Source: Blastococcus colisei (GTDB taxonomy: Bacteria > Actinomycetota > Actinomycetes > Mycobacteriales > Geodermatophilaceae). From it: a stretch of DNA of 64,000 bases. This document shows positions 1 through 64,000 of the stretch, one piece after another; the stretch's first letter is position 1, and every line of letters begins with the position of its first letter. The position numbers and the translations under genes were made by a program. Under the pieces are notes generated by a model, which saw only the letters and a list, made by a program, of their open reading frames with translations, ran no database searches and was not told the DNA's origin. The stretch is taken from positions 3,720,001-3,784,000 of the forward strand of contig NZ_VFQE01000001.1 in the NCBI RefSeq assembly GCF_006717095.1, read 5' to 3'.

Positions 1-1175
1 TCCGCCGTCTCCGCCGGCACAAGTTCTACGCGCAGTCCGCGGCCGATCAGTTCGGCCTGGACCTCCGCGACGGGCCGGTCGAGGTAGTCCTCGGCGACCA
101 CACTGATGCCGGGCTCGGCCGTCTCCTCGGAAGTCGCGCCGTCCGCGGGGACCTGCCGGCTTCCCCACGAGAGGGCGAGGACCGTCGCGTGGACCATCAG
201 GGCGGCCAGCGCGCCGAGGAGGACACGGACCGCGGTCCGGCGTGGGGTCGCCCTGGCCCGGGAGGCTACGGACGTGGTCGCTCCTGTGATCCCTGCGGGC
301 GGGAGAGGCATCACGGCGGTGCGCGCCGCAGCCGGCGCCGCCCCGGGGCGGCCGGCGATGACGTCGTCGACGGCGGCGAGCAGCGCGGCGCCGTTCGGAA
401 AGCGTTCGGCGGGGTCCTTGGCCATCGCCCGCCGGACCAGCCTGCGTACGCTCTCCGGCAGGTCGGCCGGCAGCGGATCGGGCTCGTCGCGGATCTGCAT
501 GACCGCGATCTGGACCGAGCTCTCCCCGTCGAACGCCCGCCGGCCCGCCAGGCACTCGTAGGCCACCGCGCCCAGGGCGTAGACGTCGCTCGCCGCGCCG
601 GCCTTCGCTCCCTGCGCCTGCTCCGGGGACAGGTAGTGCGCGGTTCCAATGACCTGGCCGGTCTGGGTCAGCGGCACGCTGGACGCCGACCAGGCGATCC
701 CGAAGTCGGTGATCTTGACGACGCCGTCGCCGCCCAGCAGCACGTTGCCCGGCTTGACGTCGCGGTGCACCACGCCGGCGGCGTGCGCCGCGGCCAGGGC
801 CGCCGCGCACGAGCGCACGATGCCCAGAGTCGTCGGGACGTCGAGACGCCGTTCGCGGGCGAGCAGCGTCGCCAGCGACTCCCCCTCGACCAGTTCCATG
901 ACCAGATAAGCCAGGCGCTCGCCGTCCTCGTCCAATTCCCCGTAGTCGAACACCGAGGCGATGTTGGGGTGGGTCAGGAGGGCGGTGTGCTGCGCCTCGG
1001 CGCGGAAGCGGCGGAGGAATGCCGCGTCACCGGTGAACTCGCTGCGCAGCACCTTCACCGCGACCGGCCGCTGCAGCACGGTGTCGCGGGCCCGCCAGAC
1101 CCGGCCCATGCCGCCGCTGGCGAGCAGGGCCTGGAGCTCGTAACGGTCACTCAGGAGGCGTCCCCTCGGTTCCAT
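1..1175 (-). CDS. Serine/threonine protein kinase with PASTA-like tail (C-terminus outside window)
   Basis: Membrane-anchored Hanks-type kinase. The visible ~391 residues start at ATG 1175, behind a G-rich Shine-Dalgarno, and begin MEPRGRLLSDRYEL. The glycine loop (ASGGMGRV) is near residues 19-26 and the catalytic lysine is K41 (VAVK). HRDVKPGN lies near residue 137, DFGIA near 158, and the activation-segment end GTAHYLSPEQ follows, with ASDVYALG in subdomain IX. After the kinase domain come a Pro/Ala linker and one hydrophobic segment (about residues 303-325, LLGALAALMV). An outer part follows whose DRPVAEVQAELIGRGL resembles the start of a PASTA repeat, so it is probably a PknB-like sensor of wall material. 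The gene runs off the left edge, so its length and number of PASTA units are unknown. All plus-strand reading frames here are antisense shadows. Confidence 0.9.
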   Translation of the reverse strand, partial: MEPRGRLLSDRYELQALLASGGMGRVWRARDTVLQRPVAVKVLRSEFTGDAAFLRRFRAEAQHTALLTHPNIASVFDYGELDEDGERLAYLVMELVEGESLATLLARERRLDVPTTLGIVRSCAAALAAAHAAGVVHRDVKPGNVLLGGDGVVKITDFGIAWSASSVPLTQTGQVIGTAHYLSPEQAQGAKAGAASDVYALGAVAYECLAGRRAFDGESSVQIAVMQIRDEPDPLPADLPESVRRLVRRAMAKDPAERFPNGAALLAAVDDVIAGRPGAAPAAARTAVMPLPPAGITGATTSVASRARATPRRTAVRVLLGALAALMVHATVLALSWGSRQVPADGATSEETAEPGISVVAEDYLDRPVAEVQAELIGRGLRVELVPAETA

Positions 1176-1962
1176 CCGATCCCCCCCGCTCGTCGGCGCT
1201 GCCTCGGAATGCACATCGTCCGCGTCCGTGCAGGTATTGCCCGCGCCAGTGTGGAGGGTGCCCCGCGGACTGGCGCCTCAACTGAACGACGCGCCAGAGC
1301 GGAGGGCCTAGACCGCGGCGACCCGTAGAGCACCAGACGACACCGAGCATTCCGGGAGCGCCTCGACACGGGCGAGCACCAGACATTCGACGCGATGAAA
1401 CCTGTGCCCGCGACACCTGACCGTCCGCGGCCACCGAGCGACGCCGGATGGCTCAGTCGCGAGAGGCCCCACTGCCTCGGCCAGCGGGGAGGCTGATCCT
1501 CGCCGGCGTAACCGGTCGTTGATCAACGTGACGGTGGGACCCGGATCCCGCGGGTCCCACACACTCGTGACCGCACGTCCACCGCGCCGTCACGGTGAAC
1601 AGCTTGCTCCACTCGCACGTCACCGACCGCGCACGATCCGCTTAAGCCTTCCCGACGCCGGGAGTGTGGTTGCCGAGCTGGTCAGGGACCTGCACAGCCT
1701 CGCTCGCCTGGTGCGGGGCTCCTGCGTCAACCGCAACCCAACTGATAGGTCAGGCCAGCACTCCGGCCCTCCTCGGACGCTGCCCGTCGACGTCACGACA
1801 CGGGCCCGGTGGCGCGGCGAGATTCGCGCCGACGTTGACCCACGGTCGTGGTCGATCAGCTGCGAGCGCGTGCCACTACCGGTTCCTGAACGCGCACGGC
1901 ACTCGACGACGGCCTTGGTCGCAATCTGTTCCCAGCCCCCGCCCGATCCCTGAGCCCTCCGG
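1176..1962. other. Intergenic region, no gene recognised
   Basis: About 790 bases between the kinase start and the tatB stop. Open frames exist on both strands, but their translations are arginine/proline-rich shadow-like sequence with no family resemblance. It must contain the kinase promoter. I see no repeat or terminator that I would defend. Confidence 0.5.
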
Positions 1963-2259
1963 TCAGGGTGAGCCGGGACGGTGGCCGCGCTGCGCCGGGG
2001 GCGTGTCGTCCTCACCGATGAGGTGCTCGCGGACGAACGTCTTCGGGTGGTACCTGCGCAGGTCAAGGTCGCGCAGGTGGTCGAAGTCCTCACCGAGTGA
2101 TTCGTGCACCTGGCTCCGCACCCCGGTCATCGCGCCCCGAACGCGCTTCAGACCCCCAGCGGCGTCCTTCGCCAGGTCCGGAAGCCGCTCCGGGCCGAAG
2201 ATGAACAGGGCGGACAGACCGAGGACGACGATCTCGCCCCAACCGATCGAGTTGAACAC
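1963..2259 (-). CDS. tatB: Twin-arginine translocase subunit TatB
   Basis: 98-residue TatB of the Sec-independent export system, which with TatC forms the receptor for RR signal peptides at the membrane. The start is GTG 2259 behind GAAGGGA, because the TatA/B hallmark begins immediately: FNSIGWGEIVVLGLSALF is the N-terminal membrane helix, then FGPERLP is the hinge, followed by an amphipathic helix (LAKDAAGGLKRVRGAM). The charged C-terminal part carries DLRRYHPKTFVREHL, similar to the DLR...P.TFVR..L stretch usual in actinobacterial TatB. A frame open further upstream merely merges with the flavodoxin relic. A Tat substrate (3292-4707) and tatA/tatC lie within 4 kb, but tatB is not in an operon with them. 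Confidence 0.9.
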   Translation of the reverse strand: MFNSIGWGEIVVLGLSALFIFGPERLPDLAKDAAGGLKRVRGAMTGVRSQVHESLGEDFDHLRDLDLRRYHPKTFVREHLIGEDDTPPAQRGHRPGSP

Positions 2260-2296
2260 CGACGCTCCCTTCGTGTGATCGGCACGGCGCAGGCCT

Positions 2297-2937
2297 TCAG
2301 CCCGCCATGGGGGCTGCCTGCCGAGCGGCAAGTTCAGTGGCGATCTCCCCGGCCCAGGCACGGACGGCCGGCCAGTCCCGGAAGTCTCCCGCCATGCCTG
2401 GCCCTGCGCCCCAAGCGTGCCGCTCGGCCGCGGACAGCACCCGCCGCTCCACCCGGCCAGGGAACACCTGGTGACCGAGTGCGCCGATCGAGTCGCCGAT
2501 CCATCGGCCGTCGTCCCCACGCTGCGGAAACGGGGTGGGTCCGCCGGTGATCCCGCTGGAGAACAACCACGTGGGGCGGGCTCGCAGTTCCGGAGCGACC
2601 GCCCCGACGTAACGACAAGCCGGCTGCAGCCACCCGCCCGCGTAGACCGCACTCCCGAGCACCACCGCGTCGAAGGCCGCCGGATCCGGACCTCGCTCGA
2701 CCGGCGCGAGCACTGCGGACAACCCAACGCGTCGACCGTCGTGGCACTCGGGCAGCCAACGGGCCAGCCCTGTGCCGCCGCGATCTCCCGGGTGGCCCCG
2801 TGCCGACTGGCGAAGGCAACGAGCACCCGCGGGCCCCCACCGCCCGCACCGAAGACGGGTGCCGCGCCCGGCCGGGACCGCCACCGGTGCGAATGGCCGA
2901 CGGACCGTCGCGTCGCAAACGCCGGATAAGCGGTCAT
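2297..2937 (-). pseudogene. Frameshifted flavodoxin-domain protein (protoporphyrinogen oxidase/HemG-like)
   Basis: Two reading frames together give a flavodoxin-fold protein. The first frame carries the FMN-phosphate loop (RVLVAFASRHGATREIAAA). The second frame continues with GTGLARWLPE and then FDAVVLGSAVYAGGW, the second conserved flavodoxin block, and ends around TELAARQAAPMAG. The switch is near 2774. Such proteins bind FMN and are often annotated as menaquinone-dependent protoporphyrinogen oxidase or flavodoxin-like. A possible start is ATG 2937 behind AGGGAGA; the residues before RVLVAF do not look conserved, so a second lesion or a GTG start at 2826 is possible. It could be a real pseudogene or a sequencing error. 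Confidence 0.7.
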
Positions 2938-2943
2938 CGTTCT

Positions 2944-2969
2944 CCCTGCATCGAGTCCCTGCATCGAGT
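2944..2969. repeat. Perfect tandem 13-base repeat upstream of the flavodoxin gene
   Basis: CCCTGCATCGAGT occurs twice with no gap (2944-2956 and 2957-2969), 7 bases upstream of the flavodoxin start at 2937. It could be an operator or a slippage duplication. Only the repetition itself is seen. Confidence 0.6.
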
Positions 2970-3291
2970 CGGCCACCCGACGGACGCTAGGTGCCAGGCG
3001 AGGCGCCGACATGGTCGACAGGAGAACAACAGGGAAAATCGAACCTCGCGGCCGTCAGCCACCGACGACGAATGATCCCGCTGATCGCCGCGTCGCACCG
3101 CGCCATTCCGGTCAACCGGTCACGGACCGCAGCCGACACGCGGCACCAACCGTCGCATCGGCGGTCTCTCCTGATACCCGAGCCGGGGTGCCCACCGTTT
3201 CCCTGGGATTCGTCTGCCCGCCGACTGCTGGCTGTCCGCTCTACCTAGCGTCCAAAGCGCCCTATCTCAGGACTCCCAAGGAGCGCATTTC
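2970..3291. other. Intergenic region upstream of phoX
   Basis: Non-coding by appearance. Its right end holds the phoX ribosome binding site (AAGGAGCG just before ATG 3292). A Pho-box type operator would be expected if the gene is phosphate-regulated, but I cannot identify one with confidence. Confidence 0.4.
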
Positions 3292-4707
3292 ATGACCACC
3301 TCATTCGATCGCCGCAAATTCCTTCAGCGCGGGGCCGCGGTCACCGCCGGCACGCTGCTCGTAGGCGGCGGCACCCAGGCTCTGGCGGCGCACGGTGCCC
3401 TCGCCGCCCCCGGCCGACGCGGCCAGGAGCTCAAGGCCGAGAACAACGGTGGCTACGGGCCCATTGCGCCGGTCAACGACATGGCGACCGGTCTGCCCCT
3501 GCTGGCCCTGCCGTCCGGCTTCGACTACACGTCGTTCGGCTACAGCGCTGCCTACGCGACCGCCCTGGGCAAGCCCGCGACCGGCTCCGACGGCTACCCG
3601 ACGCCGGACCGGCATGACGGGATGGCCACCTTCGCCACCGGCGACGACAACGTCATCCGACTGGTCCGCAACCACGAGCGTGGCTACGGGCCCGCCGAAG
3701 GGCTGCAGGGCGACCCCGACAACGCCTACGACCCGGTGGGCGGCGGTGCCTGCACGACGCTCACCTTCGACACGGACCGCTTCGAGCTGACCGACAGCTT
3801 CATCAGCATCAACGGCACGTCGGTCAACTGCGCCGGCGGTCCCACCCCGTGGGGCTCGTGGCTGACCTGTGAGGAGACCGTCAACGGCAGGCAGAACGGG
3901 TTCACCCGCGACCACGGCTACGTCTTCGAGGTGCCGGCGGAGGGCGGCGTCGTGACCGACCCGGAGCCCTACCGCGCCATGGGTCGCTTCGTGCACGAGG
4001 CCGTGGCCATCGACCCGGCCAGCGGCATCGTGTACGAGACCGAAGACAGCGGAAACACCTCCGGCTTCTACCGGTTCCTCCCAACTGACCCGCGGAACCT
4101 CGCCGCCGGCGGGCAGCTGCAGATGCTGGCCGTGAAGGGGAAGCCCGGGTTCCAGACCTACACCGGCGTCAACGACCGGGTCGGCAACCCCATGCCGGTC
4201 GAGTGGGTGACCATCGCAGACCCGGACCCCGCGGCCATCACCACCGAGTCAGTCTTCAGCCAGGGCGCCGCGCAGGGTGGTGCCGCGTTCGCCCGGCTGG
4301 AGGGCTGCTGGTACGACGGCGGCAGCATCTTCTTCAACGCCACCAGCGGTGGCGACGCCCAGGCCGGGCAGGTCTGGGAGTACCGGCCCCGCGGCCGTTC
4401 CGGCGGCCAGCTGATCCTGCTGTTCGAGTCGCCGTCACGGGAGGTGCTGGACGCGCCGGACAACATCACCGTCAGCCCCCGCGGCGGCCTCGTGCTGTGC
4501 GAGGACGGAGGCGGCGACCAGTACGTCCGCGGACTCAACGAGCGGGGCGAGATCTTCGACTTCGCACTGAACAACATCCAGACACCGGCGGACGCAGAGT
4601 TCGCCGGAGCATGCTTCAGCCCCGATGGCGAGATCATGTTCGTCAACGTCCAGACCCCGGGCGTGAGCTTCGCCATCCGTGGCCCCTGGGAGAACGGCGC
4701 CCTCTGA
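3292..4707 (+). CDS. phoX: Tat-exported PhoX-type phosphatase (DUF839)
   Basis: 471-residue secreted protein. It opens with a classic twin-arginine signal: DRRKFLQRGAAVTAGTLLVG, then an Ala-rich cleavage region near residues 33-42. The mature part shows the PhoX/DUF839 layout: an N-terminal region with GFDYTSFGYSA, RLVRNHER, GACTTLTFD and CAGGPTPWGSWLTCEE, then HGYVFEVP, VHEAVAIDPASGIVYETED and DNITVSPRGGLVLCED. PhoX enzymes are Ca/Fe-dependent alkaline phosphatases that release phosphate from organic esters outside the cell. The E and C residues of TCEE and the acidic VYETED and LCED motifs match expected metal-binding positions. A strong start signal (AAGGAGCGCATTTCATG) and a perfect terminator downstream make it a single-gene unit. 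The neighbouring Tat genes fit its export route. Confidence 0.9.
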   Translation: MTTSFDRRKFLQRGAAVTAGTLLVGGGTQALAAHGALAAPGRRGQELKAENNGGYGPIAPVNDMATGLPLLALPSGFDYTSFGYSAAYATALGKPATGSDGYPTPDRHDGMATFATGDDNVIRLVRNHERGYGPAEGLQGDPDNAYDPVGGGACTTLTFDTDRFELTDSFISINGTSVNCAGGPTPWGSWLTCEETVNGRQNGFTRDHGYVFEVPAEGGVVTDPEPYRAMGRFVHEAVAIDPASGIVYETEDSGNTSGFYRFLPTDPRNLAAGGQLQMLAVKGKPGFQTYTGVNDRVGNPMPVEWVTIADPDPAAITTESVFSQGAAQGGAAFARLEGCWYDGGSIFFNATSGGDAQAGQVWEYRPRGRSGGQLILLFESPSREVLDAPDNITVSPRGGLVLCEDGGGDQYVRGLNERGEIFDFALNNIQTPADAEFAGACFSPDGEIMFVNVQTPGVSFAIRGPWENGAL

Positions 4708-4771
4708 GCCCAGCACCGCGTGGGCACCACCGGGAGCTGAACTCCTCCGGGTCAAGCCCTCGCCCGTACTA

Positions 4772-4809
4772 CTGCGCCCCGGCATCCCGCCCCGGATGCC
4801 GGGGCGCAG
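4772..4809 (+). terminator. Strong intrinsic terminator after phoX
   Basis: A perfect 16-base-pair inverted repeat (CTGCGCCCCGGCATCC and its complement) with a 6-base loop, starting 64 bases after the phoX stop. There is no U-tract, as is common in high-GC actinobacteria. Confidence 0.8.
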
Positions 4810-5376
4810 CCGGCTCTACGGGTAGGACGGATGCGACTTCTTACAACTTCTCCGCCTCGCCCCTCGGAATCGGCTTCCTCCGAGCCTTCCGCCGTCCGGC
4901 AGATTCGATGCCGGTAAAGGCCCGCGGGATCGGCACACGTCGCACGGAAACCTTCCAGACTGCAGCCGGTTCCAGTTCTGCTCTGAACTGGTTGATCGGT
5001 CCGCCCAGATGCGGATGCCCGCGGTGCCGAACCAGTCTGACGTGGCCCACAGGCACATCCGCAGCGACCTGTAGCGGCCGACGGGGCGCCAATTCCCGTG
5101 GTGCTGGAGGCAGCGCCGGAACTCCTCGAGCGGCTCTCCGACCCCACCAATCACGCCCGACTGCTTCACGATCATCGCCGTCCTGAGGCCAGGCCATCCC
5201 CGCGACTTGCAGATCAAGCCGCGAGGATTTCTGGGGCGACCGGGCGCTGGGCGCGACCAGCGGACATCGAGGACCCCTACGTGGTCGGGGCACCTATGCA
5301 GCTGATCCCTGACTCGACTGGGGCGCCCTTTCCCTCCGGACGGAGCAGCACCCGGCCGCGCCCGGGTGCGTGAGGT
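4810..5376. other. Region between phoX terminator and tatC, no gene assigned
   Basis: Several frames are open. The most protein-like is on the minus strand from ATG 5175 (beginning MIVKQSGVIGGVGEPLEEF), but it has no family resemblance and no good ribosome binding site, so I do not call a gene. A plus-strand stretch near 5098 (LEAAPELLERLSD) could equally be a fragment. Confidence 0.4.
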
Positions 5377-6297
5377 TCATGTCGACGGGCTGTGCAGCGG
5401 TTCGCTTTGAGTCGCCCGACCATCGAGTGCCGACGGAGCCGCGTCCAGCGGCGAGGCCTCGTCGTCGTCGAGATCGTGGAAGGACTCGATCGCCGCCCGG
5501 CGGGCGCGCCGCTTGTCCACCACCCGCGCCACCTGGATCGCCCCCTCGAACAGCACGATCATGGGCACGGCCATCACCAGCATGGTGAACGGATCCTGGG
5601 TCGGTGTCACGAAGGCGGCGAAGACGAAGGTCAGGAAGACGATCCAGCGGCGCGCGGAGGACAGCGCCGCGTAGCTGAGGGCGCCGACCAGATTCAGCAT
5701 CACGGCGATCAGGGGCAGCTCGAAGGAGACCCCGAAGGCGAGCAGCAGCGAGATGACGAAGCCGATGTAGTCCTGCGCGGTGAGTGCGACGATGACGCCG
5801 TCGCCGGCCAGGCCCAGCAGCAGCCGAAGCCCCGCCGCGAGGGATACGTAGGCGAGCGCGGCGCCGAGCGCGAAGAGCCCGGACGAGGCGGCAACGAAGG
5901 ACACTCCGTAGAGCTTTTCGTTCCGCTTGAGCCCCGGCGTGATGAAGCGCCACAGCTGGAAGAGCCAGAACGGTGCCGACAGAACGATCCCGACGATGAA
6001 GCTGATCTTGAGCCGGATCAACGCGCCGCCGAAGACATCGGTGATCAGCAGTCCGCAATCACCGTCGGCGTCGTTGTAGCGGAGGTCTTCCGGGAGGCCG
6101 CAGTACGGGGCCCTGATGAAGGCGCCGAGCCCGTGCTCGTACCACCAGAACGCCAGTGCGGTGCCCAGCAGGATGAACAGCAGCGACAGGCCGACCCGCT
6201 TCCGCAGTTCGGTGAGATGCGCGACGAGGGTCATCGTGGCCGTGCCGTCCCTCGAGGAGCGACGACGGCGAGGGCGCCCGCGACCCTGAACGTTCAC
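5377..6297 (-). CDS. tatC: Twin-arginine translocase subunit TatC
   Basis: 306-residue polytopic membrane protein that recognises RR signal peptides. The conserved N-terminus TLVAHLTELRKRVGLSLLF matches TatC (the S/T-L-x-x-H-L-x-E-L-R motif), and six hydrophobic spans follow. Typical blocks are WRFITPGLKRNEKLYG, FGVSFELPL and the FVTPTQDPFTM stretch before the last helix, plus an acidic C-terminal tail. The chosen GTG 6297 keeps an arginine-rich leader (GRGRPRRRRSSRDG) before the first helix, comparable to the basic leader of other actinobacterial TatC proteins. ATG 6234 (MTLVAHL) with an upstream GAGGGA is a credible alternative. It lies 16 bases downstream of tatA and is clearly co-transcribed with it. 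Confidence 0.93.
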   Translation of the reverse strand: MNVQGRGRPRRRRSSRDGTATMTLVAHLTELRKRVGLSLLFILLGTALAFWWYEHGLGAFIRAPYCGLPEDLRYNDADGDCGLLITDVFGGALIRLKISFIVGIVLSAPFWLFQLWRFITPGLKRNEKLYGVSFVAASSGLFALGAALAYVSLAAGLRLLLGLAGDGVIVALTAQDYIGFVISLLLAFGVSFELPLIAVMLNLVGALSYAALSSARRWIVFLTFVFAAFVTPTQDPFTMLVMAVPMIVLFEGAIQVARVVDKRRARRAAIESFHDLDDDEASPLDAAPSALDGRATQSEPLHSPST

Positions 6298-6313
6298 GGT
6301 GAGTCGGCGTCGG

Positions 6314-6604
6314 TCAGCGGGCGCCGTCGAGCCCGGTTGACAGCGCGCCATCGTGCCGGCGGGGGCTCCCGCCCGAACGGGCATCGATGTCCGTGGCCCG
6401 CACCGGGGCGGCGATCTCCCGGCTGACCGGTATGCCGTCGTCAGCGGTCTTGCCGCCGTCGTCGTCCTTCATGCTCTTTATCTCGCCCTTGAAGATGCGC
6501 AACGACCGGCCCAGCGACCGAGAGGCGTCCGGCAGCTTCTTGTAACCGAACAGCAGCAGGATCGCCAGGAGGATCAAGCCGATCTCCATGGGTCCGAGAC
6601 TCAT
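6314..6604 (-). CDS. tatA: Twin-arginine translocase subunit TatA
   Basis: 96-residue pore-forming Tat subunit. The start at ATG 6604 has a good Shine-Dalgarno (GAAGGAG). MEIGLILLAILLLFGYKKLP is the N-terminal transmembrane helix and hinge. DASRSLGRSLRIFKGEI is the amphipathic helix, with the conserved F-K-x-E ending, followed by a flexible charged tail. It is the first gene of a tatA-tatC unit. Note FGYKKLPD instead of the FGPERLP of the TatB at 1963-2259, which cleanly separates the two paralogues. Confidence 0.92.
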   Translation of the reverse strand: MSLGPMEIGLILLAILLLFGYKKLPDASRSLGRSLRIFKGEIKSMKDDDGGKTADDGIPVSREIAAPVRATDIDARSGGSPRRHDGALSTGLDGAR

Positions 6605-6874
6605 TGGGTTTCTCCTTCGTCGTGGGGGCACTGCGGGGCTCACCGCGCTGCGGGCCGACGTGCTCGGCCCGGGATGCGGGCTGAGTCGCAGCTCACTGAC
6701 GGCGACGCTACGAGGTGCCAGAGACACGGAGGTGGCCGAGGAACAGAATCGGGGTGAACCCACCGCTTCCCCGTGTCCGGCCGAACGAGCCCAGGGCGCA
6801 CCGAGCCCGGAGACTCGGCCCTCTGCTCTCTCGCGTCACGGGTCGGTCCTGGACGCGGGCGTCGAGGACCCGCC

Positions 6875-7537
6875 TCACCGGCGGACCAGGTCGGCGTAGA
6901 CCACGACGTTGCCGAGGTAACTGCGTTCGGTGCGGTCGAACTCCCCGCCGCAGGTGATCAGCCGGAGTTCCGGGTCCGGCGTCCTGCCGTAGACGCGCTC
7001 GGTGGGGAACTCGTCCTTCGCGTACGCCTCGACCGCGCGCACCCGGAACGTCGCCGTGGTGCCGTCCCCCCGGTCGATGAGCACCTCGTCACCGACCTCG
7101 AGGGTCTCCAGCCGGTGGAAGACCGCCGGCCCGGTGTAGTCGTCCACATGACCGACCACCACGGCGGGTCCTGGCTCCCCCGGTTCCGGGCCGTCCACAT
7201 ACCAGCCGGCCGCGTCGAAGTCCGTGGGCACCTCCAGCGCGCCACAGACATCCAACCCGAGCCCGCCGACCGGCGCGTCCACGTCGAGAACCGGGACGCG
7301 GACCCGCGACGGGTCTGCGACCGGCAGGTTCTCCGGTGCGGTGGAGACAGCACGGGGCACCGACGGAGGCGCCGTCGGCGAGCCGGAGTTCGCGCCACTC
7401 GGGTGCGCAATGTCCCGGTCCGCCGTTGTGGCCGAGGTGGCGCAACCGCTGAACAGCGCGGTGGCGAGTGCCACGGTGGCCGCCGCCGCACCCGGCGTAC
7501 GACCACCGCGGGCCCTCGTCATCAACGAACGGATCAT
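6875..7537 (-). CDS. Class F (actinobacterial) sortase, lipoprotein-like
   Basis: 220-residue transpeptidase of the sortase superfamily. The N-terminus has an arginine-rich segment and a hydrophobic stretch ending in LFSGC, a plausible lipobox, followed by a Ser/Pro/Thr linker. The catalytic domain begins around RVRVPVLDVDAPVGGLGL. Catalytic residues are visible: His in VVVGHVDD (near residue 127), Cys in LITCGG (near 194) and a following Arg in FDRTERSYLGN. Class F sortases attach or polymerise surface proteins at the cell wall. The start ATG overlaps the stop of the upstream gene by four bases (ATGA), so the two are translationally coupled, and that upstream gene is probably its substrate. 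Confidence 0.88.
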   Translation of the reverse strand: MIRSLMTRARGGRTPGAAAATVALATALFSGCATSATTADRDIAHPSGANSGSPTAPPSVPRAVSTAPENLPVADPSRVRVPVLDVDAPVGGLGLDVCGALEVPTDFDAAGWYVDGPEPGEPGPAVVVGHVDDYTGPAVFHRLETLEVGDEVLIDRGDGTTATFRVRAVEAYAKDEFPTERVYGRTPDPELRLITCGGEFDRTERSYLGNVVVYADLVRR

Positions 7538-7941
7538 TCGCGGGTCTGCTCCGGACGCCGCCGGAGGAGCACCGACCCGGCGACGGCACCGGGGCCCAGC
7601 GTGCCGGCACCGAGCAGGATCACCGAGCTGACGCCGCCCTCCTCCGTGCCCGCCGTACCGCCGACACCGGTGTCCACACCCCCGGCCGGGGCGCTGCCGT
7701 CGTCATCGTCGTCGCTGCCGTGGTTGCTGGTGAGCGTGCCCCCGGCACCGGTGTCGACGCCCCCGGCCGGGGCACTGCCGTTGTCGTCGGCGTCGTCGTC
7801 TCCGTTGTCGTCGTGCTGACTGGTGCTGGTATCACTCCCGCCGTCGGCATGCGCGATGCCCACGACGCCCAGGGTGGCAGCTGCCGTCGCCACGAACGCG
7901 GCGGCAGTGAGGGTGGTGAGTCGCTTGAGAGTGACGTTCAC
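7534..7941 (-). CDS. Small secreted repeat protein, probable sortase substrate
   Basis: 135-residue protein started by GTG 7941 behind a perfect AGGAGG. It has a signal peptide (about residues 1-30, basic then hydrophobic, ending AHADG), then an acidic Asp/Asn/Ser-rich region. That region contains two copies of GSAPAGGVDTG(A/V)GGT separated by poly-Asp. The C-terminus has a hydrophobic helix (SSVILLGAGTLGPGAVAGS) and a positively charged tail (LLRRRPEQTRE). This is the layout of a sortase sorting signal, except that no LPxTG is present: the VDTG in the repeat would take its place. The overlap with the sortase supports an enzyme-substrate pair. No family is recognised. Confidence 0.8.
   Translation of the reverse strand: MNVTLKRLTTLTAAAFVATAAATLGVVGIAHADGGSDTSTSQHDDNGDDDADDNGSAPAGGVDTGAGGTLTSNHGSDDDDDGSAPAGGVDTGVGGTAGTEEGGVSSVILLGAGTLGPGAVAGSVLLRRRPEQTRE
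7660..7785. repeat. Two direct repeats coding for GSAPAGGVDTG units
   Basis: Nearly identical stretches around 7670-7696 and 7749-7775, both containing ACCGGTGTC(C/G)AC(A/G)CCCCCGGCCGGGGC, encode the duplicated candidate sorting motif of the small secreted protein. The duplication is in frame. Confidence 0.75.
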
Positions 7942-8289
7942 GGTGACCTCCTGTGCGGACTGGTGTCGGTACAGGAGGAACTGTGTCCGCGCGGAGTGAA
8001 CGGCTGGTGGCAACGAGCTGAATCGCGTGGATGCCCCCCTGCCGGGCCGTCGGGCGCCGCCGCGCGACAGCGGGGGCTCAGCCTCCGTAGTGCCCGCCGG
8101 GGGTACGAGCACCCAGCCCCGTGATGGTGCGGCCCCTGACCCGCGGGGGCCCGCACGCGCGGGCGTCGTCCCGGTACGGGGTGGGCGGGCCGGCCTGGAA
8201 ATCACGTGTCGCGGCGTGTCCGGCACCTAAATGCAGCGTGTTGCTCCGCCGGCCTGGACATCGCCTGCGAACCGGACCGACCATCTGTC
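7942..8289. other. Intergenic region upstream of the sortase operon
   Basis: It holds the promoter region for the substrate-sortase pair on the minus strand. No motif stands out beyond the AGGAGG next to the start. Confidence 0.4.
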
Positions 8290-8556
8290 ATGGCGTCAGC
8301 GGCGCGTGGTGTCACGGCGAGACAGCCCGGCCCGTCGGGTCGGATGCGCCTGGAGATCACCCGCCAGCTACGCCAGCTGGCGATGAATCGGCAGTCGGCG
8401 GCCGTGCTCCGCGCGCGGGCCGACCGGGCCGGCCGGAACGCGCAGCCGCAGGTGGCCGAGCTGCTGGGCGCGCTCGCCCAGCGGCGCCGGGAGGCAGCCG
8501 AGAGCAGTGCGCGGGCCCTGGCCATGCTGGGGGTGACCGTTGGCGGTCGACGCTAG
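8290..8556 (+). CDS. Small hypothetical helical protein
   Basis: About 88 residues from ATG 8290, or 70 from ATG 8344 (MRLEITRQLRQLAM). The sequence is a run of Arg/Ala/Gln-rich amphipathic helix (VLRARADRAGRNAQPQV, ELLGALAQRRREAAESSARA), which has the composition of a genuine coding frame. No family is recognised and neither start has a clear ribosome binding site. It may be a small regulatory or nucleoid-associated helix protein, but that is a guess. Confidence 0.4.
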   Translation: MASAARGVTARQPGPSGRMRLEITRQLRQLAMNRQSAAVLRARADRAGRNAQPQVAELLGALAQRRREAAESSARALAMLGVTVGGRR

Positions 8557-8791
8557 GCGGCGTGACCGCCGCCTCGTCGTTGGTATGGGCAGCAGGATGG
8601 AGCTGCGGCCACAGTGGACGGTGCAGCTCGAAACGCTGTGCCACCACGGTATGGACCTCTCCGGCCGGCCACAGCAGGGTGCCGGCAGGCTCGACGATAA
8701 CGGTGATCGTTTCCCGCGCTTCGACCGCGACGTCCTCGACGCGCATACGCGCTAGTCGGAGGGCCGCGGGACAACGGCGGCGCATCAGCAC
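8557..8791 (-). CDS. Possible small hypothetical protein
   Basis: The first ~75 residues of a minus-strand frame beginning MRRRCPAALRLARMRVEDV look protein-like (ETITVIVEPAGTLLWPAGE, then TVVAQRFELHRPLWPQL). Further on, the frame runs into arginine-proline shadow sequence opposite the helical protein and stops at 8357, so the true end is unclear. The assignment is weak and the function unknown. Confidence 0.25.
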
Positions 8792-8942
8792 TCACACCGA
8801 CCGCACCGACTGGCCAGGCAGCCTCTCCAGCGACGACAAGGTGCACACAGCCAGCTGCGGCTGTGCGTGTGCTCACTCTCACGGGTCAGCCAGGCGCGCC
8901 CGCCGGTTCAGGCGGGGCGCCAGCGTGCCGATCGTTCCGATC

Positions 8943-9368
8943 ATGACCGCAACGCGACCGGCTTCCCCGGCCCGGCACGGCGCCGCCGGACCGGTGAAGG
9001 TGTGGTGCTGGTGGGCCCACGACAGCGCCTTGGCTGAGGACCTAGTGTTCATCGTGGCGGTGCGCCGCCGCGCGCAGCTGGCCGATCTCTGCCGACAGTG
9101 GGGGGCCGGCAGGCCCGAGCGGGCACGGCCCCTTCATCCCGGTGAACGCGGATACTCGGACGCCATGCTCTGCCCCGAGCGCCTGCTGTGGATGACATTG
9201 GATCGATTCGTCAACCGTGCCCACGCCTGGCGAAACGAAGCGCAGTTGGCAACGGCGCGGGCCGAGGCAGCCCCGGTGACCGAGGCCGGGCGGTCGATGC
9301 CCACCCGGTGTCGGCCGACCGAGATGCCCTTGGCTCGGAGCGCGCGGTCAATCCACGGAACGCCGTAG
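8943..9368 (+). pseudogene. Unidentified coding fragment ahead of an IS3 relic
   Basis: From ATG 8943 the frame reads like real protein with high third-position GC (KVWCWWAHDSALAEDLVFIV, then YSDAMLCPERLLWMTLDRF). It loses that character after about 9290, where the opposite strand becomes an IS3 transposase relic. It may be a gene truncated by that insertion. No family is recognised. Confidence 0.35.
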
Positions 9369-9565
9369 TAGGCGAATCGTCCGTGCAGCACCCGGATCTG
9401 GGCGATCGGCTCAAGGTTCTCCGCGACTCTGCCCCGGGTGGTGCATGACTGCGGGCGGCCCAGTCGTATTGGCCGGGCGTGGAGACCCCCAGTAGCTGGC
9501 AGAGCACGGTGATTTGTAGCGTTGGCTTCCTCGCCTTCCGCCGCGATGTAGCGGTAGATCTCTAC
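9300..9565 (-). pseudogene. IS3-family transposase (OrfB) N-terminal relic
   Basis: Three frames together give the start of an IS3-type OrfB: IYRYIAAEGEEAN, then LCQLLGVSTPGQYDWAARS (the conserved CxxLGVSxSGYYxW block), then EPIAQIRVLHGRFAYYGVP followed by WIDRALRAKGISVGRHRV (the YGxPRIxxxLRxxGxxVxxxRV block). The integrase catalytic core (DDE) is absent. The fragment is frameshifted at least twice and cannot be active. No terminal inverted repeats were found. Confidence 0.75.
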
Positions 9566-9883
9566 TGCTCCGAACTTCGGCGCGCGGGGAGCCTCGTATG
9601 CGGGAGCAGCGGCGGCTGTGACGGGATGATCGGCGTGTCCCAGATCCGTGTCATCGCCGGGGCCGACACAGGGACTTCGCCGACCCCTACGCCTCCGGCT
9701 CAGCGACCGGAGAACAGGTCGGGCACGCCCTCGCGCTCAAGCTCTGATACTTCACCCCAACCTGCCCCTGCGCGCTCCGCTGGCCCGACGAGCACCGGCT
9801 CAACCGGAGGGGTGCGCGCTGTTGGACGACCGTGCTGCCTGGCATGCCTCAGCACTGACACCGCCCGGCACGCCGCTCGGCGG
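9566..9883. other. Intergenic region, no gene recognised
   Basis: About 320 bases between the IS3 relic and the TetR gene stop. Plus-strand frames are serine/proline/arginine-rich without family resemblance. Nothing else is seen. Confidence 0.4.
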
Positions 9884-10516
9884 TCAGTGCCGCCGCAGCA
9901 GCGGAAGCAGGATCTCGTCGACGACGACGGTGACCACCGCGGAATCCAGCGGCTGCCCGGTCACTGCCCACCGCTGAAGGAGGATGCCCGGCCCGGCTTC
10001 AGCCGCCATCCGCACGCCTGTTCCCGGTCGGAGCTCTCCCCGGTCCACGGCGCGATCAATGACCTCAGTGAAGGCCTTCTGCCAGCGGGCCAGCGGCCCC
10101 TGCCGGAAGACCTCGGCCAGCGTGGGTTCATGGTGCAGGGCGCCGAGCAGGGTGCGGCTCGCCCGGCCTGAGGGGCCGGCGAGGACCTCGGCGAGGGAGT
10201 GCAGAAGGACCAGAAGATCCTCACGCAGACAGCCGGTGTCGGGTCGGGTCAGCTCGTCGGCGGTGGCATCGTCGATGACGCTCAGCAGCAGATCGCCCTT
10301 GCTGGCCCAGCGACGGTAGATGGTGGCCTTGCCTACCCCGGCCGCGGCGGCGACGGCATCCATGGTCAGACCGCAGTAGCCGGCCCCTGCCAAGACCTGC
10401 AGCGCAGCGACCTTGATCGCATCATCACGGGAGGGGTCGCGTGGACGCCCCACGGGAGGGCGCTGACACGCCGGATCCCGTGCCCAGGAGCGCTGGAAGG
10501 CATCGTGTCCAGGCAC
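9884..10516 (-). CDS. TetR/AcrR-family transcriptional regulator
   Basis: 210-residue repressor. After a short N-terminal tail, PVGRPRDPSRDDAIKVAA leads into the TetR DNA-binding domain. The helix-turn-helix is visible in GLTMDAVAAAAGVGKATIYR followed by RWASKGDLLLSVI (about residues 49-80). The C-terminal ligand domain carries GALHHEPTLAEVFRQGPLAR and AAEAGPGILLQRWAVTGQPL. A decayed copy of this C-terminal domain lies at 15150-15345, and a closely similar full gene lies at 23538-24167, so this is one of a small paralogous set. The target is unknown; the nearest genes are an IS relic and the divergent Dph6-like gene. Confidence 0.9.
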   Translation of the reverse strand: MPGHDAFQRSWARDPACQRPPVGRPRDPSRDDAIKVAALQVLAGAGYCGLTMDAVAAAAGVGKATIYRRWASKGDLLLSVIDDATADELTRPDTGCLREDLLVLLHSLAEVLAGPSGRASRTLLGALHHEPTLAEVFRQGPLARWQKAFTEVIDRAVDRGELRPGTGVRMAAEAGPGILLQRWAVTGQPLDSAVVTVVVDEILLPLLRRH

Positions 10517-10904
10517 GGTGACCGACCGTAGCTGCGGCGTTGCTGCGGCGCTACCCGCTCACCGGAAAGAATGAAGCGCCGCCGGTGCCCGGAGCGGAGC
10601 TGTTCGCGTACCGGCATCCGACCACGGTTCCGCGCAGCCGCACGACATGGTGAAGAAGACCCGCGGGCACAGGGCTCCAAGACCACCCCACCAGCTCGAT
10701 CTGCCTCGACCACGCTGCCGCAGCACCCGCCATCCGCGAGGCCTGCCGGGGCACGCTATCGCCGAACTGCGGCCCGATGTCCCTCGTGGATCTGATGCCT
10801 CGTGATCATGGATGAGCCTCGCCGTTGTGCTGTGGATGCGTGACCTGCCCGATGCCGAAGATGCCGGTGTGCGCACCCGGTCTGCGAACGGAAGGATCCA
10901 TGAC
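10517..10904. other. Divergent intergenic region between TetR and the Dph6-like gene
   Basis: About 390 bases that should hold the promoters of both divergent genes and possibly the TetR operator. I did not find a convincing palindrome. Open frames here are shadow-like. Confidence 0.4.
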
Positions 10905-11612
10905 GTGGATCGGAGGACAGCCGCGTTGCACTGGAGCGGCGGCAAGGACTCGGCACTCGCCCTCACCGTGCTGCTTGCCCAGGCCGACGTCCATGTGGAG
11001 CGTCTGGTGACGACGGTCCACCCCCGGCGTGATGAGTCCACGGTTCACGGGATCCCGGTGGAGCTGCTCGAAGCCCAGGCGCGCAGCATCGGGATCCCGT
11101 TGCAGACGGTCCCGATGCGAGGAGCGGGCTTGGACGGATATGTGGATGTCATGAACGCGGCTGCGGTGCAGATGCGCCGCGAAGGCATCGATGCTTTCGC
11201 GTTCGGTGACTTGACCTCCTCTGACGTGCGCCATCACAAAGAGGAGCAGTTCGGACCGTTGGGCATCGAGGTGCTGGAACCCCTGTGGGGATTGTCCTCC
11301 CGGGCGTGCGTCGAGAAGTTCCTGACTTCGGGCATGCGTGCAGTGACCGTGGTGGTCAATGCCGACGTGCTGGACGTCGGTCATGTCGGGGTGCCCCTCG
11401 ACAGGCACTTCATCGACCACCTGCCCGAAGACATGGACCCGAGCGGGGAGCTCGGCGAGTACCACACGTTCGTCTTCGACGGGCCCTTGTTCCGGTGCCC
11501 GATTCCCTTTCGGCCTTCCGGGCCGCGACTCCTCGAGCGCGAAATCGAAACCACCGAGGGTCCGCGCTGCTACAAGTACTGGCTCGCAACCCCGCAGCCC
11601 CACCAGGGGTAA
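10905..11612 (+). CDS. Dph6-like (DUF71) ATP-pyrophosphatase, diphthine-ammonia-ligase family
   Basis: 235-residue N-type ATP pyrophosphatase. The PP-loop LHWSGGKDSALAL is next to the start, which is why GTG 10905 (behind GGAAGGATCC) was chosen over upstream starts. Family blocks follow: VHGIPVELLEAQARSIGIPL, FGDLTSSDVRHHKEEQF, LEPLWGLSSRACVEKFLTSG and DPSGELGEYHTFVFDGPLF (the ExGExHT motif of DUF71). In eukaryotes and archaea Dph6 amidates diphthine on EF-2. Bacteria lack diphthamide, so the substrate here is unknown; related bacterial proteins have been proposed to act in B12-related or other amidation. It appears to be a stand-alone gene. Confidence 0.85.
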   Translation: MDRRTAALHWSGGKDSALALTVLLAQADVHVERLVTTVHPRRDESTVHGIPVELLEAQARSIGIPLQTVPMRGAGLDGYVDVMNAAAVQMRREGIDAFAFGDLTSSDVRHHKEEQFGPLGIEVLEPLWGLSSRACVEKFLTSGMRAVTVVVNADVLDVGHVGVPLDRHFIDHLPEDMDPSGELGEYHTFVFDGPLFRCPIPFRPSGPRLLEREIETTEGPRCYKYWLATPQPHQG

Positions 11613-11761
11613 CGGTCCAGCCCGGCAGAGCACCGGTCATCGCCAGGGCCGGGATGGCTGAGGATCGGAACACCGCCGGGACCGGCGCCCGCGGCCGGCG
11701 AGAAGTGGGCTCGCACACCCGCTGACCTGCGATGGAGCCGCTCGGCGGCGCCCCGCAAGTG

Positions 11762-13495
11762 CTAGTCCTTGGCGTCGACCGGCTGGTCGTGAGAAGACGG
11801 GCCGGAGGCGTCGTGGGGGTGGCATCGCACCACCACGATCGCGATGTCGTCGTCGGAGCGATGCCGGACGATGCGCTCGAGCAGCTGGTCGCACAGCTCA
11901 TCGACGGTCAGGTGAGCGGCTTCGGCGGTCACGCGGACGAGTCGGGCGATCCCCTCGTCGATCAAGGAGCGGCCGTGCTCGACCAGCCCATCGGTGTAGA
12001 ACAGGAGCGTGTCCCCGGGCCGCAGTCGGGCTTCGTGGTCAGTGCGCCGGTTACGCGATTCCGCGCCGAGGAGGATCTCCGGCCGGGTGTCCAGCACCGC
12101 CACGCGCCCATCAGGATGCAGCACCAGCGGCGGGAGGTGCCCCGCTGAGGACCAGCGGAGGGTGCGCAGACCGTCCTGGGCTCGTTCGGTCGGCTGTTCG
12201 AGCCGGGCGATGAGCGCGGTCGCCAGGGTGCCGATCCGCAGCCCGGTCAGGACCTCGTCCACGCGGGTCAGGATGCTCGCCGGTCCTTCCTGCCGGTCGT
12301 AGGCGATGCCACGCAGGATGCTGCGGACCTGCCCCATCGCCGCTGCGGCCTCGACGTTGTGGCCGATCACGTCACCGATCACCAGCAGCGTGGCGCCGTC
12401 GGGCTGCTGAAAGGCGTCGTACCAGTCGCCGCCGACATGCATGTTGCTCGCCGCCGGCTGATAGCGGACGGCGATCTCCAGATGATCCGGCTGCGGAGGC
12501 GGCGTCAACAGACTGCGCTGCAGGGTTTCGGCGACCTTCGACTGTTGCTCATAGAGGCGGGCGTTGTCCAACGGCAGGGACGCACGCCGGGCCACCTCCA
12601 TCGCCGTGGCGATCTCCATCTCGCTGTGCGGTGGCCGCTGGGACGTGTTGATGAGCCCGATTGCGCCGAACGTCTCACCCCGGGCCCGCAGCGGCACCAT
12701 CGTGAAGGAGCCGGCATCCAGCCGCCGCCACGCCTCCCGAACCTCCTCGGTCGCCAGCGAGGCCTCGACGAGGCTCGGGTCGATGACGTCCATCTGCACC
12801 GGCTCACCGGAGAACAGCGCCGCGGCCAACGGGGAGTCGTCACCGGTCCCCCGCACTCGCCCGGTGAGGTAGGTGTCCAGATCGGCCAGCCTTCCGGGAT
12901 CGCGGTGCCCCCGGCCCACTTCGGAGGGGCGACCGTCCTCCCCGATGACGGTCACGATCGTCCAGTCGCACAGCCGCGGCACCAGAAGGTCGACCAGCCT
13001 GGCCACCGACTCGCCGGTGTCCAGGGTGCCGATCATCGACTCCCTGATCTCGGCCAGAAAGCGGAGCCTCTCCAGGTCAACGCCCCCGGGGCCCTCCACC
13101 GGCCGTTCGCCCCGGTGTGTGGCCAGCGGGTGCTCCTCCAGTGGTGCGGGGACCTCGCGGAAGCTCACCTGCAGCCGGTCGCCGATCCGCACGGCTGTGG
13201 CGCTGAGAAAGCGGCCCGTCGGCGCGTAGTAGCCCTGCCACGTCAGCTGTTCACCGATGCTGCGGGCGTGCAGCAGAAAGCTGTGAAAGATGGATCCGCC
13301 GAGCTCGGGCAGGGCGATCCAGATGTTGCGGTCGACCAGCTGGTCCCGCCCCCGCGCCAGCAGCCCCGCGCCCACCGGGTTCACGTAGACGATGGTCCAG
13401 TCGACGTCGAAGATCGCGATGCCTTCGGGGAGCGCGTCCAGTGCCGCACCCAGCAACTCCGGCGGGAGCAGCGCGGAGGAGGCGGCATCAGTCAT
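11762..13495 (-). CDS. PAS-GAF-PP2C (SpoIIE/RsbU-type) serine phosphatase
   Basis: 577-residue sensor phosphatase. A PAS domain occupies about residues 15-125 (ALDALPEGIAIFDVDWTIVY, then VSFREVPAP). A GAF domain follows at about 150-330 (MIGTLDTGESVARLVDLLVP, MVPLRARGETFGAIGLINTS). The PP2C domain at about 350-575 has the usual RsbU start (LQRSLLTPPPQP), the metal-binding VGGDWYDAF and VIGDVIGHN, LFYTDGLVE and the final SDDDIAIVVV. Such enzymes dephosphorylate anti-anti-sigma factors and so activate stress sigma factors. It starts at ATG 13495 with GGGGAGGGG upstream. It is divergent from the RsbW-like ATPase at 13745, an obvious functional partner type. Confidence 0.92.
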   Translation of the reverse strand: MTDAASSALLPPELLGAALDALPEGIAIFDVDWTIVYVNPVGAGLLARGRDQLVDRNIWIALPELGGSIFHSFLLHARSIGEQLTWQGYYAPTGRFLSATAVRIGDRLQVSFREVPAPLEEHPLATHRGERPVEGPGGVDLERLRFLAEIRESMIGTLDTGESVARLVDLLVPRLCDWTIVTVIGEDGRPSEVGRGHRDPGRLADLDTYLTGRVRGTGDDSPLAAALFSGEPVQMDVIDPSLVEASLATEEVREAWRRLDAGSFTMVPLRARGETFGAIGLINTSQRPPHSEMEIATAMEVARRASLPLDNARLYEQQSKVAETLQRSLLTPPPQPDHLEIAVRYQPAASNMHVGGDWYDAFQQPDGATLLVIGDVIGHNVEAAAAMGQVRSILRGIAYDRQEGPASILTRVDEVLTGLRIGTLATALIARLEQPTERAQDGLRTLRWSSAGHLPPLVLHPDGRVAVLDTRPEILLGAESRNRRTDHEARLRPGDTLLFYTDGLVEHGRSLIDEGIARLVRVTAEAAHLTVDELCDQLLERIVRHRSDDDIAIVVVRCHPHDASGPSSHDQPVDAKD

Positions 13496-13744
13496 GATGC
13501 CCCTCCCCCGCGCGCATCGGTACCGACAGTTGTTCGGCCGTCTGTCCCCGGACATTACTGCAGCCGTCACCGCCGTCCGTGGATACGACGACGGGCACAG
13601 CGACGACGGCCCGATCAGGACAGACGCCGCCCGGAGGGTCCCTGCGGACAGGCCCCAGCCCGCTGTCGCGGAATGTTCGGCGGGATGCTTCCCTGGAAAA
13701 CGCCCACCCTTACCCGGTGAGCCCTGTCGAACCGATGTGAGGAC

Positions 13745-14167
13745 ATGCTCGACGACTCCTGGCCGCAGAAATCCCCGCCCGGCCTGCGGGGCGACGTCTG
13801 GCAGTGGGACCTCTCATCCGTCGCGCAGCTGCCGACGGTGCGAGCCGACCTGCGCCGGGTGCTGGGCGACGCCCCGGCCGTCGACACGGACGAGTCGTTC
13901 GAGGAACGCTTCCTGCTGGCCTTCGAAGAGCTGGCCTCCAACGGCCTACGACACGGGGGCAGACCAGTACGGGCTCGCGTGACCGCTACCGGGGACGGCT
14001 GGCTCATCGACGTCAGCGACTCACTGACCGAACGGCCACCGCAACCGGCGATCGGACGCGACCCCGCCCAGGGCGGGCTCGGCCTCCTCCTGACCGCCAG
14101 GCTCACCTCGGCGCACGGCTGGCACGTCACCGCCGGCCGCAAGCACGTCTGGGCCTGCTGCCGGTAG
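13745..14167 (+). CDS. RsbW-like anti-sigma regulatory ATPase/kinase
   Basis: 140-residue GHKL (HATPase_c_2) protein. The N box is FEERFLLAFEELASNGLRHG with the conserved E..xN, followed by GWLIDVSD (G1-type) and GGLGLLLTARLTSAHGW (G2). RsbW-type proteins bind a sigma factor and phosphorylate its antagonist; the phosphatase gene on the other strand, 249 bases away, would counteract that. A close homologue is at 63348-63857, and a decayed copy of this N-box segment lies at 35700-35815. No sigma or anti-anti-sigma gene is next to it. Confidence 0.88.
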   Translation: MLDDSWPQKSPPGLRGDVWQWDLSSVAQLPTVRADLRRVLGDAPAVDTDESFEERFLLAFEELASNGLRHGGRPVRARVTATGDGWLIDVSDSLTERPPQPAIGRDPAQGGLGLLLTARLTSAHGWHVTAGRKHVWACCR

Positions 14168-14219
14168 CAGCGAAGTCTTCCCGGAGTTTGGCTGGTCGCG
14201 GCTGGCAGGCCGTCATTCC

Positions 14220-14522
14220 ATGGATGATCTCGGGCTGCCTTCGCCCTCCACCGCTGCCAGTCCCGCGGATCCGCGCCGCTCGCTGCTGTGTGCTCTGCAT
14301 CTGCTGTCGGCCGATCAGATGACTCCGGTCGTCGCTGAGCATGCGCGCGGCCTGGGGTTGCACGACACGGTCATCTACCTGATCGACTACGAGCAGCTGG
14401 CGCTGGTTCCGTTGCCAGGGTCCGCTGTCCCGCCCTGCCACGCGCTGTCCGTGGACGGCACGGTCGCCGGTTTGGCGTTCCGCCGGGTGGCAGGTCAGGC
14501 GAACGCCGGCTCGATACGGTGA
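14220..14522 (+). pseudogene. Truncated GAF-domain N-terminus of a PP2C-type phosphatase gene
   Basis: 100 codons, of which about residues 20-90 (LLCALHLLSADQMTPVVAEH, VIYLIDYEQLALVPLPG, SVDGTVAGLAFRRV) match the start of the GAF region seen in actinobacterial GAF-PP2C regulators. The protein then ends after VAGQANAGSIR with no phosphatase domain, right against bioY. It is probably a gene cut off by rearrangement, although a stand-alone short GAF-like protein cannot be excluded. Confidence 0.5.
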
Positions 14523-14557
14523 TCCTTCCTGACCTCGGAAGGAAGGACTCGGTATCG

Positions 14558-15142
14558 ATGTCGAATGCCGCTCATCCTCTGCCCCGACGCGTCATCGCTG
14601 ACGCCCTACCCGGCGGCCTGGCTCGAGACGTCACTCTGGTCATTGGGGCGAGGCTGTTCTTGGCGGTGTTCAACCAGATCTCAATTCCACTGCCTTTCAC
14701 ACCCGTGCCGGTGACCGGCGGGACGTTCGGCGCCCTGGTCATCGGCGCAGCCCTGGGGCCAGTGCGGGGTGGCGCCGGTGCGCTGCTGTACCTGGCCGTC
14801 GGCGTCGCAGGACTGCCCTGGTTCGCCGACGGGCAGGCCGGCTGGGCGTTCGCCTCGTTCGGCTACCTCCTCGGATACGTCGCGGCGGCCATCGTCGTCG
14901 GGGCGCTGGCCCGCCGCGGAGCGGATCGCACTGCGCTGCGGACGTTCGCCCTCATGGCGCTGGGCAGCCTCACCATCTACGCCCTCGGCGTCCCGTGGCT
15001 CATGGCCTTTCTCGGCATCGACCTGGCCGAAGTCCTGTCGCTCGGAGTGCTGCCGTTCCTGCTCGGGGACACTCTCAAGGCGCTACTGGCCGCAGGTCTG
15101 CTTCCCGGAGCCTGGAAACTCCTGGACCGGCGGCCGCGCTGA
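14558..15142 (+). CDS. bioY: Biotin transporter BioY (ECF S component)
   Basis: 194-residue integral membrane protein. The BioY hallmark is clear: ARLFLAVFNQISIPLPFTPV, then PVTGGTFGALVIGAALGPVR and GVAGLPWFADGQAGWAFASF. Later come GYVAAAIVVGALARRGAD and the final helix pair LPFLLGDTLKALLAAGLLP. BioY captures biotin at the membrane and usually works with the ECF energising module AT (BioMN or a shared EcfAAT), which is not present here, so it may rely on a shared module or act alone. ATG 14558 has GGAAGGAAGG upstream; a GTG at 14519 is possible but adds a non-conserved tail. Confidence 0.92.
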   Translation: MSNAAHPLPRRVIADALPGGLARDVTLVIGARLFLAVFNQISIPLPFTPVPVTGGTFGALVIGAALGPVRGGAGALLYLAVGVAGLPWFADGQAGWAFASFGYLLGYVAAAIVVGALARRGADRTALRTFALMALGSLTIYALGVPWLMAFLGIDLAEVLSLGVLPFLLGDTLKALLAAGLLPGAWKLLDRRPR

Positions 15143-15149
15143 CACCGGA

Positions 15150-15345
15150 AGCTCTGACAGGGCGACGATCAGCGTCGACGCAGGAGGGGGCCATAACCTC
15201 GTCGACTGGCTGCCCGGTCATCCACCACCGCTGAAGCAGGATCCCCGACCCCTCGGCGGCCAGCTCCCCGACCGAGCTTCACCCCGGATCACGGCCCGGT
15301 CGCCGACCTGGGTGAAAGCGTGCGTCCAGCAGGTCTGAAGGCGGA
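15150..15345 (-). pseudogene. Decayed TetR C-terminal fragment
   Basis: The minus strand reads VGELAAEGSGILLQRWWM followed by TGQPVDEVMA, nearly the same as AAEAGPGILLQRWAVTGQPL in the TetR protein at 9884-10516. Flanking frames carry more of the same domain (CWTHAF-like, matching RWQKAF). No DNA-binding domain remains. It is a relic of a paralogous repressor gene. Confidence 0.7.
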
Positions 15346-15703
15346 TCCGCCCCCTGAGGCGATCCGGCGACCTGATGCGACTGGTCCTCTCCAATCAGAC
15401 CGACCAGCTACTGGACGACGCCAGCATTCGTCTTGATCGAATGGCCACCGGCGCGGAGCAGACGCTGCAGCTGTGACCGTCGGGGACGGTTCCGCGGCGG
15501 TCTGGCCCGTGGATCGGGCGACCCAACGAGGTGTTGCCTGCGACAGGGCGACATATGGACAGACCCGACAACCTCATGCGCTGGACACTGTGACATGCAT
15601 CGCATGACGGGGCGGGACGCGAGGCGCACACTTGATCTCGCCGAGTAATCGGCTCGGCACAAAGCGTAACGCCGCTCCCCCGGTCCGAACGGATGCGATC
15701 ACC

Positions 15704-15907
15704 ATGTGCCACCACAGCATGCCCTGCCCCGACGCAGCCAACGACGCGCGCGACCTGGCCGCCGTGGTCAGCAGCCACCCCGAGCAGGGTTGGAGCTTGC
15801 TGTGCAACGGCGTGGTCCTGTTCGACGACGATGGCGAACTGCTCCCCGACGGCAGCGTCGTCCGGCACCACCACACCTGGCTGACCCCGGAACTCGTAAG
15901 CCGCTGA
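15704..15907 (+). CDS. DUF5999 family small cysteine/histidine protein
   Basis: 67-residue protein beginning MCHHSMPCPDAANDARDLAA, with the family core EQGWSLLCNGVVLFDDDGEL followed by LLPDG and VVRHHH. DUF5999 proteins are short, common in Streptomyces and relatives, and have no known function; the N-terminal CHH...C pattern suggests a metal site (inference). The start is chosen because the family begins MC.H. The frame extends upstream without resemblance. Confidence 0.85.
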   Translation: MCHHSMPCPDAANDARDLAAVVSSHPEQGWSLLCNGVVLFDDDGELLPDGSVVRHHHTWLTPELVSR

Positions 15908-16071
15908 CCCTTGCTTCCGCGCACCCCGCGGGCGGTCGAGCGCCGCTTGCTTCCACCAAGCTGCTCCGCAGCTGGTCGGAGAGCCGCCCGTCCCGCTAGC
16001 AGGCCGTCACGGACAGCGGACAGGCCGCTGCCCGGGGAGACGACGGGCGGACCGTCGACTGGATGGGGCGC

Positions 16072-16401
16072 TCAGTTGGCGGCTTCGTACGCCTCGACGA
16101 TGGCGCTCGGGATGCGGCCACGCTCGGAGACGTCATGCCCATTCTCCCGCGCCCAGGTGCGAATGACAGCGGTGTCCTGGCGGGCCCGGGCGCCGCGCCG
16201 CCCGGCGGACTGGCGACCGACCTTCCGGCCGGCCTCCACGTAACGCTTGAACAGCTGCCGCAGTGCGTCGGCGTCGTCCTTGGTCAGATCGATCTCGTAG
16301 GACGTGCCCTCCAGGGCGAAGCTGACCGTTTGACCCTGACCGTCCGGCAGTACCTGGCCGGTCAGGTCGTCCACGAGCACGACCTTCGTCTTCTGCGCCA
16401 T
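16072..16401 (-). CDS. lsr2: Lsr2-type nucleoid-associated protein
   Basis: 109-residue H-NS-like xenogeneic silencer. The N-terminal dimerisation part reads [15 protein letters not shown], then [20 protein letters not shown]. The C-terminal DNA-binding part has [20 protein letters not shown] and VEAYEAAN, with the AT-hook-like RGR that inserts in the minor groove of AT-rich DNA. Good Shine-Dalgarno (GAGGAG). Lsr2 represses horizontally acquired DNA. The same C-terminal module appears fused to an exonuclease at 50936-52603 in this window. Confidence 0.95.
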
Positions 16402-16815
16402 ACGTCAATCTCCTCAGGGTGCGGATCGCTTGACCGCATAATGGCGGTAGCCATGATCTCAGGGTTCGTGGCCCACACTAGAGGTTCTCGGGATGGCCTT
16501 GCGTGCTGATTTCACCAGGAATGAACGACCCGAGACGCTCCCTGCCGGCGACACCCAGCTTGCCATTCTGGTGGCCTGTTGGAGGCATGCGCGCCCCACG
16601 TTTACGAGGTCTGTAACGATGTGGCCCGAAGCGAATGCGGCCGGCTAGATGGCTCGCCTGACTGTTCGAACCGCTCTCCGTCTGCCGCCCTGCGGGGACG
16701 CTGATCGCCTCGGCCTACCGGCGGCGGGCAAGCCCTGGCCGGGCATGTCGTGGGCTCGGCCGCTGTGTCCACATCCCCGACAGCGACTGGGCCGATTTGG
16801 CATGCGCCGCAGTCT
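16402..16815. other. Intergenic region upstream of lsr2
   Basis: About 410 bases, including the lsr2 promoter. No other gene or element is recognised; open frames are shadow-like. Confidence 0.4.
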
Positions 16816-18783
16816 TCATGCGAAGAGGGAGATCGCGTCGTGCAGCTCCGCCCGGCCTCGTCCGTTGGCCTTGGCCCGATACATGGCGGCATCGGCGTGG
16901 GCGATGAGTCGGTCGGGGTCGGCTCCGGGGTGTTCGGCGAGCGCGATACCGACGCTGACGGTGACCGTCAGCTCGAGGCTTGGTAGCGCCAGTGGGGTCC
17001 GAAAGGCGTCGATGATGCGCTCGGCGATCGCGGTGGCGTGGGCGGCGTCGACGACGTGCTCGCAGAGGATGGCGATCTCGTCTCCGCCGAAGCGGGCCAC
17101 CGTGTCCTCCGGGCGGAGGGCGTCGGTGAGTCGGGCACCGAGCGCGCAGAGCACCTGGTCGCCTGCCCCGTGACCGAAACGGTCGTTGATCTGCTTGAAC
17201 CGGTCGACGTCGAGATACATGACCGCCACCGGCCCGGGGTGACGCTCCAGACGGGTGAGGGCGTGCTCCAGGCGCTCAAAGAACAGCGTCCGGTTGGCCA
17301 GGCCGGTGAGGGGATCGTGCAATGCTTCCCGGCGCAGGCGTTCGGCCTCCTTGGCGGGGGTGACGTCGCGGAACACCGACAGCCCTCCGACCACCCCGCC
17401 CGAGTCATCGCGGATGGGCGAGTAGGCGGTGGTGAACCAGCCCTGCACACCGGTCTCCGGGACGTCGAAGTAGCGCTCGGGGGTGCTGACGTGCTGGCCA
17501 TCGAGCGCGTCCCGGAAGAACCGGTCGTCACCGGACTCCACAATGGAGGGGAACCGCTGAAAGGCCACCTGGCCGAGCACCTCGGAGGCAGGAACACCGG
17601 TGAGCTTCTCCATCGCCGGGTTCCACAACGTGTACCGGAAGTGTTGGTCGAAGGCGAGGATGCAGTCCGACGTGCTCTGCACGAGACGCGCGGAGAAGTC
17701 CCGCTCCCAGTTGAGGGCCTGCTGCGCCTCCCGCTCCGCCTCGGCGAGCCAGATGCGTTCCAGGGCCAGATCGAGCAGGCTCGCCAGTGCCTCGACGCGG
17801 TGGAGTTCCTCCTGCCCGAAGAAGGGCGTGTAGGGGCTGACCCAGAGGGACAGCCGTCCGGCGCGCAGGCCGAAGTCGATGCGGTGCGGCGACGCAGCAC
17901 CCTCGGCAGCGTCGAGGCCGCTCGCGCGAGGCGACTGCTCGGCCCCGGGGAGGTCACCGTGGGCGGCGAGCACGCCCTGTTCCTCGTCGAGCAAGGCGGC
18001 GCCGCGGCCGCCCACCACCCGGACCAGGTGGGGCAGGAGCGCCTCGGCGATGTCCTCGCGCCGGGTGGCCGACACCAGGCTCTGCACGGCCTGGTTCAGG
18101 TCGGCCTCGTCCCGGTGACGCCAGGACGCCAGCAGGAAGCGAGGGGGCATCAACCCCGCCCAGAACAGCACGGTGGCGGCCGCGGCCAGGCTCTGCACCA
18201 GCAGCCCGGGCCACTGGCTGGAGACGTCCCGGGTAGTGCCTGCGGTCAGGATGGCGAAGCTGAGCCCGATCGACGCGCACGCGAGCAGGCGCATACGGAG
18301 GCGCACCACGCTGGCCTGGCCGCGACCGGCCAACCACAGTCGCAGCGCGACCAGCAGGGACAGCGCCGTCCACAGGAGGAGAACCGCCCCGATGTACCAC
18401 GGTGACCACGCCGGTGCGGCGTCGCCCGCTTCGGGAAGCGGGGCCAGGGTCAGTGTGGCGGCGACCAGCAGGACCGTAGCCGCGGCGGCCGGCATCTCCA
18501 CTCGCCGGGACACCCCAGCGAAGGCGGCCGCGAACCGGTGCAGGCAGTACGGGAAGCAGATGAGGACGGCGACGTACAGCTTCCTGGTCCACTCGACCGC
18601 CTCACCGCCCGTGTCCGGAATCACCATCCCAACGGTGGTCACGCCGGCGAGCAGCGCGAAACTCACCGCCGCCCACTTCGCCGGCGCGTCGCGCCGCCGG
18701 CCCCACAGCACGAGCGACGTCGCTGCCAGAGCCACGAACAGGCCCCCCGTCAGCGCCCGCAGAAGGTCGGCCAGGGGATCCAT
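16816..18783 (-). CDS. Membrane GAF-PAS-GGDEF diguanylate cyclase
   Basis: 655-residue c-di-GMP synthase. About residues 1-215 form a multi-helix membrane sensor (seven or so hydrophobic spans). A GAF-like region follows (about 215-345), then a PAS domain at about 355-480 (SDCILAFDQHFRYTLWNPAM, then EVLGQVAFQRFP) with a PAC tail. The GGDEF domain reads HDPLTGLANRTLFFERLEHA, DVDRFKQINDRFGHGAGD and RFGGDEIAIL near residue 564. The signature is GGDEI rather than GGDEF, which may still be active. The inhibitory I-site RxxD is present (RPED, five residues before GGDE). The start ATG 18783 precedes the first membrane helix. It is divergent from a second c-di-GMP enzyme at 19263. Confidence 0.92.
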   Translation of the reverse strand: MDPLADLLRALTGGLFVALAATSLVLWGRRRDAPAKWAAVSFALLAGVTTVGMVIPDTGGEAVEWTRKLYVAVLICFPYCLHRFAAAFAGVSRRVEMPAAAATVLLVAATLTLAPLPEAGDAAPAWSPWYIGAVLLLWTALSLLVALRLWLAGRGQASVVRLRMRLLACASIGLSFAILTAGTTRDVSSQWPGLLVQSLAAAATVLFWAGLMPPRFLLASWRHRDEADLNQAVQSLVSATRREDIAEALLPHLVRVVGGRGAALLDEEQGVLAAHGDLPGAEQSPRASGLDAAEGAASPHRIDFGLRAGRLSLWVSPYTPFFGQEELHRVEALASLLDLALERIWLAEAEREAQQALNWERDFSARLVQSTSDCILAFDQHFRYTLWNPAMEKLTGVPASEVLGQVAFQRFPSIVESGDDRFFRDALDGQHVSTPERYFDVPETGVQGWFTTAYSPIRDDSGGVVGGLSVFRDVTPAKEAERLRREALHDPLTGLANRTLFFERLEHALTRLERHPGPVAVMYLDVDRFKQINDRFGHGAGDQVLCALGARLTDALRPEDTVARFGGDEIAILCEHVVDAAHATAIAERIIDAFRTPLALPSLELTVTVSVGIALAEHPGADPDRLIAHADAAMYRAKANGRGRAELHDAISLFA

Positions 18784-19262
18784 GAGACTCCAGGTCGTGG
18801 GCCCGCCGCTGTCGAGCGGCGGTATGGCAGTGAGATGGCACCGGCGGCAGACAGAGGCTGGCCAGCACTCACTGTGCTGGCTGGATGACAGACAGTCAAG
18901 ACCGTCGAAGCCGTTCCTGCAAGCCCTGAACCCGAGCCGCGACGGTGCCGCGACCGTTCCCGCGGCAGGACGGTCGCGGGTCGCATCAGCACAAGTTGCG
19001 GCGCCCAAGAGAGGGCAGGACGGACGTCCGTGGTGGGGTTACATCGTTGACATTCACCGTCCCGAATGCCACGGTACTTGAGCGGCCGAGACGATGCACA
19101 AGGTCGCACGCCGGGCGGGCCCGTTCATCGAAGTGGACCGGCACGCAGCATCTCGCGGCGGCGGACGGCGACCGGGCCTGTTCACATCGGCCCTCAGTGC
19201 GCCCCAGGTAGTTCCCACCCATAGGGACACCGCATCTGCATCATCAGCGGGGGGCGGACATC
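18784..19262. other. Divergent intergenic region between two c-di-GMP enzyme genes
   Basis: About 480 bases that should hold the promoters of both divergent genes. A frame open on the minus strand extends the cyclase upstream but without resemblance. No clear repeat is seen. Confidence 0.4.
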
Positions 19263-21473
19263 ATGGCGTGGCAACTGAGCGCAGTCGGCAGCGGTGTGAT
19301 CGCGGTGGCCTATTTCGCCATCGCCGTGGCCGTGTTCGGGCCGCTGACCCGCACCGGTCAGCTGCGGTCCAATCGGCTGGGGACTGCCACCGGTCTCATC
19401 TTCTTCTCCTGCGGGGTCGGCCACGCCCTGCACGCCGTGCACCTGCTGCCGCTGCCCGGGGTCGATGCGCACCACCTCTCGGTCCTGCAGGCCGGCTTAC
19501 CCTGGCACGACACGATCTGGATGCTGGTCACCGCTGCGGTCGCCGTCTACTACTGGTCGCTGCGCCGCACCTACGGGGCGCTGCTGGGCGGCGCGGCCCT
19601 GTTCGCCGACCTCAAGGAGAAGGAGGCGGCGCTCGCCGCCAACCAGCACCTGCTCGCCCAGCGCACGTCGGCGCTGGACGCACTAGCCGTCTCGGAAGGA
19701 CGCTTCCGGTCCGCGTTCGCCGACGCGCCGACCGGAATGGCCCTAGTCAGCCTGGCCCCCGATGCGCTAGGCAGGTTCCTGGAGACCAACGCCGCGCTGG
19801 GCCGTCTCGCCGGCCGTTCCGCCGCCCGGCTGGGGCGCCTCGAGGTGGGTGACCTCGCCCATCCCGAGGACCGGGCGGCGACCCGCACGGCGCTGGAGCA
19901 GCTGGCCGCCGGAGAGGTCATCCACCACCTGGTGCAGCAGCGCTACGTGCACGCCAACGGCGGTCTGGTGTGGGCCGACACCAGCATCTCGGTCGTGCGG
20001 GACATCGCCGGGCGGCCGGTGCACGGCGTGCTGCAGCTCGTCGACGTCACCGGGCGCCGCCAGGCCGAGGAACTCCTGGCCCACCACGCCCTGCACGACA
20101 GCCTGACCGGGCTGCCCAACCGGCGCCTGCTCGCAGACCGGCTGGAGCAGGCGTTGACCCGGGCCCGCCGGCATGGCACCGCGGTGGCGGTGCTGTTCGT
20201 CGACCTCGACCAGTTCAAGACGGTGAACGACTCGGCCGGCCACAGCGTGGGCGACGAGCTGCTCCGGGTCGCCGCCGAACGACTGTCCAGGCACCTGCGC
20301 GCGGTGGACAGCGCGGCCCGGTTCGGCGGCGACGAGTTCGTCGTCGTCTGCGAGGAGATCAGCGGCGACCATGAACTGCTGGTCATCGCCGACCGCCTCG
20401 TGGCCGCCATGGCCGAACCCTTCCGGGTGGGCAAGGAAGAGTTCGTGCTGGGCGCCAGCATCGGCATCGCCGTCTCCGCGCGCGGGAACGACAGCGCCGA
20501 AGCGCTGCTCCGCGACGCCGACCTGGCCATGTACGAGGCCAAGGACCGCGGCCGGGCCCGCTACGTCGTCTTCGACGGCGCGCTACGCGGGGCGCTCGAG
20601 CTGCGCCAGCAGGTGGAGGCCGACCTACGCCGCGGCATCGACCGCGGCGAACTACGCCTGCTCTACCAGCCGGTCGTCGACGTCCAGTCCGGCGAGATGA
20701 CCGGGGTCGAAGCGCTCGTCCGCTGGCAACACCCCACCCGCGGGCTGCTCGCCCCCGACGAGTTCATCCCGGTGGCCGAGGACACCGGCCTGGTCGTCCC
20801 CGTCGGCTCCTGGGTGCTGCACGAAGCCTGCCGCCAACTCCAGGACTGGCAGCGCAAATCGGACCTGGCGTTGACCGTGGCGGTCAACGTCTCCGCCCGC
20901 CAACTCAGCGACTCCCGCTTCCCCGAGGCCGTCGGCGACATCCTGCAGGCCACCGGCGCCGACCCTGCCGCGCTGTGCCTCGAACTCACCGAAACGGCCC
21001 TGCTGGACGCCACCGACGCCACCACCGCCACCCTGCAGGCCCTCCGCAGGCTCGGCGTACGCCTGGCCCTGGATGACTTCGGCACCGGGTTCTCCTCCCT
21101 AACCTTCCTCAAGCGCTTCCCCATCGACGTCGTCAAGGTGGACCGGTCCTTCGTCCGCGACATCGCCGTCGACCCCGACGACGCCGCCATCGTCGCCGCC
21201 GTCATCAACCTCGGACGCTCCCTCAACCTGGAAACCGTCGCCGAGGGCGTCGAGACCCCCGAGCAGCTCCGCTGCATCCGCCGGCTCGGCTGCCACCTTG
21301 CCCAGGGCTACCTGTTCTCCCCGCCCCGGCCACCGGAGGACATCCCGGCCCTGCTCAACGCCCTCGAGCCAGCCGGCATCCGAGATGGGATGGACACGGC
21401 GGCCCGTGCACCGTCCGCCCGGCCACGCACCGGTCAACCACCGATTCCCCGAGCACAGAATTCACGGTCGTGA
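19263..21473 (+). CDS. Membrane PAS-GGDEF-EAL bifunctional c-di-GMP protein
   Basis: 736-residue protein with several N-terminal membrane helices (about residues 1-110). A short linker (GALLGGAALFADLKEKEAAL) leads to a PAS domain (about 140-260, SEGRFRSAFADAPTGMALVS). The GGDEF domain (about 275-440) has intact ARFGGDEFVVVCEE and an I-site RAVD. The EAL domain (about 450-710) has EALVRWQHPTRG, LELTETALLDA, DDFGTGFSSL, VKVDRSFVRDI and ETVAEGVET, so phosphodiesterase residues look complete. It could both make and degrade c-di-GMP. The start ATG has a GGGGGG-type ribosome site. A decayed homologue of its linker region survives at 55880-55960. Confidence 0.93.
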   Translation: MAWQLSAVGSGVIAVAYFAIAVAVFGPLTRTGQLRSNRLGTATGLIFFSCGVGHALHAVHLLPLPGVDAHHLSVLQAGLPWHDTIWMLVTAAVAVYYWSLRRTYGALLGGAALFADLKEKEAALAANQHLLAQRTSALDALAVSEGRFRSAFADAPTGMALVSLAPDALGRFLETNAALGRLAGRSAARLGRLEVGDLAHPEDRAATRTALEQLAAGEVIHHLVQQRYVHANGGLVWADTSISVVRDIAGRPVHGVLQLVDVTGRRQAEELLAHHALHDSLTGLPNRRLLADRLEQALTRARRHGTAVAVLFVDLDQFKTVNDSAGHSVGDELLRVAAERLSRHLRAVDSAARFGGDEFVVVCEEISGDHELLVIADRLVAAMAEPFRVGKEEFVLGASIGIAVSARGNDSAEALLRDADLAMYEAKDRGRARYVVFDGALRGALELRQQVEADLRRGIDRGELRLLYQPVVDVQSGEMTGVEALVRWQHPTRGLLAPDEFIPVAEDTGLVVPVGSWVLHEACRQLQDWQRKSDLALTVAVNVSARQLSDSRFPEAVGDILQATGADPAALCLELTETALLDATDATTATLQALRRLGVRLALDDFGTGFSSLTFLKRFPIDVVKVDRSFVRDIAVDPDDAAIVAAVINLGRSLNLETVAEGVETPEQLRCIRRLGCHLAQGYLFSPPRPPEDIPALLNALEPAGIRDGMDTAARAPSARPRTGQPPIPRAQNSRS

Positions 21474-21916
21474 ATCCGACGGACGTTGTGCCAGTCCTGA
21501 GAACCGAGCGGCCCCTGAAATCCCTGGGCAGCCCGACCATCCCGTCGAGCGACCTGTGATCGACATTGCTGAGCCCGCCTGCCGGGGCCCTGCTCGCAGA
21601 CAACCCCACCCGGTGCTGTCAACTGGTCGACCTTGCCCACCGCCGAGGCGCCCGCCGTTGCGGAGCAGTTCGAGGCCGCCCCGGTCAGTCAGGAACCCCG
21701 CGCCCCAAGACGAGTGGCGAGGCGCGGGGTCCACGGCCAATGTAGGTCGACCCGACGGTCCGGCAACGGCCGCCTGCGATAGCCGGTCCCGGCCGCGCGG
21801 CTCAGCAAGGCGTCCTGACCGCTCCTCAGGTGTGAGCTGTCCTACGCCGGCCAACGTCGGACACATATTGATGTGGCCCATCGTGGGCTGAGCCGACCGT
21901 TTGAGATGATCAATCG
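21474..21916. other. Intergenic region, no gene recognised
   Basis: About 440 bases after the GGDEF-EAL gene. Frames on both strands are shadow-like and I see no convincing terminator or repeat. Confidence 0.4.
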
Positions 21917-22108
21917 ATGCGGATGTCCAAGACCGAAGGAGCTGCCGTCCTGGGCATCCTGCTCGGCGTGGCCCTGTTAGGCGGCGTCATGGGCGGCATC
22001 GAGGGGGCGATCGGTGGAGTCGTAGGGACGGTAGCCGCCGTGGGGCTCACCCTTCTGACTAGACGGGCCTGGAGCCACCACCGTCACCGCGAGCGACAGA
22101 CTCCCTGA
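21917..22108 (+). CDS. Small membrane protein, unknown function
   Basis: 63 residues: a short polar start, then one long or two short glycine-rich hydrophobic segments (AAVLGILLGVALLGGVMGG, then GAIGGVVGTVAAVGLTLL) and a basic His/Arg tail. The hydrophobic pattern is unlikely to be a shadow. There is no recognisable family and the ribosome binding site is weak. Confidence 0.5.
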   Translation: MRMSKTEGAAVLGILLGVALLGGVMGGIEGAIGGVVGTVAAVGLTLLTRRAWSHHRHRERQTP

Positions 22109-22266
22109 GCAGGAGGGGTTACCGCTGGTCTGTCGCGCGTGTGGCCTTCATCAGCGCCCCCAGCCCCGGCCACGTCGACCGCGCGGACACCGCCGCTGAT
22201 CGCAGGAGTTCCCCAGCGGGTCGGCTTCCTACGACGCTTGGCCTCCTCAGCGAGCTGCCGAGCGGC

Positions 22267-22296
22267 GACGATGGATGCAGGGACGATGGATGCAGG
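22267..22296. repeat. Perfect tandem 15-base repeat
   Basis: GACGATGGATGCAGG occurs twice without a gap. It lies inside a minus-strand open frame (start 22332), where it would encode PASIV twice. That frame (containing AARQLAEEAKRRRKPTRWG) might be a small gene but is not supported enough to call. Confidence 0.6.
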
Positions 22297-22328
22297 CTCG
22301 TCGCCACTGCTCTGTCGCGATCGATCGG

Positions 22329-23138
22329 TCACCTCAGCCGACCAGCCCCACCACTACCCAACGACATCTGCCGAGCGGGCCGCTGTTGGGGGGCCGGCTG
22401 CCGGGGCGCCGCAAGCGGCTCCGACGATTCAGTCCGGGTGAGGACACCGCAACTCGTCGAACCATGCTCGCCGGACACGATGCCAAGCCCGTTCTGCAGG
22501 CCATCGAGGATCCGCTCGGCCAACTCGACCACGGCGGCGACCGCCGCGGTACCGGGCGCGGGCGGCGGTGCACTGCGCAGGTCGAGCAGCAGTGCCCGAA
22601 TGGCCGCCAACCACACCGACGCAGTCAGGGACGCGATGATCGAGACGTCCTCCGGGTCGCGTCCACGCCGGCACCCGCTTTCTTCTTTCCATCCCTGGCT
22701 TCCCGCTTCGATCAACGCCTTGGTCAGCCGGGTAACCGCCTCGTGGTACAGCTCCCGCTCGTAGACGCGGAGAGCCGGTGCGGCCTCGAGCGTGGCGACG
22801 AAACGACGGTGCTCCTCCGTGGCCGCCGCCACGATGTCAGCCCGGACCCAGTCGACGAGGTAGCTGCGTAACGCCGTCAAAGCAGACCGCTGTCGCCCCC
22901 GGGAGCGGACCGCCTCGGCGAGACCCTCAACCCAGGGCACACGCCCGGCGAAGAAGAGCTCTTCCTTGGTGGCAAAATGATTGAAGACCGTCTGCACCGA
23001 CACACCTGCCGCGCTGGCAACCTCTGCGACGGTCACGGCGCTGAAGCCGCATGTCTCGAACAACTCCCTGGCGACCTCGAGGATCCGCGCTCGGGTCTGG
23101 GCCTTCCGCTGAGCTCGCACACCATCGAGGTCACTCAC
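22329..23138 (-). CDS. TetR/AcrR-family transcriptional regulator with long C-terminal tail
   Basis: 269-residue regulator started at GTG 23138 (reads SDLDGVRAQRKAQTRARILE after the start). The HTH is GFSAVTVAEVASAAGVSVQT, then VFNHFATKEELFF. The ligand-binding half contains GRVPWVEGLAEAVRSRGRQR, RRFVATLEAAPALRVYEREL and SIIASLTASVWLAAIRALLL. TetR proteins are usually about 200 residues; here about 35 extra low-complexity Pro/Gln/Ser residues follow the domain, so a lost natural stop is possible. This regulator belongs to a different TetR branch from the pair at 9884 and 23538. Confidence 0.85.
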   Translation of the reverse strand: MSDLDGVRAQRKAQTRARILEVARELFETCGFSAVTVAEVASAAGVSVQTVFNHFATKEELFFAGRVPWVEGLAEAVRSRGRQRSALTALRSYLVDWVRADIVAAATEEHRRFVATLEAAPALRVYERELYHEAVTRLTKALIEAGSQGWKEESGCRRGRDPEDVSIIASLTASVWLAAIRALLLDLRSAPPPAPGTAAVAAVVELAERILDGLQNGLGIVSGEHGSTSCGVLTRTESSEPLAAPRQPAPQQRPARQMSLGSGGAGRLR

Positions 23139-23537
23139 CGTGCTGAGATTAGAGCAGAACGTATGCGCACGAGGTGAGGCTGCAGGAGGTGTCCAGGGCT
23201 TCAGCCGTCGATCAGCACGAACCCCGTCGACGCCTCTCCTGCGGTGCGTCTCTCGGCTCGCGCAGGATGCGGGCATCCAGTCCCCCGGCACGGGGCACTC
23301 ACCGCGACCACCTGTCGCAGCCGAGAGATTCGTCCGGTGGGCAACGGAGCTCCATGTGCACTTCGCGCGCAATGGAACGGCGCAGCGTGTGCTCGTTGTC
23401 CGGGCGGACACCGAACCGACGATGCTGACGCAGTGGTCAGTGGCGATCTGGGATGCGATCTCCAGTGATCGTTGGCGCCCGCGCCCATGCCGAGTTGGCA
23501 GGCGGGCACCGACAGTGCGCACGGGGTATCCGGGATG
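23139..23537. other. Region between two TetR genes, possible coding fragment
   Basis: About 400 bases. A plus-strand stretch near 23330-23480 reads protein-like (RFVRWATELHVHFARNGTAQ, then MLTQWSVAIWDAISSDRW) but has no identifiable start, end or family. I list it as unresolved. Confidence 0.3.
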
Positions 23538-24167
23538 CTAGAGCCGCCGGAGCAGCGGCATCATGACGTCGTCGACCACCGCCACGGCCAGCTCCTGATC
23601 GACGTCCATGCCACTGATCATCCAGCGGAGCAAGAGGATCGCCGGGCCCGCCTCGGCAGCCAACGACGCTGCGCCACTCGCCACCAACTCGCCGCGATCG
23701 ACGGCACGCTCGCAGACCGTTCCGAAGGCTTCCGCCCAACGCGCCATGGGACCACGTCGGAAGGCTTCCTCCAGGGCCGGTTCCTGGTTCATGACACCGA
23801 TCAGCGCTCGACTGGCGCTTCCACCCGGGCCCGCCAGCACCGCGGCCAGTGCGGTCAGCAGCGCGACCATGTCATCCCGCAGGGAACCAGAGTCCGGGAT
23901 CACGAGCGTCTCATCGCTAGCCGTATCGATGAGGCTCACCAGCACGTCCGCCTTGGACGACCAGCGCCGATAGATTGTCGCCTTGCTGACGCCGGCGGTT
24001 CTGGCCACCGCATCCATGGTCAGTCCGGCGTAGCCGACCTGCGCCAACACCTCCAGGACAGCAGCCTGAATCGCCCGGTCACGAGAGGGATCCAGTCGAC
24101 GCCGCCGGGGTCGCGCACCCGCCGGGGGAACGCCCCAGGACAGCGAGCTCGGCTGACGCAGTGACAC
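23538..24167 (-). CDS. TetR/AcrR-family transcriptional regulator
   Basis: 209-residue repressor, close paralogue of the one at 9884-10516. The HTH reads GLTMDAVARTAGVSKATIYR, then RWSSKADVLVSLI. The C-terminal domain carries GVMNQEPALEEAFRRGPMAR and AAEAGPAILLLRWMISGM, and both proteins end PLLRR plus one residue. The upstream region is shared with a divergent gene (24374) that itself encodes a degenerate TetR-like protein. Two related regulators facing each other with ~200 bases between may control one another (inference). Confidence 0.88.
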   Translation of the reverse strand: MSLRQPSSLSWGVPPAGARPRRRRLDPSRDRAIQAAVLEVLAQVGYAGLTMDAVARTAGVSKATIYRRWSSKADVLVSLIDTASDETLVIPDSGSLRDDMVALLTALAAVLAGPGGSASRALIGVMNQEPALEEAFRRGPMARWAEAFGTVCERAVDRGELVASGAASLAAEAGPAILLLRWMISGMDVDQELAVAVVDDVMMPLLRRL

Positions 24168-24373
24168 TGAGTGAGCCTAACGAGGGATCGTCGCGACAGA
24201 CAAGATCGCTGAGGGGGAAACCCGCTGCTCGAAGACGGGGTACGCCGAACGTCCAGCGCCCTCCAGTAGAAGGAACCCCCGAGTTCCGCCTGTCATCCCT
24301 AGCCTCCCGTAGGGCAGCGCGACGCGCACGGCATCCCCCTCGTCGGGCTCTGTCGGCAGGGAAGGCGGGTGGC

Positions 24374-24991
24374 ATGAGCGAGGTCTTCAGTTCGCAGTCA
24401 CCGAGCTGTCGGCATGTCCTCAGTGCCGTGCTCGACACGTTGGCCCAACTGGGCTGCGCCGGCCTGACCGCCGATGAGATCAAGGCCCGAGCGGGCGCCG
24501 CCGGTCCGGCCCTCGGGGATTCGCCCGATCTGGAGGCCTTGGTGGTCAGCGCGCTCGAGCATGTACAGCTGTTTCCCGCGTTCGAGCCTTCGGGAGATCT
24601 CGACCGGGACTTGCACACGCTGCTGCAGCCGTGGCGAACCGCATCGAGCAGGGACGAACGTGTCGTAGCCGCAGTGCTCAGCGCCGCCATCTGGAACCCG
24701 CGCCTCGAGGTCGCGGTCCATGACGCGCTCGACCGGCCCCTGATGCATGCCGTCTCGGCGGTCGTTGCGCGCGCCGAGGGCCACGGGACGATTCCGGATT
24801 ACGCTATCCAAACTCTGTGCTGGGTGCTGCGCGGGCTGCTGATCGACCGACTGCGCTCCAGGCCCCGGGCGGCGGTCGACATCGACCGCCTCGTCCACTT
24901 CCTCATCGCCGGACTGCAGATGGAAGCGGCAGTCGCCGCCCGTGGACGGTCCCAGGCCCTCGATAGATCTCTGAGAGAGCCGCCGGCGTGA
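24374..24991 (+). CDS. TetR-like protein with degenerate DNA-binding helix
   Basis: 205-residue protein starting at ATG 24374. Its N-terminus aligns with the TetR HTH through VLDTLAQLGCAGLTADEIKA and RAG. Where paralogues have GVSKATIYRRWSSK it reads AAGPALGDSPD before LEALVVSALE, so the recognition helix and its aromatic/basic residues are missing. The C-terminal half looks like a TetR ligand/dimer domain (DLDRDLHTLLQPWRTASSRD, VVAAVLSAAIWNPRLEVAVH, TLCWVLRGLLIDRL). It might have lost DNA binding and act as a dimerisation partner or sensor, or it may be an early pseudogene. Confidence 0.65.
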   Translation: MSEVFSSQSPSCRHVLSAVLDTLAQLGCAGLTADEIKARAGAAGPALGDSPDLEALVVSALEHVQLFPAFEPSGDLDRDLHTLLQPWRTASSRDERVVAAVLSAAIWNPRLEVAVHDALDRPLMHAVSAVVARAEGHGTIPDYAIQTLCWVLRGLLIDRLRSRPRAAVDIDRLVHFLIAGLQMEAAVAARGRSQALDRSLREPPA

Positions 24992-25029
24992 CCGCCGTTC
25001 AGCTGGCGCTGGTCGAGGTGGAATCCCTC

Positions 25030-25135
25030 CCCGAAGCCCGACGACGAGGACCTCGCCGAGGAGATCGCGCTGTCCGGCCCGGCGCGTACCCGCACCGTCG
25101 AGGAGGCGCAGCCCTCGATCGGGGCCACCATTGTG
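25030..25135 (+). pseudogene. FliG C-terminal fragment relic
   Basis: Reads DLAEEIALSGPARTRTVEEA, then QPSIGATI, which parallels NLAEEMDLLGPVRTHTVEEA, then QAKVVATI near the C-terminus of the FliG at 34556-35620. DNA similarity is also obvious over CCGAGGA and GTCGAGGAGGCGCAG. Nothing else of fliG is present nearby. Confidence 0.65.
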
Positions 25136-25327
25136 TCATCGACGAGCGCTGCCAGCTCTTCGGAAGCGGACCCGACCCCGCACGCGATGTGGGCGGCAGG
25201 AGGAAGTTGGCTCACCAGCGTGCTGGCCCGACGGGGTCTCCGCGGCGGTCGCCAGGTCGGGCCGCGCCGGGCAGCTGCACGCCTACGCCACGGACCTGCC
25301 ACGCATGGAACACATGCCCGAGACGCT

Positions 25328-25359
25328 GAGAAGGCCGGGGGTCTCGGGCCGGCCTTCTC
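25328..25359. terminator. Hairpin upstream of the thiamin operon
   Basis: Perfect 11-base-pair inverted repeat (GAGAAGGCCGG with its complement) with a 10-base loop. It probably isolates the thiamin operon from upstream transcription. Confidence 0.6.
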
Positions 25360-25487
25360 GCTCGCCGGGGAGCCGGGGCGCCGACCGTCGCGGACCTGCG
25401 CATCTGCTCAGGCCGGTTGTGCGCTGTGGTGGCAGAGCAGGGGGCGGCGCTCGGCGAGCGCGGATATCTCGGTAGGCTGGATGCGCG

Positions 25488-25580
25488 ATGTGCGGGAGCT
25501 CGGAGGTACCGGGCTGAGAGGGCGGCTGACTGTGCCGCCGACCGCTGGAACCTGACCGGGTAATGCCGGCGTAGGGAGCG
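25488..25580 (+). promoter_or_regulatory. TPP riboswitch (THI box)
   Basis: Contains the conserved aptamer pieces in order: GAGGTACCGGGCTGAGAG (the CTGAGA pyrimidine-sensing core at 25514-25520), a variable hairpin (GGCGGC...GCCGCC), then GGAACCTGACCGGG, TAATGCCGG and CGTAGGGAG (the pyrophosphate-sensing half). It ends 4 bases before the cytX start. The terminal GGGAG is at the right distance to be the cytX Shine-Dalgarno, so TPP binding would directly occlude ribosome access (inference from overlap). Confidence 0.93.
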
Positions 25581-25583
25581 ATT

Positions 25584-26963
25584 ATGAGCAGGTCCGGCGC
25601 TGTCGGTGCCACCACGTCATCGGGGGATGCACCGATCACGCTGTCCCAAGCACCGCCTCGGACGCTGGGCCTGCGGGACACGGCGGGGTTGTGGGGCAGC
25701 CTGGGGGTCAGCCTGCTGTTGCCGGTGGCGGCCACCTACGTGGTCCTCGCCGACCGCCCGCTGTCGGTGACGATCGGCGCGATCGTGGTCGGTGCGGTGA
25801 TCGGATCGGTGTTGCTGGGCCTGGGGGCGGCGGCCGGCGCCCGGGAGGGCGTGCCGGCGATGGTGCTGATGCGGGGGTTGCTGGGTCGGCGGACGTCGTT
25901 CCTGCCCACCGCTTTCAATCTCGTGCAGTGCGTGGGCTGGGCCGCCTTCGAGGTGTGGATCATCGCCGAGGCCGCCTCCCGGGCGCTGGATGCACCGCGC
26001 TGGCCGTTCGTCCTCGCCGCGGGCGCGCTGGCCACGCTGATGGCGCTGCGCCCGCTGGGCGCGGTGCGGGTGCTGGCGCGGTACGCGGTGTGGGCGGCGC
26101 TGGCCGCGATCGTCTACCTGTACATCCAGGTGTTGTCCGAGCCGCTGCCGGCGGTGACCGAGCGCGGGGCCGGATCGTTCTGGACGGCGGCTGACATCGT
26201 GATCGCGTTGCCGGTTTCCTGGTTTCCGCTGGCGGCGGACTACACCCGGCACGTCCGGCGGGGGCGGGACGCGTTCGTGGGCGCTGCGGCCGGCTACGGC
26301 GGCGCCGCCATGGCTCTGTTCACTCTCGGCGCGCTGGCGCTGGTCGCCTACGGGCGGGGCGGTCTGGACGTCGTGGATGCGCTGCTGGCCGTTCCGCTCG
26401 GGCTGCTGGCCGTCCTGGTGCTGCTCGTGGTGGAGGTGGACGAGGCGTTCGCCAACGTCTACTCGACGGCGGTGTCGGCGCAGAACGTGGTGGCCCGGCT
26501 GGACCGCCGGGTGCTGGCCGGGGTCGTGGGCGTGGGAGCCACCGGGCTGGCGCTGATGGCCGACCTGGTCGCCTACGAGCCGTTCCTCTTCCTGATCGGC
26601 GCGGTGTTCGTTCCGCTGGTCGGGGTCTTCGTGGTCGCCTACTGGCTGCTGCCGCGCGGCCGCTGGGATGTGTCGGACACTGCGCCGGCGCGCCCGGCCC
26701 TGCTGCTGGCGTGGGCGGCCGGTTTCGTGGCCTACCAGCTGACGCTGCCGACCTTCTTCGCCGGACCGGGTGGGGGCTGGACGGCGTGGTGGTCCGCCCG
26801 CCAGGCCGAGCTGGGCATCGACCCGGCCAACGGCTGGTCAGCCTCGCTGGTCAGCCTCGCGGTGGCCGCGGCACTGACCACGCTGATCTGTCTGCCCGGC
26901 GGCCTGTCCGCCCGCCGCCGCCGGGCCCGGTTCCCGGTCGCCCCGTCCAAGGCCCTCCGGTGA
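25584..26963 (+). CDS. cytX: Hydroxymethylpyrimidine permease CytX (NCS1 family)
   Basis: 459-residue membrane transporter with about twelve hydrophobic spans. NCS1/cytosine-permease features are visible: LRDTAGLWGSLGVSLLLPVA at the first helix, MVLMRGLLGRRTSFLPTAFN, VGWAAFEVWIIAEAA, LPVSWFPLAADYTRHVRRGR and EAFANVYSTAVSAQN. Position directly behind a TPP riboswitch and ahead of thiamin genes indicates uptake of the thiamin pyrimidine precursor HMP, as for CytX. The window has no thiC (HMP synthase), so import plus ThiD phosphorylation may be a main HMP source here, or thiC lies elsewhere. Its stop overlaps the next start by four bases. Confidence 0.9.
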   Translation: MSRSGAVGATTSSGDAPITLSQAPPRTLGLRDTAGLWGSLGVSLLLPVAATYVVLADRPLSVTIGAIVVGAVIGSVLLGLGAAAGAREGVPAMVLMRGLLGRRTSFLPTAFNLVQCVGWAAFEVWIIAEAASRALDAPRWPFVLAAGALATLMALRPLGAVRVLARYAVWAALAAIVYLYIQVLSEPLPAVTERGAGSFWTAADIVIALPVSWFPLAADYTRHVRRGRDAFVGAAAGYGGAAMALFTLGALALVAYGRGGLDVVDALLAVPLGLLAVLVLLVVEVDEAFANVYSTAVSAQNVVARLDRRVLAGVVGVGATGLALMADLVAYEPFLFLIGAVFVPLVGVFVVAYWLLPRGRWDVSDTAPARPALLLAWAAGFVAYQLTLPTFFAGPGGGWTAWWSARQAELGIDPANGWSASLVSLAVAAALTTLICLPGGLSARRRRARFPVAPSKALR

Positions 26964-27730
26964 CGGGCCGCCGAATGGGCGCCGCCGGCCGGACCGACTC
27001 CCCGCTACCGGTCGGCCCGGACCGTGCGGTGGAGGTTCGCCGGCGGATCGGCGGATTGCACGTGCTCACCGACGCCCGTCAGGGCAGGGACGCCCTCGGT
27101 GTCGTCTCCGCGGCGGTGGCGGCCGGCGCCCGGATCGTGCAGGTCCGGGTGAAGTTCTGCCCGGACCGGGCGCTGTACGACTTCGCCGCCCGGGTCGCGG
27201 AAGTCTGCGCGCGGCGCGGAGCGACGTGCATCGTCGACGACCGGGTCGACATTGCGCTCGCGGTCGGCGCGGCGGGCACCCACCTGGGCGCCGGCGACCT
27301 GCCGGTGGCCGCGGCGCGCTCGATCGCCGGCCCGAACCATCTGCTGGGTGGCACGGCGCGGACCGCCGCGACCGCCGCCGAGCTGGTGGCCGCCGGAGCG
27401 GACTACCTCGGGGTGGGCCCGGCCTTCGCCACCGCGACCAAGACCGGGCTGCCGGACCCGCTGGGTGTCGACGGGATCGCGGCGGTCGCGGCGGCGGTCG
27501 CCGTACCGGTGATCGCCATCGGCGGCATCACCGCCGACCGGATCCCGGCGGTGCTGGCGGCCGGCGCGTCCGGGGTGGCCGTCGTCTCCGCCGTGTCCGA
27601 CGCACCCGACCCGGGAACGGTCACCCGGGCGCTGCTGGCGGCGCTGGTCGCGGCGCCGCAGAGCCGCCCGCCGCGCCCGGAACCAGGCCCGCCCCCGGCC
27701 GCCCGCGTCCCCCGGTCGGCGCCCCGGTGA
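26960..27730 (+). CDS. thiE: Thiamin-phosphate synthase ThiE
   Basis: 256-residue TIM-barrel enzyme joining HMP-PP and thiazole phosphate. It begins with an unconserved ~25-residue leader, then RRIGGLHVLTDARQGRDALG. Substrate-binding motifs are IVQVRVK (family pattern QxRxK; the usual E is V), GATCIVDDRVDIALAVGAAG, THLGAGDLPVAAAR, GADYLGVGPAFATATKTGL, VIAIGGITADRIPAVLAAGA and GVAVVSAV. The usual GxSxH is replaced by GGTARTA. The C-terminal ~30 residues are Pro/Arg-rich. GTG 26960 overlaps the cytX stop (GTGA); ATG 26975 is an alternative. A second ThiE-like gene is at 29859. Confidence 0.88.
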   Translation: MTGRRMGAAGRTDSPLPVGPDRAVEVRRRIGGLHVLTDARQGRDALGVVSAAVAAGARIVQVRVKFCPDRALYDFAARVAEVCARRGATCIVDDRVDIALAVGAAGTHLGAGDLPVAAARSIAGPNHLLGGTARTAATAAELVAAGADYLGVGPAFATATKTGLPDPLGVDGIAAVAAAVAVPVIAIGGITADRIPAVLAAGASGVAVVSAVSDAPDPGTVTRALLAALVAAPQSRPPRPEPGPPPAARVPRSAPR

Positions 27731-28836
27731 ACGAGATCGCCGTCGCCGGTGGCGGCCTGATCGGGCTGGCCGTGGCCTGGCGGTGCGCGCAGCGCGGGCT
27801 GTCGGTGACCGTCGTCGACGAGGCTCCCGGCACCGGGGCCTCCTTCGCCGCGGCCGGAATGCTGGCGCCGGTGACCGAGGCCGCCTACGGCGAGGAGCCG
27901 CTGCTGCGGCTGTGCCGGGCCTCGCTGCAGCGCTATCCCGGCTTCGCCGCGGAGCTGGCGCAGGCCTCCGGCGTCGAGGTGGGGCTGCGCACCGCCGGAA
28001 CCCTGGTGGTGGGCTTCGACGAGGACGACATGGGCGCCCTGTCCGCGCTGCACACCTTCCAGCAGGAACTCGGACTGGACGCCGAACGACTGACCGGGCG
28101 CGAATCCCGCCGACGGGAGCCTTCCCTGACCCCGCGGGTGCGCGGCGGCCTGCACGTGCCCGGCGACCACTCGGTCGACCCGCGGGCGCTGCACCGGGCG
28201 CTGCTGGCCGCCGCGGCGGCCGCCGGCGTTCGGATGGTGCGCGCACGGGCCGAGGCGGTGCGGGTCGAGAACGGGCGGGCCAGCGGGCTGCGGCTGGCCG
28301 GCGGCGAGGAACTGGACGGCGACGTCGTCGTCCTGGCCCTCGGCGCGCACAGCGCCTCACTGCCGGGGGTGCCGCCGCTGCCCGTGCGGCCGGTCAAAGG
28401 CCAGATCCTGCGGCTGCGCGGCGCCGCCGGCCTCCTCGACGGCACCGTGCGCGCGCTCGTGCGGGGGCGGCAGGTCTACCTGGTGCCCTACGCCGGCGAC
28501 CGCCTGGTCGTCGGCGCCACCGTCGAGGACCGCGGCTTCGACACCACGGTCACCGCCGGTGGCGTGCACGACCTGCTGCACGACGCGATCGACGTCGTCC
28601 CCGGGGTCAGCGAGCTGGAGCTGGTGGAGACGCTCGCCCGGTGGCGACCCGGCAGCCCGGACAACGCGCCGGTGCTCGGGCCCTCGGACCTGCCGGGGCT
28701 GGTGCTGGCCACCGGCCACTACCGCAACGGCGTGCTACTGGCGCCGGTGACCGGCGAGGCGATCGCCGAGCTGCTCGTTGCCGGCACCCTGCCCGAGCTC
28801 GCCGCGCCCTTCACCGTCGACCGGTTCCGGAGGTGA
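27727..28836 (+). CDS. thiO: Glycine oxidase ThiO
   Basis: 369-residue FAD-dependent oxidase that turns glycine into the imine used for thiazole formation. The N-terminal dinucleotide motif is IAVAGGGLIGLAVAWRCAQR with the acidic end VVDE. GTGASFAAAGMLAPVTEA follows, typical of ThiO. Later come GDHSVDPRALHRALLAAA, the DADA block RPVKGQILRLRG, RLVVGATVEDRGFDT and the C-terminal FAD contact LATGHYRNGVLLAPVTGEAI. GTG 27727 overlaps the thiE stop by four bases. Confidence 0.93.
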   Translation: MNEIAVAGGGLIGLAVAWRCAQRGLSVTVVDEAPGTGASFAAAGMLAPVTEAAYGEEPLLRLCRASLQRYPGFAAELAQASGVEVGLRTAGTLVVGFDEDDMGALSALHTFQQELGLDAERLTGRESRRREPSLTPRVRGGLHVPGDHSVDPRALHRALLAAAAAAGVRMVRARAEAVRVENGRASGLRLAGGEELDGDVVVLALGAHSASLPGVPPLPVRPVKGQILRLRGAAGLLDGTVRALVRGRQVYLVPYAGDRLVVGATVEDRGFDTTVTAGGVHDLLHDAIDVVPGVSELELVETLARWRPGSPDNAPVLGPSDLPGLVLATGHYRNGVLLAPVTGEAIAELLVAGTLPELAAPFTVDRFRR

Positions 28837-28841
28837 TCGAG

Positions 28842-30442
<1,601 letters not shown>

Positions 30443-30446
<4 letters not shown>

Positions 30447-31273
30447 TCCCGCCCGTCGCACTCACCATCGCCGGCTCGGACTCCAGCGGCGGCGCCGGCA
30501 TCCAGGCTGACCTGAAGACCTTCGCCGCGCTCGGCGTCTACGGCACCTCGGCGGTCACCGCGCTCACCGCGCAGAACACCCAGGGCGTCCGCGCTGTCTA
30601 CCCGGTGCCGGCCGACTTCGTCGTCGCCCAGGTCGAGGCGGTGCTCGACGACCTCCCCGTCGCGGCCGTGAAGACCGGCATGCTCGCCACCGTCGAGATC
30701 GTCCGGGCCGTTGCCGACCTCGCCGCCGCCGGCCGGCTGCCCACGTTGGTCGTCGATCCGGTGATGGTCTCCTCCAGCGGCGACCGGCTGCTCGAGCCGC
30801 AGGCCGAGCGCCTCTACCTGGACGCGCTCCTGCCGCACGCGGCAGTGTTCACCCCCAACCTCCGCGAGGCCGAGGTCCTGCTCGACACCGCGATCCGCAC
30901 CCTCGCCGACCAGCGGGAAGCCGCCCGGGCGCTCGGCGCCCTCGGCCCCGCCACCGTGGTGGTCAAGGGCGGCCACGCAGTCGCCGACGTCGCCGGCGAG
31001 GCGGTCGACGTCGTGTGGGACGGCGATCGGGTCCACGACCTTCGTGGGTCCAGGATCGACACCGGCAACAACCACGGCAGCGGCTGCACCTTCGCCTCCG
31101 CAACGGCCGCCGCCCTCGCGACGGGTTCCGACGCGCACCAGGCCGTCGGTCACGCCAAGGACTTCGTTACCGGGGCCATCACCGGAGGCGCCGCCTGGCG
31201 ACTCGGCCACGGCCACGGGCCGCTCGACCACTTCGCCGACCGCAGACATCGCTCTACTGGGGTCCTCGGCTGA
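30443..31273 (+). CDS. thiD: Hydroxymethylpyrimidine/phosphomethylpyrimidine kinase ThiD
   Basis: 276-residue ribokinase-fold kinase that phosphorylates HMP and HMP-P. Motifs: [20 protein letters not shown] at the N-terminus, [61 protein letters not shown], and [20 protein letters not shown] (anion hole and catalytic region, with N-N-H-G-S-G-C instead of the common T-x-H-G-T-G-C). The ATG overlaps the previous stop (ATGA). No TenA domain is fused. It is the last gene of the riboswitch-controlled operon, with a hairpin following. Confidence 0.93.
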
Positions 31274-31331
31274 ACGGTCCCACTTACGGTCACCGTCGTC
31301 CGGTTGGGCGGCGATCCGACCGTGGACACGG

Positions 31332-31366
31332 CCCCGCTCCCGCCCTGCAGGCGGGACGGGCGGGGT
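31332..31366. terminator. Hairpin terminator between thiD and a convergent gene
   Basis: GC-only stem built from TCCCGCC and GGCGGGA (loop CTGCA), flanked by further C/G runs that can extend pairing. It sits 60-90 bases after thiD and about 20 bases from the stop of the convergent gene, so it may serve both. Confidence 0.6.
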
Positions 31367-31387
31367 CGGTGCGCAGCTGCGCCGGCG

Positions 31388-32008
31388 TCAGCCCGATCGG
31401 ACGACGCAGCTCCCGGCGCTGCCGAGGCGGTCGACGGTGAATCCGCGCAGCAAAAGTAAGTCCGAGACGGCTCCGGTCATGATCTGCCGCACGGTGGCGT
31501 CCGTGTCGACCCCGAGGAGCTGGTCCAGGCTGGACCGGTCATGGGCTCGCCACGCAACGACGACGGCGTCGAGCACCGGCTCCGGGCTCAGACACACTCC
31601 GCCGGTCGAACCAGCCGGGTCATGCAGCGGCAACCCCGCCTCGGCCAAGGCCGCCGTGATCTCGAGAACCAGGGTGACCAGTGGATCGTCGTCGTCTACC
31701 CCGGCGTCCCAGCCCTGCGGCAGCCGGTCGATCTGCGCGCCAAGCTGGTCAAGCCAGGCACGGTCTTCCGGAGTCGGACAGGTAACCAGGGCCCCGTCAG
31801 GCCGACGCAAGCCATAAGCCGGGCGCACCGCGCCGGCCGTCCCGGGCTCCGAAGTGCTCGCCACCCACGTCGCGTCGGTGCGATCGCGGAACGGTCCCGC
31901 GACGATCATCTCCCGTTCCCCGTCACTCCCGCCGACGAGCCACCAGCTCGGCCGACGCAGCTCGCCGAGCAGGAGGTCACCGCTGGTCAGGCTGCTAGCG
32001 CCAGTCAT
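31388..32008 (-). CDS. Hypothetical protein
   Basis: 206-residue soluble acidic protein with normal coding composition. Recognisable stretches are LTSGDLLLGELRRPSWWLVG, RPAYGLRRPDGALVTCPTPE, DRLPQGWDAGVDDDDPLVTL and a C-terminal segment with DRSSLDQLLGVDTDATVRQI. No signal peptide, membrane helix or known motif is seen. It is convergent with the thiamin operon and apparently single. I do not recognise a family. Confidence 0.75.
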   Translation of the reverse strand: MTGASSLTSGDLLLGELRRPSWWLVGGSDGEREMIVAGPFRDRTDATWVASTSEPGTAGAVRPAYGLRRPDGALVTCPTPEDRAWLDQLGAQIDRLPQGWDAGVDDDDPLVTLVLEITAALAEAGLPLHDPAGSTGGVCLSPEPVLDAVVVAWRAHDRSSLDQLLGVDTDATVRQIMTGAVSDLLLLRGFTVDRLGSAGSCVVRSG

Positions 32009-32669
32009 CCATCACCATCCTTGAATACAGCCGACGGGAAAAGGCACGCCGGCCACCGCACCGTCCGTAGTGCGCGAGTGGTCGAACCGTAAATGACAGA
32101 CGCGCGGGTTGCGGACGCCGCCGACCCGGCTGTGATGCCGCGTGCCCGAATCGTTGCGAAGAGACTGCCCTGCGTGCGTCGACGCCTCCGGCGTCCATGG
32201 CCGCGGCAGATCGGGAGCGGAATGGCGCGTCGGGGCCCTCGATGAGGTGACGGCCCGCCCTCTGCGGCCATCCAGCGAGCTAGTGCCGTGTCAGGTGCCC
32301 TGAAGTCACCACGACGGCGGCGCTTCGGTGCGTGGAATGCCGAGCGGCTCAGCGGAACCGGCCTCGTGACCCCTCGCACCAGCAGCATCTCGTGCCGGAC
32401 TCATGTGTGCAATAGGAACCCGTGCACCGGTGGCTCGTTGACCGTTCGAACGGGCGATGAACAGTCCGTGCAGGCCCATGGCCCGGCGACAGCCGCCGGG
32501 GCGGGGACTTGTGGAAGGCGTAACGGCGGCAAGGCTGCCGACGGGCTGCCAGCGGGTGGAGGGAGCGTGCGTGCTGACCGCGGAGAAGGACGAGTTGCGC
32601 CGGCAGCAGATCTCAGCTTCGGAGCAGCTCGGTGGTCTCGCTTGGGGGGCGCGCCGTGGAGCCGCCACC
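32009..32669. other. Intergenic region, no gene recognised
   Basis: About 660 bases upstream of the lipoprotein gene. An in-frame extension of the lipoprotein reaches back to 32457, but it has no signal-peptide character and is probably untranslated. Nothing else is supported. Confidence 0.4.
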
Positions 32670-33137
32670 ATGACCGCGCTGGTCACCGCGGCGGCCGCGA
32701 CCGTCATCGTCCTGACCCTGACTGGCTGCGGCACCGGGTCTGCGGAGAGCGGGTCCCCCTCCGGAGGCGCGGGGACGGCCGGGTCCCGTGGCGCGGAACG
32801 GATCTGCCCTGCGATCGACTACGGCCGCACCCTCATCGTGCAGTTGGCCGACGGCTGGCCCCTGGCGGAGGGACGCACCGTGGTTGCCACGTGCCCGTCA
32901 CCATACGGTCAGGTGCGACGGGGCAACGACGAGTTGACCCGCGAAGTGACCGGCGCGCTGACCGGCTCGACCGCACGGCTCCCGATGATGGCCATGCCGG
33001 AGGTCGTTGTCGGGGCCGTGCTCGGTCCCGAAGGTTCGGTGGTCGAGGTCGAGGCGTCTCTATCCTGGCGGCGGGTGGGCGGCACCGAGGAGTGCGGCGG
33101 GCCGAGGGAAGCTGTGGTTCTCCTTCCCACCAGCTGA
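32670..33137 (+). CDS. Putative lipoprotein
   Basis: 155 residues from ATG 32670 (GGAG upstream). The signal peptide MTALVTAAAATVIVLTL runs directly into a lipobox LTGC, then a Ser/Gly linker. The mature part has CPAIDYGRTLIVQLADGWPL, REVTGALTGSTARLPMMAMP and WRRVGGTEECGG, with paired cysteines that could form a disulfide. It looks like a small extracytoplasmic domain of unknown role. Starting further upstream would bury the signal peptide, which is why this start is preferred. Confidence 0.7.
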   Translation: MTALVTAAAATVIVLTLTGCGTGSAESGSPSGGAGTAGSRGAERICPAIDYGRTLIVQLADGWPLAEGRTVVATCPSPYGQVRRGNDELTREVTGALTGSTARLPMMAMPEVVVGAVLGPEGSVVEVEASLSWRRVGGTEECGGPREAVVLLPTS

Positions 33138-33653
33138 CCTGCACTTCGGCTGGATCGCTCGGCGCGGTGCGGCCGGGTGCGCGGGCCGATGCCCGCCAGC
33201 CGCACTTCCTCATAGCGCCCGCGGAGATCCGGTGTCGGGTGACGACGACGTCCTCGCCCGGCGACTGCTCCGTTCGGATAGGCGTGGACGAAGACAGTCC
33301 TCCGCGCCCGAGGAGAGGAACCGGCCGCACAAACCGTGCGCGGCTGTGCGGTTCCAGAGTCCACCCCGCCGACGCACCCACCACCGGTTCGCCGCAACCC
33401 CCGGCGTGCTGCGGGCTGACGTATATGCCACCTCAACCGGAAATCAGGCCGACATCGGCTAGATCCGCTGGCGCATCGTGAGTCGACGGGAGCAGCATGC
33501 AGGGCGGGGGCGCCCGGCGCGCCAACGCCGACCACCCCCTTGATCCACCCGCCTAACGAGGAGGCGACTGGACCCCGTGTCGAACGTTGCGCCCGTTGCG
33601 CGGACCGAGGCAGAGCTTTTAGACCCACCCCATCCGCTGGCGGTGAGGCGGCG
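33138..33653. other. Intergenic region, no gene recognised
   Basis: About 515 bases. Translations on both strands are rich in Arg/Pro/Ser and overlap each other; no motif, repeat or RNA is recognised. Confidence 0.4.
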
Positions 33654-33902
33654 ATGACCACCCCCTGCCAGCGGCCCCTGATCTGCTCACGCTGCGGCGA
33701 AAAGCAGCCCACCGACGGCGCTCTCACCACCGATGACGGGACACCGATCAGCATCCCCCAATACGTTGCATTGGCCGGCCTCGTCGACAGCGCACTGGTG
33801 TGCTCAGACTGCGTCACCGCCTCCGCGCTGACGCCGGCGATTGGGCAAGCGCAGGCACCGTGCGTCGCCCGAACCAGGGAGTGCAGAGACGGCCGTGAGT
33901 GA
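33654..33902 (+). CDS. Small zinc-ribbon-like protein A
   Basis: 82 residues from ATG 33654 (GAGG upstream). Two Cys pairs, PLICSRCGEK near the N-terminus and LVCSDCVTA about 35 residues later, form a likely four-cysteine zinc ribbon; two more Cys lie in the tail. The middle (TDDGTPISIPQYVALAGLV) is hydrophobic. It overlaps the next small zinc protein gene by eight bases, so the two are co-expressed. Confidence 0.65.
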   Translation: MTTPCQRPLICSRCGEKQPTDGALTTDDGTPISIPQYVALAGLVDSALVCSDCVTASALTPAIGQAQAPCVARTRECRDGRE

Positions 33903-34098
33903 ACGAGTCACCTGGGAGACCTGCCCCCACTGTAGGCAAGCCGCCGCCGTCGGCTGGGTCGGCGACGATAAAGTCGAGTTCCACTGCCCGGCCGGCTGCC
34001 GCATCCCGGAGTCGGGGATGGCCTGTGCCTTTCCGGTCGCCACCCAGGCACCGCGCCGCAAGATGTTCGACGACGAGAGCCGGCACAGTGTTCGGTAA
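33895..34098 (+). CDS. Small zinc-ribbon-like protein B
   Basis: 67 residues from GTG 33895. TWETCPHCRQAAAVGWVGDD followed by VEFHCPAGC gives CxxC...CxxxC, a compact zinc ribbon, then a basic tail ending RRKMFDDESRHSVR. It overlaps protein A by eight bases. Function unknown; such microproteins often bind nucleic acid or a protein partner. Confidence 0.65.
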   Translation: MSERVTWETCPHCRQAAAVGWVGDDKVEFHCPAGCRIPESGMACAFPVATQAPRRKMFDDESRHSVR

Positions 34099-34555
34099 CG
34101 CCATCTCCGCTATCACCGCCGGAGCCGCCGCGGCGCAAGCAAGCGGACGCCGGGAGCGTCCACCGGCCGCGCGCTTCACGCAGCGTAGGCGCAGTTATCC
34201 GTAGTGTAGCGACATGACCCACCCAGCTCCGCAGCTCATCCCGCGCGCTTGGCTCCCCGTCGACCACGCCACCCACGGAGAGCAGGTCCGGGAGACGTCG
34301 GCGGTTCCGGCCATGCCCGCCGAGGCAACAACCGACAGTCACCGAGCGGGCAACGCCGGTCGGCACCGCGCCCCCGAATACGACGCGATTCGGCCCCTGA
34401 CAAGGTCGTGGCAGGACCACACGATACGATTTCCACTGACCCGGATCGCCGTCCCACTTCCGACCGCCGCCCTTCGGGTCAGTCGCCAGGAATCCGTGAA
34501 CGACCGGCATCCCGACCCGCGGCAGCATGATCCCAGCGGCACTCGGTGATTCCAG
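34099..34555 (+). other. Region upstream of fliG, possible small frame
   Basis: About 455 bases. A frame 34214-34549 (MTHPAPQLIPRAWLPVDHAT...) has partly normal codon use but no family and no convincing ribosome site, so I leave it uncalled. Confidence 0.3.
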
Positions 34556-35620
34556 GTGACCGTCCTCAGCAGTGAGCCCGTGCCGGCCCCGTCCGCGCCG
34601 CCCCCCGCGGTGGCGCTTCCGGAGCCCTCCGGCCTGCGCAAGGCGGCGGTCTTCCTGGCCCAGTTGAGCAGAGACGAGGCCGGCGTCCTCCTCGCCAAGC
34701 TGCGGCCGCGTGAGGTAGAGGAGATCACCCGCCAGCTGATGCGCCTCGGTTCGGTCGAGCCGCAGGACGTCGACGACGTCATGAACGAGTTCCACGGCCT
34801 GATGACCGCCCAGCAGTTCGTCGGCCGGGGCGGGGTCGAGTTCGCCCGCGAAATCCTTGCGGCGGGGTTGGGCGAGGGCAAGGCCGACGACCTGCTGGCG
34901 CGGGTGAATGCCGCCTACCGAGAGGTGCCGTTCTCCTCACTGCGCAACGCCGATGTCCGGCAGCTCGTCACCTTCCTCAAGGACGAGCACGCGCAGATCA
35001 TCGCGCTGGTCCTGGCCCACCTCACCGCCGCGCAGGCGGCCGAGGTGCTCTCGGGTTTCGCCCCGGACCAGCAGGCCGAGGTCGCCCACCGGATTGCCAC
35101 CATGGACCGGACATCCCCCGAGTTGGTCCGCCTCGTCGAGGAGGAGCTCGGCCGCCGGATGGGCTCGCTGCTCGCCCACCAGGACATGACCACCGTCGGC
35201 GGCGTCGAGACCCTCGTCGAGATCATCAACCGCTCGCCGCGGCCCACCGAGCGCTCCATCCTCGAGTGGCTGGACAACACCGACCCCGAGCTCGCCGCCC
35301 AGGTGCGCGACCAGATGTTCGTCTTCGAGGACATCGTCACCATCGACGACCGCTCCCTGCAGCAGGTGCTCCGCGAGGTCGAGGCCAACGACCTCGCCAC
35401 CGCCCTCAAGGGAGTCCGGCCCGACGTCCGCGACAAGATCGTCCGGAACCTCTCCGAACGCGCCGCCGAGAACCTAGCCGAGGAAATGGATCTGCTCGGT
35501 CCTGTGCGGACCCACACGGTCGAGGAGGCGCAGGCCAAGGTCGTGGCGACCATCCGGGCCATGGAGGAACGCGGCGAGCTGACCATCAACCGCGGTGGCG
35601 ACGAAGAACTCATCTCGTGA
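34556..35620 (+). CDS. fliG: Flagellar motor switch protein FliG (orphan)
   Basis: 354-residue FliG of full length. The N-terminal domain (GLRKAAVFLAQLSRDEAGVL) binds the MS ring. The middle domain has the conserved LKDEHAQIIALVLAHL (EHPQ motif with P replaced by A) and LSGFAPDQQAEVAHRIATMD. The C-terminal torque domain has QVRDQMFVFEDIVTIDDRSL, QQVLREVEANDLATALKG and RNLSERAAENLAEEMDLLGP, with the charged residues expected to contact the stator. GTG start. In flagellar operons fliG sits between fliF and fliH. Here no other flagellar gene is in the window, so it is isolated from its partners. Confidence 0.93.
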   Translation: MTVLSSEPVPAPSAPPPAVALPEPSGLRKAAVFLAQLSRDEAGVLLAKLRPREVEEITRQLMRLGSVEPQDVDDVMNEFHGLMTAQQFVGRGGVEFAREILAAGLGEGKADDLLARVNAAYREVPFSSLRNADVRQLVTFLKDEHAQIIALVLAHLTAAQAAEVLSGFAPDQQAEVAHRIATMDRTSPELVRLVEEELGRRMGSLLAHQDMTTVGGVETLVEIINRSPRPTERSILEWLDNTDPELAAQVRDQMFVFEDIVTIDDRSLQQVLREVEANDLATALKGVRPDVRDKIVRNLSERAAENLAEEMDLLGPVRTHTVEEAQAKVVATIRAMEERGELTINRGGDEELIS

Positions 35621-35699
35621 GACTTTCAACCACGCCGCTTGGGCCGCCCTCGGCGGGCGCACCGATGGCCGCCCCGCGTGCCGGCCGGACTGCTGGTGA

Positions 35700-35815
35700 C
35701 ATCGACGAGGCGTTCGAAGAACGCTTCCTCCTGGCCTTCGAGAAACCAGGCCTTCAATGCCTACGACACGGGGGCAGACGCAGCACGGGCTCGCGTCACC
35801 GCGACCGACTGACCA
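35700..35815 (+). pseudogene. RsbW-like ATPase N-box relic
   Basis: Reads DIDEAFEERFLLAFEKPGLQ and LRHGGR, matching DTDESFEERFLLAFEELASN and LRHGGR of the ATPase at 13745-14167. The nucleotide match is strong over GAACGCTTCCT(C/G)CTGGCCTTCGA and CCTACGACACGGGGGCAGAC. The reading frame then decays and the G1/G2 boxes are missing. Confidence 0.75.
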
Positions 35816-36063
35816 CGGCCGACGCCCGCTGCCGCAGGACGGGCGAGTAGCCACCGGGGGCTACGAACCGCCTGCCAGAGAACGCAACGGTCGACTCGGT
35901 ATGCCCAGGTGGGCGAAGGCAGGGCCGCTGCTCATCGACGGCCAGGACGCAGCCAGGCTGTTGCGGCCCGGTGCTCCCCCGGCGCTCTTGACCTCCGTCG
36001 TCCAGGGCCTCCGTTTGAGTCCGAGCGACATCGTCACCGGCGACGCCTCTTCCGATGCAGCGA

Positions 36064-36093
36064 GAGGAGCCCCGCCGGTGGGCGGGGCTCCTC
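36064..36093 (-). terminator. Terminator of the glycerophosphodiesterase gene
   Basis: Perfect 13-base-pair stem (GAGGAGCCCCGCC with its complement) and a GGTG loop, 21 bases past the stop of the minus-strand gene. Confidence 0.8.
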
Positions 36094-36114
36094 CGGTGCA
36101 GCGGGGGCGACCCG

Positions 36115-37008
36115 TCAGGCGGCCTGACGCTCGCCCCGGCCCTCCTCAATCACGTCGATCAGGACGTCGGGGAAGTTGGTGATGATCCCGTCGACGCCGA
36201 GGTCGATCAGCTGCCGCATCCGCTCGGCGTTGTTGACCGTGTAGGGCCAGGTCTCCATGCCGTAGCGGTGCACCGTCTCCACGAACGCGGGGGTCACCCG
36301 AGTGTGGCTGGGGTTGATCTGGTCGGCCCAGGCCGACAACTCGGCCATCTGTGCCTCCGACGGCGGGCCGCCAAGCAGACCGGCGGGGACCTGGGGCGCC
36401 AGCGTGTTGAAGTGCTCCATGAACTCCCAGTCGAAGGACTGGACCACCAGGCGACCGGAACGTGCGCCGGCGCGCAGCCAGCCCTCGCCGTCGAGATCGG
36501 CGACGATGGCCTCGGCGATGCCCGGGTACAGGTGCGGGCTCTTGACCTCCAGCAGCAGGCCGGCGCGGCCGCGCAGCGTGTCCAGCACCTCCTGCAGGGT
36601 CGGCACGCCGGTGCCGGTGAACTCCGCGCCGAACCACGAGCCGGCGTCGAGAGTCTGGATTTCCTCAAGGGTGAAGTCCCCGACGTTCCAGGGCGCCCGG
36701 TCGGGGTAACGCTCCTCGACGTCGGTGGTTCGGCCGAGCGTGGTGTCGTGCATGACGACCAGTTCGCCGTCGCTGGTCATCTGCACGTCGATCTCGACGT
36801 AGTCGGCGCGCATGTCCGCGCCGAGGTCGACCGCGGGCAGCGTGTTCTCCGGCGCGTAGGCCGAGGCGCCACGGTGGGCGATGACCTCGACTTGACCGGT
36901 CCGGTCAGTGCGCTGGGAGTGCTGGTCGGCGAGGGCTCCGGAAGCGCCTCCCACTAATGAGGCGGTGACGAACAGCCCGGTCAGGGCCGTGCGAGCGGAA
37001 CGCAGCAT
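36115..37008 (-). CDS. Secreted glycerophosphodiester phosphodiesterase
   Basis: 297-residue GDPD-family enzyme with a cleavable signal peptide (LTGLFVTASLVGGASGALAD). Family residues are complete: EVIAHRGASAYAPENTLPAV (catalytic His, Arg and the E-N-T), DYVEIDVQMTSDGELVVMHD (metal-binding E-x-D and catalytic His), LGRTTDVE, PTLQEVLD, LLLEVKSP, VVQSFDWEF and WPYTVNNAERMRQLIDLGVD ending with GIITNFPD. It hydrolyses glycerophosphodiesters outside the cell to glycerol-3-phosphate, useful for phosphate and carbon scavenging, in line with the PhoX upstream and phosphatase relics nearby. ATG 37008 has AAAGGAAG before it. Confidence 0.93.
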   Translation of the reverse strand: MLRSARTALTGLFVTASLVGGASGALADQHSQRTDRTGQVEVIAHRGASAYAPENTLPAVDLGADMRADYVEIDVQMTSDGELVVMHDTTLGRTTDVEERYPDRAPWNVGDFTLEEIQTLDAGSWFGAEFTGTGVPTLQEVLDTLRGRAGLLLEVKSPHLYPGIAEAIVADLDGEGWLRAGARSGRLVVQSFDWEFMEHFNTLAPQVPAGLLGGPPSEAQMAELSAWADQINPSHTRVTPAFVETVHRYGMETWPYTVNNAERMRQLIDLGVDGIITNFPDVLIDVIEEGRGERQAA

Positions 37009-37224
37009 GATACTTCCTTTGGTGTCGGGTACGAGGACGCCGACGACGCTAGGAAGCGAAAGCGACCGGCCTAAGTGCACAGCGCGACACCCCCGTGACG
37101 GGCTGATGAAGGGCCCGCGTGCCACGAATCGGATCGCCCGTAGAGCCCGCCGAACCGGGTGAAAAAGGGAGGCCGGAACCCGTACCGCTCCGTCCTCCTC
37201 CGAGGACCGCGGCCGCCGCTGCGG

Positions 37225-37307
37225 GCGCGCCTCCAGAACCCCGAGGCCCGCCCCTCGTCGACCCGAAACCGGTAGAAGTACTCACCCCCTGGCTGCAGCC
37301 CCGACAC
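37225..37307 (-). pseudogene. PhoD-type phosphatase N-terminal relic
   Basis: Reads VSGLQPGGEYFYRFRVDEG, resembling the Fn3-like N-terminal domain that precedes PhoD alkaline phosphatase (GLxPGxEYFYRFR). The rest of the enzyme is not detectable. Confidence 0.5.
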
Positions 37308-37309
37308 CC

Positions 37310-37591
37310 GTGTACGCCATCGGCGCCTCCGGTGCCGTCATTTTCAACAGCCTGCTTCATTTGCGCGTCACTGACCGCGCACGGGGACGGGTCTTAGCCC
37401 TCATGGACCTGCTCAAGCTGGCAGGCCGGACGCCTGGCCGGCCTGGGCCTGGCGGCCTGCTCGCCGACACCCTCGCGGCATCCGCGCGGTCTACTACCTG
37501 GCGGGTGGCACTGCTGCTGCTTGCCCCACCTGCGGCTCCGCCGTCGAGCCGGAGGGCGGAGCCGCGGCGGGATCAGTTCCGGTCCGGGTAG
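37310..37591 (+). pseudogene. MFS transporter C-terminal relic
   Basis: YAIGASGAVIFNSLLHLRVT followed by DRARGRVLALMDLL matches the late cytoplasmic loop of MFS exporters (NSLLQxRVPDRxRGRV). A further frame has IRAVYYLAGG and GGLLADTLA, typical of the last helices. Frames shift, so it is not functional. Confidence 0.55.
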
Positions 37592-37748
37592 CGCTTGGGC
37601 AGTTTGAGGCCGTTGGCCTGCATCAGACCACCCTGGCCAAATCTGCCATCGCCTGACTCGCCACCGTGCTGGCCGCGGTCAGGAACGTCGCCACCCGGCA
37701 GCCGCCGGCCCGCCGGAGGACGACGCCGGCCGCTCCCCACGGCACGGT

Positions 37749-38030
37749 GTGCTGATTACTGGGACGGCTTCGACCCCGCGTTCCTCGACCGGGCCGTAAC
37801 CCCGACCCTGGACGCCCTTGCCGAGCCGGGCGACCTCACCGTCGGCTCCAGCACGTTCCAGACGGTGTCCAACCCCGGTTCGGCCTCGATGTCCACCGGC
37901 GCCTACCCGGACACTCACGAGAACGCCGCCTACTACCTCGACGCGGCCTCGAATACCGTCCGAGGGCAGGAGCGGTACCTCGTGGCGGTGACCCATCGCC
38001 GACTCGCTGGCCGAGGAGGGCTACACGGGC
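37749..38030 (+). pseudogene. Type I phosphodiesterase/nucleotide pyrophosphatase relic
   Basis: Reads DYWDGFDPAFLDRAVTPTLD and TVSNPGSASMSTGAYPDTHE then NAAYYLDAASNTVRGQERYL, matching the N-terminal metal-site region of alkaline-phosphatase-superfamily phosphodiesterases (NPxxASxxTGxYPxTHG). It continues in another frame with SLAEEGYTG and then ends. The C-terminal two thirds are missing. Confidence 0.6.
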
Positions 38031-38039
38031 TGCCCCGGT

Positions 38040-38180
38040 TGTGTCAATCTCTTGGTCAGCCCCTTGTCGGGTGGAGTCGGGTTGCTGGATTTCCACGGTG
38101 GACTTGGCCACCCTGGTGAGGGATATGCCGAGGTCGAGCATGGCCCGCACCCCGCGTGCTTCCTCTACCGCGGACAGGCC
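38040..38180 (-). pseudogene. Possible ParB-like partition protein HTH fragment
   Basis: Minus strand reads LSAVEEARGVRAMLDLGISL and TRVAKSTVEIQQ, similar to the EExxxYxxLLxLGxSxxxIAKxTG helix-turn-helix of ParB/partition proteins. It is short and broken, so the assignment is tentative, but it would fit the adjacent conjugation gene. Confidence 0.35.
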
Positions 38181-38369
38181 CTCACCGGCTCGTCTCGCGG
38201 TACAGCACCGTCTCGCACTCCTGCTTGCTCCCCACGGTGCCGACCACGGCGACCCGGGATGAGCCGGTCACTGTCGCCGCCGAGATCGGGAAACCTCAGC
38301 GAGAAGGGGATCCGTGCCCGAGCTGGAACGACAGTCACAATTCTCTCGTGGCCCTAGGATCAGCCCTGA

Positions 38370-38527
38370 CAAATCACGGTCAACGTTTCCACTAAGCATT
38401 ACGCCGCTACCATGAATAGAAACTCCCCGTCGCAGGACTAAAGATCCGAAGGCCGGCGAAGGAGTAGCCCTAAAATCGCCACACACCTCATGCACTAATG
38501 GTTTTTCGCGGCTACCATCCGGGTGTG
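38370..38527 (+). other. A+T-richer segment upstream of the relaxase, candidate oriT
   Basis: The 160 bases before the relaxase have clearly more A/T than their surroundings. They contain a near-repeat CGC(C/G)GCTACCAT (38402-38413 and 38507-38518) and short runs of T and A. MobF relaxases normally nick at an oriT next to their gene. No nic site could be assigned by eye. Confidence 0.35.
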
Positions 38528-41500
38528 ATGTCGCTGCATAAGCTGTCGGCGGGGGACGGTTACGCGTACCTCACCCGGCAGGTCGCGGCGATGGATTCCA
38601 CCGAGCGAGGCCATGGCGGGCTCGGCGACTACTACTCGACGCGGGGCGAGTCGCCGGGGATATGGGCCGGTGCCGGGCTGGCCGGGCTGCAGGGTGTGGA
38701 GCCGGGACAGCCGGTGAGTGAAGAGCAGATGCAGGCTTTGTTCGGCCACGGCCGACATCCCAACGCCGCCGCACTCGAACGGGCGGCTGCTGCCTCCGGT
38801 CGAGACCGTGGGGAGGCAGCGGCCGCCGCCGCGCTGGGCCGGGCGTTCCCGGTCTTCGCCACTGCTGCGGACGGGTTCCGGGCCCGTTGTGCGGCGGAGT
38901 TCGGGGCGGTGAACGCCGCGGCCGGGCTCCCCGCCGGCGCGCCGGTGCCAGCCGACGAGCGTGCCCGGATCCGCACCGAGGTCGGCCGGGCCATGTTCGC
39001 CGAGGTGCACGGCCGCCTACCGGTGGATGCGCGGGAGCTGTCGGGATTCATCGCCCGCGCGTCCCGCCCGGCGACCACCGCGGTCGCCGGCTACGACCTG
39101 ACGTTCTCCCCGGTGAAGTCGGTGTCCGCCCTCTGGGCACTGGCCCCGAGGGAGATCGCCCAGCGCGTCGAGACAGCGCACCAGGCCGCGGTCGCCGACA
39201 CCCTGTCCTGGCTGGAGAAGGAAGCGTGCTTCACCCGCACGGGGACGGCCGGCATCCGGCAGGTCGAGACCACCGGATTCATCGCAGCGACGTTCACCCA
39301 CCGCGACTCCCGGGCCGGGGACCCCGAACTGCACACCCACGTCGCGGTGTCCAACAAGGTGCAGACCCGCGACGGAAAGTGGCTGGCGCTGGACGGGCGG
39401 GTCCTGCACAAGGCCAACGTCGCGGCCTCCGAGCGGTACAACACCCGCCTCGAAGCGCACCTGGTCGCCGGCCTCGGCGTCGCATTCGCCGACCGCTCCG
39501 GCACTGAGGCGGGCAAGCGGCCGGTGCGGGAGATCGTCGGCGTCGACGCCCGGCTGTTGACCGCCTGGTCGGCCCGTCGACGGGCGATCAACGCCCGCCG
39601 CGGCGACCTCGCGGCCGTGTTCGAGGCCGATCACGGACGCCCACCGACGGCGGTGGAGGCGATCGGGTTGGCGCAGCAGGCCACGCTGGAGACACGTGAC
39701 ACCAAGCACGAACCGCGGTCACTGGGGCAGCAGCGAGAAGCGTGGCGGCGGGAGGCGAGCGGCCTGATCGGCGGGCCACCCGGCATCGCCCGGATGCTCG
39801 ACCGCGTCCTCGCCCCGCACCGCCCCACTCCCTCGCCACGGGCAACCGATACCTGGGTGCGCAAGGCGGCCGAGCGGCTGCTGGAGACGGTCTCCGGGCA
39901 GCGGGCCACCTGGCAGTTCTGGCACGTCCAGGCAGAGGCCGAGCGGGTCGTCCGCGGCGCCGGTATCGCCCCGAACGACGTCGACACCGCCGTCACCCTC
40001 CTTGCCTCCGAAGCCCTGTCCCCCGGTCGTTCCATGCCGCTGGGCGACCGCGATCCGGTCGAGGAGCCGGCCGAACTGCGCCGCATCGACGGTGCCAGCG
40101 TCTACACCGTCGCCGGCTCCCGGCTCTACACCTCCCAGGCCGTCCTGGACGCCGAGCACCTGCTGGTGGCCGCCGCCGGGCGCACCGACGGCCGCCGCGC
40201 CGAGCCCACGGCCGTGGAGTGGGCGTTGCTCGAGTCGGCGGCCAACGGCGTCGTCCTCAACCCCGGCCAAGCCCACCTCGTGCGCCAGCTGGCCACCTCC
40301 GGCACCCGTTTGCAGTTGGCACTCGCCCCCGCGGGATCGGGAAAGACCACCGCCCTGGCGGTGCTGTCCCGGGCGTGGACCGACGGCGGAGGCACCGTGG
40401 TCGGCCTCGCACCCACCGCGGTCGCCGCGGCCGGACTCGGGCAGCAACTGGTCGGGCACTGTGACACCCTCGCCAAACTCACCTGGCACCTGCGCACCGA
40501 CGGCCAGCTGTCCGGGGCCGTCCCGGGATGGATCAGCGGCATCGGCCCGGGCACGATGGTCATCGTCGATGAGGCCGGGATGGCCGGCACCGTCGACCTC
40601 GCCACCGCCGTCGACTTCGTCCTCGGCCGCGGGGGCAGCGTGCGGCTGGTCGGCGACGACCAGCAACTCGCCGCGGTCGCCGCAGGCGGGGCGCTGCGCG
40701 ACATCGCCGACACCCACGGCGCGACCACCCTCTCCCAGCTGACCCGCTTCCACGACCCCGCTGAAGGGGCCGCGACCCTCGCGATCCGGGCCGGGGAGAC
40801 CGCCGGATTGGGGTTCTACCTCGACCACGGTCGGGTGCACGTCGGTGATGAGGCGACCGCCGCCGACCAGGCCTACGCCGCCTGGGCCGCCGACCACACC
40901 GCCGGCGTGAACGCGGTGATGCTCGCCCCCACCCGAGAACTGGTGGCCGGGTTGAACGCCCGCGCCCGCGCCGACCGACTCACCGCGACCGGCACGCCCG
41001 CCGGCCGGGAGGTAGAACTCGCGGACGGAAACCGGGCCAGCACCGGGGACCTGCTGGTCAGCCGCCGCAACGACCGTGCCCTGCCCATCACGCGCACGGA
41101 CTGGGTGAAGAACGGGGACCGGTGGACCGTGACCAAGGTGCACCGCAGCGGTGCTATCACCGCCGCCCACGCCGGCACCGGCCGCCGGGTCACCCTGCCC
41201 GCCGCCTACGTACGGGAGCACGTCGGGCTGGGCTACGCCTCCACGGTGCACGGCGCCCAAGGAATCACCGCCGACACCTGCCACACCGTGGTCACCGGCA
41301 CCGAGACTCGACAGCTGCTGTACGTGGCGGTGACCCGCGGCCGCGGTGCCAACCACCTCTACGTCACCACCGCCGGAGACGGCGACCCGCACGCCATCAT
41401 CACCCCGCACGCAGTCCGGCCACCCACCGCGACCGACCTGCTCACCGCCGCCCTCGCCCGCGACGGGGCGCCGCGTTCCGCGGCGAGCACCGGCCGCGAG

Positions 41501-44182
41501 CTCACCGACCCGGCCACCCGGCTACAGGACGCCGCGGCCCGCTACCGGGACGCCCTCGGTGTCGCCGCCGAAACCGCACTCGGCCCGGCGGGCATCGCCG
41601 CGCTGGACGCCGCCGCCGAACAGGTACGGCCAGGCCTCAGCCAGGCGCCGGGGTGGCGGACCCTGCGCGACCGCCTGGCGCTACTCGCCGTCGCCGGCCA
41701 CGACCCGATCACCGCGCTGCGGCAGGCGGCCGGCGGCCGGGAGCTGGACAGCGCCGCCGATCCGGCTGCAGTGTTGGACTGGCGCCTGGATCCCACCAGC
41801 GGTCAAGACCGGCCCGCTGGTCCGCTGCCCTGGCTGCCCGCAGTCCTGGCAGCGCTGGCCGGCCACCCGGAGTGGGGTCCCTACCTCGCCGCCCGCGCCG
41901 GGCACGTCACGAGCCACGCCGGCCGAGTCATCGAGGAAGCGGCGACGTGGACGCCGACCACCGCACCGGCCTGGGCGGCACGGCTGACCGAAACGGAGCA
42001 CGCGGGGCTGCGAGGGCAGCTGGCGGTGTGGCGGGCCGCGACCGGCGTTCCCCCGGCTGACCGGCGACCCACCGGTCCCCCACAGCTTGCCGCCGCCGAG
42101 CGGCGACACCAACGCCGGCTGGACGCCGCCGTCACGACTGTGCTGGGGGCGGCGGGCGCGGCCGCCCGCTCCTGGGCAGCGGTGGCCGACAGCATCGATC
42201 CACGGATCAGCCACGACGAGCACTGGACCGACCTGGCCGATCGGCTCACGACGGCCGACCGTGCCGGAATCGACGTCGCCAGCCTGCTGATCGCCGTGAC
42301 CGGCGAGCGGCCGCTGCCCGACGACCTGCCTGCCGCCGCCCTGTGGTGGCGGCTGTCGGCGCACCTGTCCCCCGCTGCTCTCACCAGCGACGGGCTCGAC
42401 GCGGCCACGCTGCACCCTGCCTGGATCGCCGCGCTCGGGGACGCGGTGACGCCCGAGCGCGCGCAGCGGGTGGTGGCCGACCCGGCCTGGCCGGCCCTGG
42501 TCGCCGCGGTCACCACCGGTACCCGCGGCGGCTGGGATCCCGCCGAGCTGATCACCGCAGCGGCCAGCGGCCTTCCCCAACGCGGCGGCCCACGGATGCC
42601 GTCGGGCGATCTCGCCGCCGCCCTGGTCTTCCGGGTGTCGATGCTCACCGACCCCACCCCGGTCACGGTCGACGAACCTCTGCCGGCCGACCTACGACCG
42701 CCCGACGACGTGCACCTGCTGGCACCCGCAGCCGATCCTGAGACGGCGACGGTGATCGACCGGTGGCCGACCGGGGCGCTCGACGTGGACGTGGAGCCGC
42801 CGTTCGACCCCGACTTCGACCGCGTGCCCCCCGACACGGCCGACGACACCGCACCCCGCGACCGTGGCCTCCCGTATGTGACGCCCGACCCCTTCGCCAG
42901 GAACGAGACCCCAGGCGACTCGGACCCTGCCGACTATCTACTTGAGGAGCACTTCTGGGCCACCGCCACCGTCGGTCGCCAGCGCTTGATCGAGCTGAAC
43001 CAGCAGGCCGTCGAGTACTTCGCCGACCGCTACCCCGACTCCTGGGCGCCGGCCTACCTGCAAAGCCGGCTCGGCACCGACCTGACCGGCGACACGAGAT
43101 TCAGCCCCGGCTACGCGCCCGCCGGCTGGACCACGCTCACCGACCACCTACGCTCCGACGGCGCCACAGACGAGGAGATCCTGGCCGCCGGACTCGGCGT
43201 CCGGGCGCGCACTGGCCGGGTCATCGACCGGTTCCGCGACCGGCTCACCTTTCCCATCCACGGCCCCGACGGCGCAGTCCACGGGTTCATCGGGCGCCGC
43301 AATCCAGCCCGCGACGATGCCGGACCTAAGTACCTGAACACTGCCGGCACCGATCTGTTCAGTAAGGGCGCGCAGCTGTTCGGCCTGCACGAAGGCGGCG
43401 ATGCGCTGGCCGCCGGCGCCGCCCCCGTGCTCGTCGAGGGACCATTGGACGCGATCGCGACCACCCTCGCAGGCGATTGCACCTACGTCGGCGTCGCCAC
43501 CCTGGGAACCGCGTTCAACGACCGGCAAGCTGACCAACTGCTCCCCTACCTTGGCGGGCGGTCCGGCATCGTCGTTGCGACCATCGTCGCGACCGACGCC
43601 GACACAGCCGGACAGCAAGCGGCCGAACGCTCGTACTGGCAGCTCGCCGCCCGCGGCGACGACCCCCGCCGGCTGCCCATGTCCGAGGGGTACGACCCTG
43701 CCGACATCCTGAGCACCGGCGGCCCAGGTGCGCTCCGCGAGTTGCTGGATGAGTCCGGCAGCCTGGCCGAACACCTCATCGACCGGATGATCACCGCTAC
43801 GCCCGCCGATCCCGTGGGGGCCGCAACGACCATCCACGCCGCTGCCGAGATCATCGCTGCGCTGCCGCCGACCCGATGGCTGCACCACGCCGACCGGGTC
43901 ACCGCTGCGCTTCAGAAAGCGCCGGGAAGCGTCCACCAAGCCGTCCTGAACGCCGACCACGCCCGGAAACTCGACCCCGCTGGGCAGACCCAAGCGGGAA
44001 GGCGCACCACCGCCTATGACCTCTTGCCCACACCCAAGTCGGTCTTCGAGCCACCCGTCCCCTTGCCGATCCAGCAGAATTACCCGGCCACGGCCTCCAC
44101 GCCAGACCGGCGCTCCGACGGCCATGACTCACCACCGTCCCTCAGCAAGGACCGCGACCGGCCCACCGGCATGGAACGGTGA
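38528..44182 (+). CDS. MobF relaxase-helicase-TOPRIM (TrwC/TraI-type) conjugation protein
   Basis: 1,884 residues. The start ATG 38528 gives the usual MobF beginning (MSLHKLSAGDGYAYLTRQVA). The relaxase domain has the tyrosines of GGLGDYYSTRGESPG and the metal-binding HxH in DPELHTHVAVSNKV near residue 268. The helicase part has Walker A APAGSGKTTALAVL near 600, VIVDEAGMAG near 678, VRLVGDDQQLAAV, and late motifs including HGAQGITADTCHTVV and LYVAVTRGR near 911. Unusually, a DnaG-type part follows: VEYFADRYPDSWAPAYLQSR, FRDRLTFPIHGPDGAVHGFI, KYLNTAGTDLFSKG, then TOPRIM VLVEGPLDAI (about 1634) and IVATDADTAGQQAA (about 1687). It would nick and unwind plasmid or ICE DNA and may prime the transferred strand. 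No VirB/T4SS or coupling protein gene is in the window. Confidence 0.93.
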   Translation: MSLHKLSAGDGYAYLTRQVAAMDSTERGHGGLGDYYSTRGESPGIWAGAGLAGLQGVEPGQPVSEEQMQALFGHGRHPNAAALERAAAASGRDRGEAAAAAALGRAFPVFATAADGFRARCAAEFGAVNAAAGLPAGAPVPADERARIRTEVGRAMFAEVHGRLPVDARELSGFIARASRPATTAVAGYDLTFSPVKSVSALWALAPREIAQRVETAHQAAVADTLSWLEKEACFTRTGTAGIRQVETTGFIAATFTHRDSRAGDPELHTHVAVSNKVQTRDGKWLALDGRVLHKANVAASERYNTRLEAHLVAGLGVAFADRSGTEAGKRPVREIVGVDARLLTAWSARRRAINARRGDLAAVFEADHGRPPTAVEAIGLAQQATLETRDTKHEPRSLGQQREAWRREASGLIGGPPGIARMLDRVLAPHRPTPSPRATDTWVRKAAERLLETVSGQRATWQFWHVQAEAERVVRGAGIAPNDVDTAVTLLASEALSPGRSMPLGDRDPVEEPAELRRIDGASVYTVAGSRLYTSQAVLDAEHLLVAAAGRTDGRRAEPTAVEWALLESAANGVVLNPGQAHLVRQLATSGTRLQLALAPAGSGKTTALAVLSRAWTDGGGTVVGLAPTAVAAAGLGQQLVGHCDTLAKLTWHLRTDGQLSGAVPGWISGIGPGTMVIVDEAGMAGTVDLATAVDFVLGRGGSVRLVGDDQQLAAVAAGGALRDIADTHGATTLSQLTRFHDPAEGAATLAIRAGETAGLGFYLDHGRVHVGDEATAADQAYAAWAADHTAGVNAVMLAPTRELVAGLNARARADRLTATGTPAGREVELADGNRASTGDLLVSRRNDRALPITRTDWVKNGDRWTVTKVHRSGAITAAHAGTGRRVTLPAAYVREHVGLGYASTVHGAQGITADTCHTVVTGTETRQLLYVAVTRGRGANHLYVTTAGDGDPHAIITPHAVRPPTATDLLTAALARDGAPRSAASTGRELTDPATRLQDAAARYRDALGVAAETALGPAGIAALDAAAEQVRPGLSQAPGWRTLRDRLALLAVAGHDPITALRQAAGGRELDSAADPAAVLDWRLDPTSGQDRPAGPLPWLPAVLAALAGHPEWGPYLAARAGHVTSHAGRVIEEAATWTPTTAPAWAARLTETEHAGLRGQLAVWRAATGVPPADRRPTGPPQLAAAERRHQRRLDAAVTTVLGAAGAAARSWAAVADSIDPRISHDEHWTDLADRLTTADRAGIDVASLLIAVTGERPLPDDLPAAALWWRLSAHLSPAALTSDGLDAATLHPAWIAALGDAVTPERAQRVVADPAWPALVAAVTTGTRGGWDPAELITAAASGLPQRGGPRMPSGDLAAALVFRVSMLTDPTPVTVDEPLPADLRPPDDVHLLAPAADPETATVIDRWPTGALDVDVEPPFDPDFDRVPPDTADDTAPRDRGLPYVTPDPFARNETPGDSDPADYLLEEHFWATATVGRQRLIELNQQAVEYFADRYPDSWAPAYLQSRLGTDLTGDTRFSPGYAPAGWTTLTDHLRSDGATDEEILAAGLGVRARTGRVIDRFRDRLTFPIHGPDGAVHGFIGRRNPARDDAGPKYLNTAGTDLFSKGAQLFGLHEGGDALAAGAAPVLVEGPLDAIATTLAGDCTYVGVATLGTAFNDRQADQLLPYLGGRSGIVVATIVATDADTAGQQAAERSYWQLAARGDDPRRLPMSEGYDPADILSTGGPGALRELLDESGSLAEHLIDRMITATPADPVGAATTIHAAAEIIAALPPTRWLHHADRVTAALQKAPGSVHQAVLNADHARKLDPAGQTQAGRRTTAYDLLPTPKSVFEPPVPLPIQQNYPATASTPDRRSDGHDSPPSLSKDRDRPTGMER

Positions 44183-44438
44183 GGCAGGGACCGCTCATCC
44201 CCGACACGTCCCGTAGGCCGCCCGTGTCCCGGGATCTATCACCGGACGGGTCTTACGGGCACCGCAGGTCAGTGCCCATGCTGTAGCCGCTACACGAGCA
44301 GGGACGAGTCCGCTGAACGTTGGCTTGCGGACGTCGGCGTGTGCGCCACGACCGTGGGGAGAGCGACCGACGGCAGAGGAGAGCCGACGGTGGCAAGAAT
44401 TGAGATCGGGCCGAATGGTCCCGTCTGTCAGCGGCTCC
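44183..44438. other. Intergenic gap after the relaxase
   Basis: About 255 bases between convergent genes. It contains interleaved CCCGT/ACGGG words that could fold, but no clean terminator. Confidence 0.35.
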
Positions 44439-44675
44439 CTAGATGCCGAGCGACTTGCGGAGCGCGGCGAGGTCGTTCTCCGCCAGGTCGAGGATCTCCT
44501 CGGCGGACTCCTGGCAGTAATTTCGCTTTGAGCCTTCGGAGCCCTTGACGACGAGGCACGCTTCGTCCTTGACGATGGGATGCGCGGCCTTCCCGGACTT
44601 GTGACGAGAACAGTTCCTCTTCCGCTGCGCGGTCTCGACGGACAGGTGGCCGAGGACCGCCTTCACCTTTGGCAT
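44439..44675 (-). CDS. Small cysteine-rich protein, partner of the MerR-helicase
   Basis: 78 residues, ATG 44675 with a strong GGAGAAGGAG, 20 bases after the helicase stop, so clearly the second gene of that operon. Basic N-terminus (MPKVKAVLGHLSVETAQRKR), then NCSRHKSGKAAHPIVK, DEACLVV and NYCQESAEEILDLAENDLAA. The C-x2-H...H...C...C spacing suggests one zinc site, followed by an amphipathic C-terminal helix. I do not recognise the family. A nucleic-acid-binding or helicase-regulating role is likely by context (inference). Confidence 0.75.
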   Translation of the reverse strand: MPKVKAVLGHLSVETAQRKRNCSRHKSGKAAHPIVKDEACLVVKGSEGSKRNYCQESAEEILDLAENDLAALRKSLGI

Positions 44676-44695
44676 GAGCCGCTCCTTCTCCGGGG

Positions 44696-46735
44696 CTACA
44701 GCTTGGCTGCGATGTCGTCACGGACCTCGTCGGCGATGGCGTCGAGCTTGGTGTACGCGCGTTCGAGGTCATCGGCGGACGCCTGCTCCCGGTCCACCCC
44801 GACCTCGTCGGACACCGCCTTGTTCAGCAGCCGCGTCACGATCTGTGTGTTCGGGCCCATCGGGCCCTTTACGATCTTCGCGAGCTGCCGCCCCTGCCGG
44901 GGGAGATTCAAGCCATCCAGGACCCGGTTTGCGACCGACCCGACCCGTTGGTTCAGCCGCTTGCGGGCCGACTGACGGCGACGCTGTGGAGACACTGGGA
45001 TAGCGGTCGGGACGTCGGACGGCCGCTCGGCCTGCTTCGCCAGCAGCGCTGTCCGCAGCTGTTCCAGCGTGGTGAAGTCACCGATCTTCAGCCCCGGAGC
45101 GACCTCCTTGGCCAGCATTTCCTCAAGCACCCGGTCATCGGTCGGGTCCAGGTAGGCCTGGTCGATGAAGTTGCTCAGGATCTCGCTGTTCACCAGCATG
45201 CCCTGGTCGAACCGCCGGGACTGCGGCTCGCCGGTCGACTCTGCCGGCTCGGCATCGTCCTCGTTCCCGGCGACCCACCCGTGGATGAGCTCCTGGTCGT
45301 CCAGGTCGAGTTCACGGAACTCCGACCATCGCTCATCGTTGTTCAGACCGACGTGCGACACCACGTGCCCCTGGTTGTCGGGGTGCTCGGGCTTGCTCTC
45401 CTGAATCACCCGCATGACCCGGCCGACGAACTGGATGTACGGCGCCAGCGAACGGAACGGCCGGAAGATCGCCCCGACGCTCAACCTCGGGTGGTCGAAC
45501 CCCTCGCCAAGCATCTGGACCTGCACGATGCAGTCCAGCGCACCGGTCCGCAGCCGCTCGAGGACCGCCTCCTGCTCGTCTTCGTCCATGTCAGAGTGGA
45601 TTTCCGCCGCCCGGTACCCGCACTCCACATATAGCGCGGCAACCTGCCGGGCGTGGTCGACTGAGCACGCCGCCGCGATCACTTGGTGCTTCACTCCGGT
45701 GGCGGCGCGCATCGCATTGCACTGCTGGATGCTGGCTTCGACGATGTGCCGGTTGCACTCCGGGCTCAGGGCGACACCGCGCCGGAACCATGCCTCCTCG
45801 CGTAGCTCGAGAACCTCCTCCAGGGTGTGTTTGACGGAGGTGTCGTCGCTGTAGGTGAAGTACAGCTCGGCCGGCGCGACGTTCCGGGAGTGGATCTGCT
45901 TGATGTAGCCGTTCACCATCGCCTTGGTGAACGAGAACTTGTACAGCAGTTTGCCGTGCATCTGCTTCTCGTCGGCCCGGAACGGCGTCGCGGTCAGGCT
46001 GACCACCTTCGCTTCCGGGAACCGCCGGAAGACCTTCTGCCAGCTCTCCGCCGGGGCGTGGTGGCCCTCGTCTACCAGGATCATGTCGAAGAAGTCGGGC
46101 GGGAATTTCGGCAGCCACCGGTCGGCACTACTTGCGAGCTGCTGCACGTTCGTCACGACGAAGTCGCTCTCGATGGCGTCGTGCACATTCGCCGCCGGCC
46201 CGTCCAGCACCGCAGTCCACGGGCCCGCCGTAAAGTCCGACAGGACGCGCATTTTCGTCCAGAAGCACTCCCGGCTCGTGACGTCCAGTGCCGCCTGCAC
46301 GCCTTTGCGGATCGTCAGATTCGGCGTGATCACGAGCACCCGACCCTCAGCGATGCCGAACGGCAGGGTCGACATGATGCCGGTCTTCCCGCAGCCCACC
46401 GGGATCTGCAGGATGCCGGGCTCGTTGGAGGACGCGAAGTGTTCCCGTACCGCCTTGTGCGCCTGCCGCTGCGGCTCGCGCAGGAGGTCGTTTGCCTCGA
46501 TGTCCGCGTTAGCGGTCGCGAAGATCGACACCTTTCCGGCCGCGTCCTGCGCACGGCGGTACTCCAGTCGGAACTCTTCCAGGTCCGCCCGCCGGAAGTA
46601 GCGGTGACTGCTGCCCGGCCGCTTTACCGCCGGGAGCCGCCCATCGCGGTCCCAGCGCCGCAGCGTCTGGGCGGACACGCCCACGTACTGGGCGGCCGCG
46701 GCCACACGCATGAACTCGGTCTCGTCCTCTTGCAC
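44696..46735 (-). CDS. MerR-type HTH fused to SF2 (DEAD/DEAH, ResIII-like) helicase
   Basis: 679 residues. Residues about 8-50 are an excisionase/MerR-like winged HTH (FMRVAAAAQYVGVSAQTLRR, WDRDGRLPAVKRPGSSHRYF). The helicase follows: motif I ILQIPVGCGKTGIM near 112, Ia VLVITPNLTIRKG, II MILVDEGHH near 225, III VVSLTATPFRADE, IV region AACSVDHARQVAALY, V CIVQVQMLGEGFDHP and VI QFVGRVMRVI near 437. The last 230 residues are helical and unassigned. Motif II is DEGH, not DEAH. It resembles the R subunit of restriction systems but has no nuclease domain. Its position in an island with HEPN, PIN and exonuclease genes suggests phage/plasmid defence or element control. The GTG start lies right at the predicted transcription start. 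Confidence 0.88.
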   Translation of the reverse strand: MQEDETEFMRVAAAAQYVGVSAQTLRRWDRDGRLPAVKRPGSSHRYFRRADLEEFRLEYRRAQDAAGKVSIFATANADIEANDLLREPQRQAHKAVREHFASSNEPGILQIPVGCGKTGIMSTLPFGIAEGRVLVITPNLTIRKGVQAALDVTSRECFWTKMRVLSDFTAGPWTAVLDGPAANVHDAIESDFVVTNVQQLASSADRWLPKFPPDFFDMILVDEGHHAPAESWQKVFRRFPEAKVVSLTATPFRADEKQMHGKLLYKFSFTKAMVNGYIKQIHSRNVAPAELYFTYSDDTSVKHTLEEVLELREEAWFRRGVALSPECNRHIVEASIQQCNAMRAATGVKHQVIAAACSVDHARQVAALYVECGYRAAEIHSDMDEDEQEAVLERLRTGALDCIVQVQMLGEGFDHPRLSVGAIFRPFRSLAPYIQFVGRVMRVIQESKPEHPDNQGHVVSHVGLNNDERWSEFRELDLDDQELIHGWVAGNEDDAEPAESTGEPQSRRFDQGMLVNSEILSNFIDQAYLDPTDDRVLEEMLAKEVAPGLKIGDFTTLEQLRTALLAKQAERPSDVPTAIPVSPQRRRQSARKRLNQRVGSVANRVLDGLNLPRQGRQLAKIVKGPMGPNTQIVTRLLNKAVSDEVGVDREQASADDLERAYTKLDAIADEVRDDIAAKL

Positions 46736-46769
46736 GGCAGAAGTCTACCGAACCTTCCAGTTCTATCAA
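46735..46769 (-). promoter_or_regulatory. Promoter of the MerR-helicase gene, probably leaderless
   Basis: On the minus strand, TTGATA (46769-46764), a 16-base spacer and TAGACT (46747-46742) form a good sigma-70-type promoter. The GTG start codon lies 6 bases beyond the -10 box, at the expected transcription start, so no leader would remain. Leaderless mRNAs are common in actinobacteria. Confidence 0.6.
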
Positions 46770-47060
46770 ACCTGGACGGCTGGCCAATCGGTCCCCTAGC
46801 CCTCTTGGAAGCGCCCGGAACTGCCGCGGGGCAGCTGCGTTCCGGTGAGAGATCCTGCTGCGGACGTGCGAAACGCGGGCCGGCTCCAGTACTCATCGAG
46901 GCGCCGCGGTAGGTCAGCCAGTGTCGGCATGCCTGGCCTCCACTGCGCGGGAGCCCGGCGCCCGCCCCAGGGGCCCACCGGGCGTGAAGGTGAACGTCGA
47001 GGTCGACGCCGTCGTGCTTGAGCTGGCGACTTAGCGCTGGCGCATGCGTCGATGCCGTCG

Positions 47061-47531
47061 TCACAGCGGTCCCAGCGACTCGCCCGTCTCGGCGTCCAAG
47101 TCGAGGGTCTCGAGCACTGTGAGCAGCTGGCGCTCCTCGTAGCGGAAGAGGTTCTCCATCACCGCGGCGATCCCCTCGATGTGTCGGTCCAGCTCCGCCA
47201 GCGGCGCAGCTCGCTCGGTGGCCACCCGCAGGCTCCGAAGCAGGTGGGCGATCATCGAGTGATCCTGCTTCGGGGAGCGCAACACGGAAACAAGGTCGGG
47301 ATGGGCAGCCGCGATGGCCGGGAACAAGGTGCGGTCCTCGCCGCGGTGGTGTCCGTCGAGAGCGGAGCAGAACCCGCGGCAGTACAGCATCAGGTCACGG
47401 GTGGCTGCCTGCCCCGGCGCACCGTCTGTTAGGGCGTTGCGGGTGAGTGCCAGGGCTGCTCGCAGACGTTCGTGCACCTGACGCAACTCTCGGCTCCAGG
47501 CGATCAGCCTGGTCGTCTCGCGCTCAGTCAC
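47061..47531 (-). CDS. Hemerythrin HHE-domain protein
   Basis: 156-residue four-helix-bundle protein from GTG 47531 (reads TERETTRLIAWSRELRQVHE after the start). Iron ligands are at expected places: H in QVHERL, HHRGEDRTLFP (HxxxE), DHSMIAHLL, and HIEGIAAVMENLFRYEERQL (H...E). Such proteins bind a di-iron centre and sense or store O2, NO or iron. A longer frame upstream lacks homology. It is not obviously linked to the neighbouring helicase operon. Confidence 0.85.
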   Translation of the reverse strand: MTERETTRLIAWSRELRQVHERLRAALALTRNALTDGAPGQAATRDLMLYCRGFCSALDGHHRGEDRTLFPAIAAAHPDLVSVLRSPKQDHSMIAHLLRSLRVATERAAPLAELDRHIEGIAAVMENLFRYEERQLLTVLETLDLDAETGESLGPL

Positions 47532-47778
47532 GCGAGGACGAAGGGTGCGACGAGGGCATCGTCGTCCTCCTTCGATCCGGCCCCTCCCCGGCTGACACGG
47601 TCTGCCACCGACACGCGACGCTGCCGTCAACCTAACGTCCGGACGATCAGGCGTCGCTCACCGCAGGGAGCACGTCCCCTCGATGAGCGATCTCGCATCG
47701 AGAACATGAATTGTCGGCAGCCGGGTGCAGTCTTGCCAAGAGACCCGATGCGCGGGTTCCTGACATCAAGGAGCAACG

Positions 47779-48003
47779 ATGGCCAAGCCGAGCGTCGAAA
47801 CCTACAACGAAGACGGTCAGTGGAAGAGCCGGCGCCAAGGCAGCGATCGCGCCTTCGCCGTCGGCGGCACCAAGGCCGAACAGCAGGCCCAGGGGCGCGA
47901 AGCTGCCAAGCGCGACGGCGTCGAGCATGTCATCAAGAACCTTGACGGCACGATCGGCCAGAAGAACAGCTACGGCAACGACACCTCCCCGCCCAAGGGC
48001 TGA
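47779..48003 (+). CDS. DUF2188 family protein
   Basis: 74 residues starting behind AAGGAG. It shows the DUF2188 pattern: VETYNEDGQWKSRRQGSDRA, then TKAEQQAQGREAAKRDGVEH, then VIKNLDGTIGQKNSYGND. The family is small, widespread and of unknown function. A single-gene unit. Confidence 0.88.
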   Translation: MAKPSVETYNEDGQWKSRRQGSDRAFAVGGTKAEQQAQGREAAKRDGVEHVIKNLDGTIGQKNSYGNDTSPPKG

Positions 48004-48293
48004 TCAACGCTGTAGGCCGGCGGCGGGACCAACCCGGCCGCCGGCCGACAGATTGAGCGGGGCGCCGAGATCAGGCCCACACCGACGCCGCCCTCGCCAC
48101 CGAGAACGGGCAGCAGTGACCCCGCGAGCTCGTCTGACGATCGCTATGCGGCACCTCGAGTCACAGGGAGTGCACCGACGCAGCCCCGGGCATAGGGAGG
48201 CATTGATCGCCGGGGGCCGGTTTCCCATCGGACATCACCTACCTGCTGGCCGGCGAGATCGTCCCCTCGACGCCGAGCTGTGGAGCAATCTGC

Positions 48294-48770
48294 ATGACGA
48301 GTGAGCAGGTGCCGCCGGACCCGCGATGGGCACTGTTCATCGGTGGACTCGACGCGGCTGGACGACCTCGCCCCATGGCCCACGCAGACCTCGTTCGGCT
48401 GACCGACAAGTGGCCGACGACGGCCGCCACGCCCCCGGGTGTCGCCGACTTGCTAAGCACCGCCCGTGCCCTCATCCCGTTGGCCTGGTTTCACTACGAG
48501 TCGATGGTCGTCGCCGGCATGTGGTCCCTCCTGGCGGTCGAGGCGGCACTGCGCGTGCGGCTCGACAGCGAGCAGCAGCTCGTCAAGCTGATCGGACGCG
48601 CCCAACGGGACGGGCTCATCACCGACCAATGGGCGACGCGGCTTCACGCGGCCCGGCATGTGCGCAACGACCTCGCCCACGCCCGACAGCAGGATGCCTG
48701 GACGGTCGGCATGGCCGCGCCGGTACTCGCTACGGCCCACGAGGTGATCGCGGTCCTGTACCCGGATTGA
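48294..48770 (+). CDS. HEPN-like protein
   Basis: 158-residue mainly helical protein. After a short domain (PPDPRWALFIGGLDAAGRPR) comes ALIPLAWFHYESMVVAGMWS and LLAVEAALRVRLDSEQQLVK. Then HAARHVRNDLAHARQQDAWT contains R-N-x-x-x-H, the catalytic motif of HEPN ribonucleases. HEPN domains are common in toxin-antitoxin and abortive-infection systems. No obvious MNT-type antitoxin is adjacent. The start ATG lacks a strong Shine-Dalgarno. Confidence 0.75.
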   Translation: MTSEQVPPDPRWALFIGGLDAAGRPRPMAHADLVRLTDKWPTTAATPPGVADLLSTARALIPLAWFHYESMVVAGMWSLLAVEAALRVRLDSEQQLVKLIGRAQRDGLITDQWATRLHAARHVRNDLAHARQQDAWTVGMAAPVLATAHEVIAVLYPD

Positions 48771-48945
48771 ACAGGCTGTCTAGATAATCATCCCCTTCCG
48801 CGCGTCCCGCGCGACGTTTCCCTCATGGGACGGGTTGCAGGTCGATCAGCCGGGAAGCGCGCCCCCATAACAATCTAAGGGAGACCGGGCGGTATACCGC
48901 TCGCGGGTCGCTGATCCCGGCAGCTTTGGCGCCTACCCTCGCTCC

Positions 48946-49659
48946 GTGACCATGACCTGGGGGGTGCCGCTGGACGCCGAGAAGGCACTCAACTGGCCAG
49001 TCGACCGCGTCGCGCTGCACCTACTGGCCGGCTTCAAACGCGGCGGCGAGCAGCACTGGCACAACTTCCTAAACTCCGCCGCACAGGCCTACCAGCGCAA
49101 TGGCTTCCCGGCGCAGGATTCTCACCGGATCACCCAGGCACTCGCCGAGGCTTATGACTGGCTCATCATTCACGGGCTGTTGTCCGGCATCCCCGGCAAG
49201 GGCGAATGGCTGTTCATCACCCGCAGGGGGCTCGGCGTCTTGGACGCGGACGATGGGCTCACGCTCATCCGGGCCGAGGCCCGGCTTGACGTAGACCTCC
49301 ATCCCCGAATCGCCACCAGGGTTCGCACACAGTTCCTGCTTGGCGAGTATGAGCTCGCAGCCCTCGCCGCCATGAGAGAAGTCGAGATTCGCGTACGGGA
49401 GTTGGCCGGAGCCCAAGCGCGCGACATCGGTGTAGGGCTGATGCGGCAGGCCTTCAAGCCGGAGGGCGGCCCGCTAACCGACGCCACAGCGGACAAGGGC
49501 GAGCAGGAGGCGCTGTCAGCGCTGTTCGCCGGGGCGATCGGCGTCTTCAAGAACCCCGTGAGCCATCGCCAGGTCGACTACGAGGACCCGACGTTGGCGT
49601 CCGAAGTCGTCCTCTTGGCCGACCTGCTGCTGCGCATCCTCGACACGCGGAGCGGCTGA
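48946..49659 (+). CDS. TIGR02391 (Ymh) family protein
   Basis: 237 residues. N-terminal half with EQHWHNFLNSAAQAYQRNGF and GKGEWLFITRRGLGVLDADD (winged-helix-like). The C-terminal half carries the TIGR02391 core: ELAALAAMREVEIRVRELAG, AFKPEGGPLTDATADKGEQE, ALFAGAIGVFKNPVSHRQVD. The FKNPVSHR signature is typical of this family, which has been grouped with HEPN proteins and is frequent in defence islands. GTG 48946 lies about 7 bases after TACCCT, a plausible -10 box, so this mRNA may be leaderless. ATG 48952 is the alternative start. Confidence 0.85.
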   Translation: MTMTWGVPLDAEKALNWPVDRVALHLLAGFKRGGEQHWHNFLNSAAQAYQRNGFPAQDSHRITQALAEAYDWLIIHGLLSGIPGKGEWLFITRRGLGVLDADDGLTLIRAEARLDVDLHPRIATRVRTQFLLGEYELAALAAMREVEIRVRELAGAQARDIGVGLMRQAFKPEGGPLTDATADKGEQEALSALFAGAIGVFKNPVSHRQVDYEDPTLASEVVLLADLLLRILDTRSG

Positions 49660-49698
49660 TCAGCCTGGGTCGGCTTCTCTTCGCCATGCGGGACGTCG

Positions 49699-50883
49699 CT
49701 ATGAGCGCTCGGCGCCGGCAAGGCGCTCTTCGATCGCTGGCACGGCGTCACGGAGCCGCCGAAACACCAGCGCTGGCCGTCTCAGGCGCTTGAGACCCTG
49801 GGTCAGCACGTTGCCCATGTGACGCTCGCACACGACGAAGTCCGCGTACCCGGCTGCACAGGACAGGTAGACCATGTCCGTCAGGTCGTTGTGCCTCCAA
49901 ACCGTTCCCTTATTGAGGTGCCGTTCGTGCAACATCTCGCGGAATACGCCCGTCGTGGGGAGTTTCGGAATGTCCTCGAACAACTGGTCCGGTAACCAGT
50001 CCTGGAATTGCCTCAGGGTCCCGCCTGCCGCGTGAGCCTCCTCCGCCAATTCTGTCCGGAGGTCCGATAGAAGTAGGGCATCGATGGACTTGCGCTTCTG
50101 CTGGGAGGTGCGATCCACGCCGTCCAGCCAGTCGCTGAATTGCTGGTTCGCCATCGCCCAGCCGGTATCTGGGCCCGGCTCGATCCGTTCGGCGTCCAGC
50201 ATGACGTCGATCAGGGCTGTGGCGGACGTCAGCGCCTGGTGTTGGAACGCCGCGTCCGGGGGGAGGTCAGCCGGGGGCACGTAGGGCGTTCCACCGCGCC
50301 AGTGGCCGTGCAGGACGTCAGGCATGAGGGTGAAGACGGCCGCGTTCCGAGATCCGGCTGTCCCTGCGAAACTGCAGAACGCGTCGTGGAGCTCGTCGCG
50401 CCGCACTTGGACGGGGTCACGCATCTGCCAGCCCCGGCTGAGTTGGAGAACCGTGAGGCCGAGCGCGTACCGCTTCTTCTCGTCGAACCGTTTGGTGGTC
50501 TCGTAGTAGTGGCCAGAGGACGCCGGCAAGACGATCTTCCGCTGCTGCACCCACTCGGCGAGTTGTCGTGCGGCATCACGCTCTTCGTCGGCGACCTTGG
50601 CCGGATCGTGCCGGGCGCTGGCGACGGCGCTCCACTGGTTCTGGTCTAGGTACACCACAAGGCGTCCGGCGAGCTGTTCGCCGCTGCTTGACTTCGGAAG
50701 TTCGAACACGATGTCGTCACCTGAGCGCGTGGTCGCCAGGAGGCCGTCAAAGGACGGCGTGACGTGCAGGCGGGACAGAGCGCTGGTTTCAGCGAAGGGT
50801 GAATCCCCGAGCGGGAACCGGGCCTCCTTGCCGTCCGAGCGTGTGAACACGACCGAGGACGTCTCGCGATCCATCGTGATCAT
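49699..50883 (-). CDS. PIN-like nuclease domain protein
   Basis: 394 residues from ATG 50883 (GTG 50913 or ATG 50874 also possible). The first ~70 residues form a small DUF2442-like beta domain (SDGKEARFPLGDSPFAETSA). A PIN-type fold follows with LVVYLDQNQWSAVASA (first catalytic Asp), PASSGHYYETTKRF, and near the C-terminus WRHNDLTDMVYLSCAAGYAD, then FVVCERHMGNVLT, where the acidic pair and last strand of PIN nucleases are expected. The order of elements is that of large PIN-like proteins rather than VapC toxins. It lies 22-52 bases behind the exonuclease-BRCT-Lsr2 gene on the same strand, so they are probably co-transcribed. Confidence 0.75.
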   Translation of the reverse strand: MITMDRETSSVVFTRSDGKEARFPLGDSPFAETSALSRLHVTPSFDGLLATTRSGDDIVFELPKSSSGEQLAGRLVVYLDQNQWSAVASARHDPAKVADEERDAARQLAEWVQQRKIVLPASSGHYYETTKRFDEKKRYALGLTVLQLSRGWQMRDPVQVRRDELHDAFCSFAGTAGSRNAAVFTLMPDVLHGHWRGGTPYVPPADLPPDAAFQHQALTSATALIDVMLDAERIEPGPDTGWAMANQQFSDWLDGVDRTSQQKRKSIDALLLSDLRTELAEEAHAAGGTLRQFQDWLPDQLFEDIPKLPTTGVFREMLHERHLNKGTVWRHNDLTDMVYLSCAAGYADFVVCERHMGNVLTQGLKRLRRPALVFRRLRDAVPAIEERLAGAERS

Positions 50884-50935
50884 CGTGATAACCGGGTGGT
50901 GCGCGTCGTCCACAGCTGACGGCCGGTGCGACCGG

Positions 50936-52603
50936 TCAGGCCTGGCCGGTCGCCTCGTGCGCGCGGTGGTAGGCCTCCACCAGCTCCGCTGGCAGGCGGC
51001 CCCGTTGACCGACCTCGTGGCCGTTCGCGCGGGCCCAGGCCCGCACAGCCGCCGGGGAGATGGCCGCATGCGTCTCCAGCGCGATGCCCGCTGCAGCAGG
51101 TCGAGGAGCGGGTGATCTGACCGTCGTGTTCCCCGCGGTACGCGGCCGCGGGAACGGGGCCCGCGCCTTCTTGACCGCCGGCTGCAGGTGCTTGAGCAGG
51201 ACTGCGAACTCGTCGGGGTGAATACAGCGCGTGCCATGACCGGCGGCCTCGTCGGCCTTTCCGCCGCAGAAGCTGCCGTCGGTGACCAGGAGCGCCGTGC
51301 GGGACGAAACGTTGTTCATCACCCGCACGCCGAGCTTCTCGGCGCGCAGTTCCAGTCGCTCCCGCACCGTCCACTCGCAACCGGTGAAGGCGACCTTGTC
51401 GCCGACCCGCAACGGGTCACCGAGCGCCCAGTCAGCAGGCAGCGGGCGCAGCCCTGCGGATAGCCGCTCGCGGCGCGCGGCCTCGGCGGCGTCGAGGGTG
51501 ACCGTAACCAGCTTCGCCGACACGTCGATCATCTCCGCGGTGGCGGTCAGTTCCGCCTTCTCTGCCCGGCTCACCTTGCCGTCGTCGAGCGCGAGGTGTG
51601 CGAGCGCGAGCAGGAAGCCGCGGTGGGCGGCGTGGACGGCGTCGCCGTCGAGGTCGTAGATGGAGGCCACGTCGACCAGTGCCGCCCGCTCGTCGTCGGT
51701 GAGGACACCGTCCTCGAGCACCTCGGCCAGCAACTCGAGGTAGGCCAGCGAGCCCTCAGGTGCACCTTCGTCGAGAGCGTCGGCGAGGCGGAAGTCCTCA
51801 AGCAGCGTGACCAGCGACGGCGCGGGCGGCGCGGCGGCCCACGTCGCGATCTTGCGCTGTGCCTGGATGGGTAGACCGGCGGCGGGCGGGCGCACGCCGC
51901 CAGGCGCGGTCGGCCAGGCCACGGCCCAACCTTGGTGCGGGAGGTCGAGCAGCTCGCGGCGCGGCGGCCGGCCGAAGGTCGGGTCGAGGTAGTTGGCGAG
52001 TAGCCGCGCGGTGGCGCGGGCGTCGTGAAGGGCGGAGTGCGCGCGGTGCAGCGAGATTCCGACGGCATCGCAGCAGTCGGCCAGGCGGCGGCGGTTGAGG
52101 TGTGGCAGGTGGTCCCAGCTGTGCTCGAGAGTGCAGGCAGCGGGCAGGTGCGGCAGCGCCCAGCCGGCGCGGGCGTACTCCGTGCGCAGGAAGGCCAGGT
52201 CGAAGGTGACGTTGTGCCCGGCGATCGCCGCTCCGGCGAGCCGGGTGCTGATCTCGGGCAGCACGTGGGCGAACCGCGGCGCACCCATCACGTCGGCGTC
52301 GCGGATGCCGTGGATATGCGTGGCGCCGACCGGACCTTCGGGGTCGAACCGGCACACCCACTCGTCCAGCACCCGCCCGCCGGAGTCGGTGCGCACGATG
52401 GCCATTTCCAGGATGCGGTGGCTGTTCGCCGACAGGCCGGTGGTCTCCACGTCGATGACCGCGAACCCCGGCAGCGGCCCGGACGCCGCGGGCGCCGTTG
52501 CGGGTGAGCGCCGAGGAGGCGGCACGGGCGGCAATGACGACAGCCGGGGCGTCACAGGCACAGGTACCGACTTGTGCTTGCGAAATCTGTCGAAGAAGCC
52601 CAT
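50936..52603 (-). CDS. DEDD exonuclease-TerB-BRCT-Lsr2 fusion protein
   Basis: 555 residues. After a proline-rich leader the DnaQ-type domain (about 45-200) has AVIDVETTGL (D51/E53), GHNVTFDLAFLR and HSALHDARATARLL, the complete DEDDh set. Residues about 270-390 are helical and acidic, TerB-like (EVLEDGVLTDDERAALVDVA, HLALDDGKVSRAEKAELTA). A BRCT domain follows at about 400-480 (VGDKVAFTGCEWTVRERLEL, ALLVTDGSFCGGKADEAAGH). The last 40 residues (AAVRAWARANGHEVGQRGRL, then VEAYHRAH) match the DNA-binding domain of Lsr2, including the RGR minor-groove hook; compare [16 protein letters not shown] in the Lsr2 at 16072-16401. It should be a nuclease targeted to AT-rich, foreign-like DNA (inference). 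GAGGGTGAGC precedes the ATG. Confidence 0.9.
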   Translation of the reverse strand: MGFFDRFRKHKSVPVPVTPRLSSLPPVPPPRRSPATAPAASGPLPGFAVIDVETTGLSANSHRILEMAIVRTDSGGRVLDEWVCRFDPEGPVGATHIHGIRDADVMGAPRFAHVLPEISTRLAGAAIAGHNVTFDLAFLRTEYARAGWALPHLPAACTLEHSWDHLPHLNRRRLADCCDAVGISLHRAHSALHDARATARLLANYLDPTFGRPPRRELLDLPHQGWAVAWPTAPGGVRPPAAGLPIQAQRKIATWAAAPPAPSLVTLLEDFRLADALDEGAPEGSLAYLELLAEVLEDGVLTDDERAALVDVASIYDLDGDAVHAAHRGFLLALAHLALDDGKVSRAEKAELTATAEMIDVSAKLVTVTLDAAEAARRERLSAGLRPLPADWALGDPLRVGDKVAFTGCEWTVRERLELRAEKLGVRVMNNVSSRTALLVTDGSFCGGKADEAAGHGTRCIHPDEFAVLLKHLQPAVKKARAPFPRPRTAGNTTVRSPAPRPAAAGIALETHAAISPAAVRAWARANGHEVGQRGRLPAELVEAYHRAHEATGQA

Positions 52604-52914
52604 TGCTCACCCTCCGTCGTTGGTCGACCGCGAGACAGCATGTCAGCACGCGACGACAGCACGATGCTTTTCGGTGCCCGCAGGTTCCGGTGAGTCCTCG
52701 ACGGGTGCGGCCAGCCGACACCTGGGCAGCAGCCGGGTTGCCTTGCGAGACTGACGGCCAATTGCCTCGGCCCGGCGGTCGTCGCCTCAGCGGGTTGGGC
52801 ATACGGGCGCATGGACGATGTAAGGCAGGCGCGGCGTCTCTAGGCCGAAGCGGAGCGATCGAACCAGTCCCGGCGAGCCGCTCGCCTGTGGGTTAGCTTC
52901 GGCAGACTGGCCCC
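52604..52914. other. Divergent intergenic region
   Basis: About 310 bases between the exonuclease fusion and a plus-strand membrane protein. It should hold both promoters. No repeat or gene is seen. Confidence 0.4.
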
Positions 52915-53508
52915 ATGAAGCCGAGTCAGCGGTACTTGCAGGACTCCAACCTGATGATGGAGTTCCGCAACGCCTACGTGGAGCTGATCAACCACGCTTA
53001 CGCGGTCCCTACGGGCCTCACCCTGACGGTACTTAAGGCGGCGCCTGGGGTGAGCCAAAGCGAGTGGACGCGGCTCTACTCGGAGGTGTCCCAGGCAGCC
53101 GGCGCCGCGGCATCCGCCTATCCCCGATATGGCGGAACCTTCACTCTGCGCAATGCGGCGTACATCATGAACAACGTTGACCCGGTCGCGAACTGGCAGA
53201 TGAGCATCCAGGACCCGCAGCAGCTCGAACCGACAACGGTCGTCTCCACCGTCGAGGCCGCGATTTCCCGGTCGCGGCAGGCGTCGGTAGAGGCAGCCGA
53301 ACGTGAAAGCGGACTGACTGGCCTACTCGCGGCGTTCCTCCGCTGGCCGTCCAACCTCCGCGAGGCTGTGGGGCCCGATCGCTCGGCGCAACGCACCGCA
53401 GCCGGAGTCATCGGCATACTTGGCCAGATCCTGGTCGGGATCGTCGCTTCGCTGTTGGCGGCGGGCCTGATCGCGGGAGGCGTTGCGCTCTGGGGGACAG
53501 TGTTCTAG
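52915..53508 (+). CDS. Hypothetical protein with C-terminal membrane helix
   Basis: 197 residues. The N-terminal ~150 residues are soluble and helical (LMMEFRNAYVELINHAYAVP, LYSEVSQAAGAAASAYPRYG, AAYIMNNVDPVANWQMSIQD). The C-terminus is one or two membrane segments (AAGVIGILGQILVGIVASLL followed by AAGLIAGGVALWG). This is a tail-anchored layout of the kind seen in some defence effectors, but no family is recognised. Confidence 0.65.
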   Translation: MKPSQRYLQDSNLMMEFRNAYVELINHAYAVPTGLTLTVLKAAPGVSQSEWTRLYSEVSQAAGAAASAYPRYGGTFTLRNAAYIMNNVDPVANWQMSIQDPQQLEPTTVVSTVEAAISRSRQASVEAAERESGLTGLLAAFLRWPSNLREAVGPDRSAQRTAAGVIGILGQILVGIVASLLAAGLIAGGVALWGTVF

Positions 53509-53664
53509 CCGTCAAAGAAGTGGCAGCGGCGTAGACGAGGCCTCGCGATCGGACCGCTGCAGCCCGGTAGCATGAGTTGGAGCAGGCTCAATGCTGGTCC
53601 CGGCAGACGATCCATTGGCGTCCGCAACCGGATCTCGCAGCAAGCTCGCCACATACGGGAGTGC

Positions 53665-54870
53665 TCAGGTGGCGCCGAGTTGGACATCGAGCTGCCGTTG
53701 ATCCCCCAGCACACGAAGCAGCGGGGTCAGCAATCTGGTCAACACGTCGTCCGGCCGGTCGACCAGCTCGCCGGTCGTGGTCGTCGTTGACCACAGGTAC
53801 TCGTTTTCTGGGTAGGCGGTCCCCATGGCCCAGAACCGGTGGCCGTCTCCGTGGGCCTTCACGCCTTGAAGCCCGGTCACGACCACCGCGGCGTCCCACT
53901 GACCGCCATAGCCTGCGTAGTCGGCCAGGCGCGCGGCCAGCCGCAGCGTCTGGCGGGGAAGTGCCACCACTGCCTTGGTCGACAACCAGCGTTTCGTCGA
54001 GCCGGTCTCCGTTTCTGTGAAGACCAACGTCGTGACGGTGAGGGCCACTCGGCCGTCGTCACGTAGCGAGACCGCCTTTCCATGCAGTTGGCTGAAGTCG
54101 GAGGACGCGACCGCGTCGCCCAGCGGGACATTGCTGATATCCAGACCACGCAGCGTCAGTCGGCTCTGTGAAAGAGCCTCCAGGTTCCAGCCGGTCCTAT
54201 CCGTAGCGCAGACCTCGTTGACGAGCTGCTGAAGTTGGAACGGCTCCTCGAGAAAGTCTCGCAGCGCGCCGTGCTGGCCGGCGCGGGGAGTCAGCAGCAC
54301 ATGCAGGCTCCCGGGAATGGCCAACGGACCAGCATCGACATATTGCCTGACGACTTGCATGAAGTCTTCTCGCTGCTGAGCGTTGAGGGCCAGGAGACGA
54401 CGCACATCCGCGTCGATCAGCGGGCGCTTACCAGTGGCACCGCGGCCCCAGTAGCGCTCGTCGACCATGTGCGGCGCCTCGGGGCTGGCGTCAACAGTGA
54501 CGAGCAAACAGCCGCGACCCGGGCGAGTCGGGTCCACGATGGGAACAGGACGGACCACAAGAGGTGGGTGCACCCGGTCGCGAGCGACTTGGTCGACCCT
54601 GTCGGCCAGATCCGCCAGCTCGACGCCGCTGACAGCGCCGGCCCTGCCTTTGTCGTCTTCGATGCCAATGATCAACAAGCCGCCGTCTACGGCCAGTGAC
54701 GCCAAGTCTCGGGCCAGTTCCAGGTTGGCGGGCTTGGAATGCGCAGGCAGTGCCGCCTTCAACTCGACCCACTGCGTCTCATCGAGGGTGCCGGCGACCG
54801 CAGCGTCCACGACGTGCCGCCAGGTGTCCGGTGTCCACCGTGTCCGATGAGGACCGAGGTAGTAGCTCAT
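53665..54870 (-). CDS. AlbA_2 (Schlafen-type) domain protein
   Basis: 401 residues from ATG 54870, chosen for GGAGGAGC upstream; the frame is open further. The N-terminal AlbA_2 domain is clear: ETQWVELKAALPAHSKPANL, then DLASLAVDGGLLIIGIEDDK. It continues with HPPLVVRPVPIVDPTRPGRG and HMVDERYWGRGATGKRPLID, where such proteins end the domain. The rest (residues about 190-400) is a soluble domain with WNLEALSQSRLTLRGLDISN and no recognised fold. AlbA_2 proteins are nucleotide- or RNA-associated and often sit in defence islands. Confidence 0.85.
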   Translation of the reverse strand: MSYYLGPHRTRWTPDTWRHVVDAAVAGTLDETQWVELKAALPAHSKPANLELARDLASLAVDGGLLIIGIEDDKGRAGAVSGVELADLADRVDQVARDRVHPPLVVRPVPIVDPTRPGRGCLLVTVDASPEAPHMVDERYWGRGATGKRPLIDADVRRLLALNAQQREDFMQVVRQYVDAGPLAIPGSLHVLLTPRAGQHGALRDFLEEPFQLQQLVNEVCATDRTGWNLEALSQSRLTLRGLDISNVPLGDAVASSDFSQLHGKAVSLRDDGRVALTVTTLVFTETETGSTKRWLSTKAVVALPRQTLRLAARLADYAGYGGQWDAAVVVTGLQGVKAHGDGHRFWAMGTAYPENEYLWSTTTTTGELVDRPDDVLTRLLTPLLRVLGDQRQLDVQLGAT

Positions 54871-55114
54871 CAGCCCATGCTCCTCCGTCTGCATCCCGAC
54901 CAACGCCACTCTGACAGTCAGCGGCACCAGGTGAGACGGCTCCGCTGCCCCCACTGTGCCGGGGCGCGCTTCTCGACCGATCTGTCAGCTCTCGGCGATC
55001 CGATGCGAGAAGCCTCCACCCGTTCACGTCCGCGAGGCGGCAACGGCGCCCGGCGCCCGGTATCCCGCAAGGGAACCTCCTGCGGCACCTCGCGATCGGC
55101 CATGCAGTCGTGGC

Positions 55115-55150
55115 GGGTTGTCCCGCGGGGTCTGGCCTGCGGGACAACCC
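55115..55150 (-). terminator. Hairpin after the resolvase pseudogene
   Basis: Perfect 12-base-pair stem GGGTTGTCCCGC with its complement and a 12-base loop, 21 bases past the resolvase stop on the minus strand. Confidence 0.7.
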
Positions 55151-55171
55151 TGCGGTCGCCGGCGGCGAAGC

Positions 55172-55790
55172 TCACCCGCGAATGCTCGCGCTGTTCGACG
55201 CTGCTCGGTGACCGTTCGTCTGGTCGCGTTGCAATGCCCGGTAGACGGTGGAGCGGGCGACGCCGAACAGATCGGCCAGCTCGGCGGTGCTGTGCTCGCT
55301 CCGCCGATAGAGGTCTACCAGGTGTGCTTCCTGGCGGGGGTTGAGCTTGGGCTGCTTCCCGCGGAGTCTCCCCTTGGCCTTGGCCACCCGCATGCCTTCC
55401 TTCGTACGGACGCGGAACAGGTCGGATTCGAACTCGGCGACCATGGCCAGCACGTTGAACAGCAGTCGCCCGACCGGGTCATGCGGGTCGTACACCGCGC
55501 CGCCGAGGCTCAGCCGCACCTGCCGCCGGGTGAGCTCCTCGGCGATCGCCCGGGCGTCGGGCAGCGAGCGAGCCAGCCGGTCGAGCTTGGTCACCACCAG
55601 GGTGTCGCCCTCCCGGCAGGCGGCCAGCGCCTCCCGCAGCCCGGGGCGCTCTCGGTTGGTGCCGGTCAGGCCGTGGTCGACGAGAGCCGCCCCGGATCCA
55701 CTCCGAGTGTGAGCAGTCCCTCGCGTTGGGCGGTCAGGTCCTGGGCGTCGGTGTCCATCGTCCGTCCCAGGGCGCCGAACCGCTCAGGGG
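55172..55790 (-). pseudogene. Frameshifted serine recombinase (Tn3-type resolvase)
   Basis: The minus strand reads GALGRTMDTDAQDLTAQREG, then LLTLGVDP, then after a frame change near 55693 LVDHGLTGTNRERPGLREAL, AACREGDTLVVTKLDRLARS and VRLSLGGAVYDPHD. It continues in frame to the helix-turn-helix STAELADLFGVARSTVYRAL. The 141-residue C-terminal part (55172-55597) is a clean open frame. In the N-terminus the family has GYARVSTDxQ; here the catalytic Ser position is Asp (TMDTDAQ), so even repaired it would probably be inactive. Confidence 0.8.
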
Positions 55791-55876
55791 CGCGGCTGCC
55801 GGCCAGCGGGGACAGTCCCCGCTCCGCCAGGCACGCGCGGATGAGAGAACCGAGACGCCAAGAGGTGCCGGTGCAC

Positions 55877-56089
55877 CTACGGCGCCCTGCTCGGTGGCGC
55901 GTTCCTGTTCGCCGACCTCAAGGAGAGGAGGCGGCGCTCGCCGCCAATCAGCAGAGTGAACCCCTGCCGTCTCGGGGTCGATGGAAGGGGCGGACTGTGG
56001 CGATCGGCTGCCCCGATCGCTTGGCCGACGACGAGAGCGACGGTGAGCGCCGCGCCCGCCCAGAGCAGCAGCCACGCCCACCAGCTCAT
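55877..56089 (-). CDS. Small membrane peptide, probably truncated
   Basis: ATG 56089 has a very strong AAAGGAGGGG. MSWWAWLLLWAGAALTVALV then VGQAIGAAD is a clear N-terminal membrane helix. After about 33 residues the frame runs opposite the cyclase relic and looks like shadow, so the real C-terminus has probably been replaced. Confidence 0.5.
   Translation of the reverse strand: MSWWAWLLLWAGAALTVALVVGQAIGAADRHSPPLPSTPRRQGFTLLIGGERRLLSLRSANRNAPPSRAP
55880..55960 (+). pseudogene. Diguanylate cyclase linker relic
   Basis: Reads CTYGALLGGAFLFADLKE, nearly identical to RRTYGALLGGAALFADLKEK of the GGDEF-EAL protein at 19263-21473; the next frame gives AALAANQQ (AALAANQH there). Only this linker remains. 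Confidence 0.75.
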
Positions 56090-57037
56090 CAGCGCACCCC
56101 TCCTTTCGGCCTTCCTGGAGATCTACGCTCTCCCGGAGTCCAGCTCCCTGCAACCGGACGGTGACGGCTCGTAACCTGCGGCAGCGCCAGCTCCTCGATA
56201 GGGAGGGCGGCCAGCCGCTGCGGCAAACCCGCTGCCTTCGGGCCGATACAACAGAAGACTGATGCTTGGCCGAACCAGACTTAGGTGCGCGCCTTGCTGC
56301 GCACGAATGGTTGTCCCCGCCGCCGTACCTAGACGGGTCACCATCGCCGATCGCGCGGTTCTGGTGGCGCAAGCGGGTTGTCTTGGGTGCCCCGCGGGAG
56401 GCCCTCGCCGAAGCCGTCGGCCTCTTCGTCGGGGGGTGGTCAGCTGGGGGTACGACGCACCTGCCGGGCGTGCCCGCGGCAGTGAAGAGCCTGACGTCGA
56501 ACGGGAGCACTGCGGCCGTTGGGTGGCGGCCGTGTTACTGCACCGGGCGGTGCGACGACCCCGCATCACCCCTGGGTTTTGCGAGACCACTCTCGGGCGC
56601 GCACCTCTCACGCCAAGCACCGCTTCCCCTCCGATGGGCACCTGGGCGATCGATGACGACCGGACTGGCCGACCAGCAGCTCAGAGGTGGCCTCAATCCA
56701 CTTCGTCGGACTCGACCCGGCACTACACAACGCCGAAGTCGCCAGGAAGCCGCACGTCGCGGCCGTGTCTCTCGAGTGTCTGCGGCACGTGGTGGATTCG
56801 CGTCACCAAGACATCTGCGGTCGTCCTGAGACGCCGAAGAGCCCCCCGCGCACCACCACGAGGTAGCGAACGGGGGGCTCTTGGCGGCCGGGTGTCAAGG
56901 CCGGCCGAGTGTTCCTCAGAGAACTGCAAGAGCTTCCCATGGCCACCGTGCTGGACGTCCACGACGCGCCGGTGACGGAGTTGGAGGTGGTTCTCCCTTC
57001 GGAGGGCTCAGCCGGCGCTTGCCCATCTTGATGCGTG
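55961..57037. other. Gene-poor region with unassigned fragments
   Basis: About 1.1 kb. Plus-strand stretches near 56275-56460 (RFWWRKRVVLGAPREALAEA), 56690-56800 (FVGLDPALHNAEVARKPHVA) and 56910-57030 (FLRELQELPMATVLDVHDAP) look protein-like, but none has a start, a family or full coding length. They are most likely remnants. Confidence 0.35.
56837..56882. terminator. Long-stem hairpin in the graveyard region
   Basis: Perfect 12-base-pair stem AAGAGCCCCCCG with its complement CGGGGGGCTCTT around a 22-base loop. It looks like a terminator left from a lost gene. Confidence 0.55.
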
Positions 57038-57160
57038 GCGGGCGTGCCGCCGGAGGAGGCCGGTGTCGCCAGCGCACTGCTCGACGCCGGCCAGCAGGTC
57101 CGCGGGGCCCTGCGTCTCGCCATCCTGACCGCGGTCAGTACGGTCCGCACGGACAGCAGG
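57038..57160 (+). pseudogene. DHA2-type MFS exporter relic
   Basis: Reads GVPPEEAGVASALLDAGQQV then RGALRLAILTAVSTVRT, the conserved late segment of EmrB/QacA exporters (GVxPExAGxASGLxNxxQQVGGALGLAVL). Only this piece survives. Confidence 0.7.
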
Positions 57161-57405
57161 CTCGTTGACCACAGCCAATCGTCCTCCCAGCACGCGTCCC
57201 GGTGGACGATCCGCTGCGGCACGTCGACACCTGACTACTGGTGCCGCGCGCACTCGTCGTTGCAGGCTCTCCGTACAGGCGTGGTCTCCCCGCGTGCGTG
57301 GTCACGGTCGGAGCGGCTCGGGTTGCCGACTTCGCCATCCACGCACTGTTCTCTGACACGTGAGCCTGGACTGGTCGGTCCTGAACCTCGAAGTGCCGGA
57401 CCCTG

Positions 57406-57537
57406 GCCACGCTGCGACCAGTAGCACTGATCGCCGTCGTGGCCGCGTTGCTGCTGTTCCGGATGAAGTGGTCGGTGCTGCGGACCCTGGGTGTCTGCGC
57501 GGTTCCCGGCCTGCTGGCCGGCCGGCCCGTGGCCTGA
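57406..57537 (+). pseudogene. ChrA-like chromate transporter C-terminal relic
   Basis: Reads LRPVALIAVVAALLLFRMKW then SVLRTLGVCAVPGLLAGRPV and stop, resembling the final helix pair of ChrA transporters. No earlier part of the gene is found upstream in this frame. Confidence 0.45.
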
Positions 57538-57584
57538 GGACACCGACGTACCGGATACCGACGCGCAGGAAGAGCCATGCTGGG

Positions 57585-58565
57585 TCAAGGGTAGGGCCAC
57601 GCATTCTTCGCGCAGCCGTTCAGGCCCAGCGTCTGCTGCTGCATCACCGGCGCGAGTTGACCGGGTCCGGGACACGGCGGGTGCGCGCTGTTCCCGAGTG
57701 CGTGACCGACTTCGTGGTTCACGACGTAGTGGCGGTAGGTGGCGACGTCGCCCTCGTAGTCGGGGACGGCGGTGACCCAGCGGGCCAGGTTGATGACGGC
57801 CCGCTCGCCGTACCGGCAGGAGGTGTAGCCGCCGGTCCCCACGCCGGGGCAGTAGGTCTCCATGCTCCCCGGGCTGACCAGGCTCACCCGGAAGTCGTAC
57901 TGCCCAGACGTCGCCTCGGCCGCCCCGACGCGCTGGAAGGACATCCGGCCCCCGTTGCCCCAGGACCTGGGGTCGGCGAGCGTCTCCTCCACCGCCTGGG
58001 CGAAGCCCGCACCATCCACGCCGATGCCGTCCTCCGTCTCCACGACGAAACGCTGCACCGGGCCGGTCCCGTAAACCGGCGACGTGCCGTCGATGACGGA
58101 GAGGCTGCCCGCCCCCTGCTCGACATAGGTCTCCTCACCGACGACCTGTGGCGTCAGACTCGGACCGGCGTCGCCCTCGGCGAGCGCCGTGGGTTCCGTG
58201 GTCTCCTCCAGGAGAGGCAGCGTTGCGGGCGGCAGGGCCTCCGTCGCGCTGCCGCCCGTGGGCGAGCTCACCGCCGCGTCGTCCACCGCCACGTCCACGA
58301 GGGCGGCGATCGTGGCGACGATCAGCAGGGGGACGGCATAGACGCGCCATCCGTACTCGTGGACGAAGCGCCGCACCCGACCTGCCTGGCGAACTGGTGT
58401 CCGCACGCGGGGGCTGTCCAGCAAAAAGGTGGGGCCGGGCGACGAGAGGGCCGGTCGGAGTACCGGTCCGGCCGGGCTGCGGCCGATGCCCGTGAGCGGC
58501 TTGTCCCAGGCGCGCTGAGATCGGCGGCAGGTCACCCGGGCCCCGCACACGGGCGGGTTGGCCAT
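57585..58565 (-). CDS. DUF3152 membrane-anchored metalloprotease-like protein
   Basis: 326 residues from ATG 58565 (GAGGA upstream). A cytoplasmic Pro/Arg-rich part is followed by one membrane helix (VYAVPLLIVATIAALVDVAV). The outer domain has RFVVETEDGIGVDGAGFAQA and VEETLADPRSWG, CPGVGTGGYTSCRYGERAVI, and the zinc motif VVNHEVGHALGN near residue 281 (HExxH), ending HPPCPGPGQLAPVMQQQTLG and LNGCAKNAWPYP. DUF3152 proteins are actinobacterial, related to matrixin-like zinc peptidases; four or more cysteines probably form disulfides. Substrate unknown. A longer frame upstream lacks homology. Confidence 0.88.
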   Translation of the reverse strand: MANPPVCGARVTCRRSQRAWDKPLTGIGRSPAGPVLRPALSSPGPTFLLDSPRVRTPVRQAGRVRRFVHEYGWRVYAVPLLIVATIAALVDVAVDDAAVSSPTGGSATEALPPATLPLLEETTEPTALAEGDAGPSLTPQVVGEETYVEQGAGSLSVIDGTSPVYGTGPVQRFVVETEDGIGVDGAGFAQAVEETLADPRSWGNGGRMSFQRVGAAEATSGQYDFRVSLVSPGSMETYCPGVGTGGYTSCRYGERAVINLARWVTAVPDYEGDVATYRHYVVNHEVGHALGNSAHPPCPGPGQLAPVMQQQTLGLNGCAKNAWPYP

Positions 58566-58752
58566 CGGCCGGTCCTCGCCCCACAGGCCGCCCTCGCTCC
58601 TCGTCCGTCCGCCGTTGCTCGCGCCCGAGCGTCTCACGGAGTGTGCTGGATCGGTAGCAGTCGCGAATCTCGATTTGGCTGCCGGCGTGAGGGCCTCCCA
58701 CGCACCTGCCGTCGTCCTATCGACGCGTTGCGCCTGCATGCTGAAGTAGGCC

Positions 58753-58974
58753 ATGCCGCCAGTAATCACGTTCGATGAGCCTCCCGAGTTCGACATCGGT
58801 GATCGGGTGCTCACCACGGAACGAGTCGGACCGGTGTGGCACGGGGTGGCGCGTGGCACGCCCGGGGTGGTCGTTGCCCGGACGGCCGACCGATTGATCG
58901 CGGTCCGATTCGATGGCGGTCGCGTTGAGCACGTGCACCCAGGCTGCTTGCAGTTGGATCCTGTCGGCGGCTGA
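58753..58974 (+). CDS. Small hypothetical beta-rich protein
   Basis: 73 residues: EFDIGDRVLTTERVGPVWHG, GTPGVVVARTADRLIAVRFD and GGRVEHVHPGCLQLDPV. The spacing of short strands with G-D-R-V and G-V-V resembles SH3/KOW-like folds that carry GxxGxVV turns. No family name is assigned. It is convergent with the decayed phosphatase. Confidence 0.55.
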   Translation: MPPVITFDEPPEFDIGDRVLTTERVGPVWHGVARGTPGVVVARTADRLIAVRFDGGRVEHVHPGCLQLDPVGG

Positions 58975-58978
58975 ACCG

Positions 58979-60854
58979 TTAGGACGCGCGCTCATGCTCG
59001 GCGCTGCCGACGGTTAGGAGATCACCGGCGTAGTGCACGTCCGCGACCCCCTCACCCAGCCCGACCGAGCGCAGGCGGCACCGTTCGCCCGCCCGCTGTT
59101 CGCTCGCGAGACGGCCACCACCGTGCACGCGGCGCTCAAGGCGATGTGGAGACGCGCAACCAGGCCCGTCGAGGTCGCGGCCGGCGAGGTCGGCCAGGGT
59201 GCGCTGGAGGCGGTGGAGGCCGTGGTCGAGGTACTGGTCGCGGCGCTCGACAAGCCCGTCGGTGTAGAGCAATACCACCGCGTCTCGGTCGAGGGGCACC
59301 AGTGACTCCCGCCGGGCGGTGCCGGGGTCGACGCCGAGCAGCAGGTTGCTCGGCGGTGAGCAGCTGCACTCGGCCGTCGGCGGTGATCATCGCCGGGGGT
59401 GGATGACCCGCGCTCGTCCAGCGCAGCCGCATGACTGCCCGGGCCCAGTCACCCCCGGCCTCCTCGAGCCGGGCGACCACTGCGGTGGCCAGGATGCCGG
59501 CCTGCAGGGTCTCCAGCAGCCGGTCGGCTCGCCGCATCAGGTCCGCGGGCCCGTCGTTGCTCTCGGCGCCGATGGTGCGCACGTTGCTGCGGATCTGTCC
59601 CGTCGCGGCCGCGGCCTGGGTGTCGTGCCCGACGACGTCGCCGATGACCAGCGCCAGCGCGCCGCTGGGCTGACGGAACGCGTCGTACCAGTCGCCGCTA
59701 CTGCGGCGGCCTGGCCGGCCGGCACGTACCGCGCGGCGATCCGCACACCATCGCACTCCGGCGGCCCAGTCAGCAACGACCGCTGGAACCCCTCGGCGAG
59801 ACCGCGCTGTTAGCGGTACGGGCGGGCGTTGGCCAGCACGAGGCCGGCGCGGGCGGCGACGTGGCCGGCTGTGGCCAGCTGCTCGGACGTGAGCGGGCCG
59901 CGCGGCGCCGTTCGCCACGGTAAGCCTCCCGACCGGACCGTTCTGCGCCGGCAGGGGAAGGACGGCGAGCGACTCCGGCACCAGCTCGGTGATGAGGCCG
60001 CGCAGAAAGGCGGAGTCCAGCAGCGCCAGGGTCTCCGCGGTGGCGTTGGCCTGAAGTACCTGGGTCTGCCCGGTGCGCAGCGCGCGGATGGTCAACGCGT
60101 CATCGTTGATGGCGCTCAGCTGCACCCGAGCGTAGGAAGCCGCGGTTGAGCGCGGGGCCGGATCCACGTGCCAGGCCGCGACGGTGCGCAAGACGCGCCG
60201 GGAGCCGGCCGCCTGGTCGTCGTCGAGCAGGGTGACGATGCACCGGTCCGCTACCACGGGCACGACCAACCGGGACAGTCGCCGCACGGCCTCATCGGCG
60301 TGCTGGGTGCCACCCGGCCGCTCGCTGACCCGGCTGCGCAGTCACTCACGCCAGCCAGAGAGCTCCGACTGCCACTGGACTCCGTGGCTTCCGGTGGTGA
60401 CCCGGGCCACGCGGACGGGGGTGCCGCGCTCGTCGGACAGCACCCGGCCCCGCGCGGTCAGTCACCGCTGGCCCCCTTCGGGCAGCATCACCCGGAACTC
60501 GTCCTGGTAGGACCCCCAGGCGTCGATCGTCTGCTGCAGCTGCGCGCTGACGCCGGAAGCGTCGTCGGGGTGGAGACGGGCGCGGAAGGCCTCGATCGTC
60601 TGGTCGACGGCTGACGGGTCGTAGCCGAACAGCTCGATGAGGCGCTCGTCCCAGATCAGTGTGCCGGTGAACAGGTCCCAGTCGAACGTGCCGACACCCG
60701 CAGCGGCGACGGCCAGCTCAGGATGGGTCCGGCGGGTGTCGGCCGCGTCGCTGGCCAGTCCCGGCCAGTGCGCCTCGGCATCCTCGCCGCCGTGGTCCTT
60801 CATCGGGCCTCCGTCTCCCATTGCTGTGGCCCGCTCCGAAGACCCGTGGTCCAT
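58979..60854 (-). pseudogene. Decayed PAS-GAF-PP2C phosphatase
   Basis: Pieces in three frames rebuild a paralogue of the next gene. The PAS part is LAVAAAGVGTFDWDLFTGTL and IWDERLIELFGYD, ending LPEGGQR at a TGA where the paralogue has a Trp codon (LRWIQARG). The GAF part is LSRLVVPVVADRCIVTLLDD. The phosphatase part has SSGDWYDAFRQPSGALALVI and IGDVVGHDTQAAAATGQI, then in another frame LDRDAVVLLYTDGLVERRDQ. With a nonsense codon and at least two frameshifts it is non-functional. Confidence 0.85.
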
Positions 60855-61128
60855 TGTCTACGACTGATCTGCCCGCCCGGTACTGAGTTGTGCGCAAGAC
60901 CGCCCGACCGACGCGGCCGTCCCCGCGGTATCAGCAGCTCCGGGGGACCATTTCTGTTCTGATCCCGCGCTTACTGGCGCGACGGAGGGCGGCCCTGGTT
61001 GCCAACGCGTGCCCCCCATTGGCGCAGCTGGCGAGGACAGCCCGCCACGCCCCGGTGCCAGCTCCAACTATCGGCCGGCGTCACGGTCGCCAGCTGGGGC
61101 GCTCACCGTTTCGCCTTTTCGGCGGCGG

Positions 61129-62978
61129 TTATTGGGTGATTGTCGGTGGGGCGCACACGGTGGGTGGGATGAGATTCGGGCCGGCTTCTGCGGGGCGGGG
61201 TCGGTCTTGGCGGTGTAGGCGGACGGCGACGAGGGCGACGTCGTCGTCGGGTCGGTCGGGCAGCAGGCGCGCCAGCAGGTCGTCGAGGAGTTGATCGAGG
61301 TTGCGGCCGGCGAGCTCGGCGAGGGTGCGCTGCAGGCGCTGTACGCCGTCGTCGAGTGGCTGGTCGCGGCGTTCCACGAGGCCGTCGGTGTAGAGCAGCA
61401 CTACCGCATCCCGGCTGAGGCTGATCTCGGCCTCCCGGCGCGGGGTGTCGGGGTCGACGCCGAGCAGCCGGTCGTGGTGGTCGCCGGTGAGGAGGTCGAC
61501 CCGCCCGTCGGGGTGGAGCACCATCGGCGGGGGGTGCCCGGCGTTGGACCAGCGCAGCCGGGTGATCCCGCGGCGCAGTTCGGCGGGGGTCTGTTCCAGG
61601 CGGGCGACCACGGCGGTGGCGAGGGTGTCGACCTGGAGGGTCTGCATGACCCGATCGGCCTGGCGGAGCAGGGCGGCGGGGCGGCGGGGCGGCGGTTGGT
61701 GGCCGCCCCCAGCGCCCGCACGATGGTGCGGACCTGTCCCATGGCGGCGGCGCGCATGTCGTGGCCGGCGACGTCCCCGATGACCAGCATGGTGGCCCCG
61801 CCGGGCTGCAGAAAGGCGTCGTACCAGTCCCCGCCGACCTGCGCGGCTTCCGCTGCTGGGGTGTAGCGCACGACGACCTGCAGGTGATCGGGTTCCGGCG
61901 GTGGGGTCAGCAGGGAGCGCTGCAGGGTCTCGGCGAGCTCGCGCTGCTGGCGGAAGAGCCGGCCGTTGTCCAGCGCGAGCCCCGCGCGGGCGGCAATATC
62001 GCGTGCGTTGGCCAGGTCCTCGGCGCTGAACGGGGCCCGCTGCGCCCCGGTGTAGAGCGACAGCACGCCCACGGTGCGTCCCCGCGCGCGCAGCGGCACG
62101 AGGACCCCGTGTCGGGGGGCCAGCTGCGCGAGGAGGTCGGCGGCCTCGCCGGGCTGGGTCAGCGCCAGAACCGATTGCGCGGCGTCGGGGGGAATGAGCA
62201 CCGGCCCGGGGGCGGTCAGCGCCCGGTGGACGTACGCGCCGGGCTTGGCGGCGGCCAGGCGGGTGGCGGTGTAGCGCGCGACGACGGGGCGCATCGCCGG
62301 GTCGTCGTGCCAGCTGGCGACGTCCCGCAGCCCCCGCAGCGAGCCGGCTGGGGCGTGCTCGTCGACGACGGTGACGATGCACCAGTCGGCCAGGGCGGGG
62401 ACCACGAGCCGGGCCAACCGGCCCACCGCCCGGTCGGTGTCCAGCTGTTCGGTCAGTTCGCCGGCCACCCGGGCGAGCAGTTCCGCGCGGCGTGCGGCGG
62501 CGTCCGCGCTGTGCTGCGCGTTGCGGCCGACCGTGATGTCCCAGGCCGCGCCCAGCAGCCGGACCGCGGCGCCGGCTTCGTCGCACAGCACCCGCCCGCG
62601 GGCCTGGATCCACCGCAGCCTCTGGTTGGGCAGCACGATGCGGTACTCGGCCTCGTAGTCCGCACAGTCAGCGATCGCCTGCTGGAGCAGCTGGGTGACC
62701 CGCAGAAGGTCTTCCGGATGCAGGCGGGCGTTGAAACCGCCGATGGTCTCGTCGAAGGAGATCGTGTCGTAACCGAACAGCTCCAGCAGGCGCTCGTCCC
62801 AGCTCAGGGAGCCGGTGACCAGGTCCCAGTCGAAGGTGCCGATACCGGCGGCGGTGACGGCCAGATCCAGCAGGGTCCGCTGGCCGTCGCCGCCCACGGT
62901 GTCCAACCCCAGTGCCGCTCGGACCGACGACGGGCCATCCGGCGTCGGCTCGCCGCGGTCCCGGCCCCCGTACGTCAC
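61129..62978 (-). pseudogene. PAS-GAF-PP2C phosphatase with one frameshift in a GC repeat
   Basis: About 615 residues if joined. PAS (TAAGIGTFDWDLVTGSLSWD, LLELFGYDTISFDETIGGF), GAF (RLARLVVPALADWCIVTVVD, LVPLRARGRTVGVLSLYTGA) and the PP2C start (LQRSLLTPPPEP, VGGDWYDAFLQPGGATMLVI, GDVAGHD) are in one frame to 61690. The rest (LLRQADRVMQTLQVDTLATA, VLLYTDGLVERRDQPLDDG, DRPDDDVALVAVRL) is in the next frame. The break is inside a repeat of CGCCGCCC units (about 61673-61695). Everything else is intact, so this may be a sequencing error or a slippage switch rather than decay. It is probably the partner of the RsbW-like ATPase at 63348. Confidence 0.8.
61673..61695. repeat. GGCGGGGC-type repeat tract at the frameshift
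   Basis: Plus-strand reads GGCGGCGGGGCGGCGGGGC and then GGCGG: 8-base units repeated. Loss or gain of one base here joins or breaks the phosphatase frame. Confidence 0.7.
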
Positions 62979-63347
62979 AGTGCAGTCCCCACGCTTGCTC
63001 GCGAGCGCGGACCGCCCGACGTAACCCCATTGTGAGCATCCAAACGCGGCACGTTATGTGATGCGCAACACGTGCAGGCTCTACACGAGCCGCTGCGATC
63101 CCGGGGCTGGTCTCCATGAGCCCTCCCCCATCCCGGGACAGGCGACCGACAGCGGTTCAGCGCCGGCGATCGACAGCATGACCTCGACGCCGGAACGGTC
63201 CTGCCGTGGTCGTCTCGATCAGGTACTTTCTGGGGCGATGGCTGTAGCAGTACGGTCGCGGGTCGTTCATGGGTGCGCGGAAGGTCGCCGCCCAGTAGTG
63301 GTCAGGATCCTCGGTCGGGGCTGACACTCGACCCGAGGAAGAGGCGC
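62979..63347. other. Divergent intergenic region
   Basis: About 370 bases between the phosphatase and the RsbW-type gene; it should hold both promoters. The DNA is slightly less GC-rich near 63050-63080. No gene is seen. Confidence 0.4.
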
Positions 63348-63857
63348 ATGAGCGAGCCGATGTGGGGCGAGCGGATTGCGCCGCAGCCGGGCGCCTCGGA
63401 CTCCGCGGCTATCTGGGACGGGCGGCCCTGGACGGTGGCCGACGTGACCGAGCTTCGGTTGCAGATGCGCGCCGGTCTCGCCGACGGTGCCCGCCCCTGC
63501 GACGCCGATGACGATGACATCGAGAAGCTGCTGCTGGTCTTCGAGGAGCTGACCTCCAACGGGCTCCGGCACGGTCAGGCGCCGGTGCGGGTGGTGGTCA
63601 CCACCACCGCCTCCGGCTGGCTGATCGACGTCAGCGACGCCGCGGCCGACCGCCCGCCCACGCCAGCCGTCGGCCGAGACGCTGCCGACGGCGGCCTCGG
63701 CCTCTACCTGGTCGCCCGGCTCAGCGCCGCGCACGGCTGGGCGGTACACGGCGACCGCAAGCACGTGTGGGCGCGCATCGACTACGCCTCCCCGCCCCCG
63801 CCGACACCGGCGCCGCCGCGGCCTCGGTCACGCGGCGGCCAGGATGCGTCCCGGTAA
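63348..63857 (+). CDS. RsbW-like anti-sigma regulatory ATPase/kinase
   Basis: 169-residue GHKL protein, homologous to the one at 13745-14167. It has LLLVFEELTSNGLRHGQAPV (N box), SGWLIDVSDAAADRPPTPAV (G1), DGGLGLYLVARLSAAHGWAV (G2) and ends HGDRKHVWARIDY before a Pro/Arg-rich tail. ATG 63348 with GAGGAAGAGG. It is divergent from a PAS-GAF-PP2C gene, repeating the arrangement at 11.7-14.2 kb. Confidence 0.9.
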   Translation: MSEPMWGERIAPQPGASDSAAIWDGRPWTVADVTELRLQMRAGLADGARPCDADDDDIEKLLLVFEELTSNGLRHGQAPVRVVVTTTASGWLIDVSDAAADRPPTPAVGRDAADGGLGLYLVARLSAAHGWAVHGDRKHVWARIDYASPPPPTPAPPRPRSRGGQDASR

Positions 63858-63923
63858 CGCATCCTCTGCGGGATTTCCCTCTACTCCGTTCGGCCGGATG
63901 TAGCCGGAGCGGGTTGGGTGCCG

Positions 63924-64000
63924 TTAGTTCGGCCAGTCCGTGGTCAGGATGGCCACGGCACCGCTCTCGTCGTCGAGTTGCACCACCAAGCCGAGAAGGC
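63924..64000 (-). CDS. C-terminal end of an unidentified gene (partial)
   Basis: The minus-strand frame entering from the right edge reads LLGLVVQLDDESGAVAILTT, then DWPN and stop at 63924-63926. It looks like a real coding end but is too short to identify. Confidence 0.4.
   Translation of the reverse strand, partial: LLGLVVQLDDESGAVAILTTDWPN

Follow-up and report, generated by a model that had tools for sequence, protein, structure and literature searches.

A predicted DEDDh exonuclease with an Lsr2 DNA-binding tail is a rare, patchily distributed variant of a candidate phage defense family

Introduction

Xenogeneic silencers read base composition in order to silence foreign genes; for Lsr2, the RGR motif of the C-terminal domain is described as binding AT-rich minor grooves (PMC6936261). 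If a nuclease carried the same reader, recognition would lead to destruction. One gene in the 64-kb stretch of Blastococcus colisei DNA analyzed here (the window) encodes such a combination, and it raises the question of whether the enzyme is directed against AT-rich invading DNA, as the original prediction proposed, or serves DNA repair, a mobile element, or silenced regions of the host chromosome. If the first of these were true, it would represent innate immunity that tells self from nonself by base composition and not by sequence or modification. The gene and the parts of its product are the following.

50936..52603, minus strand: gene for a 555-aa protein of DEDDh, TerB-like, BRCT, and Lsr2-tail order (P0001); open reading frame and translation, ATG start
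51992..52465, minus strand: DEDDh 3'-5' exonuclease domain, residues 47-204 (RNase_T; D51, E53, D135, H189, D194)
51470..51817, minus strand: TerB-like region, about residues 263-378 (weak Pfam TerB match)
51179..51412, minus strand: BRCT domain, about residues 398-475 (Pfam BRCT and PDB profile matches)
51062..51172, minus strand: fast-evolving linker, residues 478-514 (identity drops relative to the flanking domains)
50957..51058, minus strand: Lsr2 DNA-binding domain, residues 516-549, with RGR at 534-536 (Pfam PF23359)

Domain composition of the exonuclease

The prediction of a complete DEDDh exonuclease stands: Pfam places RNase_T at residues 49-202 (E = 2.5e-22), the PDB matches of the domain are PolC, DinG, and Pol III epsilon, and the active-site residues D51, E53, D135, H189, and D194 (D-x-E, D, H-x4-D) are invariant in 11/11 aligned sequences. 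The NCBIfam model PRK06063 (DEDDh exonuclease) scores 156.2 bits and does not reach its curated cutoff of 389. At the other end of the protein, profile searches recover the predicted Lsr2 module with its RGR hook. Lsr2_DNA-bd (PF23359) matches residues 516-548 at E = 1.7e-14 (53.3 bits against a cutoff of 26.9), the isolated tail finds experimental structures of the Lsr2 DNA-binding domain (6qkq, 6qkp, and 2kng) in the PDB (E of ~2e-9, alignment spanning RGR), and R534-G535-R536 is kept in all 10 tail-bearing sequences among the 11 aligned. A match to PF11774, the N-terminal dimerization domain of Lsr2, is absent even at E <= 1; thus, the window protein is not an Lsr2.

The predicted BRCT domain is supported by family and PDB matches, but the window protein alone stays under the Pfam cutoff (E = 0.0039, 17.8 bits versus 21.3). 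Ten of the 11 aligned members match BRCT at E <= 0.1, the best at 8.5e-6, and L064 reaches 26.4 bits. When compared with the PDB, the 11-member family profile (A1) matches Lsr2, exonucleases of the DnaQ type, and BRCT domains from both DNA ligase (1l7b, 1.5e-4) and RFC1 (2ebu, 3.2e-4), and the BRCT domain of the window protein appears nearest to these ligase and RFC1 types. Its residues K449, T407, G408, and R414 are invariant in 11/11 aligned sequences. The TerB-like region was only partly recovered: it matches in 10/11 members at E <= 0.1 but strongly in none, with a best E value of 0.0017 in the family and 0.084 in the window protein (13.6 bits versus a Pfam gathering value of 24.4). Since the matches are weak throughout, we infer the label "TerB-like" and use it in that sense.

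Between the BRCT domain and the tail, the linker has a mean pairwise identity of 25%, versus 65 to 69% for the DEDDh domain, the BRCT domain, and the tail (10 sequences; tail, 65%). It is 30 to 50 residues long in 12 of the 14 tail-bearing copies measured and about 320 in the other two. A single-sequence AlphaFold2 model of the window protein has a mean pLDDT of only 38.5.

Distribution and evolution of the Lsr2-tailed clade

The window genome and 17 others carry complete copies, 18 in all, that form a clade; a further relative in an Actinokineospora record has a stop codon inside the gene. Counting the window's own genome each time, the clade is found in 6/112 genomes of the family, 5/249 of an order sample, and 5/296 of a class sample. 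It is also present in 5/200 genomes of the family of G245 and 5/248 of the order of G459, both searched with an E cut at 1e-90, at which scores below about 300 bits are invisible; the five samples overlap. Clade members score 325 to 1242 bits against the window protein; for tail-less paralogues with the same three domains, the highest score is 179 bits.

In a maximum-likelihood tree built from the core, the clade is set apart from five such paralogues with support of 100/99; a long branch (L016) is flagged at the join. The tail is present in 15/18 complete copies; the other three (in genomes G473, G659, and G695) stop after the BRCT domain. These three retain the active site, which indicates that the tail is dispensable, and they fall at two places within the clade, fitting one gain of the tail followed by two losses.

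Conservation of the catalytic residues holds in 15/18 complete copies and breaks down in 3/18, all from one genus (G799, G836, and G862). There, A-x-K or A-x-R stands where D-x-E would be expected, and the histidine has been lost. The tails of the same three proteins carry RGA in place of RGR, so that RGR is intact in 12/15 tails; the two of them that were measured have the linkers of about 320 residues. That the only lineage in which a loss of RGR was seen has also lost the catalytic residues suggests, for this one lineage only, that hook and nuclease work together.

The core has dN/dS values of 0.11, 0.17, and 0.22 in three pairs, indicating that the gene is under purifying selection. Over the 34 codons of the tail, the same pairs give 0.94, 0.31, and 0.22. 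The value of 0.94, which derives from very few changes, belongs to the closest pair, and no constraint on the tail is visible there.

Mobility of the gene

The window gene lies among genes of mobile and conflict type, and the window as a whole has 66 to 77% GC:

50903..52728, no strand assigned: mobile unit, to which DNA similarity (91.5%, E <= 1e-3) between the window and the region of the Blastococcus sp. CT_GayMR19 copy is confined
49699..50913, minus strand: 404-aa protein, starting 22 nt past the stop of the exonuclease gene
48946..49659, plus strand: Hypoth_ymh (TIGR02391) protein (Pfam E = 3.8e-24, NCBIfam 2.8e-25)
44696..46735, minus strand: MerR-HTH and ResIII/helicase protein (Pfam ResIII E = 2.6e-24)
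38498..44182, plus strand: TrwC/MobF-type relaxase-helicase (67% identity over 1154 aa to the L072 protein)
53665..54954, minus strand: AlbA_2/Schlafen-domain protein (Pfam SLFN_AlbA_2 E = 4.6e-8)
55172..55597, minus strand: truncated serine resolvase (Pfam Resolvase E = 4.8e-17, profile positions 69-144 of 145)

The relaxase was assigned through its identity to the L072 protein, which matches Pfam TrwC at E = 1.9e-92, and this predicted TrwC/MobF-type enzyme marks a conjugative element. The resolvase lacks the first half of its catalytic domain, and a DUF4145 match near the gene is below threshold. The 404-aa gene may be cotranscribed with the exonuclease gene. Its product gave no PADLOC match at E <= 0.001 and a best PDB match of E = 0.57, and for a longer form of the open reading frame, Pfam and NCBIfam gave nothing and PADLOC a weak match to UzuA (E = 0.046). 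We considered and rejected a conserved operon of the two genes, as the 404-aa protein has no relative at the 11 other loci and no convincing family match. A scan of positions 49600-52950 for promoters and terminators found none.

The closest copy, that of CT_GayMR19, is 91 to 92% identical to the window protein. We compared the whole 64-kb window by blastn with L001 and L075, covering 17.7 to 19.9 kb around the CT_GayMR19 copy. The shared unit of 1.8 kb extends beyond the gene by 125 bp on the upstream side and by 33 bp on the downstream side, and its flanks are unrelated; that similarity to a 92% identical copy is confined to 1.8 kb indicates that the gene moved alone. In G086 and G102, the copies lie in a common 2.6-kb unit in which the gene is accompanied by one with a HIRAN domain; the two regions also match over 485 bp at another place. 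Only in this pair (L071/L073) does a neighbor move together with the gene. No repeats flanking the gene could be read as the ends of a mobile unit in our repeat search.

No neighbor is common to all 12 loci compared (E <= 1e-5). Apart from the units above, few genes are shared by any two loci. L001 and L070 share seven genes at 32 to 49% identity (E <= 1e-5, 12 loci compared), which, reading them by eye, we take to be a tad-pilus set. A resolvase is common to the window and G459 loci (67% identity), and small proteins are shared by L071 and L073 (one, 78%) and by L002 and L079 (one, 37%). The neighbors in G659 and G695 are common to both, and likewise in G836 and G799, which indicates that not all copies are mobile. 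A scan of viral contigs for close relatives found none. Among the matches listed, those to plasmids span up to 74% of the query and those to phages up to 42%; in no record does coverage at a single site come to 80%.

These contexts bear on the possibility that the gene serves a mobile element, by processing or protecting its ends, by removing competitors, or by competing with the host Lsr2 for AT-rich sites. Both the window and G016 have a relaxase within 5 to 7 kb of the gene, the two being of one kind and 67% identical, and phage Ku-Lsr2 proteins are reported to help circularize phage DNA (PMC8612146). Yet relaxases were identified at 2/12 loci, as a minimum count, and other copies adjoin CBASS, Wadjet, or metabolic genes. 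We regard this explanation as quite improbable.

Neighbors of the relatives and the association with defense genes

Several relatives have striking neighbors. In CT_GayMR19, the gene starts 196 bp behind a CBASS set (cyclase, E = 4e-167; E2, 3e-58; 1TM effector, 6e-67), and a HamB/PDC-M23B helicase lies further upstream. The Wadjet III genes JetA3 and JetC3 begin about 2.6 kb from the gene in G086, and the neighbor in G364 is PDC-S37 (E = 9.5e-276). In G016, the adjoining protein matches NACHT below threshold (E = 6.5e-5), and the relaxase lies on its far side. Other contexts are of a different kind. The tail-less gene adjoins isocitrate lyase in G659 and G695 (checked with Pfam in G659), and the other genes shared by these two genomes, read by eye, are presumably malate and tryptophan synthase genes. 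In G473, the tail-less copy adjoins a gas-vesicle gene (GvpK). We could assign no defense gene to the Actinokineospora locus.

To compare these loci with a control, 11 regions at round coordinates were taken from the same genomes, and 132 of their 164 called genes (those ending by 15 kb) were scanned. The neighbor set comprised 135 genes at 12 loci, from 160 called, after dropping those below ~100 aa and excluding the first members of A2 and A3, which are family members; the PADLOC neighbor counts cover these 12 loci, which were recovered before L147-L153. Defense-type genes were placed at 3/12 loci, or 5/12 at most if the unplaced PD-Lambda-1 and SoFic matches are supposed to lie at other loci, against at least 1/11 control regions, which is not significant (Fisher P = 0.59 and 0.155). 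In raw counts, 65 PADLOC families were matched in the control versus 44 and 8 among the neighbors, matches of the family members themselves included; the families named for A2 and A4 are the first 25 among the matches listed. The control set includes methyltransferase, GajB, DndA/SspA, and mad3 matches, and in our judgment the last three are likely housekeeping relatives.

A survey of neighbors thus finds CBASS, Wadjet III, and PDC-S37 near three relatives but no significant enrichment. The original prediction had placed the gene in an island of conflict-type genes. In the window this description fits, with the relaxase, the resolvase fragment, Hypoth_ymh, AlbA_2/Schlafen, and ResIII near the gene, and the three relatives above point the same way; as a general property of the family it is weakened by the nonsignificant excess over control loci and by the two tail-less copies beside isocitrate lyase. 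The defense reading relies on mobility, rarity, the match to the defense candidate PDC-S48, and these few striking neighbors, not on statistics.

HIRAN association and a possible role in repair

BRCT domains of the RFC1 and ligase types are linked to 5'-phosphate ends, and HIRAN domains of the HLTF type are linked to 3' ends. The HIRAN-domain gene directly adjoins two close copies, within the shared 2.6-kb unit. A third copy, L064, has a weak HIRAN-like extension (Pfam E = 0.052; blastp to the HIRAN neighbor, E = 0.004). This extension matched no HIRAN chain in the PDB, and neither did the neighbor confirmed as HIRAN by Pfam; the PDB search is therefore uninformative on the extension.

The protein might thus be a host exonuclease for DNA repair or end processing, in which the BRCT domain, and in some genomes HIRAN, would find ends or stalled forks and the DEDDh domain would trim the 3' strand. 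The Lsr2 tail would then be a general anchor on double-stranded DNA that provides processivity, not a reader of foreign DNA. The ligase/RFC1 type of the BRCT domain, the HIRAN gene beside two close copies, the weak HIRAN-like extension of a third, the metabolic context of two tail-less copies, and the presence of the same tail on an ERCC4-type nuclease all fit this explanation, as do published Ku-Lsr2 fusions, reported to act at DNA ends (PMC8612146). However, the gene is rare and patchy, at least one copy has moved alone between unrelated sites, and its core is a PADLOC defense candidate. On balance, a role in repair is possible but unlikely.

A second host function may be considered, in which the tail targets acquired regions of the chromosome coated by the host Lsr2, so that the protein would maintain or clear silenced DNA rather than meet invaders. 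The binding module is the same as that of Lsr2, and the window genome encodes two proteins of Lsr2 size, 110 and 114 aa long, that carry the domain; one of them was checked and has both Lsr2 domains. The Lsr2 at 16072-16401 matches PF11774 at E = 9e-22. Without an oligomerization domain, though, the exonuclease would have to compete with Lsr2, and we find this explanation highly improbable.

A second-line nuclease as the preferred reading

We propose that the protein is a stand-alone, horizontally moved accessory nuclease acting at DNA ends, anchored on double-stranded DNA by its Lsr2 tail and serving as a second-line, single-gene defense. We assign this reading a probability of roughly one-half. 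As for its parts, by analogy with Lsr2 the tail probably anchors the protein on DNA; the balance leans somewhat toward a real preference of the tail for AT-rich sequence; and for a defense role as such, the odds appear even.

In the mechanism that we envisage, the RGR hook would enter the minor groove of double-stranded DNA, preferably where it is AT rich, as it does in Lsr2. The flexible linker would let the body of the enzyme search the DNA nearby, and the BRCT domain, by its likeness to those of ligase and RFC1, might dock on an end or a nick. The DEDDh domain, with its conserved active site, would then trim the 3' strand, and the TerB-like region could, as a guess, regulate or oligomerize the enzyme. 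Because a linear phage genome or plasmid entering a GC-rich cell would bring with it free ends as well as AT-rich stretches, degradation of foreign DNA would be the most likely net effect. Such a defense would act alongside systems such as CBASS or Wadjet.

The secure Lsr2 and DEDDh domains, the PDC-S48 match, the patchy distribution, the 1.8-kb mobile unit, the defense neighbors of three relatives, purifying selection on the core, the joint loss of RGR and catalytic residues, and a tail that is kept while the linker diverges support this reading. Against it count the tail-less copies, some stable contexts, the nonsignificant neighbors, the lack of visible constraint on the tail in the closest pair, and the missing PF11774. 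The last point matters because, for silencers, DNA binding alone is described as insufficient and Lsr2 silencing as relying on oligomers (PMC7074111, PMC7002338). A DEDDh exonuclease can also act only from a free DNA end and is unable to open circles, and this counts against the reading too, together with the lack of a relative in the viral contigs scanned. Likewise, actinobacterial phages can match the GC content of their host, CL31 being the example given (PMC8002715). Recruitment to AT-rich invading DNA, as originally predicted, is plausible by analogy, and the tail may have enough of an AT preference to distinguish foreign from own DNA even though the dimerization domain of Lsr2 is missing.

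Comparison with known systems

Among the closest known systems is PDC-S48, a phage defense candidate in PADLOC-DB 2.0.0. Its model PDLC05027 covers residues 45-473 of the window protein (profile positions 4-408 of 411, E = 1.9e-127) and matches the clade member L062 at 2.4e-129. As judged from these matches, the window protein is an Lsr2-tailed variant of this known candidate family; the model stops before the tail. The name PDC-S48 was not found in the open literature searched.

Tail-less DEDDh-TerB-BRCT paralogues, such as that at C1:1582938 in the window genome, have the same core order at mostly 33 to 40% identity. They form a separate clade (five in the tree) and show no Lsr2 domain in the copies extracted. 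In four of five genomes of the genus g2, the tail-less gene adjoins a gene whose products begin alike in these genomes; the one scanned, that of G019, is a NERD-UvrD helicase. In all five (G004, G005, G009, G019, and G022), an ERCC4-Lsr2 gene lies ~0.8 to 12 kb from the tail-less gene.

This ERCC4-Lsr2 protein of Geodermatophilaceae (L114:4577-5536) joins an ERCC4 domain (E = 1.1e-12) to a C-terminal Lsr2_DNA-bd domain (E = 1.7e-13) and differs from the window protein by its ERCC4 fold. It is matched in 23/112 genomes of the family, with 22 matches reaching the tail; those in G004 and G065 carry an internal stop codon, and that in G065 falls short of the tail. The window's own genome has no match to it. 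That genome does encode one protein with an Amphi-Trp domain and the same tail. In addition, the tail is the only part of the window protein to match a PADLOC model for type II methyltransferases (residues 516-551, model positions 536-571 of 587, E = 4.7e-5), which suggests that this profile contains the Lsr2 domain. More broadly, the Lsr2 domain could be an actinobacterial plug-in reader of foreign DNA, placed on nucleases (DEDDh-TerB-BRCT, ERCC4) and perhaps a methyltransferase to target AT-rich invaders; we hold this wider proposal to be doubtful.

In the open literature searched, we found no joint mention of "Lsr2" and "ERCC4" and, in the titles or abstract openings listed, no description of an Lsr2-nuclease fusion; within that literature, the theme of an Lsr2 module is in print only for Ku. 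The Ku-Lsr2 fusions of cluster J mycobacteriophages are described as carrying the Lsr2 C-terminal domain with RGR behind a DNA-end protein (PMC8612146). They differ from the window protein in that the partner is Ku, not a nuclease, and in being phage encoded and helping to circularize incoming phage genomes (PMC8612146). With the Lsr2 xenogeneic silencer itself, the window protein has the DNA-binding domain and RGR in common but not PF11774. Even if the role of the exonuclease should be in repair, the Lsr2 domain appears as a module common to DEDDh nucleases, ERCC4 nucleases, and phage Ku.

Other proteins carrying an Lsr2 DNA-binding domain

The domain that forms the tail of the exonuclease also occurs in other proteins, both in the window and at other loci:

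16072-16401 (-), window: Lsr2 comprising a dimerisation and a DNA-binding domain
L114:4577-5536 (genome G019): ERCC4-type nuclease, Lsr2 DNA-binding domain at the C-terminus
L127:3268-4053 (genome G473): 261-aa protein, Lsr2 DNA-binding domain at its end
L076:4358-5008: fusion of an Amphi-Trp-like N-terminus with an Lsr2 DNA-binding domain (Pfam)
L122:4213-4920: a fusion of the same kind

The ERCC4-Lsr2 protein has matches in 23 of the 112 Geodermatophilaceae genomes, and none of the papers listed in the literature searches describes such a protein. Of the two Amphi-Trp-like fusions, only that in L076 was checked against Pfam. The middle part of the 261-aa protein appears coiled-coil-like by eye, and its genome has its own exonuclease copy, without the tail. 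Besides the Lsr2 in the window, the same genome encodes the DNA-binding domain in a 114-aa frame on contig C2.

Variation within the exonuclease clade

Members of the clade in genomes G836 (L144), G799 (L145), and G862 (L146/L153) have lost the DEDDh active site, and their RGR motif has become RGA; in L144 and L145, the linker between BRCT domain and tail reaches about 320 residues. This looks like repurposing within one genus. Another member, in L064, has additional C-terminal residues beyond the Lsr2 tail, encoded at L064:952-1479 (-), that are weakly HIRAN-like.

Genes near the exonuclease gene

The following neighbors were recorded in the window and at two clade loci, L071 and L073:

49699-50913 (-), window: 404-aa protein, 22 nt behind the exonuclease gene
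55172-55597 (-), window: serine resolvase whose catalytic domain is missing its first half
L071:11449-12039: HIRAN-domain protein adjoining the exonuclease gene
L073:11530-12156: HIRAN-domain protein adjoining the exonuclease gene

No convincing family match was found for the 404-aa protein; its first quarter contains the residues YLDQN, which may hint at a PIN-like nuclease. The resolvase has a 67% relative near the exonuclease copy in genome G459. The HIRAN and exonuclease genes lie inside a 2.6-kb stretch common to L071 and L073. In Blastococcus sp. CT_GayMR19 (L001:5680-9659), a CBASS cyclase-E2-1TM effector set is followed 196 bp on by the exonuclease-Lsr2 gene, which may serve as a CBASS accessory at this locus.
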